Below, in pieces: positions 1 to 64,000 of a stretch of 64,000 nt of DNA. Each line of letters begins with the position of its first letter. Position 1 is the first letter of the stretch. Position numbers and translations under genes: made by a program. The notes under the pieces are model-generated. The model saw only the letters and a list, made by a program, of their open reading frames with translations. It did no database searches and was not told where the DNA came from. The DNA comes from Tildeniella torsiva UHER 1998/13D (GTDB lineage: Bacteria > Cyanobacteriota > Cyanobacteriia > Phormidesmidales > Phormidesmidaceae), in contig JAHHIH010000027.1 in the NCBI GenBank assembly GCA_019358835.1, forward strand, positions 1-64,000, read 5' to 3'.

Positions 1-61
1 CACCTTCGTCTTCATAAGCCTTGATAATCTTTCGGCGGAAGGCTAGTGAATAAGGTTTCAT
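1..61 (-). CDS. IS630-family transposase, N-terminal 20 residues only
   Basis: The minus-strand ATG at 59-61 opens a frame reading MKPYSLAFRRKIIKAYEDEG, which continues beyond base 1. This matches the N-terminal start (MKPYS-x-x-x-R-x-K-I) of the helix-turn-helix domain of cyanobacterial IS630 transposases. In that family the residues bind the terminal repeats and are followed by a DDE catalytic domain, which is outside the window. Whether the element is intact cannot be seen. Confidence 0.6.
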   Translation of the reverse strand, partial: MKPYSLAFRRKIIKAYEDEG

Positions 62-128
62 CGCTATTATGTTAAAGCAAATTCAAGAAGTATAGATTGT
101 ACCTCACTAGAGTGGAAATTGCTGTATA
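1..128 (-). mobile_element. end of an IS630-family insertion sequence (cut by window edge)
   Basis: The minus strand starts a transposase-like reading frame at 61 that runs off the left edge. The roughly 65 bases upstream of it end in a GTATAC context near 124-129, which would suit the TA target preference of the IS630/mariner group. The exact inverted-repeat boundary is inferred because only one end is visible. Confidence 0.5.
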
Positions 129-560
129 CATTCCTTAAGCTCTTTTTTGTACTTTAAACAAGCCATGCAGACTGTGTCATAGCCAAGACAGACTTCATGG
201 CTCCTCCAGAATATTGTGTCTGCAAAATTCTCGACCCTGCCCTTTAGAGAATTGGGTAGAAAACCTATTGGACGGGCTTCCCGTCACTGGCGGCGGCCCT
301 CTTTTTTGGTAAGGATTATAGTTGGGTGCTCTACGATTCAGAGCAGCAGGGCTAGAGAAGGCTGAGAGAAGCTCAAGTAAAAATGCATAAACCCGAGTAC
401 AAAGCTTTTTCAGTCATCAACGGTGAGCTTTACTTTATAAACTAGTGCCTGAGCTATGGAATCAGTGAAAATTTGTTCCTGTTGAGGGAGCCATGCTCTC
501 CCACCATATAGGATGTACTGATTATGGTTAGCTGCCACGCTTCATTATCACATCTGAACT
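62..560. other. AT-rich intergenic stretch next to an IS end
   Basis: I see no convincing gene. A small hairpin (GACGGG-CTT-CCCGTC, 271-285) is followed some 15 bases later by a T6 run and could be a weak plus-strand terminator. Base composition resembles the next gene rather than the GC-rich genes after 2.4 kb. Confidence 0.4.
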
Positions 561-1889
561 ATGAGTGCAGAAGAAATTTCGGGGGAGGTGTTTGAGTATA
601 AAAACTACCCTAGAAGCATTTTTTATTTACTGAATATCTTCGCACTTTTAAAGGTGGCTACAGAAGCCATGATTAAGGTGTCAAGAATTAGCCTGAATGA
701 GGCTTACATTATGATTGCTCATCCTTTTAGAGAGGGCAATCATATCAGCGGAATTTTGAGGCTGTCTTATCCATTTTTGTTGTTAGTTAGTCTAGTCCTT
801 ATCTTTGCCTTTGAGAAATTTGAGTTTGGCATATTTACTGGGTTCTGCATTTGCTTTTTGCTAGACAGTCTTATATCTAAAAATCTTATTAGAAAGGTCG
901 CGAAATATTTGCCTTTAGATGTCGAGATTCTGAGCTTGAATATTCAGCCAGAAGTCGTTAAATCTCAGGTGTTTAAAAACAATCTGTTTACGGCTTGGCG
1001 AGTTGTCTTGATTTACAAGAGAAAAGTGACAAAAAGCCCTGTTTTAGATGGGGCTGATAACGATATTGAGGGGACGATATTTTACGAAAGTGAAAACTTG
1101 CGATTTACCTATGGTAAAGCTTTAGCTTTGTCCAAAGCCTATGGTGTTCCCATAGACTTTCAGGACAGCGATGGGGAAAACCCAGAACTCTCTCTCAAAG
1201 GGCATGATCTCGATGAATACAAAAGTTTAAGGCGCAAATGTAGACAAGTCATCAAAGACTTTGAGATCGCCGAATGCCACGATCTGATTGTGCTTAGACA
1301 TAAGGCAGTTCCTTATACAATTGAGTCCCATTGGAACTTGCAGAGCTATGTTCAAATGACCTATGAAATTTTTGTTATTTTGGTAAAGTCTTTTGTTCTG
1401 GTTGCTGGTATCAATTTCTTGAGCTTTACAGGTGAACTGATCTGGGGATTGGCAGGATCAAGCCCTGTTCAAAATATGGGTCAAAGCTTTCAGAATCTAC
1501 AGGGATCCCTATTTTTTTGGAATTACTCAAATTTTCTTATTGGCAACTTTGTTGATGTTTTTGAGGTATTTATTATTAGCGGATTTCTGCTTTCAAAATC
1601 GTTGGATGTAAGTATGTCTGAGATTTTTAGAATAAACCATGAAAAGCTGGCTTATTCTCTGCGATTTAGTTTTTGGTGTGGTGAAAGACATCAGGGCTCA
1701 TTGGCAGTGCATGAAATTGAAGACATGATTTATTTGAAAAACCCCTACCCTGTGGTTATTATTTCTGATTCTAGAAATATAATAGAAATTACCGGTCTGC
1801 AAAAGGTTTCCGAATTCAAGGTTCTACTTATGCGGCTAGCGGAGGCTGTAGGTTCTGTGAGATATAAAAGCCATAACTCTATACCCTAG
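561..1889 (+). CDS. unrecognised multi-pass membrane protein (442 aa)
   Basis: I do not recognise this protein. Hydrophobic stretches fall near residues 73-105, 268-290 and 318-345, with a soluble, charged part of about 160 residues between the first and second. The pattern suggests an inner-membrane protein with a cytoplasmic middle domain. The ATG at 561 has no obvious Shine-Dalgarno sequence. The gene is markedly AT-richer than the housekeeping genes after 2.4 kb and lies next to an IS630 end, so recent acquisition is likely. No partner gene is close: more than 500 bases of non-coding DNA follow. Function unknown. Confidence 0.7.
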   Translation: MSAEEISGEVFEYKNYPRSIFYLLNIFALLKVATEAMIKVSRISLNEAYIMIAHPFREGNHISGILRLSYPFLLLVSLVLIFAFEKFEFGIFTGFCICFLLDSLISKNLIRKVAKYLPLDVEILSLNIQPEVVKSQVFKNNLFTAWRVVLIYKRKVTKSPVLDGADNDIEGTIFYESENLRFTYGKALALSKAYGVPIDFQDSDGENPELSLKGHDLDEYKSLRRKCRQVIKDFEIAECHDLIVLRHKAVPYTIESHWNLQSYVQMTYEIFVILVKSFVLVAGINFLSFTGELIWGLAGSSPVQNMGQSFQNLQGSLFFWNYSNFLIGNFVDVFEVFIISGFLLSKSLDVSMSEIFRINHEKLAYSLRFSFWCGERHQGSLAVHEIEDMIYLKNPYPVVIISDSRNIIEITGLQKVSEFKVLLMRLAEAVGSVRYKSHNSIP

Positions 1890-2428
1890 AGATTGATTTG
1901 AAGATTTTTCAGCATAGAAAAGGACAGGATTTTTCTTTGATTCTCCCTCGTAGAAGCTGTGGGTTTGTAAGGGAGCACTTTGAAGCTGACATCTCCCTTT
2001 TAGAGGGTAGAGAGAATCTGTTGTAGCTTGGGGTTGTGACAGCCACCCTTTAAACAGCTTTGATCTATGAAACTTGAATTTAAGTTTTGCGCTTTAAATC
2101 AAGTCAAGTGAGATGATTTCAATGAATTGAACTATAAGCAGATTTAGTATCTGTATGCGCCGTTTGGACATCGACTGGTGGCCTCAAGGATTTTGTTGCC
2201 ATGTAGGCATAGTTGATAGGAACGCGGTGGGGCAGGTATGGGTTAGGGTTCGGCAACAGACAGGTAAATTTTCTTATGTCTGCCTAACTCTGCCGATGCC
2301 GTGAGTGTTGGCGCGACCTAATCGCTCAGAATAGGCCCAAACTTCTGGCCGTGCGATACTTTGAGAATAGGCGGGCGTTTTACGCTGTGCCCACTTGGGC
2401 TTGAAAGAAACGTTGGGGAGAGATTGCC
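1890..2428. other. 539-bp gap without a recognisable gene
   Basis: I see no supported gene. AT-rich sequence changes to GC-rich sequence near 2200, which may mark the edge of the acquired segment. The last bases carry the GGGGAG ribosome-binding site (2415-2420) of the GTG-started GTPase gene. Confidence 0.4.
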
Positions 2429-4177
2429 GTGGCCAGCCAAATTATTGACAAAAAGCTCCACGCCTATCGAGACGACCTCGATCGCCTGCTAGAGCGCGTG
2501 CAGGCCCTGGCCACCACCATCAACAACCCCAACTTGCAGCGCACCACCCACAGCCTGCGCCGCAACATCAACGAGCCGTTTTTGTTTGTGGTAGTGGGTG
2601 AGGTCAAGGCGGGCAAGAGCAGCTTTGTCAATGCCCTGCTCGACGCTGAGGTGTGCGCCACCGACATTGAGCCCTGCACCGACTCGATTCAGCAGATCAT
2701 CTACGCTGAGCAAGAGTTTGTCGAACAGGTGGAGCCCAACCTGCGCAAGATTGGGCGGCCCATCCCCATTCTGCAAGACATTTCGATTGTGGATACGCCA
2801 GGCACCAATACGGTGGTTGCCGAGCACCAGATCATCACCGAGCGCTACATTCCCAATAGCGACCTGACGTTTTTTGTGCTGTTTGCCAAAAACCCTTACC
2901 AAAAGAGCGCCTGGGATTTTTTAGATTTTGTCAGCGCTGAGTGGCGCAAAAAGGTGGTGTTTATCCTTCAGCAGGCGGATCTGCTGCGCCCCACTGATTT
3001 GCAAACCAACATCGAGCGGGTGAAGGAATACGCCTACCAGAAGCAGATCAAAGCCCCGATCATCTTCCCCACCTCGGCAGCGCTGGAGAATGAGGGTGAC
3101 ACGGCCAACAGCGGCTTTGAGCCGGTGCGCCAATACATTCAGGCTATGGTGTCGTCGGGAGAGAGCTACAAGATTAAGCTGCGATCGGTGAGCCAGACTA
3201 CCCAGCAAATCATTGACCTACTGAATGGCGATGTGGAAGCGCTGAGTCGGCAGCTGGTGACCGATCGCGCCACATCCCAGAGCATTCGCTCTAAGATCGA
3301 TGCGGGCAGGGGGCGATCGCGCTATGAGATCAACACCCTGGCCGATCGCCTAGCGGCCCGCTACGAAATCATTTCGGCTCGCATTAAGCGCGACTTTCGC
3401 GAGAGCCTGTCGGTGATGATGGTGATGCGGCGCTCCTTCGTGGGCATCTTCAACCAAAACGAGTCGATGCAGGCCTGGATAGACGAGTTTCAGGAGCGCT
3501 GCGCCCGCGACCTGCGCGAGTCGCTAGAAGAAGCCTCGAACGAGGGAGCGCAACACTTTGTTGACGGCATTCGCCAGCTGTTTGACGGGCTCAACCAAGA
3601 CCTAGAGAGCGTTAAAACCCAGCGCATTGAAAGCAGCCATATTTCTCTCAAGGTGCTGGAGCGTCGCCAAGAGGTGATCGAGAGCGTGATGGCGAAGGTT
3701 AAGAATCTGATGGCCGACCAGGGGCTAGGCGATGTGCTGGCTACCCAGGCGGGCGACATGGCCAACGAGATTGTTGGCGGTGCAATTATGGCGGTGGCGG
3801 GCACCATTCTGCACATCATTGAGTTTGCGGTAGCCGAGGCCATTCTCAGCGCCATTGGCATTGCTTTTGCCGGAGTGGGCGTGGTGGTGCTGGCGGTCGG
3901 CATTCTCTGGCAGCGCAACCGCATTGTTGCCAAGTTTGAGCAGGCCCTAGACAGTGAGAAAGCCCGCTTTCAGCAAGAGGTAGCCAGCCGCCTGAACGAA
4001 AAGCTGGGGCTGATCTACGAAGAAGTAGAGCGCATCTTTACCCAGTTCTATGACTACGTGGAACGCGAGGAAGAGGCGGTGCAGCCGGTGATTGACCAAT
4101 ACGCCGCGATTCAGCAGGAGGCGACGGTGTTGTTTAGCTCTAAGGTGCTGGGTGAAGTAGGGGCAGAGAAGCGGTGA
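2429..4177 (+). CDS. dynamin-like GTPase (bacterial dynamin-like protein)
   Basis: A 582-residue large GTPase of the dynamin superfamily. The P-loop GEVKAGKSS is at 57-65, the G3 motif DTPG at 122-125, and a degenerate G4 (QQAD, about 181-184) stands in place of N/TKxD. Long helical segments follow, then a hydrophobic region at about 450-493 that could be a membrane paddle or hairpin, then a charged C-terminal helix. Known family members remodel membranes; some act in membrane stress or phage resistance. The exact job here is not visible. The GTG start at 2429 is chosen because GGGGAG lies about 8 bases upstream and the frame opens directly into the helical N-terminus. The stop overlaps the next gene (GTGATGA), so the three genes to 5747 look like one transcript. 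Confidence 0.85.
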   Translation: MASQIIDKKLHAYRDDLDRLLERVQALATTINNPNLQRTTHSLRRNINEPFLFVVVGEVKAGKSSFVNALLDAEVCATDIEPCTDSIQQIIYAEQEFVEQVEPNLRKIGRPIPILQDISIVDTPGTNTVVAEHQIITERYIPNSDLTFFVLFAKNPYQKSAWDFLDFVSAEWRKKVVFILQQADLLRPTDLQTNIERVKEYAYQKQIKAPIIFPTSAALENEGDTANSGFEPVRQYIQAMVSSGESYKIKLRSVSQTTQQIIDLLNGDVEALSRQLVTDRATSQSIRSKIDAGRGRSRYEINTLADRLAARYEIISARIKRDFRESLSVMMVMRRSFVGIFNQNESMQAWIDEFQERCARDLRESLEEASNEGAQHFVDGIRQLFDGLNQDLESVKTQRIESSHISLKVLERRQEVIESVMAKVKNLMADQGLGDVLATQAGDMANEIVGGAIMAVAGTILHIIEFAVAEAILSAIGIAFAGVGVVVLAVGILWQRNRIVAKFEQALDSEKARFQQEVASRLNEKLGLIYEEVERIFTQFYDYVEREEEAVQPVIDQYAAIQQEATVLFSSKVLGEVGAEKR

Positions 4178-4374
4178 TGACGCCTGAGCCCTCAAACTCT
4201 GTTGATATGGCATCCTATGTAGACCTGATGGCTGCAACCCTGGGGCTGGATATTCCTGAGGAGATTAAGGCGGGGGTGGTGGCGAATGTGGAGCATATTT
4301 TTGCGATCGCCCAGCCCGTCCTCACGTTTCCCCTACCCGACACCGTAGAAAGCGCCGCCACCTTTGAGCCATGA
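4174..4374 (+). CDS. AtzG-like small protein (DUF4089)
   Basis: A 65-66 residue protein resembling the AtzG/DUF4089 family: a short helical protein with a motif like LGLDIPEEIKAGVVANVEHI and a conserved Leu/Phe-Pro-rich tail. In Pseudomonas cyanuric-acid degradation, AtzG is the small subunit that stabilises the AtzE amidase, an arrangement like GatC with GatA. Here it lies directly before an AtzE-type amidase, with stop and start overlapping (ATGA at 4371). It can start at GTG 4174 or ATG 4177; both overlap the GTPase stop. Its pairing with the amidase supports a structural subunit role. Confidence 0.75.
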   Translation: MMTPEPSNSVDMASYVDLMAATLGLDIPEEIKAGVVANVEHIFAIAQPVLTFPLPDTVESAATFEP

Positions 4375-5747
4375 CCCAACCGCCCGATGCCCTGGCCCTG
4401 GCCGCTGCTATTAAAGCCGGGAGCTTATCTGCTGTGACTGTGTTGGAGGCAACCCTGGCGGATATTGCCCTGCGCAATCCAGCGCTCAACTGTTTTACGG
4501 CGGTGACGGCAGCCAGGGCGCGATCGCAGGCCCAGGCCATCGACGATGCGATCGCCGCAGGCGAAGACCCCGGCCCACTAGCCGGGGTTCCCTTTGCGGT
4601 CAAGAACCTGTTCGACATTGAGGGCATTACTACCGTCGCTGGGGCCAAACTCAATCAGGGGAATCCCCCAGCGGCGCAGGATGCCACCGTTGTTGCCCGT
4701 TTGCAGCAGGCCGGAGCGGTATTGGTCGGTGCGCTAAACATGGATGAGTACGCCTATGGCTTTGTCACCATCAACGCCCACTTCGGCACCACCCCCAACC
4801 CCCACGATCCCACTCGAATGTCAGGTGGCTCCTCTGGCGGATCTGCGGCAGCAGTGGCAGCGGGCCTAGTTCCCTTCACCCTCGGGTCCGATACCAATGG
4901 CTCGATTCGGGTGCCCGCTTCGCTGTGCGGGGTGTATGGGCTGAAGCCTACCTACGGCAGGCTGTCGCGGGCTGGGGCATTTTTGTTTTCGAGCAGTTTG
5001 GACCATGTGGGGCCGATGGCGCGATCGCTCCCTGACCTCGCCACCCTCTACGATGTCATGCAGGGACCCGACCCAACCGACCCCGTCTGTACCCAACGGT
5101 CCCCAGAACTCGTCGCCCCATCCCTTACCGAGGGTATCGATGGCCTGCGGATTGCTCAATTGGGAGGTCACTTTGCGCGCGGGATGGAACCTCTCGTACG
5201 GGACGTGCTGGCTGAGATGATCCAGTCCTTAGGAATCTCTGATGTAGTGGAATTTCCTGAAACTCATCGGGCCAGGGCTGCGGCCTATATCATCACCGCC
5301 TGCGAGGGCAGCCAACTGCATTTGGAACGCCTGCGGCAGAGCCCTATGGAGTTTGACCCAGCGACGCGCGATCGCTTCCTTGCTGGGGCTATGCTCCCCG
5401 CCGCCTGGTATTTGCAGGCTCAAAGGCTGCGGCGGTGGTATCGCGATCGCGTCCGCGAGGTCTTCCAAAATTACGACGTCCTCATCACCCCTACCACCCC
5501 CTGCGTCGCCCCACCCCTCGACCAAACCACGCTAGAGATCGACGGCGAAATCTACCCCCTACGTCCCCACCTAGGCTTCTACACCCAGCCGCTTTCGTTT
5601 ATTGGCTTGCCAGTTTTGTCGGTACCTATTCATCGTCCGGGTCAACTTCCCGTCGGTATTCAACTGATCGCCGCCCCGTACCAGGAGGCGAAGTTGTTTC
5701 GGGTGGCCGCGTGGTTGGAGGGTAAAGGGGTAGGGGGTAGGAGGTAA
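4371..5747 (+). CDS. AtzE-type amidase (amidase-signature family)
   Basis: A 458-residue amidase-signature enzyme. The Ser-cisSer-Lys triad is readable: Lys78 in PFAVKNLFD, the SGGSSGG loop at 151-157 and the nucleophile Ser178 in GSDTNGSIRVPA. The Asn in GSDTNGS, where most amidases have Gly, is as I recall it for AtzE-like members. AtzE hydrolyses 1-carboxybiuret with AtzG as partner. Cyanobacterial versions may act on other small amides, so the substrate is inferred only. The last residues (GKGVGGRR) are encoded by the G-rich arm of a palindromic intergenic repeat, which apparently supplies the stop codon. Confidence 0.8.
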   Translation: MTQPPDALALAAAIKAGSLSAVTVLEATLADIALRNPALNCFTAVTAARARSQAQAIDDAIAAGEDPGPLAGVPFAVKNLFDIEGITTVAGAKLNQGNPPAAQDATVVARLQQAGAVLVGALNMDEYAYGFVTINAHFGTTPNPHDPTRMSGGSSGGSAAAVAAGLVPFTLGSDTNGSIRVPASLCGVYGLKPTYGRLSRAGAFLFSSSLDHVGPMARSLPDLATLYDVMQGPDPTDPVCTQRSPELVAPSLTEGIDGLRIAQLGGHFARGMEPLVRDVLAEMIQSLGISDVVEFPETHRARAAAYIITACEGSQLHLERLRQSPMEFDPATRDRFLAGAMLPAAWYLQAQRLRRWYRDRVREVFQNYDVLITPTTPCVAPPLDQTTLEIDGEIYPLRPHLGFYTQPLSFIGLPVLSVPIHRPGQLPVGIQLIAAPYQEAKLFRVAAWLEGKGVGGRR

Positions 5748-5823
5748 GGGGTGATAGCGCTAATCAATAGCCTGATCAACCTATCCACTCTCTCACTCCT
5801 CACCCCCTACTCCCCACTCCCCA
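5722..5823 (+). repeat. G-rich/C-rich palindromic intergenic element, copy A
   Basis: A G-rich arm (runs of GGGGTAGGGGGTAGG) leads through GGTGATAGCGCTAATCAAT to a C-rich arm ending CACCCCCTACTCCCC. The same core lies in opposite orientation at 8922-8975. Both copies sit between convergent gene ends, and the arms can pair. A role as bidirectional terminator or REP-like element is inferred. Confidence 0.65.
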
Positions 5824-6714
5824 CTACTCCTCACTCTCCAACATCACCCTCGCCTCATGCAGCCGCTCCATGTGATTTTCCTCCAGCACGGGAAAGGCCA
5901 GGTTGAGGGACTTGAGCTTTTGGCACACCAAGCTGGCCACCGCCAGGCGAGTAAACCACTTGTTGTCGGCCGGAATGATGTGCCAAGGAGCCCAATCGGT
6001 GCTGGTATGGGTAAACATGTCTTCGTAGGCGGCCATATAGTCCTTCCAGCGACCCCGTTCTTGCACATCAGCAATGGCAAACTTCCAGTTTTTTTCGGGG
6101 CGATCGATGCGTTCTAAAAACCGTTTTTTCTGCTCTTCTTTTGAGACATTGAGAAAGAACTTCATCACCACGATGCCGTTGTTGACCAGGTATTTCTCAA
6201 AGTTGTTGATTTCCTCAAAGCGCTGTTGCCAAAGGTCTTTGCCCAGCGTGCTCTGGGGTAGCTGCTGCTGGTCTAGCAGCTCAGGCCGCACCCGCACCAC
6301 CAGCACCTCTTCGTAATACGAACGATTGAAAATGCCGATGTTGCCGCGCTCGGGCAGGGCTTTAAACGATCGCCACAGGTAGTCGTGATCCAGCTCTTCG
6401 CTAGAGGGCTGCTTAAAGCTAAACACCTGGCAGCCCTGGGGGTTGACCCCCGACATCACATGTTTAATGGTGCTGTCTTTGCCTGCTGCATCCATCGCCT
6501 GAAAGATCAGCAGCAGGGCGTAGGTGTTTTGGGCGTAGAGCACATTTTGGTGATTGGCCAGCTCCTCAACGCTCTGAATCAAAAGCTCTTTGGCTGCTTT
6601 TTTCTTAAAGTCGCCGGTGAAGCCAGGGTCAAAGTCTTTGAGACTGACGCGGCGGCTGGGCTTAACCACCATCGACTCTGGCTTGAGGGCGGCTAGAAAC
6701 AATTTAGAGTCCAT
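5824..6714 (-). CDS. ppk2: polyphosphate kinase 2 family phosphotransferase
   Basis: A 296-residue PPK2 enzyme that moves phosphate between polyphosphate and nucleotides in the cytoplasm. The Walker A region reads FQAMDAAGKDSTIKH, the Walker B region FNRSYYEEVLVVRVRP, and the lid region RIDRPEKNWKFAIADVQERG. It is a single-domain protein of normal length. The sequence does not tell me whether AMP, ADP or both are preferred acceptors; the class must come from alignment. It is transcribed towards the amidase gene, and the palindromic repeat separates the two 3' ends. Confidence 0.85.
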   Translation of the reverse strand: MDSKLFLAALKPESMVVKPSRRVSLKDFDPGFTGDFKKKAAKELLIQSVEELANHQNVLYAQNTYALLLIFQAMDAAGKDSTIKHVMSGVNPQGCQVFSFKQPSSEELDHDYLWRSFKALPERGNIGIFNRSYYEEVLVVRVRPELLDQQQLPQSTLGKDLWQQRFEEINNFEKYLVNNGIVVMKFFLNVSKEEQKKRFLERIDRPEKNWKFAIADVQERGRWKDYMAAYEDMFTHTSTDWAPWHIIPADNKWFTRLAVASLVCQKLKSLNLAFPVLEENHMERLHEARVMLESEE

Positions 6715-6908
6715 AGGTGGTCTGACCTAGTGATAATCTTTCCCGGAGGATGTGGTCTAAAGCATACCCAACGTTGGCTTGGCCAGTTCTGACTCTGTCT
6801 CAACCCTTAACCTATTGACTTGCGCCGCTGACCCCGCCCAGTCTCTCCCCAGGGAGGGCTGATATTGGGTCAGAATTAAGAGACAACAGGCAATTGGGGG
6901 TGGCAGCA

Positions 6909-7805
6909 ATGGCGGGGTCTTACTTTACAGGGTGTGCGGTGTGGGCCTTCAAAGACTGGGTGGGCAGCTTTTACCCCAAGGGCAGCAAGGCGGGGGATTT
7001 TTTGCGGCTGTACGGCGATCGCATGACTGCCGTCGAAGGCAACACCACCTTTTACTCCATGCCCGACGCCAAAACCATCGATCGCTGGGCCACCACCATG
7101 CCCCCCGGCTTTCGGTTTTGCCCCAAACTGCCCCGCGCTTTCTCGCACCAGGGCAAGCTGATGCCCTTTGTCGAAGAAGCTCATCGCTTTCTGCAAACCC
7201 TCATGCCCCTGGGAGACCGGCTGGGGCCGCTGTTCATTCAGCTGCCGCCCACCTATGGCCCCGAGCAGATGGGTGATTTGAGGGAATTTCTCGCCCGCTG
7301 GCCCCGGCAAACCCATGCGATCGCGGTGGAGGTGCGCCATCTCGACTGGTTTGCTGAGCCCTACGCCACCTGCCTCAACCAGATGCTCACCAGCCTGGGC
7401 GTGGGTCGGGTACTGCTGGATACCCGACCCATCTACGACTGCATCAACACCCCCGACGACGACCCCCAGATCGGCTCCGAGCGCAAGAAACCTAGGGTGC
7501 CGCTCCAGCCCGAGGTGACGGCCCCGTTCACGATTGTTCGCTATATCAGCCATCCCGACTTGGCCTACAACCAGACCTATTTCGATGAATGGGTGCCCCG
7601 ACTGCACCAGTGGCTAGAGGCCGGTACCGATGTCTATTTTTTTGCCCACTGCCCCCAGGAGGCCAGGTCGCCAGCGGTGGCCCGCGAGGTCTACCACCAG
7701 CTTCAGCAGACCAAGGCCAACCTACCCGAGCTGCTGTGGGATGTGGCCGAGCAACAAAAAGCCGAGGAAGACAACTCCTCGGCCCAGCTCAGTTTGTTTG
7801 GATAA
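6909..7805 (+). CDS. DUF72 (YecE-like) protein
   Basis: A 298-residue protein of the DUF72/YecE family, a TIM-barrel fold of unknown biochemical activity. Family landmarks are the N-terminal FTGCAVWAFKDWVGSFYP, VEGNTTFYSMP and FCPKLPRAFSH, then LFIQLPP and AIAVEVRHLDWF. The ATG at 6909 is preferred to an upstream TTG at 6894, because GGGGG at 6896-6900 is a good ribosome-binding site for it and the family starts close to the FTGC motif. No operon partner. Confidence 0.8.
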   Translation: MAGSYFTGCAVWAFKDWVGSFYPKGSKAGDFLRLYGDRMTAVEGNTTFYSMPDAKTIDRWATTMPPGFRFCPKLPRAFSHQGKLMPFVEEAHRFLQTLMPLGDRLGPLFIQLPPTYGPEQMGDLREFLARWPRQTHAIAVEVRHLDWFAEPYATCLNQMLTSLGVGRVLLDTRPIYDCINTPDDDPQIGSERKKPRVPLQPEVTAPFTIVRYISHPDLAYNQTYFDEWVPRLHQWLEAGTDVYFFAHCPQEARSPAVAREVYHQLQQTKANLPELLWDVAEQQKAEEDNSSAQLSLFG

Positions 7806-7930
7806 TCAGTTTGTTTGTATAGATATAGTGATGGCCACTGCGCTTAGACCACGAATTACTGCCACTGGCAAAAACTGGGGCGGCGCACTGGCTATAGATA
7901 GCCCTAATTGGGCAACAACCTTAGCTGTGG

Positions 7931-8152
7931 CTAGTCATTTTCCCAATCTTCGCGGCCCATGAGGTCGCCGACGCGATCGCGCAGCAAAAACCCAGAAGAC
8001 TCTAGCTCGGTTTCCACCAGCGCCCATTCGCGGGCGGGGATGTGGCGGCAAAGGGTATAGATTGGCTGCTGACGGCTAACTACACCCTTTTGAACCAGCT
8101 GTCGAGCTTCGTCACGGATGATGTCGATAGAGTAGTGAAGAGACTGAAGCAT
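7931..8152 (-). CDS. DUF4327 family protein
   Basis: A 73-residue cyanobacterial protein matching DUF4327: a helix beginning MLQSLHYSIDIIRDEARQLV, then IYTLCRHIPAREWALVETELE and a C-terminal LLRDRVGDLMGREDWEND. The upstream extension (15 residues, hydrophobic) is not part of the usual family, so the internal ATG at 8150-8152 is taken as the start. The family has no established function; members are small soluble proteins widespread in cyanobacteria. Confidence 0.75.
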   Translation of the reverse strand: MLQSLHYSIDIIRDEARQLVQKGVVSRQQPIYTLCRHIPAREWALVETELESSGFLLRDRVGDLMGREDWEND

Positions 8153-8608
8153 AGCTAAACCCAGTAACGACGAAGGAGCTGCAAAGGCAAAAGTCAAGTA
8201 AGCCAGACAAGAATCTTTAGATTCCGTATCCCAGTTTACTGATACTTTTTAGGATTTGGCTAGCAGCTCTCGCTTATTCTCGCCTTAATCTTTAGCTGGT
8301 GCCATTAACAAATGATGTAGTTTTACCCGTTAGCACACTCTTTAAGTGTAAATGACCCTTAACATGCGGATTTCGCATAGATAGATGCGATTTTCGAATA
8401 AAGCCTAAAAGCCAGAGCGCGTTAGATGACAGGACGTTGCAGGCCTTTGATTTTTTTGGAATCGATCGGTTTCGTTGGGTAGTTTAAACCTAGAGCTGCT
8501 GGTGCTGTCTTGACTAGCAGATTGACCGCAGCGGTCTTACATGAAGCCTTAACCTGTGTCTACTGTCGGCGTTTCTAACGCCGTTGCCCTCTATTGGGAG
8601 AACAGATC
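8153..8608. other. divergent promoter region, no gene
   Basis: This gap separates divergent DUF4327 and Cys-motif genes and is AT-rich. Around 8364-8390 it holds two adjoining 5-bp inverted repeats (ATGCG-GATTT-CGCAT and CGCAT-AGATAG-ATGCG) sharing an arm, a possible switch-like or operator structure. No promoter is assigned with confidence. Confidence 0.35.
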
Positions 8609-8896
8609 GTGAGCGTTACGGACGAACTCTTTCACCGGGCCAACGATGTGTACCGCCGCCGCGCCTACGAGCAGTGGCACCGCAAGCAGAGCAAGCAGCA
8701 AATTTTGCGATCGCAGGTCGGCTTTCAATCCCTACCCCCGACCCGACCCCAGCCCTGTCAGGGCTGCGCCAACTACCACGGCATCGCCTACGGTACCAGC
8801 CGCGCCAAGCGCTGTACGTTAGTGTGCGCGATCCATCCCCAGGGGTGGCAGGGGGGCGGTGGCTGTCCGGATTGGCGGAGTGAGGGTGAGGGGTAG
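8609..8896 (+). CDS. small cyanobacterial Cys-motif protein of unknown function
   Basis: A 95-residue protein with a basic helical N-terminus (VYRRRAYEQWHRKQSKQQIL) and a C-terminal part carrying CQGC, then LVCAIHP and CPDW. The four cysteines (C-x2-C ... C ... C) could bind a metal; that is inference. I know similar small proteins only as cyanobacterial hypotheticals. The GTG at 8609 is preferred over a TTG at 8594, because GGGAG at 8596-8600 is placed correctly for it. The final residues (RSEGEG) run into the G-rich arm of a palindromic repeat. Confidence 0.6.
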   Translation: MSVTDELFHRANDVYRRRAYEQWHRKQSKQQILRSQVGFQSLPPTRPQPCQGCANYHGIAYGTSRAKRCTLVCAIHPQGWQGGGGCPDWRSEGEG

Positions 8897-8975
8897 GGCG
8901 TGGGGAGGAAATGGGTGTATAGAGAATTGATTAGCGCCATCACCCCTTACCCCCTACCCCCTACTCCATCACTCC
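8884..8975 (-). repeat. G-rich/C-rich palindromic intergenic element, copy B
   Basis: Read on the minus strand, this carries the same core as copy A (GTAAGGGGTGATGGCGCTAA, then TCAAT), preceded by the same GTAGGGGGTAGG arm. It lies between the convergent ends of the Cys-motif gene and the PhnE-like gene. It is a second example of this element as a gene-end spacer. Confidence 0.65.
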
Positions 8976-10699
8976 CTCAAAACCCCCCGCAGCCGTTGAC
9001 TCACCGCATCCACCCCAAAGGTCAGCACGACGAAAACCCCTAGGGTGATCATCACACCGCTGTAGTCGAAGCTGCTGATCTGCTCGGTGAGCAGACGGCC
9101 TAGACCTCCGGCACCAACCAGGCCGACGATTACGGTTTCGCGCAGGCAGACTTCCCAGCGGTAGAGAATGTAGGCCAGAAAACGGCCCAGGTTTTGGGGC
9201 AAGATGCTGTAGGCCACGATCGCACTGGGGCTGGCTCCTAGAGCAGTGAGAGCGCGGACGGGGCGATCGTCCAGGTTTTCATTCACCTCGGCCATCAGGC
9301 GACCGAGGATGCCGAAGTTGTGGAGGGCGAGGGCCAGCGCCCCCGGCAGCACGCCGGGAAACAGCATATAGAGCAGCACCAGCGCCCAGATGGGGGCAGG
9401 AATGGCGCGGCTGATCAGCAGCACCAGGCGGCTCAGACCCAGTAGGGTGTAGGCCAGCCAGGGAAATCCACCACGCTGACCGATGGGACGCAGCAAGCCC
9501 CCCGGCAGCAGAAAGTTTTGGGCGGCGGGCAGTGAGATGAGTATGCCAAAAAGGCCAGCCAGGGCGATCGCCACCATCGACATCGCCACGGTCAGCCAGG
9601 AGAGCCGGGCTAAATTCACCAGCTCGGCCCAGGTCAGCAGGGGTGGCCAGCCGGTGCTCAACAATTCACCTAAAAGGCGCTGGGTACGGGCCGACCACAG
9701 CACCCCTATATCTAGCCGCAACCACCACCAGCTCAGGGGGATCGCCAGGGCGGCTCCCATCCACGACAGCCGCAGAAACCAGTCTTGGCTAGGCGCTTTG
9801 AGGGCGGGTCGAGACGAGGCTCCTGGTTTGCGGTTGATGTCGAGGCGGCTGGTGAAGCCCATGCGACGGCGCACCAGGGCGCTCCAGGCATCCACCGCGC
9901 CGTTGAGCAAAATCAGCGCGTAGAACCCCGTCCACAGCTGCTCGTAGCGCAGGGATTGCAGGCTGAGAAAAATCTCGTAGCCCAGACCCCCAGCCCCGAT
10001 AATTCCTAAAACAGCAGAGGCTCTGAGGGAACATTCAAACCGGTAAAAGGTGTAGGAGAGCAGGTTGGGTAGCGCCTGGGGCAGCAGCCCGTAGACAAAG
10101 GCGGCGAGGGGCGGCGTGCCAGCATTGAGCAGAGCGTGGAGTGGTTCGGGGGGCGTCTCATCCAAAATTTCTGAGAAGACTTTGGCGACGATCGCCCCAA
10201 AGGGAATCGCGATCGCTAGCACCCCCACCAGCGGGTTTAGCCCCAGCACTTGCAGCAGCACTAGCCCCCAAATCAGCTCGTGGATGGCGCGGGGAAAGGC
10301 CAGCAACCCCCGCACTCCCAGCCACAGACTGCGGCGCAGACCTGAGGCATTGCCAGGCAGAACCGTCTGCCACCAGACGGCTGAGGAAAACAGGCCACCT
10401 ACCATCCCTAGCCCCACGCTGAGGGCCGTGCCCAGCACCGCGTAGGCCAGGGTGACCAGGGCGGCACGGCCCATCAGGGTGACAAACTCAGGGCTGAGAT
10501 CGGGCCGCAGGCTGGCGGCCAAAAACTCCCGCAGCTGCGGCCACCCGCCCAGGTTAATCAGCTCGGCCCCAGGTCGCCCCAGACCTGCCTGGTAGGCAGC
10601 CAGCCCCAGGGCTGCCAAAACCGCTAGAGCGCTGGCTGTTTTTGGGTTCCAGAGGTTCGGTCGCAGCGGTATGGTGATAGTCTGTTGGGTGTTAACCAC
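8969..10699 (-). CDS. PhnE-type ABC transporter permease, two fused permease domains
   Basis: A 576-residue integral membrane protein made of two PhnE-like binding-protein-dependent permease domains in tandem. Each half ends in the signature FECSLRASAVLGIIGAGGLG or WEVCLRETVIVGLVGAGGLG, the loop that touches the ATPase subunit. Known PhnE proteins import phosphonate, phosphite or phosphate analogues and are one domain long, forming dimers; here one polypeptide provides both. No PhnC ATPase or PhnD binding protein lies in the window, so partners must be elsewhere. The GTG start at 10699 is only 20 bases from the divergent gene at 10720 and has no strong ribosome-binding site. Confidence 0.8.
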   Translation of the reverse strand: MVNTQQTITIPLRPNLWNPKTASALAVLAALGLAAYQAGLGRPGAELINLGGWPQLREFLAASLRPDLSPEFVTLMGRAALVTLAYAVLGTALSVGLGMVGGLFSSAVWWQTVLPGNASGLRRSLWLGVRGLLAFPRAIHELIWGLVLLQVLGLNPLVGVLAIAIPFGAIVAKVFSEILDETPPEPLHALLNAGTPPLAAFVYGLLPQALPNLLSYTFYRFECSLRASAVLGIIGAGGLGYEIFLSLQSLRYEQLWTGFYALILLNGAVDAWSALVRRRMGFTSRLDINRKPGASSRPALKAPSQDWFLRLSWMGAALAIPLSWWWLRLDIGVLWSARTQRLLGELLSTGWPPLLTWAELVNLARLSWLTVAMSMVAIALAGLFGILISLPAAQNFLLPGGLLRPIGQRGGFPWLAYTLLGLSRLVLLISRAIPAPIWALVLLYMLFPGVLPGALALALHNFGILGRLMAEVNENLDDRPVRALTALGASPSAIVAYSILPQNLGRFLAYILYRWEVCLRETVIVGLVGAGGLGRLLTEQISSFDYSGVMITLGVFVVLTFGVDAVSQRLRGVLRE

Positions 10700-10719
10700 G
10701 CTTAGGTCGTCACCCCGCT

Positions 10720-11046
10720 ATGGATGTCATGCCCCAGCCCCACGGTTTTCTTTCGCAAAATGCTGCTCTGCCCTCTGTAGACCAACTGCTGCGCCCTATT
10801 ACTTTGGACGATGGCGACAGTTTCAGCGACTATTTTACCGGAGTTGAGCTACCTGCCGTGGCCGGAGTGACCGGATTTACGGTAGACACCGAAGCGCTCT
10901 CCCCAGTGCTGGCCCAGCAGTTTGACCAAGACATCTTGGGGGATATGGTCGAAATCTGGAACAATTTTGTCGATTCGGGACAGTTGTGGGCGCTGCTCTT
11001 CGGTATTGTGCTGGGATATTTCATCCGCAACCTGACCGCGTTCTAA
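10720..11046 (+). CDS. unrecognised small protein with C-terminal membrane anchor
   Basis: I do not recognise this 108-residue protein. The first 85 residues are soluble and acidic. The end (LWALLFGIVLGYFIRNLTAF) is a single hydrophobic segment with a basic flank, suggesting a tail-anchored protein. It lies 15 bases before argH on the same strand, so the two may be co-transcribed. The start could be ATG 10720 or ATG 10729; neither has a clear ribosome-binding site. Confidence 0.55.
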   Translation: MDVMPQPHGFLSQNAALPSVDQLLRPITLDDGDSFSDYFTGVELPAVAGVTGFTVDTEALSPVLAQQFDQDILGDMVEIWNNFVDSGQLWALLFGIVLGYFIRNLTAF

Positions 11047-11061
11047 CCAGACTGCACAATA

Positions 11062-12456
11062 ATGCAAACGTCCTCTCCCCAAACCTGGAGCCAGCGCTTT
11101 GAAACGGCGCTGCATCCCGCGATCGCGCTTTTCAACGCTAGCATCGGCTTCGACATTCAGCTGATTGAGTACGATCTCACCGGCTCAGAGGCCCACGCCA
11201 AAATGCTGGTCAAAACCGAGATCATTAGCCCCGAAGAGGGCGAGGCGATCGTCACCGGGCTCGAAACCATTCGCCAGGAATACCGCCGGGGCGACTTTAA
11301 CCCCGGCGTCGAGGCGGAGGATGTCCACTTTGCCGTGGAGCGACGGCTGACGGAGCTGATTGGCGATGTGGGCAAAAAGCTGCACACGGCCCGCAGCCGC
11401 AACGACCAGGTGGGCACCGACCTGCGCCTCTACCTGCGCGCCCAGATCGAAGCCATCCAGGGCCAGCTGCGCCAGTACCAGCGCACCCTTTTGGGCATTG
11501 CCGAAGAAAATGTCGAAACCCTGATTCCGGGCTATACCCACCTGCAGCGAGCCCAGCCGTTGAGTTTGGCCCACCACCTGCTGGCCTACTTCGACATGGC
11601 CCAGCGCGACTGGGAGCGCCTCCACGACCTGCAAAAGCGGGTGAATATTTCGCCTCTCGGCTGCGGCGCCCTGGCGGGCACGACCTTCCCCATCGATCGC
11701 CAGTATTCTGCCGAGCTGCTGGGGTTTGAGAAGGTCTACGGCAACAGTTTGGATGGGGTGAGCGATCGCGACTTTGCGATCGAGTTTGCCTGCGCCGCCA
11801 GCCTGATCATGGTGCACCTGTCACGGCTGTCCGAAGAGATGATTCTCTGGGCGTCGGAGGAGTTTAGCTTTGTCACCCTTAACGACAGCTGCTCCACCGG
11901 CTCCAGCATTATGCCCCAGAAGAAAAATCCCGATGTGCCCGAGCTGGTGCGGGGCAAAACCGGGCGCGTCTTTGGCCATCTGCAAGGCCTGCTGGTGATG
12001 ATGAAGGGCCTGCCCCTGGCCTACAACAAAGACCTGCAAGAGGACAAAGAGGCAATCTTCGACACGGTCAACACCGTGCGCGGCTGCGTGGAAGCGATGA
12101 CCATTCTGCTGTCTGAGGGGGTCAACTTCCGGGTGCCCCGCCTGCGCCAGGCGGTGAACGAAGACTACTCTAACGCTACCGATGTGGCCGATTATCTGGC
12201 CACCAAGGGCGTGCCCTTCCGCGAGGCCTACAACCTGGTAGGCAAGGTGGTAAAGACTTCCCTGGCGGCGGGTAAGTTGCTGCGAGAGCTGACCCTGGAT
12301 GAATGGCAGGCCATTCACCCCGCCTTTGAAGACGACATCTACGCGGCGATCGCGCCCCAGCAGGTGGTCTCGGCCCGCAACAGCTACGGCGGTACCGGCT
12401 TTGACCAGGTGCGCCAGGCGATCGCGCGGGCAAACCAGGCTCTGGGTGAAGGCTGA
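11062..12456 (+). CDS. argH: argininosuccinate lyase
   Basis: A 464-residue cytoplasmic enzyme that splits argininosuccinate into arginine and fumarate, the last step of arginine synthesis. The fumarase/aspartase superfamily signature [19 protein letters not shown] carries the mobile catalytic-Ser loop. TARSRNDQV and [16 protein letters not shown] (catalytic His region) are also present. Length is typical of the family. Its stop overlaps the start of the following glycosyltransferase gene by one base (TGATG), indicating translational coupling with a gene not normally linked to arginine synthesis. Confidence 0.95.
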
Positions 12457-13691
12457 TGATTAGCCTCTGCATGATTGTGAAGGACGAGGCCGCTACCCTG
12501 GCCCGCACCCTTGAGAGCGCCCAGGGCGTCGTGGGCGAGATTGTGGTGGTCGATACTGGGTCGGTGGATGACACCGTGGCGATCGCCCAATCCCACGGAG
12601 CTAAGGTTCACAGCTTTGCTTGGGAAAACGACTTCGCCGCCGCCCGCAATGAATCGCTGCGCCACGCCACGGGAGATTGGGTGCTAGTGCTCGACGCCGA
12701 CGAGGTGCTGCTGAGCGAAACCGCCCAGGTACTGCAACAGCTCGACCAGGGGAAGCCGTTGGGGGATGTCGCCGCCGAAGACGTGCTGGCCGTAAACCTG
12801 CTGCGCCTAGAGTTGGGTGCTCCCCAGGCCCCCTACACGTTGATCACGCGCTGCTTCCGCCGCTTGCCCGAGATCACCTTTAACCGTCTGTATCACGAGA
12901 CTGTAGATGACAGCGTAGCGGCGCTACAGGCCCAAAACCCGCGCTGGCAGGTGATTACCCTGGGCGAAGTGGCCATTCACCACACCGGCTACGACCCCGC
13001 CGTGGTCGTGCAGCGAGGCAAGTTCGATCGCGCCCGCACCGCCATGGAAGGCTACCTGGTAGAGCACCCGAACGACGGCTATTTGCTCAATAAGCTCGCG
13101 GCCCTCTACGTCGAGTCTGACCAGGCCGAGCTGGCTCTGCCCCTGCTCGATCGCGCCCTAGCTGAACCGGACACCCTAGACGAATTGACCCGCTACGAAC
13201 TGCACTACCACCGTGCCCTTGCCCAGACCGATCGCCCCGCCCAATCCGCCAGCGACTACGAAGCCGCCTTGGCCGAGGCCGTCCCCCCCATGCTCAAGCT
13301 GGGCGCATGGATCAACTACGGCAGTTTGAAAAAATCTCAGGGCGATCTGGAGGGGGCCATTGAATTGTTTCAGCAGGCGATTGAGGCTGACCCAACGCTA
13401 GCGATCGCCCACTACAACCTGGGCACCGCCCAGCGCGCCAGAGGGTATTTAGATGAGGCGATCGCCGCCTACCGCCAGGCGATCGCCCTTAACCCCAACT
13501 ATGCCGAAGCGCACCAAAACCTAGGGGTGGCCCTGTTTAAGCTGGGGCAGCTGCCCGAGGCACTGCGGGCGTTTCAGCGGGCGATCGCGCTTTATGAGGT
13601 CACTGACCCACCCACCGCCGTTAGCTTGCGCAAAGGGGTCAGTTCCCTGGGTATTTCACCGCTGCTGCTGGCTCAGGCAGGCTTTGTGTAA
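12456..13691 (+). CDS. GT2-family glycosyltransferase with TPR repeats
   Basis: A 411-residue two-part protein. Residues 1 to about 200 form a GT-A glycosyltransferase 2 domain: [20 protein letters not shown] at the N-terminus, VVVDTGSVDDT, and the metal-binding DAD in VLVLDADEVL. From about 210 come tetratricopeptide repeats, clearest at AIAHYNLGTAQRARGYLDEA and YAEAHQNLGVALFKLGQLPE. Such proteins transfer sugars to an unknown acceptor, with the TPRs likely binding the partner or peptide. There is no signal peptide, so the site is cytoplasmic. Translation is coupled to argH. The acceptor cannot be told from the sequence. Confidence 0.85.
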   Translation: MISLCMIVKDEAATLARTLESAQGVVGEIVVVDTGSVDDTVAIAQSHGAKVHSFAWENDFAAARNESLRHATGDWVLVLDADEVLLSETAQVLQQLDQGKPLGDVAAEDVLAVNLLRLELGAPQAPYTLITRCFRRLPEITFNRLYHETVDDSVAALQAQNPRWQVITLGEVAIHHTGYDPAVVVQRGKFDRARTAMEGYLVEHPNDGYLLNKLAALYVESDQAELALPLLDRALAEPDTLDELTRYELHYHRALAQTDRPAQSASDYEAALAEAVPPMLKLGAWINYGSLKKSQGDLEGAIELFQQAIEADPTLAIAHYNLGTAQRARGYLDEAIAAYRQAIALNPNYAEAHQNLGVALFKLGQLPEALRAFQRAIALYEVTDPPTAVSLRKGVSSLGISPLLLAQAGFV

Positions 13692-13739
13692 GTGGGCAAC
13701 ACCGCAGCAAATCCTCCATCCAATCGCCTGTTTCGGCTG

Positions 13740-13758
13740 CCGCTACTTAGAGTAGCGG
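13740..13758. terminator. hairpin over the stop codon between convergent genes
   Basis: CCGCTAC-TTAGA-GTAGCGG forms a 7-bp perfect stem that includes the stop codon of the ComFB gene. It lies between two convergent genes. It lacks a T-run, so it may be a processing or weak termination signal. Confidence 0.35.
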
Positions 13759-14387
13759 TTGTCGTTCCAGTCAAAATTGGAGCCTGAAGGCGTCGAGCCA
13801 GGATTGTGGTTTTTCTTCCACGAGACCTCAGAGCCATAGGTGCCGGGTCGCCAGTAGTGGCCGTGATCGGGATCGGCTTTCTCAGCAGTGGTCATATCAG
13901 GAGCCTCGCTGCGGTAGCGAGTGCGGTGCGACGACTCTTGAATTGGAGCGGTGGGCGGCTGGTCGCCACGGCGGCCAAGCACAGACCGCAGGCGGTTGAT
14001 CGCCCCATCCCAGTTGAGGTCGGGCTGCTTGAGCAAGTCTCGGAGGGCACTGAGGGCCACGCTAGCCGCGTCATCTTGCTGGTTGTGCAGCGGCTCAGAC
14101 GCCCGGATGGGATCGACCTGCACAGCGGCAAAGGCTTGGCGCACCGCGCTCTTAATTTGGTTGTGGAGTTCTCGCTTTGCCTTTTCGTATTGGTGCTGCC
14201 ACCCCTTCTCACTAGAGGCGTAGAGCGAAGGCAGACGGTTGAGGGCATAGGTCTCAACTTCCACCCGCTTGAGATACTTCACCACGCGAGGCTGCATGGT
14301 TTTGACCTGCTTTTCTACCTCTTCAGAAACGAGCAGTTCCATTACATTTATGTAGGCCTGTCTTGGAACGCCGTGATCGATTTTCAT
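13743..14387 (-). CDS. ComFB-domain protein (probable cyclic di-nucleotide receptor)
   Basis: A 214-residue protein with an N-terminal ComFB domain: MELLVSEEVEKQVKTM, then Tyr/Leu-rich helices with YALNRLPSLYASSEKGWQHQ and a tail ending IKSAVRQAFAAVQ. A Gly/Asn/Tyr-rich disordered C-terminus follows. Cyanobacterial ComFB-type proteins (CdgR) have been reported as c-di-GMP/c-di-AMP receptors affecting cell size or competence. Assignment to that role is by family only. The ATG at 14387 is chosen because GGGG precedes it by 6-7 bases and the domain starts there; an upstream GTG at 14468 would add 27 residues. The roughly 80-residue disordered tail is longer than the domain needs. Confidence 0.7.
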   Translation of the reverse strand: MKIDHGVPRQAYINVMELLVSEEVEKQVKTMQPRVVKYLKRVEVETYALNRLPSLYASSEKGWQHQYEKAKRELHNQIKSAVRQAFAAVQVDPIRASEPLHNQQDDAASVALSALRDLLKQPDLNWDGAINRLRSVLGRRGDQPPTAPIQESSHRTRYRSEAPDMTTAEKADPDHGHYWRPGTYGSEVSWKKNHNPGSTPSGSNFDWNDNRYSK

Positions 14388-14706
14388 AGGGAACCCCACT
14401 TGATATTGAACGAACTGGCGTACTCCGGAGGCCTCCGGCTCGCCACTAAGATGCTCCTGCTTGGTCACTCACTGCTGAAACCACAAATTCAAAGAATGAA
14501 ATCAGGGGTGAACAGATAATGGCTACATTGACCAACGTGCCCCATTAGCAACAGTGTGCCCAAATAGATTCCGCAAACCTACGGAACCACATCTGTGCCC
14601 CCATACTAACGCTGCCCGTAGAAATGCCCATGCAGTTATATTGCCAAACCCCCCCGGAACCCTGCAACCGTAGCCGTTTAAAATGCACCGGCTTGTTTCA
14701 AAGGTT

Positions 14707-14748
14707 CATATCGTAGGGAAAGGGGAGAGCCGCTTTCCCTACGATATG
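14707..14748 (-). terminator. perfect 16-bp hairpin downstream of clpB
   Basis: CATATCGTAGGGAAAG at 14707-14722 is exactly complementary to 14733-14748, with a 10-base loop. It starts 7 bases after the clpB stop. There is no strong T-run, so it could be a factor-assisted terminator or an mRNA-stabilising hairpin. Confidence 0.55.
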
Positions 14749-14754
14749 AGGGGT

Positions 14755-17370
14755 TTATACCGTCAGCAGGTCGGCGTTGAGTCGTTTGAAGGCTAAGCGC
14801 TCATTTTTGACATCCACCACAATGGTGTCGCCCTCGCCAAACTCACCCCGCAGAATGGATTTGGCAATCTGGGTTTCAAGCTCGCGCTGGATCGCTCGCT
14901 TCAGTGGGCGCGCTCCATAGACGGGGTCGTAGCCAACTTCAGCTAAAAAGTCCAGGGCCGATTCGCTGAGTTTGACCGCCATCTTGCGATCGGCTAGGCG
15001 CTCTTCGAGGCGGGCAACTTGCAATTTGACAATTTCCCGCAGCTGCGACTTGAGCAACCCGTGGAAGATGATCATTTCATCCACCCGGTTGAGAAATTCA
15101 GGGCGGAAGTTGCCCCGCAGGGCATCCATCACCCGCGATTTCATTTCGTCGTACTTAGCGTCGTCGCCCGCCACATCAAGAATGTACTGGGAGCCGATGT
15201 TGCTGGTCATGATGATGATGGCGTTCTTGAAGTCCACCGTGCGGCCCTGGGCGTCGGTGACGCGGCCATCGTCCAGAATTTGCAGCATGACGTTAAACAC
15301 GTCGGGGTGGGCCTTCTCGATTTCGTCGAACAGAATCACCGCAAAGGGGCGGCGACGAATGGCTTCGGTGAGCTGACCGCCTTCGTCATAGCCCACGTAG
15401 CCCGGAGGCGCCCCGATCAGGCGGGAGACGGCGTGCTTCTCCATGTATTCCGACATGTCGATGCGCACCAGGGCTTCTTCGGTGTCGAACAGGTAGGCGG
15501 CCAGAGCCTTGGCCAGCTCAGTTTTACCCACGCCCGTGGGGCCGAGGAAGATGAAGCTGGCGATGGGGCGGTTGGGGTCGGCGAGTCCGGCCCGCGATCG
15601 CTGAATCGCATCAGCCACCGCCGTCACCGCTTCTTCCTGACCGATCACTCGTTCGTGCAGCTCGTCTTCGAGCAGTAAGAGCTTCTGCATTTCAGACTGC
15701 ACCAGCTTGCTGACCGGAATGCCCGTCCACTTGGAGATAATTTCGGCGATGTCTTCTTCGGTGACTTCTTCCCGCAACAGGGTTTTGCCGGTGGTTTGAG
15801 TGTCGGCTAGCTGAGTTTCGGCGGTTTCGAGCCGACGCTGCAGCTCGGTGAGTTTGCCGTACTTAAGTTCGGCAGCCCGGTTGAGATCGTAGTCGCGCTC
15901 GGCCTGCTGAATCTCGATGTTGACCTGGTCAATCTCTTCTTTGACCGACTGAATGTTGTCGATGGTGTCCTTTTCAGACTGCCATTGGGCATTAAGGGCG
16001 CTTTGCTGCTCTTTGAGGTCGGCTAGCTCGCGCTCAATGCGCTCTAGGCGCTCTACAGAGGCGGCGTCAACTTCTTTTTTCAGCGATAGGCGCTCCATTT
16101 CGAGCTGAAGGATCTTGCGATCGACTTCATCTAGCTCTTCGGGCTTGGAAGTAATCTCCATTTTGAGCTTGGCGGCGGCTTCATCCACCAGGTCGATGGC
16201 TTTGTCGGGTAGGAAGCGATCCGAAATATAGCGGGTAGACAGCGTGGCCGCTGCCACCAGGGCGCTGTCGGAGATTTTTACCCCGTGGTGGGTTTCGTAG
16301 CGATCTTTGAGGCCGCGCAGAATGGAAACGGTGTCCTCTACGGTGGGCTGATCGACATAGACTTGCTGGAAGCGGCGTTCTAGAGCAGCGTCTTTCTCAA
16401 TATATTTGCGGTACTCATCCAGCGTGGTCGCGCCAATACAGCGCAGCTCACCCCGCGCCAGCATGGGCTTCAGCAGGTTGCCTGCATCCATCGCCCCCTG
16501 GGTCGCGCCCGCGCCGACGACGGTGTGAATTTCGTCGATAAAGAGAACGATCTGCCCTTCGGAGTCGGTGACTTCTTTGAGCACGGCTTTGAGGCGCTCT
16601 TCGAATTCACCCCGGAATTTGGCCCCGGCAATTAGTGCGCCCATGTCAAGGGCGATGAGCTGGCGGTCTTTGAGGGATTGGGGTACGTCGCCGTTGACGA
16701 TGCGCTGGGCCAGGCCCTCGGCGATCGCAGTCTTACCCACCCCAGGCTCGCCAATCAGCACCGGGTTATTTTTGGTGCGCCGCGAGAGAATCTGGATGGT
16801 GCGGCGAATCTCGTCGTCGCGGCCAATCACCGGGTCGAGCTTGCCTCGGCGGGCAGCATCGGTGAGGTCGCGCCCATATTTTTCGAGGGATTGGTACTTG
16901 CCTTCAGGGTTTTGGTCGGTCACTTTTTGGGTGCCTCGAATATCTTGAATCGCCTGCTTGAGCTTGGCTTCGCTCAAGCCCAAATCTTGAAACAGGACTT
17001 TACCAAAGCGGGTGTCGCCAGGGTAAGCCAAAATCAGGTGCTCGATGGAAATATATTCGTCACCGTAGTCTTTTTTGTGCTTATCCGCCCGGTCAAGCAG
17101 AGCATCGAGGGATTTGCCCAGGTACACCGACGAGCCACTGCCTGAGACCTTGGGCTGGCCATTGATAAAGGCTTCGGTGCGATCGCGCAGCACCTGCCCG
17201 TTGACGCCGAGTTTGGCAAAAATGCTGCTGGCCAGACCGTCCTGGTCGAGCAGCGCCAGCATCAGGTGGTCGCTCTCGATCTGCTGCTGCTGCGACTGTT
17301 TGGCAATATCCTGCGATCGCACAATGGCATCCCAGGCTTTCTCAGTAAATTGGCTTTGGGTGGGTTGCAT
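14755..17370 (-). CDS. clpB: ATP-dependent disaggregase ClpB
   Basis: An 871-residue Hsp100 protein that, with DnaK, dissolves protein aggregates in the cytoplasm. In order: Clp N-domain (to about 150), first AAA+ module with Walker A GEPGVGKT at 207-214, the coiled-coil middle domain (about 410-530, Glu/Gln/Leu-rich), and a second AAA+ module with GPTGVGKT near 606-613 and [20 protein letters not shown]. The coiled coil and the lack of an IGF loop separate it from ClpA and ClpC. Cyanobacteria often have two clpB genes; I cannot tell which this is. I saw no CIRCE element upstream. Confidence 0.95.
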
Positions 17371-17490
17371 AGGCTCCGCGCTCCCGTGGTTACTCCATAA
17401 AATCTCTGTATGGTTGCATTGTAGGAAGAGTGGCCTGCCTAGCAGGATCGGTGTTTACGATTGTTCTCAGGCGGGTTGCCGTCAGCTAGC

Positions 17491-17525
17491 AAAAAGAGTG
17501 CATGGCCAGACCATGCACTCTTTTT
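17491..17525 (-). terminator. bidirectional Rho-independent terminator
   Basis: AAAAAGAGTGCATGG and CCATGCACTCTTTTT form a 15-bp perfect stem around a CCAGA loop, giving a T5 run on either strand. It lies after the FAD oxidoreductase gene and before the clpB promoter region, so it probably ends minus-strand transcription from the oxidoreductase. Confidence 0.8.
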
Positions 17526-17570
17526 GGGTTGCTTTTAGGTGTGGTTGAAGGAGGCTAAAGCCGTTTCAAG

Positions 17571-19670
17571 CTACCAGGGCCGCCAGTTGCCCCAGTCTTC
17601 GTTAAAGATCGAGGTGTTCGGGAACTGCACCGGGTTGCCGCTGCTCTGCAACTCGGCCCGCAGCTGGTCGAGCAGGGGCTCGTAGCTGGGCAGGTTATCC
17701 ACGAGCTCGTAGGGCAGCACCCCATTGCGCAGCGAGAAATCGATGGAGTGGGCCGCTGCGGCCCCCACCGACCACTCAAAGGAATGCACCCGGTAGGCGG
17801 CAGCGGCGCTGTAGCTGGCGGCGATGCTCTTGCTGGCCACCAGCATGTTGTCGATCCGCTGGGGAATCATTGCCCGCAGGGGAATTTGGGCGGGGTAGGC
17901 CTGGCCGTGGGCCTGACGCACGCCGGGGCGCTCGATGTTGCCGGGGGCCTCCGCCGGATAGTCGCGCATGCAGGGGTGAAAGTCGATCGCATACTGGGCA
18001 ATGCCCACGGTGTCGGGGTAGAGGCGCGATCGCGCTCGAATCGGGAATGTATTCGGGTCGGCATCGGGCGTAAAGGTATCCACCGTCCCCAGCCCCGCCA
18101 GGTAGCGCCGCAGGGACGTATAGGTAGCCTCGTCTAGATTTTCCTGGTAGAACTCAGCGGTAAAGTCATTCCACGAAAAATCTACCTCGCTGATCATGAA
18201 CCCATTTTCGTAGCCGTAGGCGGGCCGACCAATGATCCGCCGCGCCTCGCGAATGTAGGGATACTTCGACAGGCCGTGGGCCGTATTCATCGGCGAATCT
18301 AGCCCCTGCATATAGACGTTGTAGGGTTCCGGCTCTTTCCAAGATTCGTCGATTTGTGAGTCGGTGGTGCCGGTGGTCAGCCAGTAGAAAAAGCCGATCG
18401 CATTCTCTTCGCCCTTGCGCAGGGTGTCGGTGCGTAGGCCGCCCAGCCAGCCGCCCGGCTCTAGCTGTCCGCTGGCTTGTAGCTGATCTTCGGAAAGAAT
18501 TAGGTTATCGTTCTCGGTGCCGGGGCGGTAGTCGTTACCCCAGGTCCAGTTCTGCATCGAGATATCGCCCACGCCCGGACGGGGCACCCCAGAGATAGTC
18601 GCCTCCGTGCGGGGAGACGCATTCCACAGGCGGCGGTAGGTAAAGACAAAGTCAAAGTGATCTTGGGCGGTTTTCAGCGAGTCGCGCTCTTTCTCCCAGC
18701 TGTAGTAGGGTGCATAGGTACTGTAAAACTCAGGAATATCATAGGTCTGCGGCTCGGCAGTGCGCTCCATGGCAAAGGTGTAGGTAAAACCCTGGGTGCA
18801 GTAGGGGTCGCGTTCAAGTACGGGCGACGACGGGTTAAGGGGCGATCTCGGGTCTAACCCCAGCTCGTAGGGCACATCGGCCAGGGCAATCAGCTCGCCG
18901 GTCTCGGTGGCCTCAACCACAAACCAGTCCACCTTGCTATCGGGGGCGTTCTCCACGCGCTCTAGCTCAATGCCTGCGGGCACAAAGCGAATGATTTCCT
19001 TTGCCAGGCGGGCTGAGTCGTCGTAGGTGTAGGCGTCTTCGATAATTTCGGAGAGAAAGTCGCTGTTGAGGGGGGCGGTGCCCGGTGCGGGGCTGTGGCG
19101 AATGGCGACCACCTCGTCAATCTGGGTGCCATCGGCGTTCAGGCTGAGGTCTTTGACCACCGTATTGGGGAACCACTTGAGTTCGCCGCCGCCCTCGCGC
19201 TCGGCCTCGGCCAGCATCTCCATGAGAATAGCGTTGGCATCGGCGGGCAAAAAGCAGGAGGCGCTCACCCAGCAGCCGCCGGGGTTGAGCTTGCCGTACT
19301 TGGCTTCGACGCGATCGCGCAGCTCCTTATACCCGCGCGAATAAAACAGCTGCCGCCGCTGCTCCCGCGACTCATCCAGCGCCGTGGTGCCCTGGGATGA
19401 GATCTGCCCCCCGACCCAGTCGGTCAGCTCGGTCATGCAGACCGTATGGCCCATCATCAGGCTTTCGTAGGCGGTGGCGGTACCGGCCAGGCCGCCACCG
19501 ACAATCAGCAGCTCGCACTCCACGACCTGGTCTGGGGCCTGGGGCACCTGGGCCACGCGGGGCGACACCGACTCCTGGGCCTGGGCGTTGCCGATGGGGA
19601 GCGGTATGGAACCGGCGACCAGAGTGGTGGCTAAGAGGGGAGCCGTTAGGGTACGAAAGAAGCGTTTCAT
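17571..19670 (-). CDS. exported FAD-dependent oxidoreductase (FAD_oxidored family)
   Basis: A 699-residue protein with a cleavable signal peptide (MKRFFRTLTAPLLATTLVAG ... NAQAQ) and then an FAD-binding Rossmann motif, LLIVGGGLAGTATAYESLMMG. WVGGQISSQGTTALDE and the C-terminal MIPQRIDNMLVASKSIAASYSAAAAYR are typical of the FAD_oxidored family, often annotated as xanthan lyase-like. The substrate is unknown. Because FAD is bound before export, a Tat route might be expected, but there is no twin-arginine motif. The start is placed at ATG 19670, which gives a clean signal peptide, rather than GTG 19700. A terminator follows at 17491-17525. Confidence 0.75.
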   Translation of the reverse strand: MKRFFRTLTAPLLATTLVAGSIPLPIGNAQAQESVSPRVAQVPQAPDQVVECELLIVGGGLAGTATAYESLMMGHTVCMTELTDWVGGQISSQGTTALDESREQRRQLFYSRGYKELRDRVEAKYGKLNPGGCWVSASCFLPADANAILMEMLAEAEREGGGELKWFPNTVVKDLSLNADGTQIDEVVAIRHSPAPGTAPLNSDFLSEIIEDAYTYDDSARLAKEIIRFVPAGIELERVENAPDSKVDWFVVEATETGELIALADVPYELGLDPRSPLNPSSPVLERDPYCTQGFTYTFAMERTAEPQTYDIPEFYSTYAPYYSWEKERDSLKTAQDHFDFVFTYRRLWNASPRTEATISGVPRPGVGDISMQNWTWGNDYRPGTENDNLILSEDQLQASGQLEPGGWLGGLRTDTLRKGEENAIGFFYWLTTGTTDSQIDESWKEPEPYNVYMQGLDSPMNTAHGLSKYPYIREARRIIGRPAYGYENGFMISEVDFSWNDFTAEFYQENLDEATYTSLRRYLAGLGTVDTFTPDADPNTFPIRARSRLYPDTVGIAQYAIDFHPCMRDYPAEAPGNIERPGVRQAHGQAYPAQIPLRAMIPQRIDNMLVASKSIAASYSAAAAYRVHSFEWSVGAAAAHSIDFSLRNGVLPYELVDNLPSYEPLLDQLRAELQSSGNPVQFPNTSIFNEDWGNWRPW

Positions 19671-19851
19671 AGCAAACCAAAGGGGGCGTATCGATTGCAC
19701 CCTCTAGCTTATCGGCTGGTTGTAAGGTTCGGCTATGGGTGGTGAAATTTGGAGGCTAATGTGTTGGTGGTGTCGGGAGATTGGCCACCGTTTTTCTGTT
19801 GCTGCGTTTCAGCAGCTTGGCCACCACAATTCTCATCTCAATAGGGATAAG

Positions 19852-20038
19852 GTGACGGTAAAGATACCCATTGATATGCTGGCAGATCTAAGGGCGATCG
19901 CCCTAGGGCCGGTCTTTGACCATCGCAGGCAAAAAAGACATGTCTCTAGAGGGGCTAATCAAGTTCTACGTCGCTCAGGGTTTAAGGGCTGACCTGACTC
20001 AACTGCAAGCTGATCAAGCGTCAAACACTGCCCATTAG
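19852..20038 (+). pseudogene. broken ribbon-helix-helix antitoxin-like gene
   Basis: Two frames read like parts of one cyanobacterial antitoxin-type protein. The first, from GTG 19852, gives VTVKIPIDMLADLRAIA. The second gives IAGKKDMSLEGLIKFYVAQG followed by LRADLTQL and a stop at 20036-20038. Removing the 19 bases 19902-19920 would join them in frame. The usual longer C-terminus is missing, and the end overlaps the 3' end of the opposing antitoxin gene. It therefore looks like a decayed remnant, probably untranslated. Family recognition comes from the MSLE-G-LI-FYV-QGLR-DL pattern. Confidence 0.45.
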
Positions 20039-20318
20039 GTTCCGTCTGAGTTCTAGAGATGTGAACGGCAAACTGGTGTAGCACGTTGGCAATTATGGCT
20101 TGCAAAGGTGTTTTGGTCTGATTTGCTAGGGCCTGTAGAAACTGAAGATCTTGAGCAGGGATCTCAACCTTGATTTCCTGTAGTTCCCCCATCTGAACTT
20201 GGGCATAGCTTTGGTAGCGTTTGATTTCGTGCTCAAGATTGGGAACCGAAAGCCATTCATCATTTTCCACACATGTCAGTAGCTCTTGTTCTTCTGGTGT
20301 TAGTTTTATATCCTCCAT
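19959..20318 (-). CDS. antitoxin of a BrnT-like toxin-antitoxin module
   Basis: A 119-residue protein placed directly after a BrnT-like toxin. The centre (IKVEIPAQDLQFLQALANQT followed by IIANVLHQFA) resembles the ribbon-helix-helix antitoxins that follow such toxins in cyanobacteria; the N-terminus (MEDIKLTPEEQELL) is acidic. The ATG at 20318 has a strong AGGAGG ribosome-binding site 4 bases upstream. The last 25 residues or so are antisense to a decayed gene and do not look conserved, so the functional protein may be only about 90 residues. It would neutralise the toxin and repress the operon. Confidence 0.65.
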   Translation of the reverse strand: MEDIKLTPEEQELLTCVENDEWLSVPNLEHEIKRYQSYAQVQMGELQEIKVEIPAQDLQFLQALANQTKTPLQAIIANVLHQFAVHISRTQTEPNGQCLTLDQLAVESGQPLNPERRRT

Positions 20319-20589
20319 CTATCCTCCTAGATATTTTTTCCATCTTGCGACTTGGAATAATAGTTTTCAGAAAAATAGCGTGTTCGTCTTCTATGAAAGG
20401 AACCAAGTAGACGTACTGATTGATGGCAAGAACAAAGATTTTTTGAGAAGGGTATTTCTCCTGATTAGGATGCTCAATGACATCTAAGATCAGTCCTTGG
20501 TTAATGGCTAAAGCAACGGCGTCAAAATCGATCCCTCTCTCCGCTCTGAGCTGCTTGTTCTTAGCAGCATTCCACAACAGCGGTTTCAT
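20260..20589 (-). CDS. BrnT-like toxin with an anomalous C-terminal tail
   Basis: A 109-residue protein of the BrnT/RelE-fold toxin group common in cyanobacteria: W-x5-KN-x-x-L-x-x-ERGI-x-FD at the start, ILDVIEHPNQEKYPSQKIFV in the middle and IFLKTIIPSRK at the core end. BrnT toxins are ribonucleases that stop translation. The tail after SRK (27 residues, basic, overlapping the antitoxin by 59 bases) looks wrong. Deleting one A from the A6 run near 20334-20339 would give a stop after MEKYLGG, with TAG directly before the antitoxin ATG. This suggests a frameshift mutation, a sequencing error or slippage. Confidence 0.65.
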   Translation of the reverse strand: MKPLLWNAAKNKQLRAERGIDFDAVALAINQGLILDVIEHPNQEKYPSQKIFVLAINQYVYLVPFIEDEHAIFLKTIIPSRKMEKISRRIDGGYKTNTRRTRATDMCGK

Positions 20590-20610
20590 GATTGTTGCTC
20601 AACTATAGCG

Positions 20611-20640
20611 AAAAGGGGCAGGCCCATGCCCACCCCTTTT
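20611..20640 (-). terminator. terminator after chlH
   Basis: AAAAGGGG ... CCCCTTTT forms an 8-bp stem with an inner GGC/GCC stem and a short T-run on both strands. It lies 20 bases beyond the chlH stop and just upstream of the toxin gene, so it probably separates the two transcripts. Confidence 0.6.
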
Positions 20641-20659
20641 AGTTAGTCTATCGCTGGGA

Positions 20660-23600
20660 TTATTCCACCCCTTCAATGCGGTCTTCGACTTCCTGGTAAA
20701 GCTCTTGCAGCTTCTCCAGGTTTTCGTCGCTGGTTTCCCAGTAGCCGCGCCCATTCACCTCCAGCAGGGTCGAAACCATGCGGCGGAAGGAGTTGGGGTT
20801 GAGATCCATCAGGCGCTTGCACATCTCCGGGTCTTGGATGAAGGTGGTGTTGACATCTTCGTAGACCCAGTTATCGACGGCTCCAGCGGTGGCCGACCAG
20901 CCCATGGTGTTGACCAGGCGCTTGGAAAGCTCGCGTACCCCTTCGTAGCCGTGGGAGAGCATGCCCTCGTACCACTTGGGGTTGAGCATCTTGGTGCGGG
21001 CATCCAGCCGCACCGTTTCCGACAGGGTGCGCACCTGGGCGTTGGCGGTGGTGGTGTCGGCGATGTAGGCGGCGGGGGCTTTGCCGTCTTCACGCAGAGA
21101 GGCCACCAGCTTGGTGGGGTCAGAGTCAAAGTAGTGCGACACGTCGGTGAGCGAAATTTCCGACGAATCCAGGTTTTGGAAGGTGGCCTCGGCGGTCTTG
21201 AGGGCCGACTCAAACAGGCCCCGGTTGCTGTCCATGACGCCGGGGTTGTCGGAGTTGAAGGCAAAGGACTTGCGCTTCAGGTACATCTCCTGGAGTTCGG
21301 CCTCGTTTTCCCAGGTGCTGTTCTCAACCGCCAGGTTGATGTTCGACGAGTAGGAACCAGAGGCGTTGGAGAAGATGCGGGTGGCAGCTTCACGCAGGCC
21401 AATCCCCATCTCTGCGGCCTGCTCCAGGGCGTGCTTGCGGACGAAGTTCATTTCCAGAGGCTCGTCGGCTTCGGCGGCCATTTTCACGGCGCGATCGAGC
21501 AAGGCCATCTGGTTGATGAACAGGTCGCGGAACACCCCGGAGCAGTTGACCACGATGTCGATGCGGGGGCGGCCCAACTCTTCGAGGGAGAGCAGCTCCA
21601 GTTTGTTCACCCGGCCCAGGGAGTCCGGCACGGGCTTAACGCCCACAAACCACATCATCTGGGCAAGGGATTCGCCGTAGGTTTTGATGTTGTCGGTGCC
21701 CCAGAGCACGGTGGCGATGGTTTCGGGATAAGCCCCACCGTTTTCCTGCCGCTGGCGCTCCAGCAGTCTATCCACCACGATTTTGGCCGACTGTACGGCG
21801 GCGGTGGTGGGGATTGACTGGGGATCGAGGGCGTGGATGTTTTTGCCGGTGGGCAGCACATCGGGGTTGCGGATCGGGTCGCCGCCAGGGCCGGGGAGCA
21901 GGTATTCGCCTTCGAGGGCTTGCAGCAGGGCACCCAGCTCGTTGTCGGCGCAGACCTGCTCCAGGCAGAATTCCAGGTACTCCATCAGGGGCTTGATGGC
22001 ATCGGTATCGACCTTGGTGTAGCCCGCGTCGTGGAGGGCACGAATCCAAGGTTCTTTGCGGCCAATGTTCAAGAAATTGAGCCGCGACACCATGGAGACC
22101 CGCCCTTCGGCGTCGATCTGCTCGTGGACGAGGGCAGAGATCGCCGCCCGAACGCCCTGGTTGATGTCGTAGAGCAGTTGAACGTCGGCGAGGTGGCCGC
22201 GATCGCTGTTCCCGTAAATATCATCAATATCCCGGCCAATGCTCTCGGCGATGATGCGCTGGAGGCTCTTGATGCCGTCTTCTTCGCGATCGAGGCTGCC
22301 GATATTGACTAGGGTGGCGATCGCCTCCTCAGCCGTGGGCGGCTTGCCCACCACGTGCAGGCCGCAGGGCAGCAGGCGCGATTCGATCTCCATCAGCTTG
22401 ATGTAGATCTTGCCCACTAAGTTATCACGTTCCTCGTTAGAGAGCTCGCCGGTATCGCCCTCGGGCAACGCTACATCCCTATCCAGGTTACAGATCCGCG
22501 CGGTTTCGATAATGGCGTTGACAATCTGCACTGCCCGACCGCTCTCTTTGTTGCCCTGGTAGGAGCCGATCAGTTCGCTCAGCTCCTTCAGCCCCTTGTA
22601 CAGGCCTGCGTTTTCAGCGGGGGGGGTGAGGTAGCTGATGGTTTCGGCGTAGCCCCGGCGCTTGGCGATGGTCGCTTCGGAGGGATTGTTCGCGGCGTAG
22701 TAGTAGAGGTTGGGGATGCTGCCGATCAGGTTATCGGGGTAGCAGGTGCCCGACATGCCCATTTGCTTACCGGGCATAAACTCCAGCGAGCCGTGGGTGC
22801 CAAAGTGCAATACCGCATCCGCGCCCCAGATTTTGTTCAGGTAGGTGTAGTAGGCAGCAAACCCGTGGTGGGGGCTGGCGGAGCGAGAGAACAGCAGCCG
22901 CATCGGGTCGCCTTCGTAGCCGAAGGTGGGCTGCACGCCTATGAACACATTGCCAAAGGCCTTGCCGTAGACCAGCATGTTCTCGCCGTCGGTGTTGAGG
23001 TTTCCCGGCGGTGGCCCCCAGTTTTCTTCCAGGCGCTCGGCATAGGGGGTGAGGGCTTGATACTCACGCACCGGCATACGGTAGGCGATATTTAGCTCAG
23101 GGCTGTTGTACTGGGCCTGGGCGTCATGGATGACCTCTTGCAGCAGGGCTTGGGGCGACTCAGGCAGATCTTGCACGTCGTAGCCGTTCTGCTTCATCGC
23201 CTCCAACACCTTATGGATGGAGCCAAAAACGTCTAGGTAGGCGGCGGTGCCCACGTTGCCCTTGTCGGGGGGGAAGCTGAAGACGGTGATCGCCAGCTTT
23301 TTGTCGAGCTTGGGCTTACGGCGCAGGTTGGCCCACTTCATTGCCCGCTGGGTGATGGATTCAATCCGATCCTGGAGGGAAATGGCGCGGCCCGTCAAAC
23401 CGTCGCGACCCGAGAGCACGATCGGTTCGATCGCCCCATCCAGCTCAGGAATCGCCATTTGCAGCGCCACCTGAATCGGGTGCAGGCCCAGGTCGCTGTC
23501 TTCCCACTCCTCGGTGGTTTGAAAGACTAGGGGCAGCGCCACCATGTAAGGGCGGTTGAGGCGCTTGAGGGTTTCGATCGCCTTGGGATGATCTTGCCGC

Positions 23601-24658
23601 GCCGGGCCACCCACCAGGGCAAAGCCGGTGAGCGAAACCACCGCATCGACAATGGTTTTGGTGTTGTCTACCGGGTCAAAGAAGTAGGCATCCACGGGCT
23701 TGGAGAAGTCGAGGCCGCCCGCAAACACGGGGATCACCTTTGCGCCCAGGTATTCAAACTCCTGCACCATGGCCACATAGTGGGCCTCGTCGCCCGTGAC
23801 CAGGTGAGTGCGCTGGAGCACCAGACCAATGGTGGGGGCAAGGGGATCCTTGAGATCCTCAGAAATATCGCGGCGGGAGGCGTGCCAGTTGAGGTACTCC
23901 TTGATGTCCTCAAACATGTGCGGTGCCATGGGGTGCCAGATGCCCATGTCGGGGTAGGTGACGGGCTCTTGGTAGTCAAGGCTTTCGGGTTGGGGAGCAC
24001 CCTCGATTTGGCTGTCGGTGATCACGTAGCGATCGGCCAGCATGAGAAAGAAGTTTTCCAGGTTCTCGGGGGAACCGCCCAGCCAATACTGGAAGCTGAG
24101 CATGAAGTTACGCGCATCCTGGGCCTTCTCGACCGGCAGGTACTTGAGCACCGTGGGCAGAGTACGCAGCAGCTTCAGCATCGCATCCTGGAAGCCCGCT
24201 CCGGACTTCTCCTTCCGCTTTTTCATGAAGGAGGCGATCATGCTCTTCGACTGGCCAAGCTGGGCCATGGAGAAGCTGCCCATCTTGTTGAGGCGCATCA
24301 CCTGGGGCATGGAGGGGAAGCACACCGCCACATCGAGGCCATCGCGCAGTGGGGCAACCGCTTCAACGACCTTGTCGGCTAAGTCTTCGATAAAGATCAG
24401 CGAGGCGATAAATACGTTAGCCTCAGCCACATCCTGCTTAAACGCCGCGTAGTTGTTGGCGTCGCGCAGTTCTTCAATCAGGTAGCCGTTGACTTCGAAG
24501 GCCACTTGAGAGTTGCTGGCGTTGATCGACCGGATGGCCGAGGACAAAGAGCTCTGGTATTGAGGCTCTAGAACCACATAGACCACCTTAACCAGACGCC
24601 GCCCGTTGAGGTCATCGGGGGCAATGTGGCGAACAGTGGGCTTGACGTGGGTGAACAT
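20660..24658 (-). CDS. chlH: magnesium chelatase subunit H
   Basis: A 1332-residue protein, the normal length for cyanobacterial ChlH. It is the porphyrin-binding subunit that inserts Mg2+ into protoporphyrin IX with ChlI and ChlD, the first step committed to chlorophyll. Recognisable blocks are [20 protein letters not shown] near the N-terminus, [20 protein letters not shown] with [11 protein letters not shown] and [20 protein letters not shown] in the middle, and [18 protein letters not shown] near the C-terminus. It also serves as a scaffold near the membrane. The gene is alone; a 388-bp upstream gap holds its promoter, divergent to the DUF305 gene. Confidence 0.95.
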
Positions 24659-24985
24659 GCAGTAAAACTCCTTTCGTGGCTTTGGCTAAGGCGGGGGCTG
24701 CTACGGCTGCCGAATCGAGTCACAGCGATTGAGGCGAGCCGCGGAGGGCTTCATCAAACTCTACAGGAAATATTTCGTAACGAAAGCAAAATCAAAGGTG
24801 TCTTTCATGTTTGTATCAGAAAACCTTGCCTGATAAGGATTAGGAGGGTTTAGGTGACACAATTTGAAATAAACCAGACCTAGCTTTGTAAACAAAATTT
24901 ACAGTACTGTGCGATCGCCCCTCTCATATTCGTAACAAAATATTAATAAAAATCTGGTCAAAAATATATCTTGCGCCCTTGGCCC

Positions 24986-25017
24986 TTGACTCTACAGCGG
25001 GCTGGAATGTGTAGCCT
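24986..25017 (+). promoter_or_regulatory. MerR-type metal-responsive promoter upstream of the DUF305 gene
   Basis: TTGACT (24986-24991) and TAGCCT (25012-25017) are separated by 20 bases, longer than a normal 17-base spacer. The spacer holds the dyad CTACA-N13-TGTAG (24992-25014) with GGGCTGGAA at its centre. This layout is the mark of CueR/ZntR-type MerR regulators. The coding start is 30 bases downstream. The regulator itself is not in the window. Confidence 0.55.
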
Positions 25018-25046
25018 AAGACCACAAGGCATTTGGGAGATTGACC

Positions 25047-25700
25047 ATGCGATTGAAACGGCCTTTAGCTACGATTCTGGCCCTGGCCACCCTGGTACCG
25101 CTCGCCTCCTGCGGCAATAGGGCAATGGAAGCCATGCACGAAGGAGGTGCCACTGAGGACAGGGCCGAGGAGCCCATGATGCACAGCGGCCACGATATGG
25201 ATCTAGGCCCCGCTGACGCTACCTACGACCTGCGCTTTATCGACGGCATGATTCCCCACCATGAGGGGGCAGTTGTGATGGCCGAAGCGGCACTGGAGAA
25301 TTCTCAGCGCCCTGAAATTCGGCAGCTGGCGGAAGATATTATCGCGGCCCAGCAGGTGGAAATTGCCCAAATGGACGATTGGCGGGCTGAGTGGTACCCC
25401 GATGCCCCCGCCGAGCCGATGATGTACCACGCCGAAATGCGGCATGACATGGCCATGAGCGAAGAGATGATTTCAGCCATGCGGATGGATATGGATTTGG
25501 GCGGGGCCGATGAGGAGTTTGACCTGCGCTTCATCAACGCCATGATTCCGCACCACGAGGGGGCAGTGGCGATGGCGGAGGATCTGAAGGGCAAAAGCCA
25601 GCGTCCTGAACTGCTCAACCTAGCCGATGAGATCATCACCTCACAGCAGGCCGAGATCGATCAGATGACGCAGTGGCGGCAGGATTGGTACGGTCAATGA
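25047..25700 (+). CDS. CopM-like lipoprotein with two DUF305 repeats
   Basis: A 217-residue protein with a lipoprotein signal (lipobox LASC-G near residue 24) and two DUF305 modules. Each reads DLRFI-D/N-xMIPHHEGAV, then a helix ending ADEII-x-x-QQ-x-EI-x-QM. Met and His are unusually frequent in the linkers (MMHSGHDMDLG, MMYHAEMRHDM, EMISAMRMDMDLG). The copper-binding periplasmic protein CopM of Synechocystis is a DUF305 protein, so a role in copper trapping or detoxification outside the inner membrane is likely. ATG 25047 is chosen over TTG 25041 because GGGAGA sits 6 bases upstream. The MerR-type promoter supports metal control. Confidence 0.75.
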   Translation: MRLKRPLATILALATLVPLASCGNRAMEAMHEGGATEDRAEEPMMHSGHDMDLGPADATYDLRFIDGMIPHHEGAVVMAEAALENSQRPEIRQLAEDIIAAQQVEIAQMDDWRAEWYPDAPAEPMMYHAEMRHDMAMSEEMISAMRMDMDLGGADEEFDLRFINAMIPHHEGAVAMAEDLKGKSQRPELLNLADEIITSQQAEIDQMTQWRQDWYGQ

Positions 25701-25706
25701 GTCAAA

Positions 25707-25736
25707 AGCGCTCCCCCAATCGATCGGGAGAGCGCT
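25707..25736. terminator. hairpin between convergent genes
   Basis: AGCGCTC (25707-25713) pairs with GAGCGCT (25730-25736), and inner C- and G-runs extend the stem with one bulge. It lies between the convergent DUF305 and TPR genes, and A4 precedes it, so it could act as a terminator on the minus strand. Confidence 0.55.
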
Positions 25737-25775
25737 CACTTGATGCTTGGGATAATGGCCTACCCTATCGACCGA

Positions 25776-26192
25776 CTACTCAAGCCACTGCTTGACGCGC
25801 GACAGACTCTTCCAGTCAGGTTTGCGAACCAGACCGTCGTTGATGCTCTCCATCACTTCCTTTTTTAGGTCGTCGGCGACGGTCATCACCTGACCGGCGA
25901 TTTCGACATGCTCGCGCACGCCGGGCTTGCCCGCGTCGAGCATGGCCACCGCCAGGTTCACCCGACCCTGGGGGTCTTGGGGGTTGAGCTTGACGGCTTT
26001 TTGGGCGGCTTTGAGGCCAGCGTTGGGCTTGTCGGTGAGCAGGTAAAGCCAGGCTAGACAAGCCCAGGCGGCGGCGCTCTTGGGGGCGCGATCGCACACC
26101 TCTTTAAATACGGGAATTAGCTCAGCGGGATCTTCGCCCTTTTTGTAGCGCTCGATGCCTTCATCGAACAGGGTTTCTACGGTTTGAGTCAT
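25776..26192 (-). CDS. small TPR-repeat protein
   Basis: A 138-residue soluble protein with about two tetratricopeptide repeats (ETLFDEGIERYKKGEDPAEL and SAAAWACLAWLYLLTDKPNA), then a helical C-terminus rich in Lys and Val. TPRs bind other proteins; no enzyme motif is present. It lies 62 bases after the IscA/SufA-like gene on the same strand, so it is probably in the same transcript and may serve Fe-S assembly. That link is inferred from position only. Confidence 0.7.
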   Translation of the reverse strand: MTQTVETLFDEGIERYKKGEDPAELIPVFKEVCDRAPKSAAAWACLAWLYLLTDKPNAGLKAAQKAVKLNPQDPQGRVNLAVAMLDAGKPGVREHVEIAGQVMTVADDLKKEVMESINDGLVRKPDWKSLSRVKQWLE

Positions 26193-26254
26193 GGTCTATG
26201 AACTATCTAACGCGATATCCAGCAAAGCACAGAATGTAGCCCCGTAGGATATCC

Positions 26255-26611
26255 CTACGCCCCAAAGGATTTGCCGCAGCCGCAGGTCTGGACGGCGTTG
26301 GGGTTGGTGAACTGAAAACCGCCGCCGATCAGCGCGCTGCTGTAGTCGAGCATCAGGCCGTAGAGGTACAGCAGGCTTTTTTTGTCGCAGATCACGCGAA
26401 AGCCCTCGTAGTCGTAGACTTCGTCGTGCTCGTTGATGTTGGCGGGGTCTTCAAAATCCATGGTGTAGGACATGCCCGAGCAGCCGCCCTGGCGTACCCC
26501 CACTCGCAGGCAGAGTTCTTTGTTGCCCTGGGATTCTTGCAGTGCCTTAACGTGCCGAAGGGCCGTTTCAGACATCAAAATGCCTCGGGTTTGTTCGGTG
26601 GCTTGAGCCAT
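26255..26611 (-). CDS. A-type iron-sulfur carrier (IscA/SufA family)
   Basis: A 118-residue A-type carrier that receives Fe-S clusters and passes them to target enzymes in the cytoplasm. The three conserved cysteines are visible: one in [12 protein letters not shown] and the pair in the C-terminal CGCGKSF. The N-terminus [17 protein letters not shown] is typical. AAAGG lies 8 bases before the ATG at 26611. Whether it corresponds to IscA or SufA of Synechocystis cannot be told without a tree, so no symbol is given. Confidence 0.9.
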
Positions 26612-26954
26612 TGCAACCTTTCGATGTAAGTACAGCTTCTACCATCATAAACAGACTCGCCCCGACCAACGCCGAAGAGAGCCTAAATTGTTTTGAAATC
26701 TAACACTTTGGTAGCCTAGCCTTAGTCGTTGCCGCCAAGAATTTCTATAGTTTATAGCAGCCGTTCCGGGCGCTGGCCCGCTCTGCTAAGGGTGTCAGCT
26801 AAGTTGCAGGCCTCCAAAGCTAGGGCTGACTGCGGGACGCGCGATTAAGTTGCTGTGGGCAGTTGGTGATTAAACTTGGCTATGCTGACCAAAGCTGTGC
26901 CTTGCGCCAGCGGTAGTCTGACTATTCTCTTCCATCCGTCGTTACTGTTAGCTC
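26612..26954. other. divergent intergenic region
   Basis: This 343-bp region lies between the divergent IscA/SufA-like gene and the 560-aa unknown gene. I found no small gene, repeat or clear operator; both promoters must lie here. Confidence 0.35.
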
Positions 26955-28637
26955 ATGACCCGATTGAACCGCATTACCATCGATCGCCTCAAGCGGCTGC
27001 CCCGTGTAGCCAGCGTGTGGGAGGGCGATCGCCGTTCGGTGGGCGGTCTGATGGATGACGACGGCGGCCTGCGCCAACGCCACACCGAATCTAGCGACTG
27101 CATTCTCTGGGTCGATAGTGGCCACGGCGCGGTGCGGGGGCTGACCATTGTGCCCACCACCTGCGGCTACGAGCCGGTAGTGCGCACGCTGTTGCAGGCG
27201 ATTGAGTCTCCCCAGGGCAACCTGGCTCCGGCGCGGCCTCAAAAGATTGTGGTCAGCGATCGCGAAATTCAGTTTTACCTGCGCGGTGCCCTCCAAGGGC
27301 TCGATATCGCTATCGACTACGCTCCCGAGCTGCCTCTGATCGACGAGCTGTTTAACGCCCTCCAGCAGTCGGCGGAGATGACCGAGGCCGAGTTGCCTCC
27401 CCGCTACGCCGAGGCCATGCTCGACAAGGCCATGGAGATCTGGGAACTCGCCCCCTGGAACACGCTCAACGAGCAGCAGGTGCTGGCGGTAGAGCTAAAC
27501 ACCTGGGATCTCGAAACCCTCTACGTGTCGATGCTGGGCATGGGTGGCGTGGAGTACGGCCTGCTGATGTACCGTTCGCTGGACTCGCTGAAGCAGTTTC
27601 GCCAGCGGGTGCTGATGGGGCAGCAGTCACCTAAGCAGATGCAGGAGGCTTTTTTAGAGCAAGACTGCCTTTACCTCAACTTTGAGCTGTTTGACGATGA
27701 ACCCTTTCCCCACGCCCCCCAGCCCGTGAGCTGGCTGGCCTCGGCCCCCGAAGCTGTGCAGCCCGACTTCGGCAGCATTCACCCCCTGGAGGGCATGCGC
27801 AGCCAGCTGGCCGACGAAGAAGGGGCTACATTTTTGGTGGCGATGGAGGCGCTGAAGCGCTTTGTCACTCGCTACCGGGCTCAGCTCGAAAAGCCTCCTC
27901 TCAAAGCGCTTCAGGGCAGCTACAAAATTCCTAACCCCGAGAAAAATAGCGGCGCGTCGCCGCTGAAGGTCACAGTTAAAACGCTGCCTGAGGTCACTGA
28001 AGAGCTCGCCGCCGAAACCGAAGAGGCCCTGGGTGATGAAGTCAGCCTGACCGGTCTGGTCAATTCTCCAGTGCTGCGCGACGACTATGTGCCCGAAGGG
28101 GCGATCATCATCCTCACCCAGTTTCAGCAGCAGGTGCTCACCACGCTCCGGCAAGATCCGGCGATCGCCTTTCAGGGGCTAGAGGGCAAATGGGCCCACA
28201 ACGGCACCGCCGATCGCCCCGACCTGCCGGTGGTGCTGATTCAAACCTCGCGCCCCAAGGCCAAAACCCTAATTCAGCAGCTGCAACAGGCCAAGGGTGT
28301 GCAGGCGGTGTGCTTTAACCCCGGCAGCGACCCCTTTAGCGGCGAGGCCTTTGAGCTGGGCCTGCTGCAAACCGGTGACGGCGAGCTGCACCTGTTCGCC
28401 GAATACGAGACTAACGGCAGCACCGATCGCCACCTGCTAGAGCGCTGGGATACCTGGCAGAAGGAATGTAATGGGGCCTGTGCGGTCATTATCGCCAGCG
28501 GCATTACCGGTAGCAGCAAGGGGAAGCCCAGCGTAAAGGATATTTTGGGTGTGTTTGAGGCCCGCTGTAAGACGCCGAAGGATCTGCACCTGCCGCCGCT
28601 GATGTTGCAGTATGCGGCGGAGTGGGAGTTGGACTAG
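26955..28637 (+). CDS. unrecognised 560-aa soluble protein (possibly DUF6930-type)
   Basis: I do not recognise a defined function. The N-terminal third contains a DUF6930-like stretch (ILWVDSGHGAVRGLTIVPTT, then QKIVVSDREIQFYLRGALQG), a name I give only tentatively. The middle includes a motif FDDEPFPHAPQPVSWLASAP and helices, and the last 150 residues (LPVVLIQTSRPKAKTLIQQL ... GSSKGKPSVKDILGVFE) form a second mixed alpha/beta part. No signal peptide or membrane segment is seen. Codon use matches the GC-rich surroundings, so it is a resident gene. It is followed by a G-rich spacer with quadruplex potential. Confidence 0.65.
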   Translation: MTRLNRITIDRLKRLPRVASVWEGDRRSVGGLMDDDGGLRQRHTESSDCILWVDSGHGAVRGLTIVPTTCGYEPVVRTLLQAIESPQGNLAPARPQKIVVSDREIQFYLRGALQGLDIAIDYAPELPLIDELFNALQQSAEMTEAELPPRYAEAMLDKAMEIWELAPWNTLNEQQVLAVELNTWDLETLYVSMLGMGGVEYGLLMYRSLDSLKQFRQRVLMGQQSPKQMQEAFLEQDCLYLNFELFDDEPFPHAPQPVSWLASAPEAVQPDFGSIHPLEGMRSQLADEEGATFLVAMEALKRFVTRYRAQLEKPPLKALQGSYKIPNPEKNSGASPLKVTVKTLPEVTEELAAETEEALGDEVSLTGLVNSPVLRDDYVPEGAIIILTQFQQQVLTTLRQDPAIAFQGLEGKWAHNGTADRPDLPVVLIQTSRPKAKTLIQQLQQAKGVQAVCFNPGSDPFSGEAFELGLLQTGDGELHLFAEYETNGSTDRHLLERWDTWQKECNGACAVIIASGITGSSKGKPSVKDILGVFEARCKTPKDLHLPPLMLQYAAEWELD

Positions 28638-28679
28638 GGGATGTGGGTGGGTGAGTGGGTAGGTGGGTGGGTGGGTGGG
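28637..28679 (+). repeat. GGGT-rich tract with quadruplex potential
   Basis: A run of GTGGGTGGGTGAGTGGG units provides at least six GGG runs within about 43 bases, directly after the stop codon of the 560-aa gene. Four closely spaced GGG runs can form a G-quadruplex in DNA or RNA. Confidence 0.6.
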
Positions 28680-28803
28680 CAGCGCCCACTATTGCTCTGG
28701 CTTCTCGCAATTTTCTCAAATGGGTCGAAATACGGCGATCGCCTTACCGATCGCATCCCTGGGTTACACCAGACTTGCTCAAACTCGCAATGTTTAGACC
28801 ATC

Positions 28804-29211
28804 GTGGCGGAGAAGGCTTTGGCCGAGGCACCTTTAGGCTGCACTAGTGCTTTTGTGGCTCTGGCCAGCGTGAATTTTGAGCGGTTGGTAGGCTTTTACA
28901 GCGAGCTGCTCAATCAGTCGGCTCGGCCCTACCAGCGCGATCGCTACGCTGAGTTCCGGCTGCCGGGGCTGAGGCTGGGAATTTTTAAGCCCAGGGTTGA
29001 TCAGGCGGCCCAGTTTGCTGCGCCCAGCAGCGGGAGCATGAGCCTGTGTCTAGAGGTGGCGGATTTGGAGGGGGCGATCGCCCACCTGACCCGATTGGGC
29101 TATGCGCCCCCTGGCCCTGGCCTCACGGCTTCCCACGGGCGTGAGATCTATGCTTACGATCCCGACGGCAATCGGCTGATTCTGCACCAGAGTTCTGCGG
29201 CGCGGGGCTGA
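28804..29211 (+). CDS. VOC-superfamily protein (glyoxalase/bleomycin-resistance fold)
   Basis: A 135-residue single-domain vicinal-oxygen-chelate protein: VALASVNFERLVGFYSELLN at the start, the central SMSLCLEVADLEGAIAHLTR, and a C-terminal YAYDPDGNRLILHQ with the usual metal-ligand or near-ligand positions. VOC proteins include glyoxalase I, dioxygenases and resistance proteins. Nothing here narrows the substrate. The first metal ligand, usually His near residue 20, is not obvious, so it may be non-catalytic. The GTG start at 28804 is the best available. The gene stands alone. Confidence 0.7.
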   Translation: MAEKALAEAPLGCTSAFVALASVNFERLVGFYSELLNQSARPYQRDRYAEFRLPGLRLGIFKPRVDQAAQFAAPSSGSMSLCLEVADLEGAIAHLTRLGYAPPGPGLTASHGREIYAYDPDGNRLILHQSSAARG

Positions 29212-29331
29212 ATGGGTTGCCTGCGGATTTCTGCCCTAAGATTTCTGGGAAACGTGGCAGTATTGAGAGGGATGTGCCCCTTGGGCCGTTCTTCAGCGTA
29301 TGCCGGTAACCGTGGCCAGGTGGGCTAACCC

Positions 29332-30477
29332 ATGAGACCCCAAGATCCAAACTTTCCCGAAGAGATTCCCCCCATTCCGCCCCCGCGCAACACCGATAAA
29401 TCAGAACAAGGGGATGGGCCAGTGTCCCGCTTAGACCCCAGCGCCGAGGCTGTGGGGGAAGAGGCTGTACTCCTGAACGCAGCCGACGGTAGCGTCGAAG
29501 AGCTGGGTAGACAGGCTCCGGGCGGGGAGGATGCCCCAGCGGAGCCAGATTTTAGCGATCGCACCAACCGCCAGCGCCCCGACGCTGCGCCCCACCCTGC
29601 CAGTCTCAATAACGGTCGCCCCTACACCCCCGACCCAGCGCCCTGGACTGACAGCGACCTGCAGGATGTCGAAGACCCGTTGCCGGTGCCAACCCCCGAG
29701 CCCCAACCCACCTACCTTGACCGCCACCAAATGCCGGATGCGCCTTATAAAAGCGCGCGGCCTAAGGTGCCTGCTGAGGATGTCTGGGCCGACACCGGCA
29801 TACCCTACCAACCGAAGGAGCTGGGCGTGGTGGATCAACTGCTGCTGCTGCTGGCCGAGGGGGCAACCCTGTGGAAGAAAGGGCTGAGGTGGGTGCGATC
29901 GCAGCTGCCCCCCGATCTTCAGCGGCAGCTCTCGGACGGTATGCTCACCGCCATTGCCCTAGGTTTACTGGTGCTGCTGTTGGCCCTCTGGAATCCCTTG
30001 GGTACGAGACGAGGCGAACCGGTTGTCGCTTCAAAACCCTTGCCCCAGATTACGGCGGCAGAACCCGATGTGAATGACCTATTTGCGGAGCCCGTCCCCG
30101 CCGCAGATCGGCCCGCTGTTCCAGCACCCGCACCTGTGGTTGAGCCGACCCCTGAGCAGAGCCTCATTACCGACATTCAAAACCGGGTCAGCAGCATTAG
30201 CCGCTCCTACGGGGCGGGGCTGGTTCAGTCGGTGGAGGTGAACCTGCCGGGCAATACCCTGGGCGTGAATGTGGCCGAAGCCTGGTACGGTCTGCTCGGC
30301 GACCAGCAAAATGAAATTGCCCAAGACATCTATGCCCAGGCCCAAGGGCTTAAGTTTGGCACTCTGCAACTGCGCGACCCCGATGGCGTTGTGGTGGCTC
30401 GCAACCCGGTGGTGGGGCCAAATATGGTGATTTTGCGGCGGCTGCGGTCGGTGGATGGGGATTGGCGGACGCAGTAG
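29332..30477 (+). CDS. single-pass membrane protein with Pro-rich cytoplasmic region
   Basis: A 381-residue protein not recognised beyond cyanobacterial hypotheticals. Residues 1 to about 165 are Pro/Asp/Glu-rich and look disordered (PPIPPPRNTDKSEQGDGPVS). A single membrane helix follows (LTAIALGLLVLLLALWNP, about 205-222). After a Pro/Ala linker, a folded C-terminal domain of about 100 residues (SLITDIQNRVSSISRSYGAG ... FGTLQLRDPDGVVVARNPVV) would lie in the periplasm. This resembles an envelope-associated scaffold or sensor. The ATG at 29332 has no strong ribosome-binding site. Confidence 0.65.
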   Translation: MRPQDPNFPEEIPPIPPPRNTDKSEQGDGPVSRLDPSAEAVGEEAVLLNAADGSVEELGRQAPGGEDAPAEPDFSDRTNRQRPDAAPHPASLNNGRPYTPDPAPWTDSDLQDVEDPLPVPTPEPQPTYLDRHQMPDAPYKSARPKVPAEDVWADTGIPYQPKELGVVDQLLLLLAEGATLWKKGLRWVRSQLPPDLQRQLSDGMLTAIALGLLVLLLALWNPLGTRRGEPVVASKPLPQITAAEPDVNDLFAEPVPAADRPAVPAPAPVVEPTPEQSLITDIQNRVSSISRSYGAGLVQSVEVNLPGNTLGVNVAEAWYGLLGDQQNEIAQDIYAQAQGLKFGTLQLRDPDGVVVARNPVVGPNMVILRRLRSVDGDWRTQ

Positions 30478-30482
30478 TTAAG

Positions 30483-30517
30483 GGGAGTAGGGAGTAGGGA
30501 GTAGGGAGTAGGGAGTG
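30483..30517 (+). repeat. heptamer repeat (GGGAGTA)x4 plus a variant unit
   Basis: Four exact GGGAGTA units and one GGGAGTG follow the stop of the preceding gene. This is a short tandemly repeated repetitive (STRR) sequence of the kind known from filamentous cyanobacteria, and it also has quadruplex potential. Confidence 0.75.
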
Positions 30518-30571
30518 GGTTTAGGAGAATTCAGCAGGGGTGGCTTTTAGAAACGTTTTTGGAGTGACGAT

Positions 30572-32299
30572 ATGACCGGGCAAGCTGTCGGGGGGAGGCT
30601 GCGACTGAGGGAATGGGCTCTGGGCGGGCTGAGTCTGGGATTGACCTTGCTGAGCGGGCTGCCGGTACAGGCGGCGGAAGCAATTTTCTTTAGCTACGGC
30701 CCGGTGGAGCGATCGGTGAGCACCAGCTCCCTCGAAACCCTGCTTGAGTCGGGGGAACTCACCGATGACCTGGCTTTCTACGTCAATTTGGTTGGGCTGA
30801 GCGAGGCCGAAGTGGCCCAACTGCGCGAAAATCTCGATCGCCCCCTAGAGGTCGATGGGGTGCTGCTGTCGCGTTTTCTCTACACTGGCCTGGGCGAAGA
30901 GCTGCTAGACCAGGTGGGGGTAATTCTCAAAACCCGTGCGGGCGACAACGGCAAGCTATCGCTGCGGGCGGCGCTGATTCAGGCGGCGACCTCACCGGAG
31001 GGGCTGTCGGCCATTAACGTGGTGCGATCGCTGCCCACCGACATGCAGATTGATATAAACGACGCCCGGGCGGTGGCCAGTGCCATTGAGCGCATCGTTA
31101 ACGCCACCCAAGAATCTATTACACAGCTAGAGCAGATCACGGTGAGCCAGGCCGCCCAGCAGCCCGCTATCGACTACGCCAGCCTGGCCGATTTAACCGT
31201 TCCTGGCCCGGCGAGGGTGCAAATTCAGCGGTTTGAGTTGACCGATACCCAGCGCGACCGCCAGCTCTATGTAGATGTTGTGCGCCCCCGGCAGTGGCGC
31301 GGCCAGGCTCCGGTGATGGTGTTTTCCCACGGGCTCACCTCTAGGCCCGAGGCGCGGCACCAGTGGGCCTCTCACCTGGCTTCCCACGGCATTGTGGTGG
31401 TGCTGCCCCAGCACCCCGGCAGCGACGCCCAGCAGGTGGCTGACTTTCAGGCGGGTCTCAGAAGCGACGTGTTTGAGGTACAGGAGTTTATCGATCGCCC
31501 CCTCGATATTACCTTTGTGCTCAACGAGCTAGAGCGGCTCAACCCCACGGAGTTTGAGGGGCGGCTTAAGCTCGATCAGGTGGGGGTGGGTGGGCACTCG
31601 CTGGGAGGCTACACGGCCCTAGCGGTGGCCGGGGCAGAGCTTAACTTTGACCATTTACAAGAGGTATGCGATAGCAACTTTATTTACCTCAACATGTCGC
31701 TGCTATTGCAGTGTCAGGCCCTAGAGCTGCCTCGGGAGACTTACAACTTTCGTGATCCACGAGTTAACTCGGTGCTGCTGGTCAACCCGGTTAACAGCAG
31801 CGTCTTTGGCCCCGAGGGGCTAGCGGCGGTAACCGTACCGGTGATGGTGATTGCGGGCAGCTACGACCCCGCTACCCCCGCCGTGTTTGAGCAGTTTCGC
31901 ACTTTTCCGTGGTACACCACCGAGAATCGTTCTCTGGCGCTGATCGAAGGGCAGGCCCACATCGACTTCTCGGCCCTCGATGCGGGGTTATCGCAACTGT
32001 TGTCTAACCTGCCGGGGCTCACCCTGGCCGAGCCGGAGGTAATCGATCGCTACCTGAATGCCCTGGGCCTGGCCTTTGTCAGTCGCTACGTGGCTCGCCG
32101 ACCTGAGTACGGGTTGTATCTGCGATCGGGTTACGACAGCTACCTCAGCCAGGGCGAACCCTTTCGCCTATTTATGGTGAATGCTGGCGCAGAGGTGGAT
32201 CAGCAGTTGATTAACCCCCTCGATGAACTCTTTCAACCGCTAGAACTGCCCAATGGCGAGTGGGGAGAACTGGGGAAACCGGGAGAATCGGAAGAATAA
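30572..32299 (+). CDS. exported alpha/beta hydrolase with DUF1400 domain
   Basis: A 575-residue protein with an N-terminal signal (hydrophobic LGGLSLGLTLLSGLPVQAAE). Next is a DUF1400 domain of about 130 residues (AIFFSYGPVERSVSTSSLET). The third part is an alpha/beta hydrolase fold with HG in MVFSHGLTSRPEA, the nucleophile elbow GVGGHSLGGYTAL, an acid in AGSYDPATPA and the catalytic His in IEGQAHIDF. The domain pair is typical of cyanobacterial lipase or dienelactone-hydrolase-like enzymes in the periplasm. The substrate is unknown. It converges on lexA with a 21-base gap. Confidence 0.8.
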   Translation: MTGQAVGGRLRLREWALGGLSLGLTLLSGLPVQAAEAIFFSYGPVERSVSTSSLETLLESGELTDDLAFYVNLVGLSEAEVAQLRENLDRPLEVDGVLLSRFLYTGLGEELLDQVGVILKTRAGDNGKLSLRAALIQAATSPEGLSAINVVRSLPTDMQIDINDARAVASAIERIVNATQESITQLEQITVSQAAQQPAIDYASLADLTVPGPARVQIQRFELTDTQRDRQLYVDVVRPRQWRGQAPVMVFSHGLTSRPEARHQWASHLASHGIVVVLPQHPGSDAQQVADFQAGLRSDVFEVQEFIDRPLDITFVLNELERLNPTEFEGRLKLDQVGVGGHSLGGYTALAVAGAELNFDHLQEVCDSNFIYLNMSLLLQCQALELPRETYNFRDPRVNSVLLVNPVNSSVFGPEGLAAVTVPVMVIAGSYDPATPAVFEQFRTFPWYTTENRSLALIEGQAHIDFSALDAGLSQLLSNLPGLTLAEPEVIDRYLNALGLAFVSRYVARRPEYGLYLRSGYDSYLSQGEPFRLFMVNAGAEVDQQLINPLDELFQPLELPNGEWGELGKPGESEE

Positions 32300-32320
32300 A
32301 AGACCAACAATTTGAGAGTC

Positions 32321-32947
32321 TCAATCGGTCTTTACAGTCACCCAGAGGCCACTGTCGTTACGATGGTGGCCTACCATCATCCCCTGAACTCCAACTTGAT
32401 GACTTGCCAGAATGCGGGTTGGATGATCAGGGTTGGCAGGCTGAAGAACAAACTGCGGATCGCCCTCGTGCTGGTAAACATGTTTAAGGGTGGTACCTTC
32501 ACCTTCAATCAAAACCACTGCAATTTTGCCGGATCGAATAGCCCAAAGATCGTTAGTAGAGCGAATGACAACGATATCGCCATCAAAAATTTGGGAATCT
32601 ACCATGCTGTCGCCGCTAACCTGAAGCGCGTAGTCACCTTCTTGGTAGCATCTGCCGTCTAGACGCACTTGCTCAAACAATCTTTCGGGATGCTCCGTAA
32701 GATAGCCTGCTTGCACCATTCCCTTCAACGGCATTTCACCAAAGATCAGGCGAATGGCGCGGGACTTGCCCGGTTGCTTTTCGATGTATCCTTTTTTCTC
32801 TAATCTAACCAGCAAATCTTGAACAAAGGATCTTGACGAAATTTTTAGATCCTCCTGAATTTCTCGAATCGTAGGAGGATAGCCATTTAACGCAAGCCAC
32901 TGTCTTAAGCAGTCGTAAACAAGGCGTTCTGAGCAACAGAGACCCAT
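32321..32947 (-). CDS. lexA: LexA-like SOS repressor
   Basis: A protein of 208 residues from the ATG at 32947; a TTG at 32959 would add four. The N-terminal winged helix (GYPPTIREIQEDLKISSRSF) binds DNA. The C-terminal S24 peptidase domain keeps the self-cleavage parts: Ala-Gly in VQAGYLTE (80-81), catalytic Ser114 in VSGDSMVD and Lys155 in TTLKHVY. Some cyanobacterial LexA proteins have lost these residues; this one has not, so RecA-stimulated self-cleavage is plausible. Two LexA-box-like sites lie upstream, pointing to autoregulation. The gene is AT-richer than its neighbours. Confidence 0.85.
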   Translation of the reverse strand: MGLCCSERLVYDCLRQWLALNGYPPTIREIQEDLKISSRSFVQDLLVRLEKKGYIEKQPGKSRAIRLIFGEMPLKGMVQAGYLTEHPERLFEQVRLDGRCYQEGDYALQVSGDSMVDSQIFDGDIVVIRSTNDLWAIRSGKIAVVLIEGEGTTLKHVYQHEGDPQFVLQPANPDHPTRILASHQVGVQGMMVGHHRNDSGLWVTVKTD

Positions 32948-32962
32948 AATCAAAATCAAATT

Positions 32963-32976
32963 AGTTCATTTGTATT
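32963..32976 (+). promoter_or_regulatory. LexA-box-like site, proximal
   Basis: AGTTCATTTGTATT matches 12 of 14 positions of the cyanobacterial LexA box RGTACNNNDGTWCB and lies 14 bases upstream of the lexA ATG. Confidence 0.4.
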
Positions 32977-33008
32977 ACTCTACCATTCAGTAATTCTACT
33001 TATCAATA

Positions 33009-33022
33009 GGTTCATCTGTTCT
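33009..33022 (+). promoter_or_regulatory. LexA-box-like site, distal
   Basis: GGTTCATCTGTTCT matches 13 of 14 positions of RGTACNNNDGTWCB and repeats the proximal site 46 bases away. Both would be bound from the same face if the helix repeat is about 11.5 bp. Confidence 0.5.
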
Positions 33023-33049
33023 CCGTACTGATATGGAGCCTGTAGGCGC

Positions 33050-33079
33050 AAAAAAGCCCGGCTGAGATCTCAGCCGGGC
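33050..33079 (-). terminator. Rho-independent terminator after the 294-aa unknown gene
   Basis: A perfect 24-base palindrome (GCCCGGCTGAGATCTCAGCC, then GGGC) at 33056-33079 is followed on the minus strand by a T6 run. It lies about 90 bases after the annotated stop, which fits a longer original reading frame. Confidence 0.85.
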
Positions 33080-33165
33080 ATCAGGAGCAGACGTTTATGA
33101 CTACTTGGCCAGCGAAGCAGAGGCTTTGATGGCCTGATCGCCCGCATTCAAAGCGGTACTGGGCG

Positions 33166-34050
33166 CTAGATTTCCGCCACGGCGCGCTCGATCAGTCGGC
33201 GGGCCAGGGTTTGGGTGCCGGTGTGCTCGTAGTACTTCACCGACATATCGAGGAACGCGCCCAGGTAGTCGAGCTTGCCCTTAGAGCCCTCGATGAAGCC
33301 GCCCAAGTTATCGACCAGTTTGCTCTGGGTGATGTTGTGGTCGCTCACCAAGCGATCCATCCAGCCCTTGGTCGATTCGAAGCTCTCGGTCATAAACGAC
33401 AGCTTGGCCTTGTCGTTGCCGCCGGGAATTTCGTCTTTGATGCCCTTGAAGGTCTGGTTGCTTTCCAGGTCGCTGGCTCCCATGCCCTTGATGGCGTTGA
33501 GCGCCTTGGACGAAAAGTCGGCCCCCAGGGGAATGATGCCGTCGAAGCTGACCAGGGCGGCCATACGCACCAGCGACTCGCTGCTATAGTCGCCCAGGGC
33601 GGCGAGAAAGTCGCCCAGGCTATCGCCGGGGATGCCGCTGATTTTGCAGAAGGCCACTACCTCGGCTACCAGCTTCACCACCAGGTCGATGGTTTGGGCT
33701 TTTTCGGGCTTGGGGGAGAGATTTTTGAGGAAGCCTAGAAAGGTATCTTGGCCAATGCGGTTGGCCAGCGCCGCTGCCCCTAGCAGGCCCGAGGCCGAGT
33801 CTACGGTTTCGTAGAGCCAGAGGGCGCTCTGATAGCCCTGCTTTTTGTCGTTGAAGAGGGCGATCGCCCGTTCGCCAATTGCCTGCACCATGGCGGGGTC
33901 GGTTTCGCCGGTGACAGTTTTGATGGTGTTGTCAAAGCCCACCAGGTTATTCCACTGGCCGGGCACAAAGGTGTCGAGGGTCTTCAGTGCCCTTACGGTC
34001 AAGCCCCCGGTAGGAAGCTTATCGACAATTTCGTAGATTTTTTTGCTCAC
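33166..34050 (-). CDS. unrecognised soluble protein, possibly frameshifted at the C-terminus
   Basis: A 294-residue protein, mostly helical, starting SKKIYEIVDKLPTGGLTVRA; no family recognised. The GTG start has AAGGAGT 7 bases upstream. There is no signal peptide or clear membrane helix. Adding one A to the GGAAATC run just before the stop would continue the frame with LAPSTALNAGDQAIKASASL to a stop at about 33103. That end resembles the Ala/Lys-rich ends of neighbouring genes and sits closer to the terminator. The true product may thus be about 23 residues longer. It belongs to a run of three minus-strand unknown genes. Confidence 0.65.
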   Translation of the reverse strand: MSKKIYEIVDKLPTGGLTVRALKTLDTFVPGQWNNLVGFDNTIKTVTGETDPAMVQAIGERAIALFNDKKQGYQSALWLYETVDSASGLLGAAALANRIGQDTFLGFLKNLSPKPEKAQTIDLVVKLVAEVVAFCKISGIPGDSLGDFLAALGDYSSESLVRMAALVSFDGIIPLGADFSSKALNAIKGMGASDLESNQTFKGIKDEIPGGNDKAKLSFMTESFESTKGWMDRLVSDHNITQSKLVDNLGGFIEGSKGKLDYLGAFLDMSVKYYEHTGTQTLARRLIERAVAEI

Positions 34051-34115
34051 AACTTACTCCTTAGGTCTGCCCTAGTTTTTGGATCGTCGTCATTGCCGTT
34101 TGCATTGCTGACTCC

Positions 34116-34757
34116 CTAAGAGGCAGGCTGAAGACTGGGAGATAGACTCGGCAGTTTCACCCGGGGCAACTTAAAGCCATCCTTGGGCCGAGCGGCAGTG
34201 GGGGATTGGGGCAGCGCTGCGGAGGGCTTGGCGACGGGGTTAATCGCCCCCTTGAGCTGGGCCAGACCTTGGAGGTCAAACTTTTGTAGCCAGGCCGCCC
34301 GGTCTTCTTTGGTAAAAGAGGGATCGCGGGAGAGCACCTTGACCTGGTAGCGATCGTTCACCAGCACCCCAGTAGCGGTGCTGCCCTGCTCTACAGTCGG
34401 AAAGCCGCCAATGGACTGGGTAGCGGTGCTGTATTTCTCCGCTGAGCCAGGCACGCTAGTGGTATCGCTAATGGTGAGCATGGCCACGGTCTTACCATCC
34501 TGCTCTAGCTTATATTCGGCAAACCCTTTCTTCTCTTGGTAGGGAATGACGTTGTAGCCGCTCTGATTGTCCGGGAAAAAAGCGTTGAAGGTGCCGCCCT
34601 TTTCGGCTTTTTTATCAACCGCCGCAGGGGATCCAAAACCAGTGGTGTCTTTTTGCACCTGGTCGTATTTAGAGGGGGCTGACGAACAGGCGCTAACCAG
34701 CAGCACTAGGCACACCATTAGGGGCGCTAGCCGCCGCAACCAGCGGGTAAAACTCAT
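34116..34757 (-). CDS. unrecognised lipoprotein
   Basis: A 213-residue protein with a lipoprotein signal (MSFTRWLRRLAPLMVCLVLL, lipobox VSAC), then SSAPSKYDQVQKDTTGFG and a beta-rich domain (FNAFFPDNQSGYNVIPYQEK, AEYKLEQDGKTVAMLTISDT). It ends in a Pro/Ser-rich tail. It should be anchored on the outer face of the inner membrane or on the outer membrane. The ATG at 34757 is chosen because AAGGAGAG precedes it and gives a clean signal peptide. Its neighbours on both sides are unknown proteins, and function is unknown. Confidence 0.7.
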   Translation of the reverse strand: MSFTRWLRRLAPLMVCLVLLVSACSSAPSKYDQVQKDTTGFGSPAAVDKKAEKGGTFNAFFPDNQSGYNVIPYQEKKGFAEYKLEQDGKTVAMLTISDTTSVPGSAEKYSTATQSIGGFPTVEQGSTATGVLVNDRYQVKVLSRDPSFTKEDRAAWLQKFDLQGLAQLKGAINPVAKPSAALPQSPTAARPKDGFKLPRVKLPSLSPSLQPAS

Positions 34758-34994
34758 AACTCTCTCCTTAAACAGGCAAGTGGCTAAGGCCCTAGAAATG
34801 TCTAGGGCTACTTCGGGATTATCGCTGACCCTGGCACAGAAACATAAAGCTTGCGTAAGCAAAAATTATCTTTCGCAAAAAAGAATTGTGGCGTTCGGTC
34901 TGGCTTATGGAATTAACGCATCTCTGACCATGCCCCCTCAGGCCGATCCATACCATCTCTCCTAGGGCTAGTCTTTGACGCGATCGCGCCCTCC

Positions 34995-35474
34995 CTAGAG
35001 ACCTAGGGCCACCTTAACCTTGGCGAGAGCAGCGGCTTCAGCCGCACTGACCTTGTTGCTGCCGGTGCCAAACAGCCCTTCGCCCGCCGCCTCGGCGACG
35101 GCGGCCCCGCAGTCGTAGATGAACTGCTTGTACTCGGCCACTTCTGCCGCAGAGGCTTTGCCTTCAACCAGGGTGAGGGCGGCGCTGATGTCGGCGATCG
35201 CGCTGTCGAGCATGGCCCCAGATTTTACGTCTTCAGGCTTGATGTCGGGCTTTTCGAGTTTGACGTCACCACTCTTCAGGGTCGCCTCTGAGAAACCTGC
35301 CTGAATGATGGAATTGGCGGGGTACTTTTGGGCCGCCCCGGCAATTTGCTTAGACATCGCTGCGGCTTCAATGGCCGTAGAAACAATGCCCATGTCAACC
35401 ATGGCTACTGAAAGCCCGGTCATCATCGGCGCTTTGACCAGGGTTTGCAGCTCTGCGGTTGTGTAATCGCTCAT
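34995..35474 (-). CDS. unrecognised Ala-rich soluble protein
   Basis: A 159-residue protein, almost all helical and Ala-rich (SDYTTAELQTLVKAPMMTGL, VEGKASAAEVAEYKQFIYDC, VSAAEAAALAKVKVALGL). No known domain is recognised. The repeated short Ala/Glu/Lys helices suggest a small helical bundle in the cytoplasm. It is the first gene of the three minus-strand unknowns, but gaps of more than 60 and 200 bases mean that co-transcription is uncertain. Confidence 0.65.
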   Translation of the reverse strand: MSDYTTAELQTLVKAPMMTGLSVAMVDMGIVSTAIEAAAMSKQIAGAAQKYPANSIIQAGFSEATLKSGDVKLEKPDIKPEDVKSGAMLDSAIADISAALTLVEGKASAAEVAEYKQFIYDCGAAVAEAAGEGLFGTGSNKVSAAEAAALAKVKVALGL

Positions 35475-35799
35475 GGTTTACCTCGTGGAGGAACGCAATT
35501 TTGGAGTAGATACTGAATGACTCAGTATCTCCGAGGGTAAGCAAAAACGATAAGGAACCCATAAGAGCAGGGGATTGGGCAGGTTTGGCGACCCAATCCC
35601 TTGCTTGTGATCAGCAATGCTGAAAATCATGCCTCGCCAGGGCAGTCTTAAATTAGCAGAGCTAAGATTAAAGCGCCACAGCCTGTTTAATGCAATTTTG
35701 ACGGCTGTTCATACCGCGATCGCCCTAGGGCCGGCTCAAGGTTTCGCTTGCTAGAGAGGCGGCGCTGACGAACATCGCATCGACTATTGAGGAGGATCT
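35475..35799. other. intergenic region with HIP1-linked motif
   Basis: No gene is seen in these 325 bases. It contains GCGATCGCCCTAGGGCCGG at 35716-35734, shared exactly with 19894-19912 inside a decayed antitoxin gene. A strong GAGGAGG ribosome-binding site stands before the next ATG. Confidence 0.4.
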
Positions 35800-36483
35800 A
35801 TGCCCGCAGTCACCGAGTCTCCCTACACCCAGGAGCAGATCAAGGTCTGGCTCCGAGGGCTGCTCACCTTGGCCTGGGCCGACGGCAATTTTGACGACGA
35901 CGAAAAGGCGCTAATCACCGCCATTACCGAAGACGAACTAGCCCCCGAACTCGACTTTGAGCATTTTGAACCCGTCACCCCCGCCGAAGTGGCGCAGGTG
36001 CTCGGTTCTGACCCCAAGGTGGCCGAGAACTTTTTGCGCATGGCTGTGATGGTGGCGCTGGCCGACGGCGTATATTCCGTAGAAGAAGACCTCCAGCTTC
36101 AGACACTGTGTCAGGCTCTGAACCTGCAAGACACCGTGCTCACCTCGGTGCGATCGACCCTCTACAGCCTCAAGCCCGAGAACGCTGAGCTGGCGGCTGA
36201 GCTGCGCCCCCCGGTTGGGGGCAAGATTGACCCCCTCAAGCCCGCCCGCGAATGGCTTGACCAGCTCGATGTGCATGATCCGCGCCTGGCCCGGTTTGTG
36301 TGCAAACTCATTCCCTCCCAGTGCCCCTTTGAGCGCGATGTGGTGCTGTTCAACAAAAAGCTGGTGCACATTCCACCCATGTGCAAGATCAATCCGCTGT
36401 ACGATCAGCTGGTGGGGTTGCGGTTTCGCGCCCTGTCTTACCTGGCTGACGACTGCGGCGAAGACGTGACGCCGCTGCTGTAG
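35800..36483 (+). CDS. TerB-like plus Mo-nitrogenase C-terminal domain protein
   Basis: A 227-residue two-domain protein. The N-terminal 130 residues resemble a tellurite-resistance TerB-like helical domain with acidic metal-binding clusters (LAWADGNFDDDEKALI, VALADGVYSVEEDLQL). The C-terminal 80 residues match the Mo-dependent nitrogenase C-terminal domain: PAREWLDQLDVHDPRLARFV, then CKLIPSQCPFERDVVLFNKK, HIPPMCKINPLYDQL, with three conserved cysteines. That domain is common in cyanobacteria, including non-fixers, and its role is unproven. GAGGAGG lies 7 bases before the ATG. Confidence 0.75.
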   Translation: MPAVTESPYTQEQIKVWLRGLLTLAWADGNFDDDEKALITAITEDELAPELDFEHFEPVTPAEVAQVLGSDPKVAENFLRMAVMVALADGVYSVEEDLQLQTLCQALNLQDTVLTSVRSTLYSLKPENAELAAELRPPVGGKIDPLKPAREWLDQLDVHDPRLARFVCKLIPSQCPFERDVVLFNKKLVHIPPMCKINPLYDQLVGLRFRALSYLADDCGEDVTPLL

Positions 36484-36500
36484 GCGGTTGTCACTGAAAT

Positions 36501-38147
36501 CTACAGACTTTCGGGTTCTTTGCCGGAGACTACGGGGGCGATCGCGCTGAGCTTAAGTTCGGGGTGGTCAGACTGAATCTGTTGACAGTTCCACTCGTTC
36601 TTAAACAGCAGCACGGGGCGATCCCAGCTGTCTTTGACGGTAACGGTGTTGAACAGTCGGCCCACCTTGTCGAGGGCTTCCCAGCCGCCATCGACCCAGC
36701 GGGCCACGGCGTAGGGCAGCGGCTCAATGCGAGTCTCGACGTTGTACTCGTTTTGCATGCGGTACTGCACTACCTCGAGCTGGAGCTGACCCACCGCCGC
36801 CAAAATCGGGTCGCGCTTCGACTCGTCGGCGGAGAACATGATCTGCACCGCCCCTTCTTCGCGCAGCTCTGACACACCCTTTTGGAACTGCTTGTACTTA
36901 GAGGGGTTGGGGTTCTTGAGGTAGGCAAAGATCTCCGGCGAAAAGCAGGGGATGCCGTCGTACTCCAGCCGCTTGCCCTGGTAAATAGTGTCGCCGATCG
37001 CAAAGACGCCGGGGTTGTTTAGACCAATCACGTCGCCGGGGTAGGCTTCTTCGAGAGATTCTCTGCCCTGGCCAAACAGCTTTTGGGGGTGCGACAGACG
37101 CACCGACTTGCCGCTGCGGGCGTGGCTGACCACCATATCTTTCTCAAATTTGCCTGAGCACACCCGCACAAAGGCGATGCGATCGCGATGTTTGGGGTCC
37201 ATATTCGCCTGAAGCTTAAACACAAACCCTGAGAAGTCTTCATTGGTAGGGGAAATTTCGCCCAGGGTGCTGCTGTGGGCCGAGGGCTTGAGGGCGTAGT
37301 CCAAAAATGCGTCGAGAAATAGCTGCACACCAAAGTTGGTCATGGCGCTGCCGAAGAATACTGGGGTCTGCTGCCCAGCGTGGACGGCGTCGAGATCCAG
37401 CTCGGGGCCGACTTCTTCGATCACCTCCAGCTCTTCTTTGAACTGGTAGTAGAGGTCTTGGTCGAGCAAATCTTCAATGCGCGGGTCGCCAATATCTAGC
37501 ACCGTGTTTTTGGCCGCTTTTTTGCCGTGGATGCTGCGCTCAAACAGATGAATCTGCTGGTGGCGACGGTCATATACGCCCTTGAAGCGATCGCCCATGC
37601 CGATGGGCCAGTTGACTGCGTAGGTTTGCAGACCCAGCCGCTGCTCAATCTCATCCAGCAGCTCTAAGGGTTCGCGGGCGGGGCGATCCATCTTGTTGAA
37701 GAAGGTGAAGATGGGCAGCGATCGCATCCGGCACACTTCAAACAGCTTCAGGGTTTGCGGCTCTAGACCCTTGGCGGCGTCTTCGAGCATCACCGCGTTG
37801 TCGGCGGCAGCCAGGGTGCGGTAGGTGTCTTCGCTAAAGTCTTGGTGACCGGGAGTATCCAGCAGGTTGATGGTGTAGCCACCGTAGGCAAACTGGAGCA
37901 CCGTGGAAGTGATCGAAATCCCCCGCTGCTGCTCCAGCTCCATCCAGTCAGAGGTGGCGCTGCGCTGGGCTCGTTTGGCCTTTACGGCCCCCGCCTCTTG
38001 AATAGCGCCTCCGTAGAGCAGCAGCTTTTCGGTGAGTGTCGTTTTACCAGCGTCGGGGTGAGAAATAATGGCAAAATTGCGCCGTTGCTCTACCGCTGCG
38101 GCAATATCGGCGGAGGTGGCGGCAGTAGAAACGGCGGCGTCAGTCAT
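36501..38147 (-). CDS. prfC: peptide chain release factor 3
   Basis: A 548-residue translational GTPase that removes RF1/RF2 from the ribosome after termination. GTPase motifs are G1 [14 protein letters not shown]3 [14 protein letters not shown] and G4 FNKMDR. The [10 protein letters not shown] switch region and the RF3-type middle ([20 protein letters not shown]) separate it from EF-G. Length is normal for the family. It converges with the TerB-like gene with a gap of 17 bases. Confidence 0.95.
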
Positions 38148-38290
38148 GAACTAGCGGTACTCGTGCGTGTGAATAGATACGTCTTTTAATTGTACGGGCT
38201 GGCCTGGGTTTTGATGGGCGGGGAATACTGAGCCGCCAGCCTCAATGAGCAGCACAGTAGAAAATCGGTTTCTAAGCATGATGTAGTGTC

Positions 38291-38554
38291 TCAGCCAAAG
38301 AAGCGTTCGTAGTCGTCATGACTACCGATCCAAAACCAAGTGACCGTATCACCCTCCAGAATGCCGATCGCTCTGTAGCCCCGCGTGACTCTGACAGCCC
38401 AAATACTTTCCTGACTATTGATGCACTTGAAATGTAGTGATGGATGAAAAGGATTCTCGGCCCACAGTCGATAAGACTTTCTAGCACTTTGTCTAATACT
38501 TGGGTTCAAGTGCTGATATTCAGCCCAAAACGAAGGCAACGCCTCGGATTTCAC
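38291..38554 (-). CDS. RelE/ParE-like toxin
   Basis: An 87-residue toxin-like protein: FWAEYQHLNPSIRQSARKSY, then WAENPFHPSLHFKCIN, WAVRVTRGYRAIGILEGDTV and a C-terminal WFWIGSHDDYERFFG. This follows the RelE/ParE/HigB fold, whose members cleave mRNA at the ribosome or poison gyrase. The C-terminal H-x2-Y-x2-F motif is typical of the cyanobacterial branch. Its start overlaps the antitoxin stop by four bases (ATGA). Confidence 0.7.
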   Translation of the reverse strand: MKSEALPSFWAEYQHLNPSIRQSARKSYRLWAENPFHPSLHFKCINSQESIWAVRVTRGYRAIGILEGDTVTWFWIGSHDDYERFFG

Positions 38555-38796
38555 AACTGCTCGTAGTCAAGAGGGGCAGCTTGACCATCAGCGATTTCTT
38601 GCTTTGCCCGTTGGGCAACGGCAATCAAACCACTCTGGGAATTTTGGAACGACGCCTCCCAGCGCTGCTCATCTTGCAGGTCTGCGATGTAGTCACGCAA
38701 ATGCTCAGCGACCTGTTCTTGCAGGGCCGCAGGCAGGAACTCCATCATAGTCACAACCGTTGTAATGGCAGACGAAGACATAGCTAGAGAAGGCAT
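38551..38796 (-). CDS. antitoxin of the RelE/ParE-like module
   Basis: An 81-residue acidic helical protein (MMEFLPAALQEQVAEHLRDY, then QRWEASFQNSQSGLIAVAQR, and AKQEIADGQAAPLDYEQL at the end). It is encoded directly before the toxin with overlapping start and stop. The C-terminal part is the probable toxin-binding region. It is the cognate antitoxin by position and by resemblance to cyanobacterial pairs. ATG 38781 is an alternative start. Confidence 0.65.
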   Translation of the reverse strand: MPSLAMSSSAITTVVTMMEFLPAALQEQVAEHLRDYIADLQDEQRWEASFQNSQSGLIAVAQRAKQEIADGQAAPLDYEQL

Positions 38797-38910
38797 AAAT
38801 CTATAGCGCTAAGTTAGCTTACTTTGACTGAAGTGTGATTTTGACCTCCCGAGGCAGAGCCAAATCGCCAGGCGCGATCGCACAAAACATCTCATTCAAG
38901 CCAAAATCAT

Positions 38911-38931
38911 ATTACTATATCGTTAAGTAAT
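38911..38931 (+). promoter_or_regulatory. inverted repeat, possible operator of the YeeE/YedE operon
   Basis: ATTACT-N9-AGTAAT lies 17 bases upstream of the first YeeE/YedE gene. ArsR-family repressors such as BigR/SqrR bind AT-rich inverted repeats in front of similar genes in proteobacteria; the link here is inferred. Confidence 0.35.
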
Positions 38932-38948
38932 GAATTCGGGATTGAGCC

Positions 38949-39371
38949 ATGCTCATGGAATGGTGGTACGGGCTGTTTGGCGGCATCCTTATTGGCCTTA
39001 GCGCCACGCTGCTACTTGCCTTCAATGGAAGAATTACAGGCATTAGCGGCATGGTCAACGGGGCCATTACCTTTGCCGCCGCTGAGAGCTGGCGCTGGTT
39101 GTTTCTGCTGGGCCTGGTAGCGGGCGGCCTGATCTACGAATATGCCCTAGCCCCTCAGCCCACGCCGACTTATGCCTTCGCCCCGGCCACCATGGTGGTG
39201 GCTGGGCTGCTGGTGGGCTTTGGCACCCGCATGGGCAACGGTTGCACCAGTGGCCATGGAGTCTGCGGGCTGGGGCGGCTGTCGGGGCGATCGCTCGTCG
39301 CCGTGCTCACCTTTATGGCCGCTGGCATTGTCACCGTATTCATCACCCGCCACCTGCTGGGCTGGGTTTAG
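38949..39371 (+). CDS. YeeE/YedE-type membrane protein, first half
   Basis: A 140-residue, four-helix membrane protein of the YeeE/YedE (DUF395) family. The diagnostic motif [20 protein letters not shown], with its two cysteines, lies near residue 100. In related proteins (YeeE, PmpA/PmpB) the conserved cysteine moves thiosulfate or other sulfur species across the membrane. The half-size protein needs the following gene as partner. The gap to the partner is 19 bases. The ATG at 38949 or 38955 can serve; neither has a strong ribosome-binding site. Confidence 0.8.
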
Positions 39372-39390
39372 AGGTATTGAGGCATTAACT

Positions 39391-39846
39391 ATGACAACCC
39401 AAAACGCATCCACCCCCAACACCCTGGCCCAAAACCTGGTAACTCTCACCGCCGGGCTGCTGTTTGGCCTGGGACTGGGCTTTTCACAAATGATCGACCC
39501 CCAGCGGATCATTGGATTTCTAGACCTTACCGGCAGCTGGGACCCTACCCTGGCCTTTGTCATGGGCGGCGCGGTGCTGGTGACGCTGGTTAGTTTTCGC
39601 TTGATTCTGCGACAGCCCCATCCCCTGTTGGGCAGCAAATTTTTTGTGCCCACCCGCGACGATATCGATCGCCCCCTGGTGCTGGGCGCGGCCCTGTTTG
39701 GCATTGGCTGGGGGCTGGGCGGATATTGCCCTGGGCCTGCGATCGCTGCTCTGGGCCTAGGGGCAGCCAACCCGTTGCTGTTTGTGGCGGCGATGATCGC
39801 GGGGTCGTTAGTCCACAAAGCTTTCAACCGTCCCCCACAGCCCTAG
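39391..39846 (+). CDS. YeeE/YedE-type membrane protein, second half (DUF6691)
   Basis: A 151-residue membrane protein with helices near residues 10-32, 45-67, 90-112 and 118-142. GLGLGFSQMIDPQRIIGFLD and GIGWGLGGYCPGPAIAALG are the marks of the second half of a split YeeE/YedE transporter. The single Cys in GYCPGPA matches the partner cysteines of the first half. Together they form a likely sulfur-compound importer. The start is the ATG at 39391; the open frame continues upstream but overlaps the first gene out of frame. Confidence 0.8.
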   Translation: MTTQNASTPNTLAQNLVTLTAGLLFGLGLGFSQMIDPQRIIGFLDLTGSWDPTLAFVMGGAVLVTLVSFRLILRQPHPLLGSKFFVPTRDDIDRPLVLGAALFGIGWGLGGYCPGPAIAALGLGAANPLLFVAAMIAGSLVHKAFNRPPQP

Positions 39847-39914
39847 GTCAGATTGATGCGGCGACAGGCGAAAAATTCGCTACCCTAAACGGTCGTGTAG
39901 CGTAAGCAACAAGG

Positions 39915-40460
39915 ATGGTAGCTATGGGGAGTGTGGGCAAAATTGCGGTGGGTTTAGCCCTGGGGGCCGCCCTGGTCAGCGGCGGGCTGGGGCCAGCCTT
40001 GGCAGAGACACCAACAGCAACGGTATCGAGCTTAGATAGCCGCCTGAAACAGACGCGATCGCAGTCCTACCGCTATGCCATGCTGGCGGGCTATTCCGCC
40101 GCCGAGCTGGGAGACTACCACACGGCCTTGATCAACTTTCGCCGGGCTTTGACGTTTCGACCGGGCGATCGCTACGCCACCGCTGGCATTCGCAACATGC
40201 AGACCTACGTTGCCCAAGAGCGGGCCGAGGCCGCCAAACAGGCCGAGATCGCGCAGCGCCAGGCCACCCTCACCGCCGCTGTGGAAGCCAGCGACTGGGC
40301 CTGCGCCGCCGCCTCGGTCGATCGCCTGGTGGTGCTAGTGCCGCCCACCTCCGCCGATCGTGCTCGACTGATTGCCTATCGGGGCGAGCTGGCTGGGTTC
40401 ATTCAGGCCAGGGCCAACCTAGAGCAATGGTCTACAGTGTGTCCCGGCGGTCAGGTTTAG
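39915..40460 (+). CDS. exported TPR-like protein of unknown function
   Basis: A 181-residue protein with a signal peptide (GSVGKIAVGLALGAALVSGG to the cut site ALA-E near residue 30). A TPR-like helix pair follows (YAMLAGYSAAELGDYHTALI, then NFRRALTFRPGDRYA), then a helical Ala/Glu-rich part. Two cysteines (in WACAAAS and VCPGG) could form a disulfide in the periplasm. ATG 39924 is an alternative start with AAGG upstream. Function unknown; it stands between unrelated genes. Confidence 0.65.
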   Translation: MVAMGSVGKIAVGLALGAALVSGGLGPALAETPTATVSSLDSRLKQTRSQSYRYAMLAGYSAAELGDYHTALINFRRALTFRPGDRYATAGIRNMQTYVAQERAEAAKQAEIAQRQATLTAAVEASDWACAAASVDRLVVLVPPTSADRARLIAYRGELAGFIQARANLEQWSTVCPGGQV

Positions 40461-40559
40461 CAGAGGTATTGAGCAAAGCCCACCAAGGGGTGAACACCGA
40501 CACGGCATAATAACAATTGGGTTCATGCCCAACTGTCTTTGCCCCATTGCCGTCTGTAA

Positions 40560-41063
40560 ATGAACTACCTGGTCGCCGTTTTAGACAATCGCATCAAAGC
40601 CGAAGAGGCCTACAACGCCCTTGAGGAAGCCAGTCTGCCCAAAGACAATTTCGACATTCTGGGCAAAGGCTTCAAAAGCGCTGACGAGTATGGTCTTATC
40701 GACCCTGCCGACCAGGCGTGGAAACAGATTCGTCTGATGATGGTCTGGCTGGTGCCCTTTGGCTTTATCGCCGGGTTTAGCTTCAACCTGATCACCGGGC
40801 TAGATACTTTTGCCTTTACGGGGCGGTTGGGCAACCAGATTATTGGTGGGCTGCTGGGGGCGATCGGGGGATCGATGGGAGCCTACTTTATCGGCGGCGG
40901 CATGGGCATTCTCGGCAGTGGCGATGCCCTCTCGTACCGCAACCGCCTCGACGACGGCAAATTTTTAGTGGTAGTGCGCGGCTCCGAGGCTGTTGTTCGC
41001 CAGGCCACCCCCATTCTGCGCAAGTTTCGCCCCGAGAATATCCAGGGCTATTCAGGGAGCTAA
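40560..41063 (+). CDS. cyanobacterial membrane protein with general-stress-like fold
   Basis: A 167-residue protein. The N-terminus (NYLVAVLDNRIKAEEAYNAL) and the C-terminus (GKFLVVVRGSEAVVRQATPI) form a ferredoxin-like alpha/beta half-domain seen in general stress proteins. They flank two or three membrane segments (MMVWLVPFGFIAGFSFNLIT and a Gly-rich IGGLLGAIGGSMGAYFIGGG). Homologues I know are cyanobacterial hypotheticals. It lies 4 bases before the CrtISO-like gene, so the two are almost surely one transcript. Confidence 0.7.
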   Translation: MNYLVAVLDNRIKAEEAYNALEEASLPKDNFDILGKGFKSADEYGLIDPADQAWKQIRLMMVWLVPFGFIAGFSFNLITGLDTFAFTGRLGNQIIGGLLGAIGGSMGAYFIGGGMGILGSGDALSYRNRLDDGKFLVVVRGSEAVVRQATPILRKFRPENIQGYSGS

Positions 41064-41067
41064 GGCC

Positions 41068-42618
41068 ATGCCGTCCCCTAAAACCGCCGATGTCATTGTG
41101 ATCGGCAGCGGCATTGGCGGCCTGTGCTGCGGCGCGCTGCTGGCCCGCTACGGCCATCGCGTCACCGTCTGCGAAAGCCATACCATCCCCGGCGGGGCCG
41201 CCCACGGCTTTGAGCGCCAGGGGTTTATTTTTGACTCGGGGCCATCGCTCTACTCGGGAATGTCGTATCGGGCTTCCACCAATCCGCTGCGCCACGTGCT
41301 CGATGCGGTGGGCGAAGGGGATAGCGTCACCTGGGCCAACTACGACACCTGGGGCGTGCGCATTCCTGAAGGCGACTTTGACACCACCATAGGCAACGAC
41401 CAGTTCGCCGACGTGCTACGTACTCTGCGAGGTGAAACTGCCGTTAAAGAATGGCGGCGCTTGCAAAAGGCGATGGTTCCCCTGGGCAAAGCGGCTACTG
41501 CCCTACCCCCCGCTGCCCTTAGGCTCGATCTGGGTGCCGCGCAAACCGTGGCCCCCTACGTGTGGGAACTTCTGCGAAATGCCCCAGCCCTCACCCAATC
41601 GAGCAAACCCTTCAGCACCGTGCTCGATCGCACCACCCGCGACCCTTTCATTCGCCACTGGATGAATATGCTGTGCTTTTTGCTCTCGGGCCTGCCTGCC
41701 GAGGGCACCAGCACCGCCGAAATGGCCTTTATGTTTGCTGAGTGGTATCGCCCTGGCGTCATGCTCGATTACCCGATCGGTGGCAGCGCCGCCCTGGTCA
41801 ACGCCCTGGTGCGCGGGCTGGAGAAGTATGGCGGCACCCTGAGGCTGGGCGCTCACGTCAAGGAAATTCTGGTGGAGGGCGATCGCGCCACAGGAGTTAT
41901 CCTCCGCTCTGGAGAAGTCCTCAGCGCAGATACCGTAATCTCCAACGCCTCCATTTGGGACACGCTGAGGCTGGTGCCCGAGGGCGCATTACCCAAGGCA
42001 TTCGTAGAAGAGCGCCAGACCACCCCCGAGTGCCTCAGCTTTTTGCATCTGCACCTGGGCATTGACGGCGCAGGACTGCCGCCCGACCTAGCCTGCCACT
42101 ACATCACCGTGGAAGATTGGGAGCGGGGCATTGACGCCCCGCAGAATCTCATCGTCATGTCGATTCCCACGGTGCTCGACCCGTCGCTGGCTCCACCGGG
42201 CAAGCACACCATCCACGTCTACACCCCCGCCACTGAGCCCTATGAACTCTGGGAGGGGTGCGATCGCCGCAGCCCCGAGTATGCAGAATTGAAGAAAAAG
42301 CGGGCAGCACCCCTCTGGCGTGCCCTAGAGCGCATTATCCCCGGCGTGCGACAGCGGGTAGAGGTGGAATTGGTCGGCACGCCCATCACCCACGAACGCT
42401 TTTTGCGCTGCCATCGGGGCAGCTACGGCCCCGCTATCTCGGTTGAAACTGGCCTCTTCCCAGGGCCAAAGACCCCGCTGGAGGGACTGCTTTGTGTGGG
42501 CGGTTCTACCTTCCCCGGCATTGGCTTACCAGCGGTAGCCGCCTGCGGATTGATGACTGCCAACACCCTGGCTTCTGTCAGCCAACACCGCCAAATGCTG
42601 CGGGAAGTATTGGGCTAG
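41068..42618 (+). CDS. CrtISO-like carotenoid isomerase/desaturase family oxidoreductase
   Basis: A 516-residue FAD-dependent enzyme of the phytoene-desaturase group. The dinucleotide-binding motif is VIVIGSGIGGLCCGALLARY, then SHTIPGGAAHGFERQGFIFD, and the C-terminal FAD motif reads LCVGGSTFPGIGLPAVAACG. It resembles carotene isomerase and retinol-saturase-like enzymes more than the classical desaturases, but the substrate is not certain. ATG 41068 is taken because AGGGAGC lies upstream and the Rossmann motif begins at residue 7; the open frame upstream overlaps the previous gene. Probably membrane-associated. Confidence 0.75.
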   Translation: MPSPKTADVIVIGSGIGGLCCGALLARYGHRVTVCESHTIPGGAAHGFERQGFIFDSGPSLYSGMSYRASTNPLRHVLDAVGEGDSVTWANYDTWGVRIPEGDFDTTIGNDQFADVLRTLRGETAVKEWRRLQKAMVPLGKAATALPPAALRLDLGAAQTVAPYVWELLRNAPALTQSSKPFSTVLDRTTRDPFIRHWMNMLCFLLSGLPAEGTSTAEMAFMFAEWYRPGVMLDYPIGGSAALVNALVRGLEKYGGTLRLGAHVKEILVEGDRATGVILRSGEVLSADTVISNASIWDTLRLVPEGALPKAFVEERQTTPECLSFLHLHLGIDGAGLPPDLACHYITVEDWERGIDAPQNLIVMSIPTVLDPSLAPPGKHTIHVYTPATEPYELWEGCDRRSPEYAELKKKRAAPLWRALERIIPGVRQRVEVELVGTPITHERFLRCHRGSYGPAISVETGLFPGPKTPLEGLLCVGGSTFPGIGLPAVAACGLMTANTLASVSQHRQMLREVLG

Positions 42619-42657
42619 TAGCTCCCCTGTCTACCCTAGCTGCCTTACCCCCCGCGC

Positions 42658-44331
42658 CTACGTTGGTTCACGCCAAAACGTCAGATTTTCGCCGATCGGC
42701 TGTAGCGTGGTGCCGGGGTAGTAGAACTGGAGAATGCGAGGATAGGCCCAGCCCAGACTGCCTAGGCGGTACGACCCAGTTTGACTCAGGCCGACACCAT
42801 GGCCCCAGCCGCCACCGACAAAGCGGTAGCCTGTGATCTGTCCCGAAGCAGGGGTGCCAGAGAAAGTACTGCCCGCTGCCGGGGCCTGATACATAGGCTC
42901 CACATAGAACAGCAGGCTGCGGGGGGCCGTGAGCACCCGCACAATTTCATCTTTTTTGAGCTGCACTACGCCCAGGTCGGTTTCGATGTCGATCGCCTGT
43001 ACCCGACCCGAGTTAGCCCGTTCTGAAACCCGCAGCGATCGCACCTGGGTGAACCCGGCTAACGGATGCTGCCGCCGCCCCAGATATCCTTTAAGATCCG
43101 CCGTAATTTCGGCTAGAGAGCTCTCGTTGCGCCAGCGAAATAGATCCCAGGTGTCTTCGTTGAAGCCCTTGTCGATGGCGATAAAGGCGCGAATTGCCTC
43201 CTCGGAGCTGAGGGGGTACTGGTTGATATCCCACAGACCGTTGACCGTATCGACCACCGGGCGCAGGTAGGGGCGATCGGGGCCATCCCACACATCGCTA
43301 AAAGCGGCGGTAATGCCCCCGGTGGTGGAGGAATACAGGGCATCGACCAGCTCGTTTTGGTAGGTGAGCACCTGGCCCTGGGTGGCCTGAATGGCCTGGT
43401 CGGCCACGGGCGCGGTGCCGGTCAGGCCCCGATACACCTGGCACTGGGTATCGGCGCAGAGCTGGTAGTCGTCGATGGCGAAGCGGCGCAGGTTGCGCAG
43501 GGCATAGGTGCGGGCCAGCACCGTTTGGGCCTGAATGGCGGGCACCGGGGCGCTAGGGCCAATTTCGTGGGGCACCACGCCGCGCAGGTAGGTTTCGATC
43601 GCCACGCTGTTGACCAGGGTGTAGGTGCCGTAGGTGTTGGGCTGTACCCGCAGGGTGCCGCCGTAGACGCGGGTGACGGGCGGATCGCCGGGCTGGGTGA
43701 CCCGCACCCGCCCGCCGCTGGCGCGAATGTCGAGAGTGTCGCGACTGTAGCGGTAGCCGTTGGCCTCAAAGTAGGTGCGGGGAATTTGGCCCACCACCTC
43801 GCTGTCGAGAAAGACCTCGGTAAACCCCTGGGCTTGCAGGTTTTTGACCAGCAGGCGGCGCACCAGGGGGCTGTTGTAGGTTTCGCGGTTGGCCCACACT
43901 TCCCAGCTGCCGGGCTGGGCGATCTCGGGCTCAATGCCGCGATCGCGCCACTGTTGAGCACTGTATTCGGCGGTTTCAAAGCTGCGGTGGTTGCTGAGCA
44001 CGACGCGCTCGCCCAGGGTGGCCTCGGGTAGTTGCTCGGGGGTCAGGCCAATCACAACTTTGGTGGTGGTGACGGTCTGGGGCTGGCCCTGGGTGTCAAA
44101 GCTGAGGGTAAGCTGCTCGCCGGGCAGGGCTTCGAGGGTGATGCGGTCTTGCAGATTTTCGCCAAAGCGCTGCACGATGCCCACCTGAATGACCGGGTTT
44201 TGGGCGGCGGGTGCGGGTGCGGCGATGGCGATGGTGAGGGCGATCGCCATGCCGCCCACTGCGCCCAACCATCGCGATCGCCGATGGCCCAGGGATTGAA
44301 ACTGAAGTCGGGGCAGGGAGAGCGTAGCCAT
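42658..44331 (-). CDS. SpoIID/LytB-domain protein
   Basis: A 557-residue exported protein. An N-terminal signal anchor (VGGMAIALTIAIAAPAPAAQ) is followed by SPOR-like material (SWEVWANRETYNSPLVRRLL) and then a SpoIID/LytB core: SVAIETYLRGVVPHEIGPSA, QAQTVLARTYALRNLRRF, YSSTTGGITAAFSDVW and GGGWGHGVGLSQTGSYRLGS. SpoIID is a lytic transglycosylase on denuded peptidoglycan; cyanobacterial relatives are periplasmic and taken to act in wall remodelling. The catalytic Glu in VPHEIG is present. It is transcribed towards the CrtISO-like gene. Confidence 0.85.
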   Translation of the reverse strand: MATLSLPRLQFQSLGHRRSRWLGAVGGMAIALTIAIAAPAPAAQNPVIQVGIVQRFGENLQDRITLEALPGEQLTLSFDTQGQPQTVTTTKVVIGLTPEQLPEATLGERVVLSNHRSFETAEYSAQQWRDRGIEPEIAQPGSWEVWANRETYNSPLVRRLLVKNLQAQGFTEVFLDSEVVGQIPRTYFEANGYRYSRDTLDIRASGGRVRVTQPGDPPVTRVYGGTLRVQPNTYGTYTLVNSVAIETYLRGVVPHEIGPSAPVPAIQAQTVLARTYALRNLRRFAIDDYQLCADTQCQVYRGLTGTAPVADQAIQATQGQVLTYQNELVDALYSSTTGGITAAFSDVWDGPDRPYLRPVVDTVNGLWDINQYPLSSEEAIRAFIAIDKGFNEDTWDLFRWRNESSLAEITADLKGYLGRRQHPLAGFTQVRSLRVSERANSGRVQAIDIETDLGVVQLKKDEIVRVLTAPRSLLFYVEPMYQAPAAGSTFSGTPASGQITGYRFVGGGWGHGVGLSQTGSYRLGSLGWAYPRILQFYYPGTTLQPIGENLTFWREPT

Positions 44332-44583
44332 AGTGCGCTAACGAAGTAGGGGGCTGCTCGCTGTTGGTGCAGCCGGGTCAGAGAAATTCTAACGGCTTCA
44401 GACCCTTGAGGGTGGGAATCTTTCCTGGCTCTATTCTCGGTAAGCAATTTCTATGCAATGCCGTCGTGCTAAAACGGCTGTTGCTAATTATTTCTTCACT
44501 GTCATCACGTTCAAGGACGGCACCTATTCAAGACTGATGCTAAGCCAACTTACAGTTGCTGCCCTACCTCAGAGTTTTGGTCA

Positions 44584-44916
44584 TCACGACAAAGCAAGCA
44601 GTGATAAGCTCTCATCTTCATAAAATAATTTGATCGCGTCAAAATCTCGACGCAATACATCTTCAACTTGACGGGTTGAGCAGTTGCCAAGGCGAAGCCA
44701 AATGACTTTCGGTGGATTGCCAAGTACTAAGCTTAGATCGTGCATGTCTGCATCTTTTGAGACAATCATTAAGTTATTGTCTTTCGCAAAATCCCAAACT
44801 ATTGAGTCAATCGTCGCTTTCATGTCTACATCGCGAACGTGAAGCGAGTCTGGGAAAAGATCGCTCAAACGATTTGGCAGTTTGGGCGATAGGTTTTCAT
44901 CAAAAAGGAGTTTCAT
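44584..44916 (-). CDS. DUF5615 PIN-like toxin
   Basis: A 110-residue protein of the DUF5615 family, a PIN-like nuclease fold. It opens with the acidic motif MKLLFDENLSP, carries HVRDVDMKATIDSIVWDFA with conserved Asp residues and IVSKDADMHDL in the centre, and ends in DAIKLFYEDESLSL. Such proteins are taken as RNase toxins paired with DUF433 antitoxins. Its start overlaps the DUF433 stop by four bases. Third gene of the operon downstream of the Argonaute. Confidence 0.8.
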   Translation of the reverse strand: MKLLFDENLSPKLPNRLSDLFPDSLHVRDVDMKATIDSIVWDFAKDNNLMIVSKDADMHDLSLVLGNPPKVIWLRLGNCSTRQVEDVLRRDFDAIKLFYEDESLSLLALS

Positions 44917-45155
44917 GCCGATAAAGGAGCGGTCATAAACCGCCGCTCGCGGTCAGCAGCGTAGGCAATGCAGGCTTTTAGATCTTCTCGCGTCAGGTCG
45001 GGAAAGTCATCGAGAATTTCGGCTTCGGTCATCTCGGAAGCCAGGTACTCAAGCACTTCATAGACGGTGATACGCAAGCCGCGTACGCAGGGTTTGCCGC
45101 CGCGCTTATTGGGTTCGATGGTGATGTAGTTTCGGTAGTCCATAACTGAAGTCAT
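44913..45155 (-). CDS. DUF433 antitoxin
   Basis: An 80-residue DUF433 protein: ITIEPNKRGGKPCVRGLRIT, then VYEVLEYLASEMTEAEILDD and FPDLTREDLKACIAYAADRE. It is a winged-helix-like domain that acts as antitoxin and autorepressor next to PIN-like toxins. All expected family blocks are present. It overlaps the genes on both sides by four bases, so the three proteins are translationally coupled. Confidence 0.85.
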   Translation of the reverse strand: MTSVMDYRNYITIEPNKRGGKPCVRGLRITVYEVLEYLASEMTEAEILDDFPDLTREDLKACIAYAADRERRFMTAPLSA

Positions 45156-45475
45156 TGATGTTGTGTTCTTGACTGCCTAGCTTTCATGCGAGTGTAGAAC
45201 GGTGACTTGGGTGCTTGGGCCATGCTGGCTTGGGTGTCTTGCCATTCTTGAGAAATTTCTTGGTCGATTTCGTCTTGGTGGTCGAAGTAGTAGCCCATGG
45301 TGGCGTGGGCTTCGGCTGGGGTTAGGTAGGGGTGCTGGCGGCAGAGTTCTTCGACTGACCAACCGTAGGCGAGGTAATCCATCACAATTTGGGCGACGCG
45401 AATGCGGAGGATGCGCTGCAATCTTGCGGGTTGTTGCTCGATTTTTTCGATGTGGGGATAGGTCAGGCTTAACAT
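45152..45475 (-). CDS. second DUF433-like protein
   Basis: A 107-residue protein with a divergent DUF433 core: RILRIRVAQIVMDYLAYGWS, then VEELCRQHPYLTPAEAHATM and GYYFDHQDEIDQEI, followed by a Gln/Ser-rich tail. In DUF433 the central helices have the same spacing. The N-terminal GKP-x-V-RG-x-RI block is replaced by PARLQRILRIR. It may be a second antitoxin or a regulator for the pair downstream. A good -10 box (TATACT, 45521-45516) lies 41 bases before the start codon, so the operon has its own promoter. Confidence 0.7.
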   Translation of the reverse strand: MLSLTYPHIEKIEQQPARLQRILRIRVAQIVMDYLAYGWSVEELCRQHPYLTPAEAHATMGYYFDHQDEIDQEISQEWQDTQASMAQAPKSPFYTRMKARQSRTQHQ

Positions 45476-45515
45476 AGGGCTTTTGTTAGAGCTGCTATGG
45501 CTGAGGTTGCCTTAC

Positions 45516-45521
45516 AGTATA
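45516..45521 (-). promoter_or_regulatory. -10 box of the DUF433/DUF5615 operon
   Basis: TATACT on the minus strand, 41 bases before the start codon of the first operon gene. A TTGACG lies 21 bases further up, too far for a standard -35, so the upstream element is uncertain. Confidence 0.4.
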
Positions 45522-45527
45522 GCGAGA

Positions 45528-45556
45528 GGGTTGGGTTTCCTTCGTCAATCCAACCC
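45528..45556. repeat. GGGTTGG...CCAACCC interspersed hairpin
   Basis: GGGTTGGGTTtccttcgtcAATCCAACCC forms a 10-bp stem, one pair being G-T. The sequence type is a very common cyanobacterial interspersed repeat. It lies between the Argonaute stop and the toxin operon and could terminate Argonaute transcription. Confidence 0.6.
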
Positions 45557-45594
45557 ACAGGAGATCTGCGATCGCACTCAATCTACAGCACTCT

Positions 45595-47796
45595 TTAGAC
45601 AGCAATCAGCTTTTCTCGACCAATATTTTGGAGAATACTTATCTGACCAATACGTTGAAACTCCTTACTACTTCTGTCAGCTAGATGAAGTACCCAAGGC
45701 AGTCGGCATGAACGAAAACCACTAGCAGGATGCAATTGAGTGAGATGGTAAGTTTGTAAAGCTAATAATTCAAGAGGAGCGTCCCCATACTCATGAACCA
45801 CCCTTAGGGGCCTAACACTACCGATATTTTCAGCTACTGCTTGGCTTGTAACCATAATAAAAGAACGTTCTTTTGGCATAAATACAGTGCTGCCAACTTG
45901 AGCATCCCGATAAACTTTTCTTTCACCTTGCATAACTTCCTTCCCCACTCTTCCTGCCCCACTTTTGCGTACCCCTACAAGATCTACAGAAATCCCTTGC
46001 TCCTTCAATGCCGTTAATGTTTGATCAAATTCTCCTGATTGAATCAACCCATCTCTCATTAACAATATTTTTCTGGGATAGCGGTTACAGATATTGTGAA
46101 ATTTGATAACAAGCTTAGATACTGTTTGCCAAACCCCTTGCCCAGAAAAACGCTCTCCTCTCTGAACGTCAGGAAGTTCCCAACCTAAGTTTTGCCCGTC
46201 AGCTAGCACAGCAAAAGCTGACGTTCCATAATACAGTTCTCGGTTTGTACCAGTATCAAAACCAATAATCAGTTCTGCAGCGTCAGGATGATCTATTGGT
46301 TCCAGCCTTATAGGTTGCCAACCAGCTTTACACAATAAACCTAGCACCACATTTATAGCTTTATAAGCATCAGCTTTTGGTTTGGGCACTATAAATTGAG
46401 TGGCAATACCAGCTTTCAACGCTTCAACTCTAACTTGCTGTTTACGCTCGTTAGGTGACCATGGCATAACTACTAAAACAGTTTTTATACCTTCATTTGA
46501 CCATGTTTGCCAAAACATTTGTCGATTAAGGGCACCTTCGGGTAATTGACTCAACACTCGGTAGGAATCAATTTGTATCTGTGCATCGCTCTTTTGGGCT
46601 ACTCCTTTTATACATTTCTCAACCTCTGAAGGATACCTACGTTGTTCATCAAAGAGATTAAGACAACCAAAGTTAGTCTCTCCGATTTTAACACAGCCCT
46701 TGTAACGAACTTTAGCAGCCTTATCTACCTCTCCCTTCAAAGCAAATAGCTTTGCTGCGGGAAGAATAAACCCATTTACCATCAGTGGCTTAGGCAAAGA
46801 GTAGATCCCATAGATTCTCTCAAAAATTGTTTGGGCTGTTTTTTCGCATTCTCTTAGCCGAGTATCTAAATTCTTCTTGATATGGCTAAAAACTTCTTGA
46901 ATGTTATTCTTCTCTTCCTGCTCGGATTGTTCTGCGATGGTTGCCAACATTTCCATCGTTAGGCTAGGTGAAAGCCTTTGAGAAAGATGAGCTACCGCCT
47001 GAGCATTCCATTGATTTGCTCTTTTTACATAAACGACACGCGAATTCTGTATTTCTTCCTCTGTTGCCCCATTTTGGCGATGATAATTGGCCAGAGTCAT
47101 TCCCAAGCTTTCAATCAAGGTTTCGTCAGGCGTTTGATCAGAGAGTCCTTCATATCGCCAACTAATGTAATTATTGCTCTTATCTTTGTATGTGTTTCGA
47201 GCATAACTAATCGAAACATCAGGATATTCATCTTGCCATTGATGAAGATTCCACGGGGTATAAAAACGGTGATGTATATCTATCTCTAGATATACATCAC
47301 CTTCGGAATCGATGTCGATATCTATTCTTCTTCCTTTGTGTACCTCCCAACCCTTACCATACTTCTCTTTGCCTGCATCCCCCGTTATCCACCAAATCAA
47401 TCCGCCCTCAGAAGACCTTTCAATAGCTGTCGAGTTCCACATCCTTAATTGTTTTTCTAATTTTCTTCTCTCTAGACCTTCTAATCCCTTAAGCTCTGAA
47501 GAGTCAGCACAATTTAATTTTCTTGTGGAAATAAGTCTCAATTCCCAGTTCTCACCTTGCAAGCGATCTAGACTAATAGCCTCTTGAGCTATAATCCTGG
47601 AGCCTAATCTTGTCGCGGGGGTTCCGAGTTTATAACAAATGCTAGAAATTGCTTTTTGTTCATCGCCTTGATCAGGATTCTCTTTAAAGCTACAGCTGTA
47701 TTCATAAATCAAAAGTTCAGAATCACTCAATTGTTTCACAAAGAAACGGTTCAACACAACTTCAGTATCTTCAAATTCAATTTTCATAGAAAACAT
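45595..47796 (-). CDS. long-A prokaryotic Argonaute (SeAgo-like)
   Basis: A protein of 733 residues from ATG 47796; the frame extends to GTG 47805, and ATG 47787 is also possible. Counting from the GTG, the PIWI nuclease tetrad is intact: Asp517 in IIGFDTGTN, Glu551 in QRGERFSG, Asp585 in LLMRDG and Asp710 in VLHLAD. The MID region (about 440-500) has GIATQ (Gln470) and LLCKAGWQP (Lys493) at guide 5'-phosphate-binding positions. N-terminal and PAZ regions fill the first 430 residues. Length and motifs resemble the DNA-guided DNA nuclease SeAgo of Synechococcus elongatus. Such proteins take up small DNA guides and cut invading DNA or help chromosome separation. The gene is AT-richer than its surroundings, suggesting transfer. 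No helicase or nuclease partner is adjacent. Confidence 0.88.
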   Translation of the reverse strand: MFSMKIEFEDTEVVLNRFFVKQLSDSELLIYEYSCSFKENPDQGDEQKAISSICYKLGTPATRLGSRIIAQEAISLDRLQGENWELRLISTRKLNCADSSELKGLEGLERRKLEKQLRMWNSTAIERSSEGGLIWWITGDAGKEKYGKGWEVHKGRRIDIDIDSEGDVYLEIDIHHRFYTPWNLHQWQDEYPDVSISYARNTYKDKSNNYISWRYEGLSDQTPDETLIESLGMTLANYHRQNGATEEEIQNSRVVYVKRANQWNAQAVAHLSQRLSPSLTMEMLATIAEQSEQEEKNNIQEVFSHIKKNLDTRLRECEKTAQTIFERIYGIYSLPKPLMVNGFILPAAKLFALKGEVDKAAKVRYKGCVKIGETNFGCLNLFDEQRRYPSEVEKCIKGVAQKSDAQIQIDSYRVLSQLPEGALNRQMFWQTWSNEGIKTVLVVMPWSPNERKQQVRVEALKAGIATQFIVPKPKADAYKAINVVLGLLCKAGWQPIRLEPIDHPDAAELIIGFDTGTNRELYYGTSAFAVLADGQNLGWELPDVQRGERFSGQGVWQTVSKLVIKFHNICNRYPRKILLMRDGLIQSGEFDQTLTALKEQGISVDLVGVRKSGAGRVGKEVMQGERKVYRDAQVGSTVFMPKERSFIMVTSQAVAENIGSVRPLRVVHEYGDAPLELLALQTYHLTQLHPASGFRSCRLPWVLHLADRSSKEFQRIGQISILQNIGREKLIAV

Positions 47797-47805
47797 TAAA
47801 CTCAC

Positions 47806-48149
47806 TTACTGGTTTTAACAGCAATCCTATAGTAAAGACAGTCCTTGAAACTACTTTTATGGTCTAACTCACCCTTTAAGATCTTCTCCACGGTTGACGG
47901 GGAGCGATCGCATCAGTACACTCATCCATTAAGCCGTTCAGCAGAGCGGTGACCACACAGAACTCGAAAATCTTAGCGCTGTCTGAGGGTGTTAGCGGCA
48001 CCAACAGACAGCTAACCCCGCAAATCTAGACAGCAGATTGCGAGGCTAGGCCCATCGTACCCTAGCCCCCACAGTTTGCACTTCAACTACGGGTGGCTGG
48101 GGTTTTCGCGTTCTGTTTCTTCCGTACCCACTACAAGGAAACAGAACCG
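47806..48149. other. intergenic region upstream of the Argonaute gene
   Basis: No convincing gene is present. Composition changes from AT-rich (Argonaute side) to GC-rich near 47880. A GTTAGCGG/CCCCGC-like imperfect repeat is seen around 47990-48025. The end holds the ribosome-binding site AAGGAA for the gene at 48150. Confidence 0.35.
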
Positions 48150-48431
48150 ATGTTTGAATATCTCGAACCCGATGCCAGCGGCGCATCTAATCTGCCGCCG
48201 TCTTCACGCAGCACCTCCCATGTTCGCCCAGAGCGGGTGCGCCACATGCTCTACGGCAGCCTCGCAGGCATCGATCGCACCATCAAAATCCTCCACGCCC
48301 TCGGCTACACCGACCCCAACGACTGGAGCGACCCCATCCCCGTGCCGCCCACCAGCGGCACCACCGGCGCAACCACCCCAGCAGGCACCACCTGGATGGC
48401 GATCGCCACCAAAACCGTGCTGATTGAGTAA
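48150..48431 (+). CDS. small cyanobacterial hypothetical protein
   Basis: A 93-residue protein from the ATG at 48150, which has AAGGAA 9 bases upstream. The core RPERVRHMLYGSLAGIDRTI, then KILHALGYTDPNDWSDPIPV, looks like a conserved short helical domain found in small cyanobacterial proteins. It is followed by a Gly/Thr-rich, low-complexity tail. No function can be assigned. It is transcribed away from the Argonaute gene. Confidence 0.6.
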   Translation: MFEYLEPDASGASNLPPSSRSTSHVRPERVRHMLYGSLAGIDRTIKILHALGYTDPNDWSDPIPVPPTSGTTGATTPAGTTWMAIATKTVLIE

Positions 48432-48547
48432 AGCCCCCGCCCCCGATGGCCTACCCATTGCCGTCGGGGGCTGCGATCGCCATCCTCAAGCCCACTGCGA
48501 TCGCAACTTGGTACATTGAGCAGCCCACTTAACAAACAGCGCTTACT

Positions 48548-48696
48548 GTAAAGCAAAGTGGCACAACTGTTTAGCTTACACAGGCCGCTGCAAAGCAAAG
48601 TGGCACAGCTGTTTAGCTTACACAGGCCACTGCAAAGCAAAGTGGCACAACTGTTTAGCTTGCACAGGCCACTGCAAAGCAAAGTGGCACAGCTGT
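48548..48696. repeat. 42-bp tandem repeat, about 3.6 copies
   Basis: Units start at 48548, 48590, 48632 and 48674, exactly 42 bases apart. Each begins G(T/C)AAAGCAAAGTGGCACA and ends CACAGGCC(G/A)CT. Copies differ at a few positions that alternate (AACTG/AGCTG). There are no unique spacers, so it is not a CRISPR array. The unit length is a multiple of three, which opens chance frames on both strands. Confidence 0.85.
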
Positions 48697-48770
48697 GTAA
48701 TGGTTTCAGGGGGCAACTTGCCAATTGCACGCCGCGTTATGTCAATTTGACCCCGCAGTATTAATGTGCG

Positions 48771-49439
48771 CTAACCGTCCTTACGCTTGTGCAGTCGGGT
48801 GAGCGAAATTCTCGCCGACTCGGCCACCTGAAACTGGGAGTCTTTTTCGAGATAGCGCAGGGCAGGCTCGGTTTTTGGCGTAGGTAGATAGCCTAGGGCC
48901 TCAGCCAGTCGCTGGCGCACCAGCCAATCCTCCGACTGGGCAAACTTGAGGATTTCATCCACCGCTTCCAGGTCGCCAATCTCGCCGACAGCGGCGATCG
49001 CCGCCTGCTGCATTACCACCTCGTCACTTTGCAACGCCTGCATCAGCACATCGTGGGCGCGAGGGTCTTTGAGATTGCCAAGAGAAACCGCCGCACTAAA
49101 GCGCACCAGCCAGTCAGTATCTTCGTAAAATGCCCGCACCAGCGTCTCAAACGCTCTTGGATCTTCCAAATATCCCAGCGCCCCCGCCGCGTCAGCGCGA
49201 ATGCCGTAGTCAGGGTCAGAGGTGAGCAGATTAATCAAAATGTCGTACGACTCTTCATCAGGCTTAATGCCCAGGGCAAACACCGCCATCGAGCGGATTT
49301 GCAGGTTTTTGTCGTGCAGCGCCTGCCGAATCAGCGGTGCCGCCTGGGCCGTAGGCACATCCCGCAGCGAGGCCAAAGCCAGCATGCGGTCTTTCGAGTC
49401 TTCGCTTTTAAGCTGGGCAGAAATCTGCTCTAAATCCAT
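48771..49439 (-). CDS. HEAT-repeat protein (PBS-lyase type)
   Basis: A 222-residue protein built of HEAT-like repeats: DRMLALASLRDVPTAQAAPL, IRQALHDKNLQIRSMAVFAL, GIRADAAGALGYLEDPRAFE, VRFSAAVSLGNLKDPRAHDV, and so on. The repeats are of the type found in phycobilin lyases and NblB, but no chromophore-attachment residue can be named, so it may be only a protein-binding scaffold. The ATG at 49439 is preferred because the frame upstream runs through a GT-rich repeat. Cytoplasmic. Confidence 0.8.
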   Translation of the reverse strand: MDLEQISAQLKSEDSKDRMLALASLRDVPTAQAAPLIRQALHDKNLQIRSMAVFALGIKPDEESYDILINLLTSDPDYGIRADAAGALGYLEDPRAFETLVRAFYEDTDWLVRFSAAVSLGNLKDPRAHDVLMQALQSDEVVMQQAAIAAVGEIGDLEAVDEILKFAQSEDWLVRQRLAEALGYLPTPKTEPALRYLEKDSQFQVAESARISLTRLHKRKDG

Positions 49440-49479
49440 GGGAAAGGTTCGGGGTGAACGGTCCTCTTCAGTATAAGGA

Positions 49480-49577
49480 GGTGGGGTGATGTGGGTGTGC
49501 GGGTGATGTGGGTGTGTGAGTGTGTGGATGAGGCCACCTACTCGCTCACCTACCCACTTACTCACCTACTCTCCTCC
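49480..49577. repeat. GT-rich/CA-rich paired spacer element
   Basis: A GT-rich arm with a direct repeat (GGGTGATGTGGGTGTG at 49484 and 49501) is followed by ACCTACTCGCTCACCTACCC, so the arms can pair roughly. It has the same layout as the G-rich/C-rich elements at 5.7 and 8.9 kb but a different sequence. It lies between two minus-strand genes. Confidence 0.45.
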
Positions 49578-50201
49578 CTACCGTTTCTTCACTCGCCCAA
49601 AATGCTCCTCCCCCTGCCGTGCCGAAACCGAGTTAGCCACAGGCTCTAGGGTCACGATGTCAAAGTGGGGCTCAAAGAGCTGGCGCACTTCTGCTGGGGT
49701 GGTGCCAAAGGGGGGGCCGCCGGAGCGTTGATGGGTAAAGAATACGGCCAGCAGTTCACCATCGGGCACTAGCAGCTCGGCCACCAAAGCTACATAGGCA
49801 GTTCGCAGGGAGGGGTCGATCGCACAAAAGCAGGTGTGTTCGATCGCATAGTCAAATTGGCCCGCCAGGTCTGGGGTCAGCTCAAAGATGTCCTGTCGCA
49901 GCAGGTTGAGGGAAAGCTGCTGGGCCTGAGCTTGCTCCCTTAGGGACTGAATCGGCGAAGGGGCAAAATCTACGGCGGTGACCTCAAACCCTTGCTGGGC
50001 GAAGAAGAGAGCATCGTGGCCGCGCCCGGCACCGAGGGCGATCGCGCGACCCGGCAGCGGTGCATCCACACCATTCAGCAGCGTTTGAAAGGCGGGGGCG
50101 GGCTGGCCCAGATCCCAGCGGGGGTTGCCCTCTTGGTAGCGCTGTTCCCAGTCGTCGGGGCCAAGGGGTGGTGTTGGGGAGGACGGAGTTTGTGCGGTCA
50201 C
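49578..50201 (-). CDS. TPMT-like SAM-dependent methyltransferase
   Basis: A 207-residue class I methyltransferase of the thiopurine S-methyltransferase type. The N-terminal WEQRYQEGNPRWDLGQPAPA is diagnostic. The SAM-binding motif follows (GRAIALGAGRGHDALFFAQQ), then VTAVDFAPSPIQ and FDYAIEHTCFCAIDPSLR. Bacterial relatives methylate thiols, selenium or tellurium compounds, or halides; the substrate is not evident. The GTG start at 50201 faces the divergent carboxypeptidase gene 57 bases away. Confidence 0.85.
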   Translation of the reverse strand: MTAQTPSSPTPPLGPDDWEQRYQEGNPRWDLGQPAPAFQTLLNGVDAPLPGRAIALGAGRGHDALFFAQQGFEVTAVDFAPSPIQSLREQAQAQQLSLNLLRQDIFELTPDLAGQFDYAIEHTCFCAIDPSLRTAYVALVAELLVPDGELLAVFFTHQRSGGPPFGTTPAEVRQLFEPHFDIVTLEPVANSVSARQGEEHFGRVKKR

Positions 50202-50258
50202 GGGGGGCTCCGGGGTGTATGCTCGGCAGTGGTATTCAGAAATTTTAGGGTAGCGCGT

Positions 50259-51299
50259 ATGCGGCGGCGACAGCTATTGGGCGGGCTGGGGGTAGCGGCG
50301 GCGGCAGGGGCACTGGGGCAGCGGGCGGTGCAGGCCCAAGGGCGTTCTACCCTGCTGCCGCCGCGCCTGCGGGCGGGCGATACGGTGGGGATTGTGAGCC
50401 CAGCGGGGGCTACCTTTGAGCGCGATCGCCTCGATCTAGTCATCGACGCGGTCAAAGCCCTGGGTTTCGTACCCCGCGTGGCTCCCCACGCCCTGGCGCG
50501 CTACGGCTATCTGGCGGGCACCGACGCCGAGCGAGCTGCCGATGTAAATGCTATGTTCGCCGACCCAGCAGTCAAAGCGCTGCTGCCGATCCGGGGCGAC
50601 TGGGGCAGCGCCCGCATTCTGCCCTACCTCGACTACGACCTGATTCGCGCCAATCCCAAGGTGGTAATTGGTTTTAGCGACATCTCGGCCCTGCTGCTGG
50701 GCCTCTATGCCCAGACGGGGCTGGTCACGTTCCACGGCCCCCACGGCCTAACCGCCTGGCGCGACGATCAGGTGGAGCCGCTGCGGCGCATTTTGATCAA
50801 CGGTGAAATGCTCACCTACACCAACCCGCTGCTGGGGGCCGACCAAGACCGCCTGATGCGCGATCAGGGCCGCATTCAGACCATTACACCGGGTCGCGCC
50901 ACCGGGCCATTGCTGGGGGGCAATCTTTCAGTCATTTCTGGCATTGTGGGGTCGCCTTACATGCCCGACACCACCGGGGCCATTCTGTTTCTAGAAGACG
51001 TGGGTGAAGCGCCCTACAGCATCGATCGCATGCTGACCCAGCTCAAGCTGGCGGGTCTGCTCGATGGTCTGGCGGGGTTTGTGTTTGGCCAATGCACCGC
51101 CTGCGGCCCTGGCGAAGGCTACGGCTCGCTCACCCTGGAGGAGATTCTGCAAGACCACATCAAACCCCTGGGCATTCCCGCCTACGCGGGTGCGTGGATT
51201 GGCCACGTAGAGCCGCTGTGGACGTTGCCCATTGGTGGTTCAGTGACCATGGATGCCACCCTCGGCAGTCTGCAAATGCAGGCTTCCGCCGTGAGCTAG
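50259..51299 (+). CDS. LD-carboxypeptidase (S66 peptidase, LdcA-like)
   Basis: A 346-residue enzyme that removes the terminal D-Ala from murein tetrapeptides during wall recycling. A Tat-like signal (RRRQLLGGLGVAAAAGALG) is followed by the domain start AGDTVGIVSPAG. Triad candidates are Ser in VVIGFSDIS, Glu in LFLEDVGEAPY and His in WIGHVEPLWTLPIG. The twin arginine and the long hydrophobic stretch suggest export, unlike the cytoplasmic E. coli LdcA. ATG 50259 begins the signal; the open frame upstream is antisense to the methyltransferase. Confidence 0.85.
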   Translation: MRRRQLLGGLGVAAAAGALGQRAVQAQGRSTLLPPRLRAGDTVGIVSPAGATFERDRLDLVIDAVKALGFVPRVAPHALARYGYLAGTDAERAADVNAMFADPAVKALLPIRGDWGSARILPYLDYDLIRANPKVVIGFSDISALLLGLYAQTGLVTFHGPHGLTAWRDDQVEPLRRILINGEMLTYTNPLLGADQDRLMRDQGRIQTITPGRATGPLLGGNLSVISGIVGSPYMPDTTGAILFLEDVGEAPYSIDRMLTQLKLAGLLDGLAGFVFGQCTACGPGEGYGSLTLEEILQDHIKPLGIPAYAGAWIGHVEPLWTLPIGGSVTMDATLGSLQMQASAVS

Positions 51300-51309
51300 T
51301 ACCGCTGGA

Positions 51310-51420
51310 CGGAATTCAAAATGCAAAGTGCAAAATTTTGAATTCTCAATTTTGTTCACGCAGCGTCTCCGGAGGAGAAATTTTGAACTCATCCGCTTCG
51401 CATTACCGTTGTCGCAGTCG
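51310..51420. repeat. interspersed repeat remnant with GCAGCGTCTCC motif
   Basis: AGTGCAAAATTTTGAATTCT and GCAGCGTCTCCGGAGGAGAA are short sequence types repeated widely in cyanobacterial genomes. They fill the gap between the convergent carboxypeptidase and GT39-like genes. CTCC-GGAG inside the second motif is self-complementary. Confidence 0.5.
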
Positions 51421-53007
51421 TCACGCCCCCTGGGGCGGAATGAGCTGCACTAGGTCATTGGGAGCAAACCCGGTAGCATCGTTGGCTGGAGCGGTCTGCC
51501 ACCCCGACGGCACCGTGTCGAGCAGGGTCGATGGCGGCTCAAATAAAAACAGCCTGGGCTGGTCTTGGGCGACGGCTTGCAGGGTAGCCAACGGGGGTAA
51601 GGTTCTCTTGGGCAGCAGCCACAGCGCGGTGTTGGGGCTGAGGTAGTGGCTGAGGGAAATAGCTTCTCCCAGGGCAATGCCGCTCTCACCAAAGATGACC
51701 ACCGAAGCGTTCTGCTGGTTGAGGTAGGTGGCGATCGCCAGGTTCGAATAGCTCAGAGATTTATTCCACCAGGTGAAGGCGCGGGTGTTGGTGACTCCAG
51801 AGGCGAGGCCCAGCGTCAACAGCAGGGCTAAAAGCGCCGCCGCCATTACCCTAGACCGTCGCGAGGCGGCGGCGAGACCAGCGTTGATCAGAGGGGCGAT
51901 CGCCAGCGGCACCAGCAGCAGCGACGGCAAAAAATAGCGGGTGTTGGTCGAAATTTGCCCGCTGCGCACCAGGTCGCCGCCAATCAGAATCAGGGGCGGC
52001 ACCAGCAGCCCGCAGCCTAAAAACACCGCCGTTGAGCGAGGATGGTGCCGCCCAATGTGAACCAGGCTAACGGCCACCAATCCCAGCACCAGGGCCGGGC
52101 CAACCACCGTAAAAGCATGGTCGAGCGGCAGATTAAAATCGACTATGGTGGCGCTATAGTGCAGCCCCCACAGCTTTCTCAAAAAGTCTAAGGCTTGAGG
52201 CTTATCCGTCCAGGCAGTGACCTCTCTCAGCCGCTCCCACCGCCGCACGATCGTCCAAATCCAGGGAACAAACAGCCCAATGCCCAGACCGTGGGCCAGC
52301 CCAAACCCCAGCCAGGGCCGTCGCTGCCGCTGGGTCAGCACCATAAAGGCCAGGTGGCTCAGCCCCAGTAATCCAGTCATCAGTGATCCGTACCAGCTCA
52401 GCCCCAGGGCCAAACCATAGACTAGCCAGGCCAGCGGCTGGTTGAGCCGCACTGCTCGCATCAGCGCCCCGTGGGCCAGCAGTAGCCCCACCGCCCACAG
52501 GCTATACTCGCGGGCCTCCTGGCTGTAGATAATTTGAACAGGCGACACCGCCATCAGGGCCGTCGCCAGCCAGGCCACGGGCGGGTTGAGCGGAAATAGC
52601 TGCCGTCCCAGCCAAAATATAGCCGCCAGGGCGATCGCCCCAAAAATTGCCGCGATCGCCCGATAGCCTCCCACCGATGCCCCAAACAGCCGTCCCCAGC
52701 CGTGGGCTGCGAGGTAATACAGCGGCGGATGCTCCGGGTGGTTGGCCAGGGCATCCCAGCAGTCGGCCAGGGAGGGGGCGGGTGGCATCTGCTGGTACTG
52801 CAACAGGTCGGCAGCGGTCAGATCGGGGCGGTCTAAAACCGCATCCTGCACCGCTGGCCCCTTGTAGCCCGCCACCCGCAGGCTGGTGTAGGCTTCATCG
52901 TGCCAGTAGACCTTGCGCTCTAGGTTAGAGAATCGCAGTACTAGACCTATGGCTATGGCTGCGATCGCCACTCCCTTGACCCCAACCCAGCCCTTTGCCA
53001 AACCCAT
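51421..53007 (-). CDS. GT39-like membrane glycosyltransferase
   Basis: A protein of about 528 residues with some eleven membrane helices, resembling ArnT/dolichyl-phosphate-mannose transferases. The first loop carries VYWHDEAYTSLRVAG (the acidic pair after the first helix is the likely catalytic site), and NHPEHPPLYYLAAHGWGRL and PVQIIYSQEAREYSLWAVG follow as in the family. It would move a sugar from a lipid carrier to an envelope acceptor. The frame opens at 53079, but the fit improves at ATG 53007. AAGGAGG touches that ATG directly, so the TTG at 53001, six bases past AGGAGG, may be the real start. Confidence 0.75.
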   Translation of the reverse strand: MGLAKGWVGVKGVAIAAIAIGLVLRFSNLERKVYWHDEAYTSLRVAGYKGPAVQDAVLDRPDLTAADLLQYQQMPPAPSLADCWDALANHPEHPPLYYLAAHGWGRLFGASVGGYRAIAAIFGAIALAAIFWLGRQLFPLNPPVAWLATALMAVSPVQIIYSQEAREYSLWAVGLLLAHGALMRAVRLNQPLAWLVYGLALGLSWYGSLMTGLLGLSHLAFMVLTQRQRRPWLGFGLAHGLGIGLFVPWIWTIVRRWERLREVTAWTDKPQALDFLRKLWGLHYSATIVDFNLPLDHAFTVVGPALVLGLVAVSLVHIGRHHPRSTAVFLGCGLLVPPLILIGGDLVRSGQISTNTRYFLPSLLLVPLAIAPLINAGLAAASRRSRVMAAALLALLLTLGLASGVTNTRAFTWWNKSLSYSNLAIATYLNQQNASVVIFGESGIALGEAISLSHYLSPNTALWLLPKRTLPPLATLQAVAQDQPRLFLFEPPSTLLDTVPSGWQTAPANDATGFAPNDLVQLIPPQGA

Positions 53008-53177
53008 CCTCCTTACGTTGGCTCCCTGGCACCGAGCGAGAGCATAGCCCAAGCCCCACTGACCGTCGTGACAGGTCAAGGTGCCCGCCCATCATCATCC
53101 CAGACGGCAGCGGCATGAGCCTAGCCAGCTCCCCCAGACACCCAGCGCTGCGGGAAAAGCTAGCCGCCGGAGCCACT

Positions 53178-54440
53178 CTAGAATTGATAGCCCACGTCGC
53201 CAAAGTTGGTGATCAGGGCCACGTTGGCATGCTCTAGGCTGGTGACCAACCAGGGCACCTCTTTGCAGGTGCGGCGTTCGTGCAGATTAAACAGCACCGA
53301 AAAGCAGCGTTCTAGCCAGGGCTTAGCCGCCGAGCAAAACAGCACCAGCCGCAGCAGCAGGCCCATGGTCAGGGTGTGGCCCACGTCGCTGACCAGGTGG
53401 CGAAAGTTGCGGAACACGGGCCGATGGGGGCTATCGACCACCAAAAAGTTGAGCAGACGGCGACAGGTTTCCACCAAGATAAAGCTGTTCAACGGCTGGT
53501 TGTCGAACTCCGCCAGGGTTTCACGCAGGTACTGGCGCAGGTTGCGGGTGAAGTGGTTGCCGCTGTACTTGGGCTCTGCCGCTGCGATCGGGCCGATGAG
53601 GTAATCGACAAATTCGTCCTTAAAGTCGCGGAACGATCGCACGGTTTTGCTGTAAGTGGCAAACCAGCGAGCCTGGTCGCGGTGGGTGCGGCCATCAACT
53701 TTGCCGGTGTAAAAGCTCAGCGCCTGCTCTAGCCCGTCGGCATCGAGCAGCGTGGGGTTGACCACCTGGCCAGCTCTGCTCGGAATCTGGCTCTGGGCGT
53801 GGTATCGGGCCAGACGAATACCCAGATCGGTCTCCGCCCGACGGCGCAGATCGGTGATGTTTTGTTTTTGCTCCTGGCCGCTGTCTTTGGTCAGCAGACT
53901 GTTGTCGTAGAGAAAAGGGTAGTGGCGAATGCGGTGGGCCAGGGGCTGATCTTCAACTACCGCCGCTGCGGAGACATCGGCCTCGCGGGCGGGGGACATG
54001 ATCTGCTGGAGCCGCACCAGCGACGCGTACTGATCGGTCTGGGGAAATTCTTTGACCAGGTTGTAGACCTTTTGGGTCTTTGAGTTTGCGCCACTGACGG
54101 GGGGCAGATCCTCAAACAGCCGCACCAATTCGGGAATGGCCCAGTGGTCGCGGGGCTGGGTGTACCACAGGTTAATTAAGGTGTAGCAGCAGCGGTTGAG
54201 CACATACTTAAACTCGCGATCGGCGGTGTCTTGCTCAGACAGTTTCAGCAGAGCATTGGCCACCGAACTGTCGGGATAGCTGGCCACGTCTAGAAACAGA
54301 CTGCGAAACCGCGCGATCAGCTCGTGGGGTGCCTCCTGCTTGCGCCAGTACTGCCAATGCTGGTAGAGCAAGTCTTCTAGGTTAGCGGGGGGCCGACTAG
54401 AGTAGTTTGACCACGAATCTAAGGAATCCCAGGGACTCAT
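53178..54440 (-). CDS. unrecognised 420-aa cyanobacterial protein
   Basis: I do not recognise this protein. It is soluble, helical and rich in Arg, Leu and aromatic residues: PPANLEDLLYQHWQYWRKQE at the start, LVRLQQIMSPAREADVSAAA in the middle, and SFILVETCRRLLNFLVVDSP with LERCFSVLFNLHERRTCKEV near the end. No signal peptide; one weak hydrophobic stretch (LTMGLLLRLVLFCSAA). No catalytic motif stands out. Codon use is like that of neighbours. It lies 170 bases upstream of the GT39-like gene on the same strand. Confidence 0.65.
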   Translation of the reverse strand: MSPWDSLDSWSNYSSRPPANLEDLLYQHWQYWRKQEAPHELIARFRSLFLDVASYPDSSVANALLKLSEQDTADREFKYVLNRCCYTLINLWYTQPRDHWAIPELVRLFEDLPPVSGANSKTQKVYNLVKEFPQTDQYASLVRLQQIMSPAREADVSAAAVVEDQPLAHRIRHYPFLYDNSLLTKDSGQEQKQNITDLRRRAETDLGIRLARYHAQSQIPSRAGQVVNPTLLDADGLEQALSFYTGKVDGRTHRDQARWFATYSKTVRSFRDFKDEFVDYLIGPIAAAEPKYSGNHFTRNLRQYLRETLAEFDNQPLNSFILVETCRRLLNFLVVDSPHRPVFRNFRHLVSDVGHTLTMGLLLRLVLFCSAAKPWLERCFSVLFNLHERRTCKEVPWLVTSLEHANVALITNFGDVGYQF

Positions 54441-54593
54441 GCTGCTGACCTGATTGTGAGGGCGGTAGATGACGAAGGCACCCCATCAAACTGATGATGG
54501 CCGATGATCGCTTAGAGGGTTAAGCTGCGTTTCCAGGAACAGGGCTGACTCAGCCACAACAGGCTTGATAATAGGCTAAGTAGCGAGTTTTAC

Positions 54594-54627
54594 CTAAACT
54601 CTACCCATGGGCATAGGCAGAGTTTAG
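54594..54627 (-). terminator. hairpin downstream of crtD
   Basis: CTAAACTCT pairs with AGAGTTTAG, with inner CC/GG pairs. It sits between crtD and the 420-aa gene on the minus strand. No T-run follows, so termination is not certain. Confidence 0.4.
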
Positions 54628-54726
54628 TCAATAATACCCAGGGCAGAGTCAGTTTTCTCCGCTAAATAGGACGCATTTTTTAAAGTTTTCTTGAGGATTT
54701 CCCCCCTGCTGGCTGCCAGGGTGACC

Positions 54727-56259
54727 TTAGAAGGCCTCAATCTGCCTCACCACGGTTTGGGCCGAGTAGCTTACCCCGGCGGTACCTTCGCCAGGATGGG
54801 TACAGTCGCCCACCAGCCAAAGCCCGGCTACTGGCGTGCGGTTGGCGAAGCCAAAGGGGCCAAAGGTGTTTACCCGCATGCCCAGCCCGCCGACGCTGCC
54901 CTGGTCGCGGGCGGTAAAGCGGGCAAAGGTGCGGGGGGTTGCTGCCTCAATGTGAATGAGATGCTCGGCCCGCAGGTCAAAGTAGCTCGACAGCCGCTGG
55001 ATAGCACCCTCGGTGTAGGTCTGCTTCATCGCTTCGTAGTTGCCCGCCTGCCACCAGGGCGCGAGGTCGGTAAACGACGAGGCCACAATGGTGGCCCGCC
55101 CCTCAGGGGCGCGCCCGTCGCCGGGGCGGCTGACCGACACAAACAGCGTGTTGTTTTCGGCGATGGGGCCGTCATAGCTGTAGAGAAATTGCAGGTGGGG
55201 CGGGCAGTCGGCTGGAATCGCCGCCGCCTCTACCCCCAAATACAGCACAAAAGCACCGCTGCCCGAGGGTAGCGCCTCAACCCGCCGCCGATAGCCCAGG
55301 GGAGCACTGTCGCCCAGCAGCTGCACTAGATTTTGCACCGTGACGTTGGTCACCACGTGGTCAGCGGGTTCCACCCAGGTTTTGCCTGTGCTTTGATCTT
55401 CAACCGTTACTCCGCTGACTCGGCCCTGGGTGGCGTGAATTTGCCGCACCCCGTGGTTGAGCTGAAGCAGACCGCCGTCGCGCACCAGCGCTTTTTCTAG
55501 GCTGTCGCTGAGCACCTGCATGCTGCCCTTTAGATGCCACAACCCCTGGGGTGCTTGAGACATACTTAGGGCGGTAGCGGCGTAGAGCACCGCCGTTTCA
55601 TCGGCGCTCACCTGGGAGTAGAGCTTGAGCTGAAGGTCGAGGAAGGTTTTGAGGCGGCGATTCCCGATGGAGCTGCCGGGTGTATCGTCCGACAATCCCA
55701 TCTGGCTGAGCACCTGGCCCACCGTGCTAAAGGTGTAGGGCACCGTCACTAACGTATCGGGGCGCAGGGCCTGGGTCAGCTGCCGCAGATCCCACGGGCT
55801 GCGGGGGGGCAGCACCGGCTGTCGGGCCTGAAACCGCCAGCTGGGCTGAAACAGGGTTCGCATGAGCTGCCAAAAGGGTTCGCTGCCCGGAAACTGCCGC
55901 TGTCGCTCGGCCTGCCAGGCCGCCGGGTCGCGCCACACTCGAATAGGCTCCGTTTCGCCGGGCAAAAACACGGCACAGGCTGGGTCACAGGGGGTTGCCT
56001 CCGGCAGCGGCAGCTCCAGCTCGCCAAAAATCTGGTGGTGAATGCCCCCCGGTTCGAGCCCGGCCACCTGGGTCGCCCCCACATCAAAGGTAAAGCCTCG
56101 CCGCTTAAAGGTTGAGGCACAGCCCCCGGCCACGCGGGCCTGGTCGAACACCCGCACGGCGTAGCCCCGGCGGGCTAGCAGAGCAGCAGCGGTCAGGCCA
56201 CCAATGCCAGCGCCAACCACAACTACCCGGCGGCCCGACGACGACGAAGCACGGCCCAT
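54727..56259 (-). CDS. crtD: carotenoid C-3',4' desaturase (CrtD-type)
   Basis: A 510-residue FAD enzyme of the CrtI/CrtISO/CrtD group: VVVVGAGIGGLTAAALLARR, then GGCASTFKRRGFTFDVGATQ and the C-terminal GLWLVGDCTHPGEGTAGVSY. The segment DVGATQVAGLEPGGIHH suits the cyanobacterial CrtD branch, which desaturates the C-3',4' bond on the way to myxol glycosides. The other member of the group in this window (41068) is more CrtISO-like. Distinguishing the two needs a tree. Membrane-associated; a single gene with its own promoter upstream of 56259. Confidence 0.7.
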   Translation of the reverse strand: MGRASSSSGRRVVVVGAGIGGLTAAALLARRGYAVRVFDQARVAGGCASTFKRRGFTFDVGATQVAGLEPGGIHHQIFGELELPLPEATPCDPACAVFLPGETEPIRVWRDPAAWQAERQRQFPGSEPFWQLMRTLFQPSWRFQARQPVLPPRSPWDLRQLTQALRPDTLVTVPYTFSTVGQVLSQMGLSDDTPGSSIGNRRLKTFLDLQLKLYSQVSADETAVLYAATALSMSQAPQGLWHLKGSMQVLSDSLEKALVRDGGLLQLNHGVRQIHATQGRVSGVTVEDQSTGKTWVEPADHVVTNVTVQNLVQLLGDSAPLGYRRRVEALPSGSGAFVLYLGVEAAAIPADCPPHLQFLYSYDGPIAENNTLFVSVSRPGDGRAPEGRATIVASSFTDLAPWWQAGNYEAMKQTYTEGAIQRLSSYFDLRAEHLIHIEAATPRTFARFTARDQGSVGGLGMRVNTFGPFGFANRTPVAGLWLVGDCTHPGEGTAGVSYSAQTVVRQIEAF

Positions 56260-56406
56260 AGCGTTACATTTCTTTACGGCATTCTCAGCTTAGCTTAGCT
56301 GGAGGATGCGAGCGCGGCGTTGTGAGAACACATCACCGGGGCGATCGCTTGAAATGATGCGCTTTCCTCCGCCCAGGGGCTCCTGTTGACGGCTACCTCT
56401 TTCCTG

Positions 56407-57336
56407 CTAGTCGTACTCGCGGCGGCCTGCCGCAAACTGCAACACCATGGGCAGTCCGCCATCCTGGTGATACTTGTCGGCCCAGGCCCGCAGCATTTCG
56501 TCGAGTTCTTCTAAGGCCACTTTGCGGTCTTGGGGGGCGACATCAAACACCTCTACCCCGCGCAGCACTCCCTCGTCTTCTCGCACCCAGGCCTGCAACA
56601 GACTAAAGAATCGGGCCACGTCGTCGATCATGGCAAAGACCCGCTCCTGCTCACCCTTGGGCGAGTAGGAGCCGCTGGCCAGGGCATACAGCGGAATATC
56701 GACCAGGGGGGAGTCAATTTGAATGACGGTGCCGGAGTGCAGCAGCCGAAACTTGATGTGCGACAGAAGGGCGTCGCTAAAGGGCATGCGCTGACTAGAG
56801 GGCAGTTCCTCCTGCGACATCTGGTGGAGCAGCTCCATCAGCTCGGTAAACTCGACCTGGTCTAAAATGCGGGCCTGGGGAGCGCTGGAGGGGAGACTCT
56901 CTTCAATAGTTTTGCGCTCGCCAGGGGTCAACCCTGGCAGCCGCACCCGCCCCGCGCCCGAGTCACAGGGAAACTGCTCTTGCCAGAGAAACGGCAGGGC
57001 AATGAGATAGTAGGGCTCCTTTGAGTTGAGCACCTTTAGGCTTTGCCCTTCCGCCAGGGCGACCTGAATCTCCTGCACAATGGCTTTGACCCGTTTGGGC
57101 TCAACGTGGTACAAAAAGCCCGTCTTGCGAATGTTGTTGCCCTGTTCTACAAAGGTGCTGTAGATCGCTAGCTTGGCCGCGGTGGTGGCGGCGTCTAAAA
57201 AAGCTCCGTAGCGATGCCCGCCCATTTTCATGGTGCTGAGGGCTAGGTTTAGCAAAATCCAGTCTGCGGGGCTATTGTCTACGGCTCGCAGCAGATCATC
57301 TTTTAAGTCGGGCGGAACTTGAGACTGGTGGGTCAC
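56407..57336 (-). CDS. unrecognised 309-aa cyanobacterial protein
   Basis: Function not recognised. The protein is soluble and helical. Landmarks are MGGHRYGAFLDAATTAAKLA, then GFLYHVEPKRVKAIVQEIQV, KEPYYLIALPFLWQEQFPC and a C-terminal EDEGVLRGVEVFDVAPQDRK. The first of these, a Gly-His-Arg pattern in a helix, could bind a ligand, but this is not supported by a known family. GTG 57336 is the start. A 9-bp inverted repeat lies 24-57 bases upstream (57360-57393). Confidence 0.65.
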   Translation of the reverse strand: MTHQSQVPPDLKDDLLRAVDNSPADWILLNLALSTMKMGGHRYGAFLDAATTAAKLAIYSTFVEQGNNIRKTGFLYHVEPKRVKAIVQEIQVALAEGQSLKVLNSKEPYYLIALPFLWQEQFPCDSGAGRVRLPGLTPGERKTIEESLPSSAPQARILDQVEFTELMELLHQMSQEELPSSQRMPFSDALLSHIKFRLLHSGTVIQIDSPLVDIPLYALASGSYSPKGEQERVFAMIDDVARFFSLLQAWVREDEGVLRGVEVFDVAPQDRKVALEELDEMLRAWADKYHQDGGLPMVLQFAAGRREYD

Positions 57337-57359
57337 AGGATAAAAATTACTCAGACTAG

Positions 57360-57393
57360 GTAAGTTACAGAATTTTTAGCCTTGGTAACTTAC
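57360..57393. promoter_or_regulatory. inverted repeat GTAAGTTAC-N16-GTAACTTAC
   Basis: A perfect 9-bp inverted repeat in the promoter region of the 309-aa gene. The distance between arm centres (25 bases) is near two helical turns, which would suit a dimeric regulator. Confidence 0.4.
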
Positions 57394-57744
57394 GGATAAC
57401 ACTAAGGTGACGGTAATCGCCATTGGGTCAAAACAATCGCATTTGAGTTGCATAAAACAGGCGTGCCTAGAACTTTAGAAGTTGGCTTAGACCCTGGGGC
57501 CGCGATCGCCCGATCGCCCTTATCGACCACTGACCTGGCCAGAACAACCTGGTCAGTCTCTACAGCCACAGCCCTTGCTGTAGACCGATACTATGCCCAT
57601 AACATAGCCCAAGCCCACAGTTTTTGCGGCTTTCTACGTCAGGAGGTTTAATCAGAATTCAAAGTATAGGTTTAGTTGAAGAAAATGCTTCACGTTGGGG
57701 AGCAAAACCGTCAGAAGTTAATCTGCTTCGACCAGAAAATGAGA

Positions 57745-57900
57745 GTTGAGGCCGGGCGCAGCGGCCTCGGGCCGTGCTCAAGTGCAAAACGAGGGGCGCA
57801 AAATTGAAGCGTCCTGGGGTATAGACCAGCCCGATGTAGGCTGTGTTCCCCCAGACGCTTCTAACCGAACTCAGCAGGATCAGGATGAGCGAGGCGGGAG
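57745..57900 (-). ncRNA. candidate structured RNA with 6S-like architecture
   Basis: On the minus strand a terminal stem GAAGCGTC/GACGCTTC (57803-57858) continues with TGGGG/CCCCA pairs and an inner CAGCC/GGCTG hairpin. About 24 unpaired bases on each side separate it from closing helices GCTCA/TGAGC and GCCTC/GAGGC. A long rod with a central bubble is the shape of 6S RNA, but no primary-sequence match was established. The plus strand could fold similarly. Confidence 0.3.
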
Positions 57901-57970
57901 CGGATACTCGTTGCGATTCAGTTCCCGTTTCTGAGATATTGCCGGTAATTCGCCTCGCCAGTTGCTAGCG

Positions 57971-58552
57971 CTACGACCCGGTGTCGGCGGGCTGGGCGGC
58001 ACCGCAGTAGCCATTGACCTCGGTAATGAGCTGAGATTCGGTTTGGGAGAGGGTCTCAATGGAAGACACTGCCGTCATGGTCTGCTGCTGAGACTCTTCA
58101 ATTTTGGCGGGCAGTTCAGCCTCTGTCTCGACCTGCACCACGAGATCCATGGCCTCTCGGGCGTCGGTGAGGGCCGTGCTAAAGCCCTGCACCACCACCA
58201 CGTACTCATCTCTAAACGTGCTGAGGTCTTCGTCCCGCAGGGTGGTGGACTGGAGGTCGCTCACCAGCCCGTCGAGATTGGTCACCACTTTATCGACGGC
58301 GGTGGTGTACTGGCTGGCGGCTAGCTTGATGTCGTCGAGGTTTTTGACCTGGGCGGCGCTTTCGCTGAAGGTTTGAATCTCAGCCTCAAACTCCTGCATA
58401 AAGCCCTGGGTCTGGTTGACCACTTCGGCGAGCTGGTTGCACTGGGCGACTTTAGATGACCCGCAGCCCATCAGCAGCAGCGGTAGCACTAGCACTGCCC
58501 TGCCCATGCCCCGTCGCCATTTGCCCATGCTCGTTGCTGCTACCTGTGTCAT
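57971..58552 (-). CDS. unrecognised lipoprotein with coiled-coil-like helices
   Basis: A 193-residue protein with a lipoprotein signal (MGRAVLVLPLLLMGC-GSS). A long helical, Gln/Glu/Thr-rich region follows (VVNQTQGFMQEFEAEIQTFS ... VVQVETEAELPAKIEESQQQ) and the protein ends near NGYCGAAQP. The two later cysteines may form a disulfide. The shape recalls cyanobacterial periplasmic lipoproteins of unknown role. The start may be at 58552, 58528 or 58507; all give the same signal. Confidence 0.7.
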   Translation of the reverse strand: MTQVAATSMGKWRRGMGRAVLVLPLLLMGCGSSKVAQCNQLAEVVNQTQGFMQEFEAEIQTFSESAAQVKNLDDIKLAASQYTTAVDKVVTNLDGLVSDLQSTTLRDEDLSTFRDEYVVVVQGFSTALTDAREAMDLVVQVETEAELPAKIEESQQQTMTAVSSIETLSQTESQLITEVNGYCGAAQPADTGS

Positions 58553-58961
58553 CGCTGCCGCCGTTAATTATTGCTACGGCTTCAAGTTTTACCCTGTCTT
58601 GGGTAGGTTTACAACCTAATTTATTGAGTTTTGACAGTGGGCTTACACCGGGGTTAGAGCGACAAACAACTGCTCTGGAGAGAGGCGTGGCATCTGATAT
58701 TGAGCGCTGCTGGGGGCGATCGCGATTCTCCTCTGAAGGGGCTGCGCCACTGCCCCCAGTTCTCCCCCGCTTCGCAAAGACTGGAAAACTGCTGATAGGA
58801 TCGAATATTGAAGGGTATTGCTAGATACTGAGGCTGTGGTTCTGGAAGGGCTGCGGTCTGATCGGCATCGCCGCAGGGGGACGCCTTTTCGGATTGGGCC
58901 AGGGCTTCTGCGATATCTTGAATACTCTGGCCGCCTTAGTCTTATAGGATGCGATCGCACC
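58553..58961. other. divergent intergenic region with an embedded repeat
   Basis: No gene seen. An 8-bp perfect stem (CTGGGGGC at 58710-58717, GCCCCCAG at 58752-58759) encloses a sequence of the widespread GATTCTCCTCTGAAGGGGCT type. This looks like a small palindromic repeat inserted in the promoter region of ycf51. Confidence 0.45.
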
Positions 58962-59474
58962 ATGCTCAGCCCCGCTGAATTTTTAATTGCCACCCAGTGG
59001 GCTGGCATTGGCACCCTGGTTCTGGCCGCGCTGACGGCGCTGGCCTTTGGGCTGAAGTGGGGCCTGCGCTTTCGTATGGTGGGGGCCACGGGTTTTGCCG
59101 CGGTGCTGACCATTGGGCTGCTGGGCCTGAGCTTTGAGCCCTTTAGCCGCACCGCTGTGCCCGGCGCCATTCCCTACACAACGGTCTACGACTCGGGGGC
59201 CAGCCAGATCGTGATTACGGTACCCCCCGCCATTACCCCCGAGACGCTGGATGCCACCCTGCATCAGGCGGCCAGCAATCTGTTTAAGCCCTACCGTCTG
59301 GGCCTGCCGGGGCAGGTGGCGACCATTCGCGCCCGCACGGTCGTCCACGACGCCGACGGCATTTCTCGGCTGCTGTATCTCGGTCAAATTCAGCCCACCC
59401 CCAAGGGCTCAGCGGAACCGTTTCAGGTGCAGATCAACCGCGATTCCTGGTCTAAGCTCCCCACCCAGAGCTAG
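58962..59474 (+). CDS. ycf51: Ycf51 family protein (DUF2518)
   Basis: A 170-residue protein of the Ycf51/DUF2518 family, kept in cyanobacteria and red-algal plastids. Two membrane helices (WAGIGTLVLAALTALAFGLK and MVGATGFAAVLTIGLLGLSF) are followed by a soluble domain with TTVYDSGASQIVITVPPAIT, TLDATLHQAASNLF and ARTVVHDADGISRLLYLGQI. Function unproven. The ATG at 58962 begins at the family start; the frame upstream is unrelated. Confidence 0.8.
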   Translation: MLSPAEFLIATQWAGIGTLVLAALTALAFGLKWGLRFRMVGATGFAAVLTIGLLGLSFEPFSRTAVPGAIPYTTVYDSGASQIVITVPPAITPETLDATLHQAASNLFKPYRLGLPGQVATIRARTVVHDADGISRLLYLGQIQPTPKGSAEPFQVQINRDSWSKLPTQS

Positions 59475-59516
59475 GCCACCACTCTACCCACCCACTCATC
59501 CACCCTCTCCCCGCCT

Positions 59517-60704
59517 ATGACCACCGCTCAACTACCCATCCTTGCCATCTCCCCGGCCCAGGTTGTTCGGGGAGACGGCATCTTAACGGCCCAGGGGGCT
59601 GCGATTCCCAGCGGGATCGCTGCGCAAATCGCCCGATTGGGCCAACGTCCTTTAATTGTGGGGGGCAGCCACAGCCTCAAGCTAGCCACCCCCCTGATCG
59701 GCGCTCTGGCAGAGGCGGGCTTAACGTCTCAGACCGCCACCTATGGCCTCGACTGTAGCGAAGCGGCCCTGGCCCACCTGCGGGCTCAGGCGACCGAACA
59801 CCAGGCCGATGTGGTGATTGGCATGGGCGGCGGCAAGGCGCTCGATGCCGCCAAGCTGCTGGCCCACCAGCTCAACAGGCCGGTGGTGACCGTGCCCACC
59901 TCGGGGGCCACCTGCGCCGCCTGGACAGCGCTGTCGAACGTCTACTCCGACCAGGGGGCCTTTCGCTACGATGTGGCCCTAGCTACCTGTCCCAATCTGC
60001 TCATTCTGGACTACGCCCTGATTCGCACCGCACCCCGGCGCACCCTAGTGGCGGGTATCGGCGATGGCCTGGCCAAGTGGTATGAGGCGGCAATCAGCAG
60101 CGGCACCAGCCAGCAGACGCTTATGGTAGCGGCGGTGCAGCAGGCGCGGGTGCTGCGGGACATTCTGCTGCAAAAGACCCCGGCGGCCTTGGCTCAGTGG
60201 GGCGGCCCCGACTGGCAGGAGGTGGTGGATGCCACGGTGCTGCTGGCTGGGGTCGTGGGCGGCATTGGCGGTGCCCAGTGTCGTACCGTGGCGGCCCACG
60301 CCGTGCACAACGGCCTGACTCAGCTGCCCGCCAGCCACGGCATTCTCCACGGTGAGAAGGTGGCCTACGGTATTTTGGTGCAGCTGCGCCTTGAAGAGAT
60401 GGGGGGCAATGCGGCCCTGGCGCGGGCCGCTCGGCAGCAGCTGTTGCCCTTTTATCAGGCGGCAGGGTTGCCCCAGACCCTGGCTGACCTGGGCCTGGGA
60501 GACATTACCCTGAGCCAGCTGCAGCAGGTGGCCGAGTTTGCCTGCCGAGAAGGCTCCGACATTCACCACCTGCCCTTTACGGTGGCCCCTGAAGCCGTGA
60601 TGGCAGCGATGGTGTCGCCCCTGTGCCCCGAGCTGCGCGAAAAGCCCCGCGCTGCTGCCCCTGCCCGTTCGTCCTCTAGTGTTGCCCCGGAGGTGCAGCC
60701 ATGA
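59517..60704 (+). CDS. GldA-like iron/zinc-containing dehydrogenase
   Basis: A 395-residue family III alcohol dehydrogenase, nearest to glycerol dehydrogenase and hydroxycarboxylate dehydrogenase (YbdH/HcxA). NAD(P) is bound at IGMGGGKALDAAKLLAH. Metal ligands are Asp in GIGDGLAKWYEA and His in AAHAVHNGL and ILHGEKVAYG. PTSGATCAAWTALSNVYSD is typical. The substrate is not certain. Its stop overlaps the aminotransferase start (ATGA). In E. coli ybdH is also adjacent to an aminotransferase gene (ybdL), so a linked 2-oxo acid/amino acid task is plausible. Confidence 0.8.
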   Translation: MTTAQLPILAISPAQVVRGDGILTAQGAAIPSGIAAQIARLGQRPLIVGGSHSLKLATPLIGALAEAGLTSQTATYGLDCSEAALAHLRAQATEHQADVVIGMGGGKALDAAKLLAHQLNRPVVTVPTSGATCAAWTALSNVYSDQGAFRYDVALATCPNLLILDYALIRTAPRRTLVAGIGDGLAKWYEAAISSGTSQQTLMVAAVQQARVLRDILLQKTPAALAQWGGPDWQEVVDATVLLAGVVGGIGGAQCRTVAAHAVHNGLTQLPASHGILHGEKVAYGILVQLRLEEMGGNAALARAARQQLLPFYQAAGLPQTLADLGLGDITLSQLQQVAEFACREGSDIHHLPFTVAPEAVMAAMVSPLCPELREKPRAAAPARSSSSVAPEVQP

Positions 60705-61906
60705 CCCTCGACTGGATGCCCACCGCCCATCGCCTCAGCGCCCTGCCCCCCTACGTGTTTGCCCGCCTAGACGAACTCAAGGCCCGCGCCCGCGAGCAGG
60801 GCCTCGATCTGATTGACCTTGGCATGGGCAACCCTGACGGCCCTACCCCGGCCCCGGTAGTGGAAGCTGCCCACGCGGCGATCGCCGATGCCACTACCCA
60901 CGGCTACCCCCCCTTTGAGGGCACCGCCAGCTTTCGCACCGCCATTACCGACTGGTATGGTCGCCGCTACGGGGTGGCCCTCGACCCCACCGCCGAGGCC
61001 CTGCCCCTGCTAGGCAGCAAGGAGGGCATTACCCACCTGGCCATGGCGTTTATTAACCCCGGCGATCTGGTGCTGGTGCCGACCCCGGCCTACCCGGCGC
61101 ACTTTCGCGGCCCGGCGATCGCCGGAGCCGAGATCTACAACCTGCATCTCACCGCCGCCAACAACTGGCTGATCGACTTTGACGCCATTCCGGTAGAGGT
61201 GGCCCAGCGGGCCAAGGCGCTGTTCTTTAACTACCCCAACAACCCCACCGCCGCCACTGCCCCGCGCGAGTTCTTTGAGGCGGCGGTGGAGTTTGCCCAC
61301 CGCCACCAGATCTTGCTGGTGCACGACCTCTGCTACGCCGAGCTGGCCTTCGATGGCTACCAGCCCACCAGCCTGCTGGAAATTCCCGGCGGTAAAGAGG
61401 TCGGCGTGGAGTTTCACACTCTGTCGAAGACCTACAACATGGCGGGCTGGCGGGTGGGCTTCGTGGTGGGCAACTCCCACATTATTCAGGGCCTGCGCAC
61501 CCTCAAGACCAACCTCGACTACGGCATTTTTGCGGCCCTGCAGCGGGCGGCAGAAACGGCCCTGTCGCTGCCCGATCGCTACCTGGACGAGGTGCAGCAG
61601 CGCTACTCGTCGCGGCGCGACTTTTTAATCGACGAGTTTGCCTCCCTGGGCTGGACGGTGGAAAAACCCCAGGCCACCATGTACCTGTGGGTGCAGTGCC
61701 CGCCCGATATGCCGTCTTCTACGGACTTTGCCCTGGCGATCTTGCAGGAAACCGGCGTGGTGGTCACCCCCGGCAACGCCTTTGGCCCTGGCGGCGAGGG
61801 CTACATTCGCGTCAGTTTGATCGCCGACTGCGATCGCCTCGCCGTCGCCATGGATCGCATTCGCCAGGCGGGCTTCCGCTTTGCCCCTGAAACTGCGGCG
61901 GTGTAG
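60701..61906 (+). CDS. class I/II aminotransferase (DapL/AlaC-like)
   Basis: A 401-residue PLP-dependent enzyme. Substrate-domain start LIDLGMGNPDGPTPAPVVEA, then GYPPFEGTASFRTAI, FNYPNNPTAATAP and the PLP-lysine motif SKTYNMAGWRVGFVVGN are all present. It belongs to the group often named LL-diaminopimelate or aspartate/alanine aminotransferase in cyanobacteria; the exact substrate is open. Coupled translation with the GldA-like gene suggests that one makes or reduces the oxo acid used by the other. Confidence 0.8.
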   Translation: MTLDWMPTAHRLSALPPYVFARLDELKARAREQGLDLIDLGMGNPDGPTPAPVVEAAHAAIADATTHGYPPFEGTASFRTAITDWYGRRYGVALDPTAEALPLLGSKEGITHLAMAFINPGDLVLVPTPAYPAHFRGPAIAGAEIYNLHLTAANNWLIDFDAIPVEVAQRAKALFFNYPNNPTAATAPREFFEAAVEFAHRHQILLVHDLCYAELAFDGYQPTSLLEIPGGKEVGVEFHTLSKTYNMAGWRVGFVVGNSHIIQGLRTLKTNLDYGIFAALQRAAETALSLPDRYLDEVQQRYSSRRDFLIDEFASLGWTVEKPQATMYLWVQCPPDMPSSTDFALAILQETGVVVTPGNAFGPGGEGYIRVSLIADCDRLAVAMDRIRQAGFRFAPETAAV

Positions 61907-62013
61907 GGCCAGGGGCCAGAAGATTGGCGCAGCGTTCCTGAGGGAACCGCCGCCTCACCCCGGCCCCTAGCCCCAGGCTGTATAGTTAGACAAACCTCCA
62001 CCCCCCTAGCGCC

Positions 62014-62211
62014 ATGTTTAACCTCGGCTGGACTGAAGTCGTTCTCGTCATCGGAGTGGCCGTGCTGATCTTCGGCCCCAAGAAAATTCCTGAGCTGGGC
62101 AGCGCCCTAGGCAAAACCCTGCGCGGCTTTAAAGAGGAGATGAGTCAGGCCCCCGATGACGCGGCTATAGACACCTACGAAGACGCCGAAGACGCTGACG
62201 TATATCGATAA
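62014..62211 (+). CDS. tatA: twin-arginine translocase subunit TatA/E
   Basis: A 65-residue protein: a short periplasmic start, one membrane helix with the FGPKKIPELG hinge (NLGWTEVVLVIGVAVLIFGP), an amphipathic helix (SALGKTLRGFKEEM) and an acidic tail. It forms the pore of the Tat pathway, which exports folded proteins at the thylakoid and plasma membranes. Whether it is TatA or TatE cannot be told by sequence alone. The downstream spacer holds a repeat. Confidence 0.85.
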   Translation: MFNLGWTEVVLVIGVAVLIFGPKKIPELGSALGKTLRGFKEEMSQAPDDAAIDTYEDAEDADVYR

Positions 62212-62245
62212 GAGTGGGCCAACTAAATAAAGCATCCAGCATACG

Positions 62246-62339
62246 CCCTCACCCTAAATCCCTCTCCCAAGGGGCGCGGGACTTTGAGCAATCCAGCTTC
62301 CCTTCTCCCGTTTTGGGAGAAGGGGCTGGGAGATGAGGG
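62246..62339. repeat. CCCTCA...TGAGGG imperfect palindromic repeat
   Basis: CCCTCACCCTAAATCCCTCT pairs imperfectly with GGGAGAAGGGGCTGGGAGAT followed by GAGGG, about 94 bases end to end. It is of the common cyanobacterial C-rich/G-rich palindromic type, located between tatA/E and sppA. Confidence 0.65.
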
Positions 62340-62403
62340 GCAAATGGATAATTTTTCCATGGAATACTCTAAGTTTGCCTTCTAACCCCTTAGCACTATC
62401 CCC

Positions 62404-64000
62404 ATGCGGCAATTTTTGAAGTACACCCTGGCCAGTCTGACCGGGTCGATTTTGTTTTGTCTGCTGCTGGGCTTTTTGCTCACCCTGGGGGCGGTGGGGC
62501 TGGTGGGGCTGATTGTTGCAGGCCTGGGCAAAGAGGGCGATGCCCCCACCGTCGAAAAAGACACGGTGCTGGTCTACGACCTGGCCACGGTGATTCCTGA
62601 CTCGCCGGAGGCGATCGACCCCAGCGCCATTGTGTTTGGCTCCGAGGCTCCCAGCGAGCTGACCCTGCGCCAGGCGGTGCTGGCCCTCGAAGAGGCGGCC
62701 ACCGACGATCGCATTGCCGCCCTCTACCTCAAGGGCAGTGGAGATCTGGGCACCGGGTTGGCCAGTCAGAGCGAAATTCAGCCCGCGATCGCGGCCTTTC
62801 AGGCGGCGGGCAAGCCAGTTTTGGCCTACGACATCTCCTGGAGCGAAAGAGAGTATGCCGTGGCCTCCTTGGCCGACACGATCTATCTCAACCCCTTCGG
62901 CGAGATCGAGATGAATGGCCTCTACGCCGAAACCATGTACCAGGCCGATGCCCTGGAGAAACTGGGGGTGGGGGTGCAGGTCACCCGCGTGGGCCGCTAC
63001 AAGTCGGCGGTAGAGCCGCTGATTCGTAACACCATGAGCCCCGAGGAGCGGGAGCAAACCCAGCGTCTGCTAGGGGATGTGTGGCAAAACCTGCTGGCCA
63101 CCGCCGCCACCCCGCGCGACCTGACGCCCCAGCAGCTGCAAACCATCGCCAATACTAAGGGATTTTTGTTTGGGGCCGAAGCTGAGACTCAGAAGCTGGC
63201 CGATGCGATCGCCTACGAAGACGAAGTGATCACCGCCCTGCGGGAGCTGACCGGCGAGGGGGATGAGGAGGTAGAAGATAGCGACCTCGACTTTCGTCAG
63301 ATTAGCCTGGCGGGCTACGCTGCCACCGTGGATGACCCCCTCACCAGCCGTCGCTCCGGCAACCAGGTGGCCCTGGTCTACGCCGAAGGCCCGATCGTCG
63401 ATGGTGGCGACGGTGACTTTAGCCAGACCGGCATTATTGAGGGCAACGCCCTGGCTCGGCAGCTGCGCCAGCTGCGCCAGGATGACGAAGTCAAAGCCGT
63501 GGTGCTGCGGGTCAACAGCCCCGGCGGCAGCGCCACCGCCTCGGAGGTGATTCTGCGGGAGATTCAGCTGGTGCGCGAGGCGGGTAAGCCCGTGGTGGTG
63601 TCGATGGGCAACGTGGCGGCCTCTGGCGGCTACTGGATCGCCTCCCAGGCCGACGCCATTCTGGCGCAGCCCACCACCATTACCGGCTCCATTGGGGTAT
63701 TCGGCATCTTTCTCAACCTCGAAGAGCTGGGCACCAAGGTCGGGGTCAACTGGGACGGGGTCAAAACCTCGGAGCTGGCCGACATTTTCTCCAGCACCCG
63801 GCCCAAAACCGAGGCCGAGCTGGCGATCTTGCAGCGCTCCGTCGATGCCATCTACGACAGCTTTCTCGACCGGGTGGCGGAGGGGCGCGACCTGACGCGG
63901 CCAGCGGTGGCCGAGCTGGCCCAGGGGCGGGTGTGGTCGGGCCAGGCGGCCCTCGATTTGGGCCTGGTGGACGAGCTGGGGGGCGTGAATGATGCGATCG
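62404..64000 (+). CDS. sppA: signal peptide peptidase SppA, 67K type (C-terminus cut by window end)
   Basis: The first 532 codons of a membrane-anchored protease that degrades leftover signal peptides. A membrane helix (SILFCLLLGFLLTLGAVGLV) is followed by the N-terminal SppA domain with Lys200 in VGRYKSAVEP, and by the C-terminal domain with Ser407 in VAASGGYW. These are the catalytic Lys and Ser of the E. coli enzyme, at almost the same spacing (Lys209 and Ser409). In cyanobacteria SppA also takes part in phycobilisome and membrane acclimation. The frame is open to base 64000, so the gene continues outside. Confidence 0.92.
   Translation, partial: MRQFLKYTLASLTGSILFCLLLGFLLTLGAVGLVGLIVAGLGKEGDAPTVEKDTVLVYDLATVIPDSPEAIDPSAIVFGSEAPSELTLRQAVLALEEAATDDRIAALYLKGSGDLGTGLASQSEIQPAIAAFQAAGKPVLAYDISWSEREYAVASLADTIYLNPFGEIEMNGLYAETMYQADALEKLGVGVQVTRVGRYKSAVEPLIRNTMSPEEREQTQRLLGDVWQNLLATAATPRDLTPQQLQTIANTKGFLFGAEAETQKLADAIAYEDEVITALRELTGEGDEEVEDSDLDFRQISLAGYAATVDDPLTSRRSGNQVALVYAEGPIVDGGDGDFSQTGIIEGNALARQLRQLRQDDEVKAVVLRVNSPGGSATASEVILREIQLVREAGKPVVVSMGNVAASGGYWIASQADAILAQPTTITGSIGVFGIFLNLEELGTKVGVNWDGVKTSELADIFSSTRPKTEAELAILQRSVDAIYDSFLDRVAEGRDLTRPAVAELAQGRVWSGQAALDLGLVDELGGVNDAI

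Follow-up and report, generated by a model that had tools for sequence, protein, structure and literature searches.

A copM-type lipoprotein gene of a cyanobacterium probably controlled by a MerR-family copper switch shared with copZA

How does a cyanobacterium decide when to make the copper protein CopM? In Synechocystis sp. PCC 6803 the protein binds copper in the periplasm and in the medium, and its gene is part of the copMRS operon under CopRS (from the accessible portion of PMC4335983). The available text of PMC4182526 adds that CopRS drives copM and copBAC, and not pacS, ctaA or atx1. All three copM homologues tested in Anabaena PCC 7120, all7594, all7633 and all4988, are copper-induced, again according to the accessible portion of PMC4335983. 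A 2025 review, as far as its accessible sections go, regards the copper response as well characterised in Synechocystis only (PMC12292863). The window analysed here, a stretch of 64,000 nucleotides from Tildeniella torsiva UHER 1998/13D (contig JAHHIH010000027.1), holds a copM-like gene whose promoter looks like those served by regulators of the MerR family. We believe this is the gene of a CopM-family envelope lipoprotein that is probably switched by a MerR activator, which we call M2, in response to cytosolic Cu(I) or Ag(I), the same switch serving copZA and M2 itself.

The identity of the gene is the easier part. By ORF calling and family searches it runs from an ATG at 25047 to 25700 on the forward strand and encodes a lipoprotein of 217 aa with two DUF305 modules; a likely ribosome-binding site, GGGAG (25035 to 25039, same strand), can be read directly 7 bases 5' of the ATG. 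The lipobox is LASC and the mature chain begins at Cys22, with 20 Met and 9 His among its 196 residues. Two MIPHHEGAV motifs place HH pairs at 71 and 169. Pfam DUF305 (PF03713) matches at 4.4e-41 over residues 61-210, and the NCBIfam model for CopM family metallochaperones (NF049983) scores 124.6 bits, above its cut-off of 90, in two stretches. A first-pass annotation had described a Met/His-rich, CopM-like protein with two DUF305 modules and the searches bear this out. The closest solved relative is Synechocystis CopM (PDB 5ffa, 5fej; phmmer 2.5e-33, residues 60-217), which, according to PMC4335983, is likewise an exported protein with two DUF305 modules and HH motifs. From homology to 5ffa we infer that the product binds copper, and it would do so outside the cytosol, as Synechocystis CopM does.

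The surroundings of the gene offer no regulator. A divergent ORF of 1332 aa, chlH-like by eye, lies 388 bases from the copM start, and a 138-aa ORF is convergent with copM; we take the neighbours, by eye, to be chlH, a TPR protein and IscA/HesB. Inspection by eye of the ORFs near copM (20-31 kb) turned up no MerR gene and, beside copM itself, no recognisable two-component genes. This differs from Synechocystis, where the gene sits in copMRS under CopRS (accessible portion of PMC4335983); the window gene has a lipobox, a MerR-type promoter and no two-component neighbours by eye. Just 3' of the stop there is a strong hairpin (25707 to 25736, forward strand), perhaps a terminator between the convergent genes. 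The RNA fold of 25700-25750 comes to -21.2 kcal/mol (z -3.57), and none of 200 shuffles folds equally well; the hairpin has no T-run and does not appear in the output of the terminator scan.

Direct reading of the upstream region gives TTGACT at 24986 to 24991 and TAGCCT at 25012 to 25017, both on the forward strand, separated by a 20-bp spacer (24992 to 25011), just as the first-pass annotation had it. MerR-type promoters have a spacer of 19-20 bp and a dyad at a fixed distance from the -35; here the spacer is 20 bp and the dyad centre lies 8 bp after the -35. The accessible text of PMC5045206 describes the sites of MerR and the HMRTR subfamily as 22 bp long with the centre 8 bp from the -35. 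Upstream regions of the orthologues keep TTGAC within a 32-bp element, the 20-bp spacer (a length fixed in our search pattern) and, where the promoter fits that pattern, a -10 of the form YANNNT. A general sigma-70 scan, which permits spacers of 16-18 bp only, does not have the copM promoter in its output. The geometry is the same as that of the E. coli zntA promoter (TTGACT, 20-bp spacer, dyad centre 8 bp after the -35, -10 TATCCT), whereas the spacer of E. coli copA is 19 bp. The promoter had been called CueR/ZntR-type; the MerR type stands, but the geometry is that of zntA and not of copA.

The letters of the operator need more care. The dyad proposed originally was CTACA (24992-24996) and TGTAG (25010-25014) with 13 bases between them. 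The letters are present, but they do not behave as a regulatory dyad. Allowing one mismatch, CTACA-N13-TGTAG is found twice in the window against 0.64 +- 0.79 expected, a count that 13 of 100 shuffles reach, and the genome contains 5 exact copies, where the reversed pattern has one forward and one reverse match. Across 38 distinct copM promoters it is complementary in 106 of 190 pair cells and exact in only 7. We reject it as the operator on the near-chance count in the window and those 7 of 38. A site of the BlaI/CopY type was also set aside; such sites read TACA-N2-TGTA, and the spacing here is 13 with pairs that are not conserved. Pairing among the orthologues, placed in the zntA frame, points to an inner dyad within the spacer, CTACAGC-GG-GCTGGAA (24992 to 25007, forward strand), as the putative operator, with a general consensus of CTCYAGY-NN-RCTRGAG. 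In the 38 promoters 201 of its 266 pair cells are complementary, compared with 39-84 of 266 when the dyad is slid 1-3 bases as a control, and three of the seven pairs are found as both C-G and T-A. The copy in the window itself is imperfect, with 5 of 7 pairs, while the outer CTACA-N13-TGTAG is perfect there (5/5).

If this element is an operator it should be possible to see what else it fronts. As a search pattern we used the 32-base promoter element, drawn from the copM orthologues and the M2 promoter. With up to two mismatches the 5.84-Mb genome has it at three places: before copM (24986 in the window), before a copZA operon (C38:171407) and in the promoter of M2 (C34:184891, with its own reverse at 184887). 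The reversed pattern has one forward and one reverse match under the same rule. It is important to realize that copZA is the sole independent match of the three, because the pattern was built on the copM orthologues and the M2 promoter. A background test on 4000 stretches of 350 bp from the same genome, in which the best match always had at least 4 mismatches and the copM promoter 0, is not independent either since the pattern was drawn from orthologues and the copM site itself. The copZA site lies 28 bases before a gene for a 64-aa HMA-type chaperone, which is followed by a CopA-like P1B ATPase. This ATPase scores 670 bits against a copper-ATPase cut-off of 397. It is above the threshold for the cadmium-type subfamily TIGR01512 too (408.8 versus 313.5), with the copper subfamily far higher. 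Its motifs are CPC, YN and MxxSS, which we presume to bear on a copper-type identity. The chaperone does not reach the cut-off of any CopZ model that it matched, so its naming rests on resemblance and position. Behind copZA is an exported protein of 319 aa with two cupredoxin-like repeats by eye (L181:3603-4562, G000:C38), possibly copper-handling.

The genus gives a broader answer. With one mismatch allowed, 24 of 26 genomes (own included) have operator sites, 79 in total with one place counted on both strands, and the reversed pattern is found 0 times in all 26. Each site was classed on its genome's own sequence by a reference match within 450 bases downstream. The classes are CopA/CopZA 29, CopM 19 (one only 32% identical), MerR 11, multicopper oxidase 9 (two of which start more than 300 bases away, one of them behind a CopM scrap) and other 11, so 68 of the 79 precede copM, copA/copZA, multicopper oxidase or MerR genes. 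Taking the best copM match of each genome, the promoter is kept with at most two mismatches in 18 of the 23 genomes that have one, and 14 of those 18 sites start 61-62 bases before the start codon. The suggestion that copM here has a MerR wiring unlike that of Synechocystis is supported by this conservation and by the element fronting copZA and a MerR gene as well. Five best copM matches have no site. Nodosilinea nodulosa PCC 7104 (G002) is without one, yet its copM is 72% identical, and both M2 and the copZA site are present in this genome; the matches of G007, G010 and G015 are partial, a site in G007 preceding a second copM piece, and that of G020 is 58% identical.

A close M2 orthologue (at least 82% identity) accompanies the copM site in 16 of the 18 genomes; the two without one, G008 and G022, are 83 and 85% complete. 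The M2-type genes themselves carry the element in their own promoter, with up to two mismatches, in 18 of 23 cases across the genus. The four least similar (67-73%) are without it and a fifth has 3 mismatches. Two loci deserve a remark of their own. In L178 (G024:C1:118300-125300) there are three operator copies within 1.8 kb. Immediately behind one of them comes a short piece of CopM and, next, the gene of a multicopper oxidase, which gives the impression of a degenerated copM whose promoter has survived. In Phormidium tenue a Cys-rich protein of 122 aa (L045:2420-2788), copper-storage-like by eye and with no NCBIfam match at 1e-5, shares its neighbourhood with a copM paralogue, a multicopper oxidase and the promoter of a copZA operon.

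The same classes of genes recur outside the genus. An exact search of a phylum sample gave 33 sites in 27 of 291 genomes, own included, and 0 for the reversed pattern. Two sites are in our own genome and two have no locus, which leaves 29 for classing: CopA/CopZA 16, MerR 3, CopM 2, a copper-storage-like protein 1 and other 7. Three of these seven lie in front of a small, secreted, Cys-rich peptide, a fourth has a multicopper oxidase at a distance of 654 bases, and another, with only 740 bases of sequence, has no match. Eight further genomes (Calothrix, Scytonema, Brasilonema and others) were reached through their copM loci, so they were chosen for copM and are not an unbiased set; they hold 21 sites (CopM 10, CopA/CopZA 4, MerR 4, unassigned 3) with a reversed control of 0. 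All eight have an M2-like MerR, the best identities being 35-42%. Phormidium tenue FACHB-1052, Leptolyngbya sp. FACHB-60 and Calothrix sp. PCC 7103 are among the cultured relatives that have the site. Because the same classes recur beyond the genus, the operator has, judged by sequence, long been tied to copper genes and to MerR genes of the same kind, a link seen at exact match in fewer than one tenth of the phylum-sample genomes. At L184 and L185 (G058, G067) and L209 (G315) the operator stands before tiny secreted peptides that are rich in Cys (61 and 55 aa) and look like metallothioneins; at L209 an M2-like MerR gene lies upstream on the opposite strand.

Which protein would bind the operator? 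The first-pass annotation had advised looking for MerR genes elsewhere in the genome. There are five MerR_1 matches, none on C10, and one of them, M2, has the element in its promoter, 26 bases before its gene. M2 is a 140-aa protein of the MerR family encoded at G000:C34:184949-185368, unlinked to copM. It fits none of the named equivalogs. Its score against the CueR model TIGR02044 is 80.6 bits with a cut-off of 147.4, and for ZntR (72.7/167.95), CadR-PbrR (77.6/151.45) and MerR (82.3/150.85) it is below the cut-off as well. Among solved structures its top-scoring relative is 4ua1 ('Regulatory protein'), which we take to be MerR of Bacillus. The cyanobacterial plasmid relatives of M2, among the matches listed, are mostly annotated 'heavy metal-responsive transcriptional regulator'. 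This annotation and the site geometry agree with the HMRTR subfamily (HTH_HMRTR), and the likeness consists of those two points.

The cysteines of M2 are unusual. We aligned it with E. coli CueR and ZntR from database records. Cys82 aligns with ZntR C79, where CueR has Ser, and Cys130 aligns with both CueR C120 and ZntR C124, while M2 has nothing at the position of CueR C112 or of ZntR C114/C115. M2 thus has one half of the CueR Cys112/Cys120 pair, and its specificity for Cu(I) is not evident from sequence because the C112 position is empty. Cysteines stand at both of these positions, Cys82 and Cys130, in all 47 of 47 distinct relatives from cyanobacteria and in the 12 M2-like proteins listed from genomes outside the genus. 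The middle column has no cysteine in any of the 47; the divergent L022 and L086 have extra cysteines, that of L022 including one in the loop. MerR and ZntR use three cysteine positions and CueR two of them, so a Cys82'-Cys130 pair would be the remaining two-of-three arrangement.

Putting these observations together, we propose the following switch. A dimer of M2 would bind the dyad between the -35 and the -10, where the 20-bp spacer would prevent RNA polymerase from forming a productive complex. Cu(I), or Ag(I), in the cytosol would bind to the dimer, probably between Cys82 in one M2 subunit and Cys130 in its partner, and the metal-bound protein would then distort (untwist) the spacer DNA so that transcription starts. 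Activation by DNA distortion on an over-long spacer is established for MerR, CueR and ZntR. The operon of the copper chaperone and P1B-type Cu ATPase and M2 itself would be under the same switch, and since one switch would serve copZA, copM and M2, the export of copper from the cytosol and its buffering in the envelope would rise together. Given the targets that stand behind the operator, cytosolic Cu(I)/Ag(I) is the most likely signal. In E. coli the CueR regulon is copA and cueO. As there, a MerR-family switch would stand before the copper ATPase here, with a multicopper oxidase in relatives, and copM is an addition.

The identity of the metal could be disputed. Zn, Cd, Pb or Co might be the inducer with MerR control otherwise correct, and the 20-bp spacer with its even centre is indeed as in zntA and unlike E. 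coli copA, Cys82 sits at the position of ZntR C79 where CueR has Ser, and the ATPase of the regulon is also above the cadmium-type cut-off. However, the genes behind the operator are copper-like: an HMA chaperone, an ATPase that scores best as copper type, multicopper oxidase, CopM and a copper-storage-like protein. M2 also lacks the middle cysteines present in ZntR and in MerR 4ua1, and a CoaR-like gene with its own P-type ATPase forms a separate locus on C14. Another inducer is quite unlikely in our opinion. CoaR itself was set aside as the copM regulator, being a separate locus beside its own ATPase. The choice of M2 over its relative M1 (C14:23791-24210) is a different matter. M1 is 47% identical to M2, has Cys at both positions and shares a metal-resistance island with two further genes of the CopM family, so it might act alone or together with M2. 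But of the 18 genomes that have a copM site only 9 contain a second MerR match about as close to M2 as M1 is (44-50% identity), as against 16 for close M2, and with up to two mismatches the own genome has no operator site at M1 and one at M2. We consider a role for M1 unlikely, and M2 remains our candidate regulator.

The example of Synechocystis (PMC4335983, accessible portion) would put copM under a two-component system of the CopRS/RppAB type and make the MerR-like promoter incidental; the C14 island does contain an RppAB-type system and a second pair alike by eye. This is hard to reconcile with an element that 18 of 23 genus genomes keep in front of copM and that is found also before copZA and MerR genes, with a reversed control of 0. 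In the same genus, eight DUF305 loci of lower similarity (55-59% identical, G020 being counted again) have no such element within 350 bases upstream, the best having 7 mismatches, and we find two-component control of copM very improbable. That the promoter match is pure chance and copM constitutive seems to us scarcely credible: CTACA-N13-TGTAG is indeed near chance level, but the corrected element is conserved and specific genome-wide. Because the element is common to copM, copA/copZA, multicopper oxidase and MerR genes across genomes, it is most likely that copM belongs to a MerR-controlled copper regulon and not to a CopRS regulon as in Synechocystis. This host probably senses copper inside the cell in order to make CopM, unlike the model species that has been studied.

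CopM, MerR-type promoters and MerR-run copper regulons are each of a kind already known. The literature searched, which was open-licence with subscription papers mostly uncovered, yielded no description of their coupling into a copM-MerR copper regulon, of the spread of the operator among cyanobacteria or of the two-cysteine sensor. In the accessible text of PMC5045206 cyanobacterial HMRTR members are named with no copM target or copper assignment for cyanobacteria. The accessible main text of Permina et al. 2006 (PMC1526738) has none of six cyanobacterial terms, that of the 2025 review (PMC12292863) has neither 'MerR' nor 'CueR', and the available part of PMC4284471 names a MerR homologue for cobalt and none for copper. 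We would extend our argument, tentatively, to a wider claim that may well prove wrong: many cyanobacteria may run a cytosolic copper regulon of copZA, copM, multicopper oxidase and copper storage through a distinct MerR-family copper sensor with a Cys82-Cys130 intersubunit pair and without the middle cysteine. If true, such a sensor would cover what lies outside the reach of CopRS, a system that serves copM in Synechocystis but not the copper ATPases. Other cyanobacterial lineages would then have a cytosolic sensor, one switch would govern both copM and the copper ATPase, and M2, with its unusual two-cysteine site, would be a candidate sensor of Cu(I). As a search probe the operator consensus is sharp, with reversed controls of 0 in the genus, phylum and named-genome searches.

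The metal-resistance island that holds M1 (G000:C14:1-45000; L132, L096, L097) has features of its own. Besides the RppAB-type system and the second pair it has two RND pumps (by eye), a P-type ATPase seemingly split into two frames, the two further CopM-family genes, a multicopper-oxidase-like gene and the CoaR-like gene adjoining a P-type ATPase. Between a CopM paralogue and the oxidase-like gene (L096:8880-9090) the sequence AATTATGAAATAATTATGAAA occurs twice, perhaps as a control element other than a MerR operator, that of a response regulator. Between the divergent CoaR-like and ATPase genes is a promoter with a 20-bp spacer, TTGACATTGACACTAATGTCAAGGTTTAGGGT (L097:1327-1358). On the minus strand at L096:11680-11711 a TTGACT-20-TACCTT stretch with a poor dyad (by eye) faces a short secreted peptide frame adjoining M1, and may be the operator of M1.
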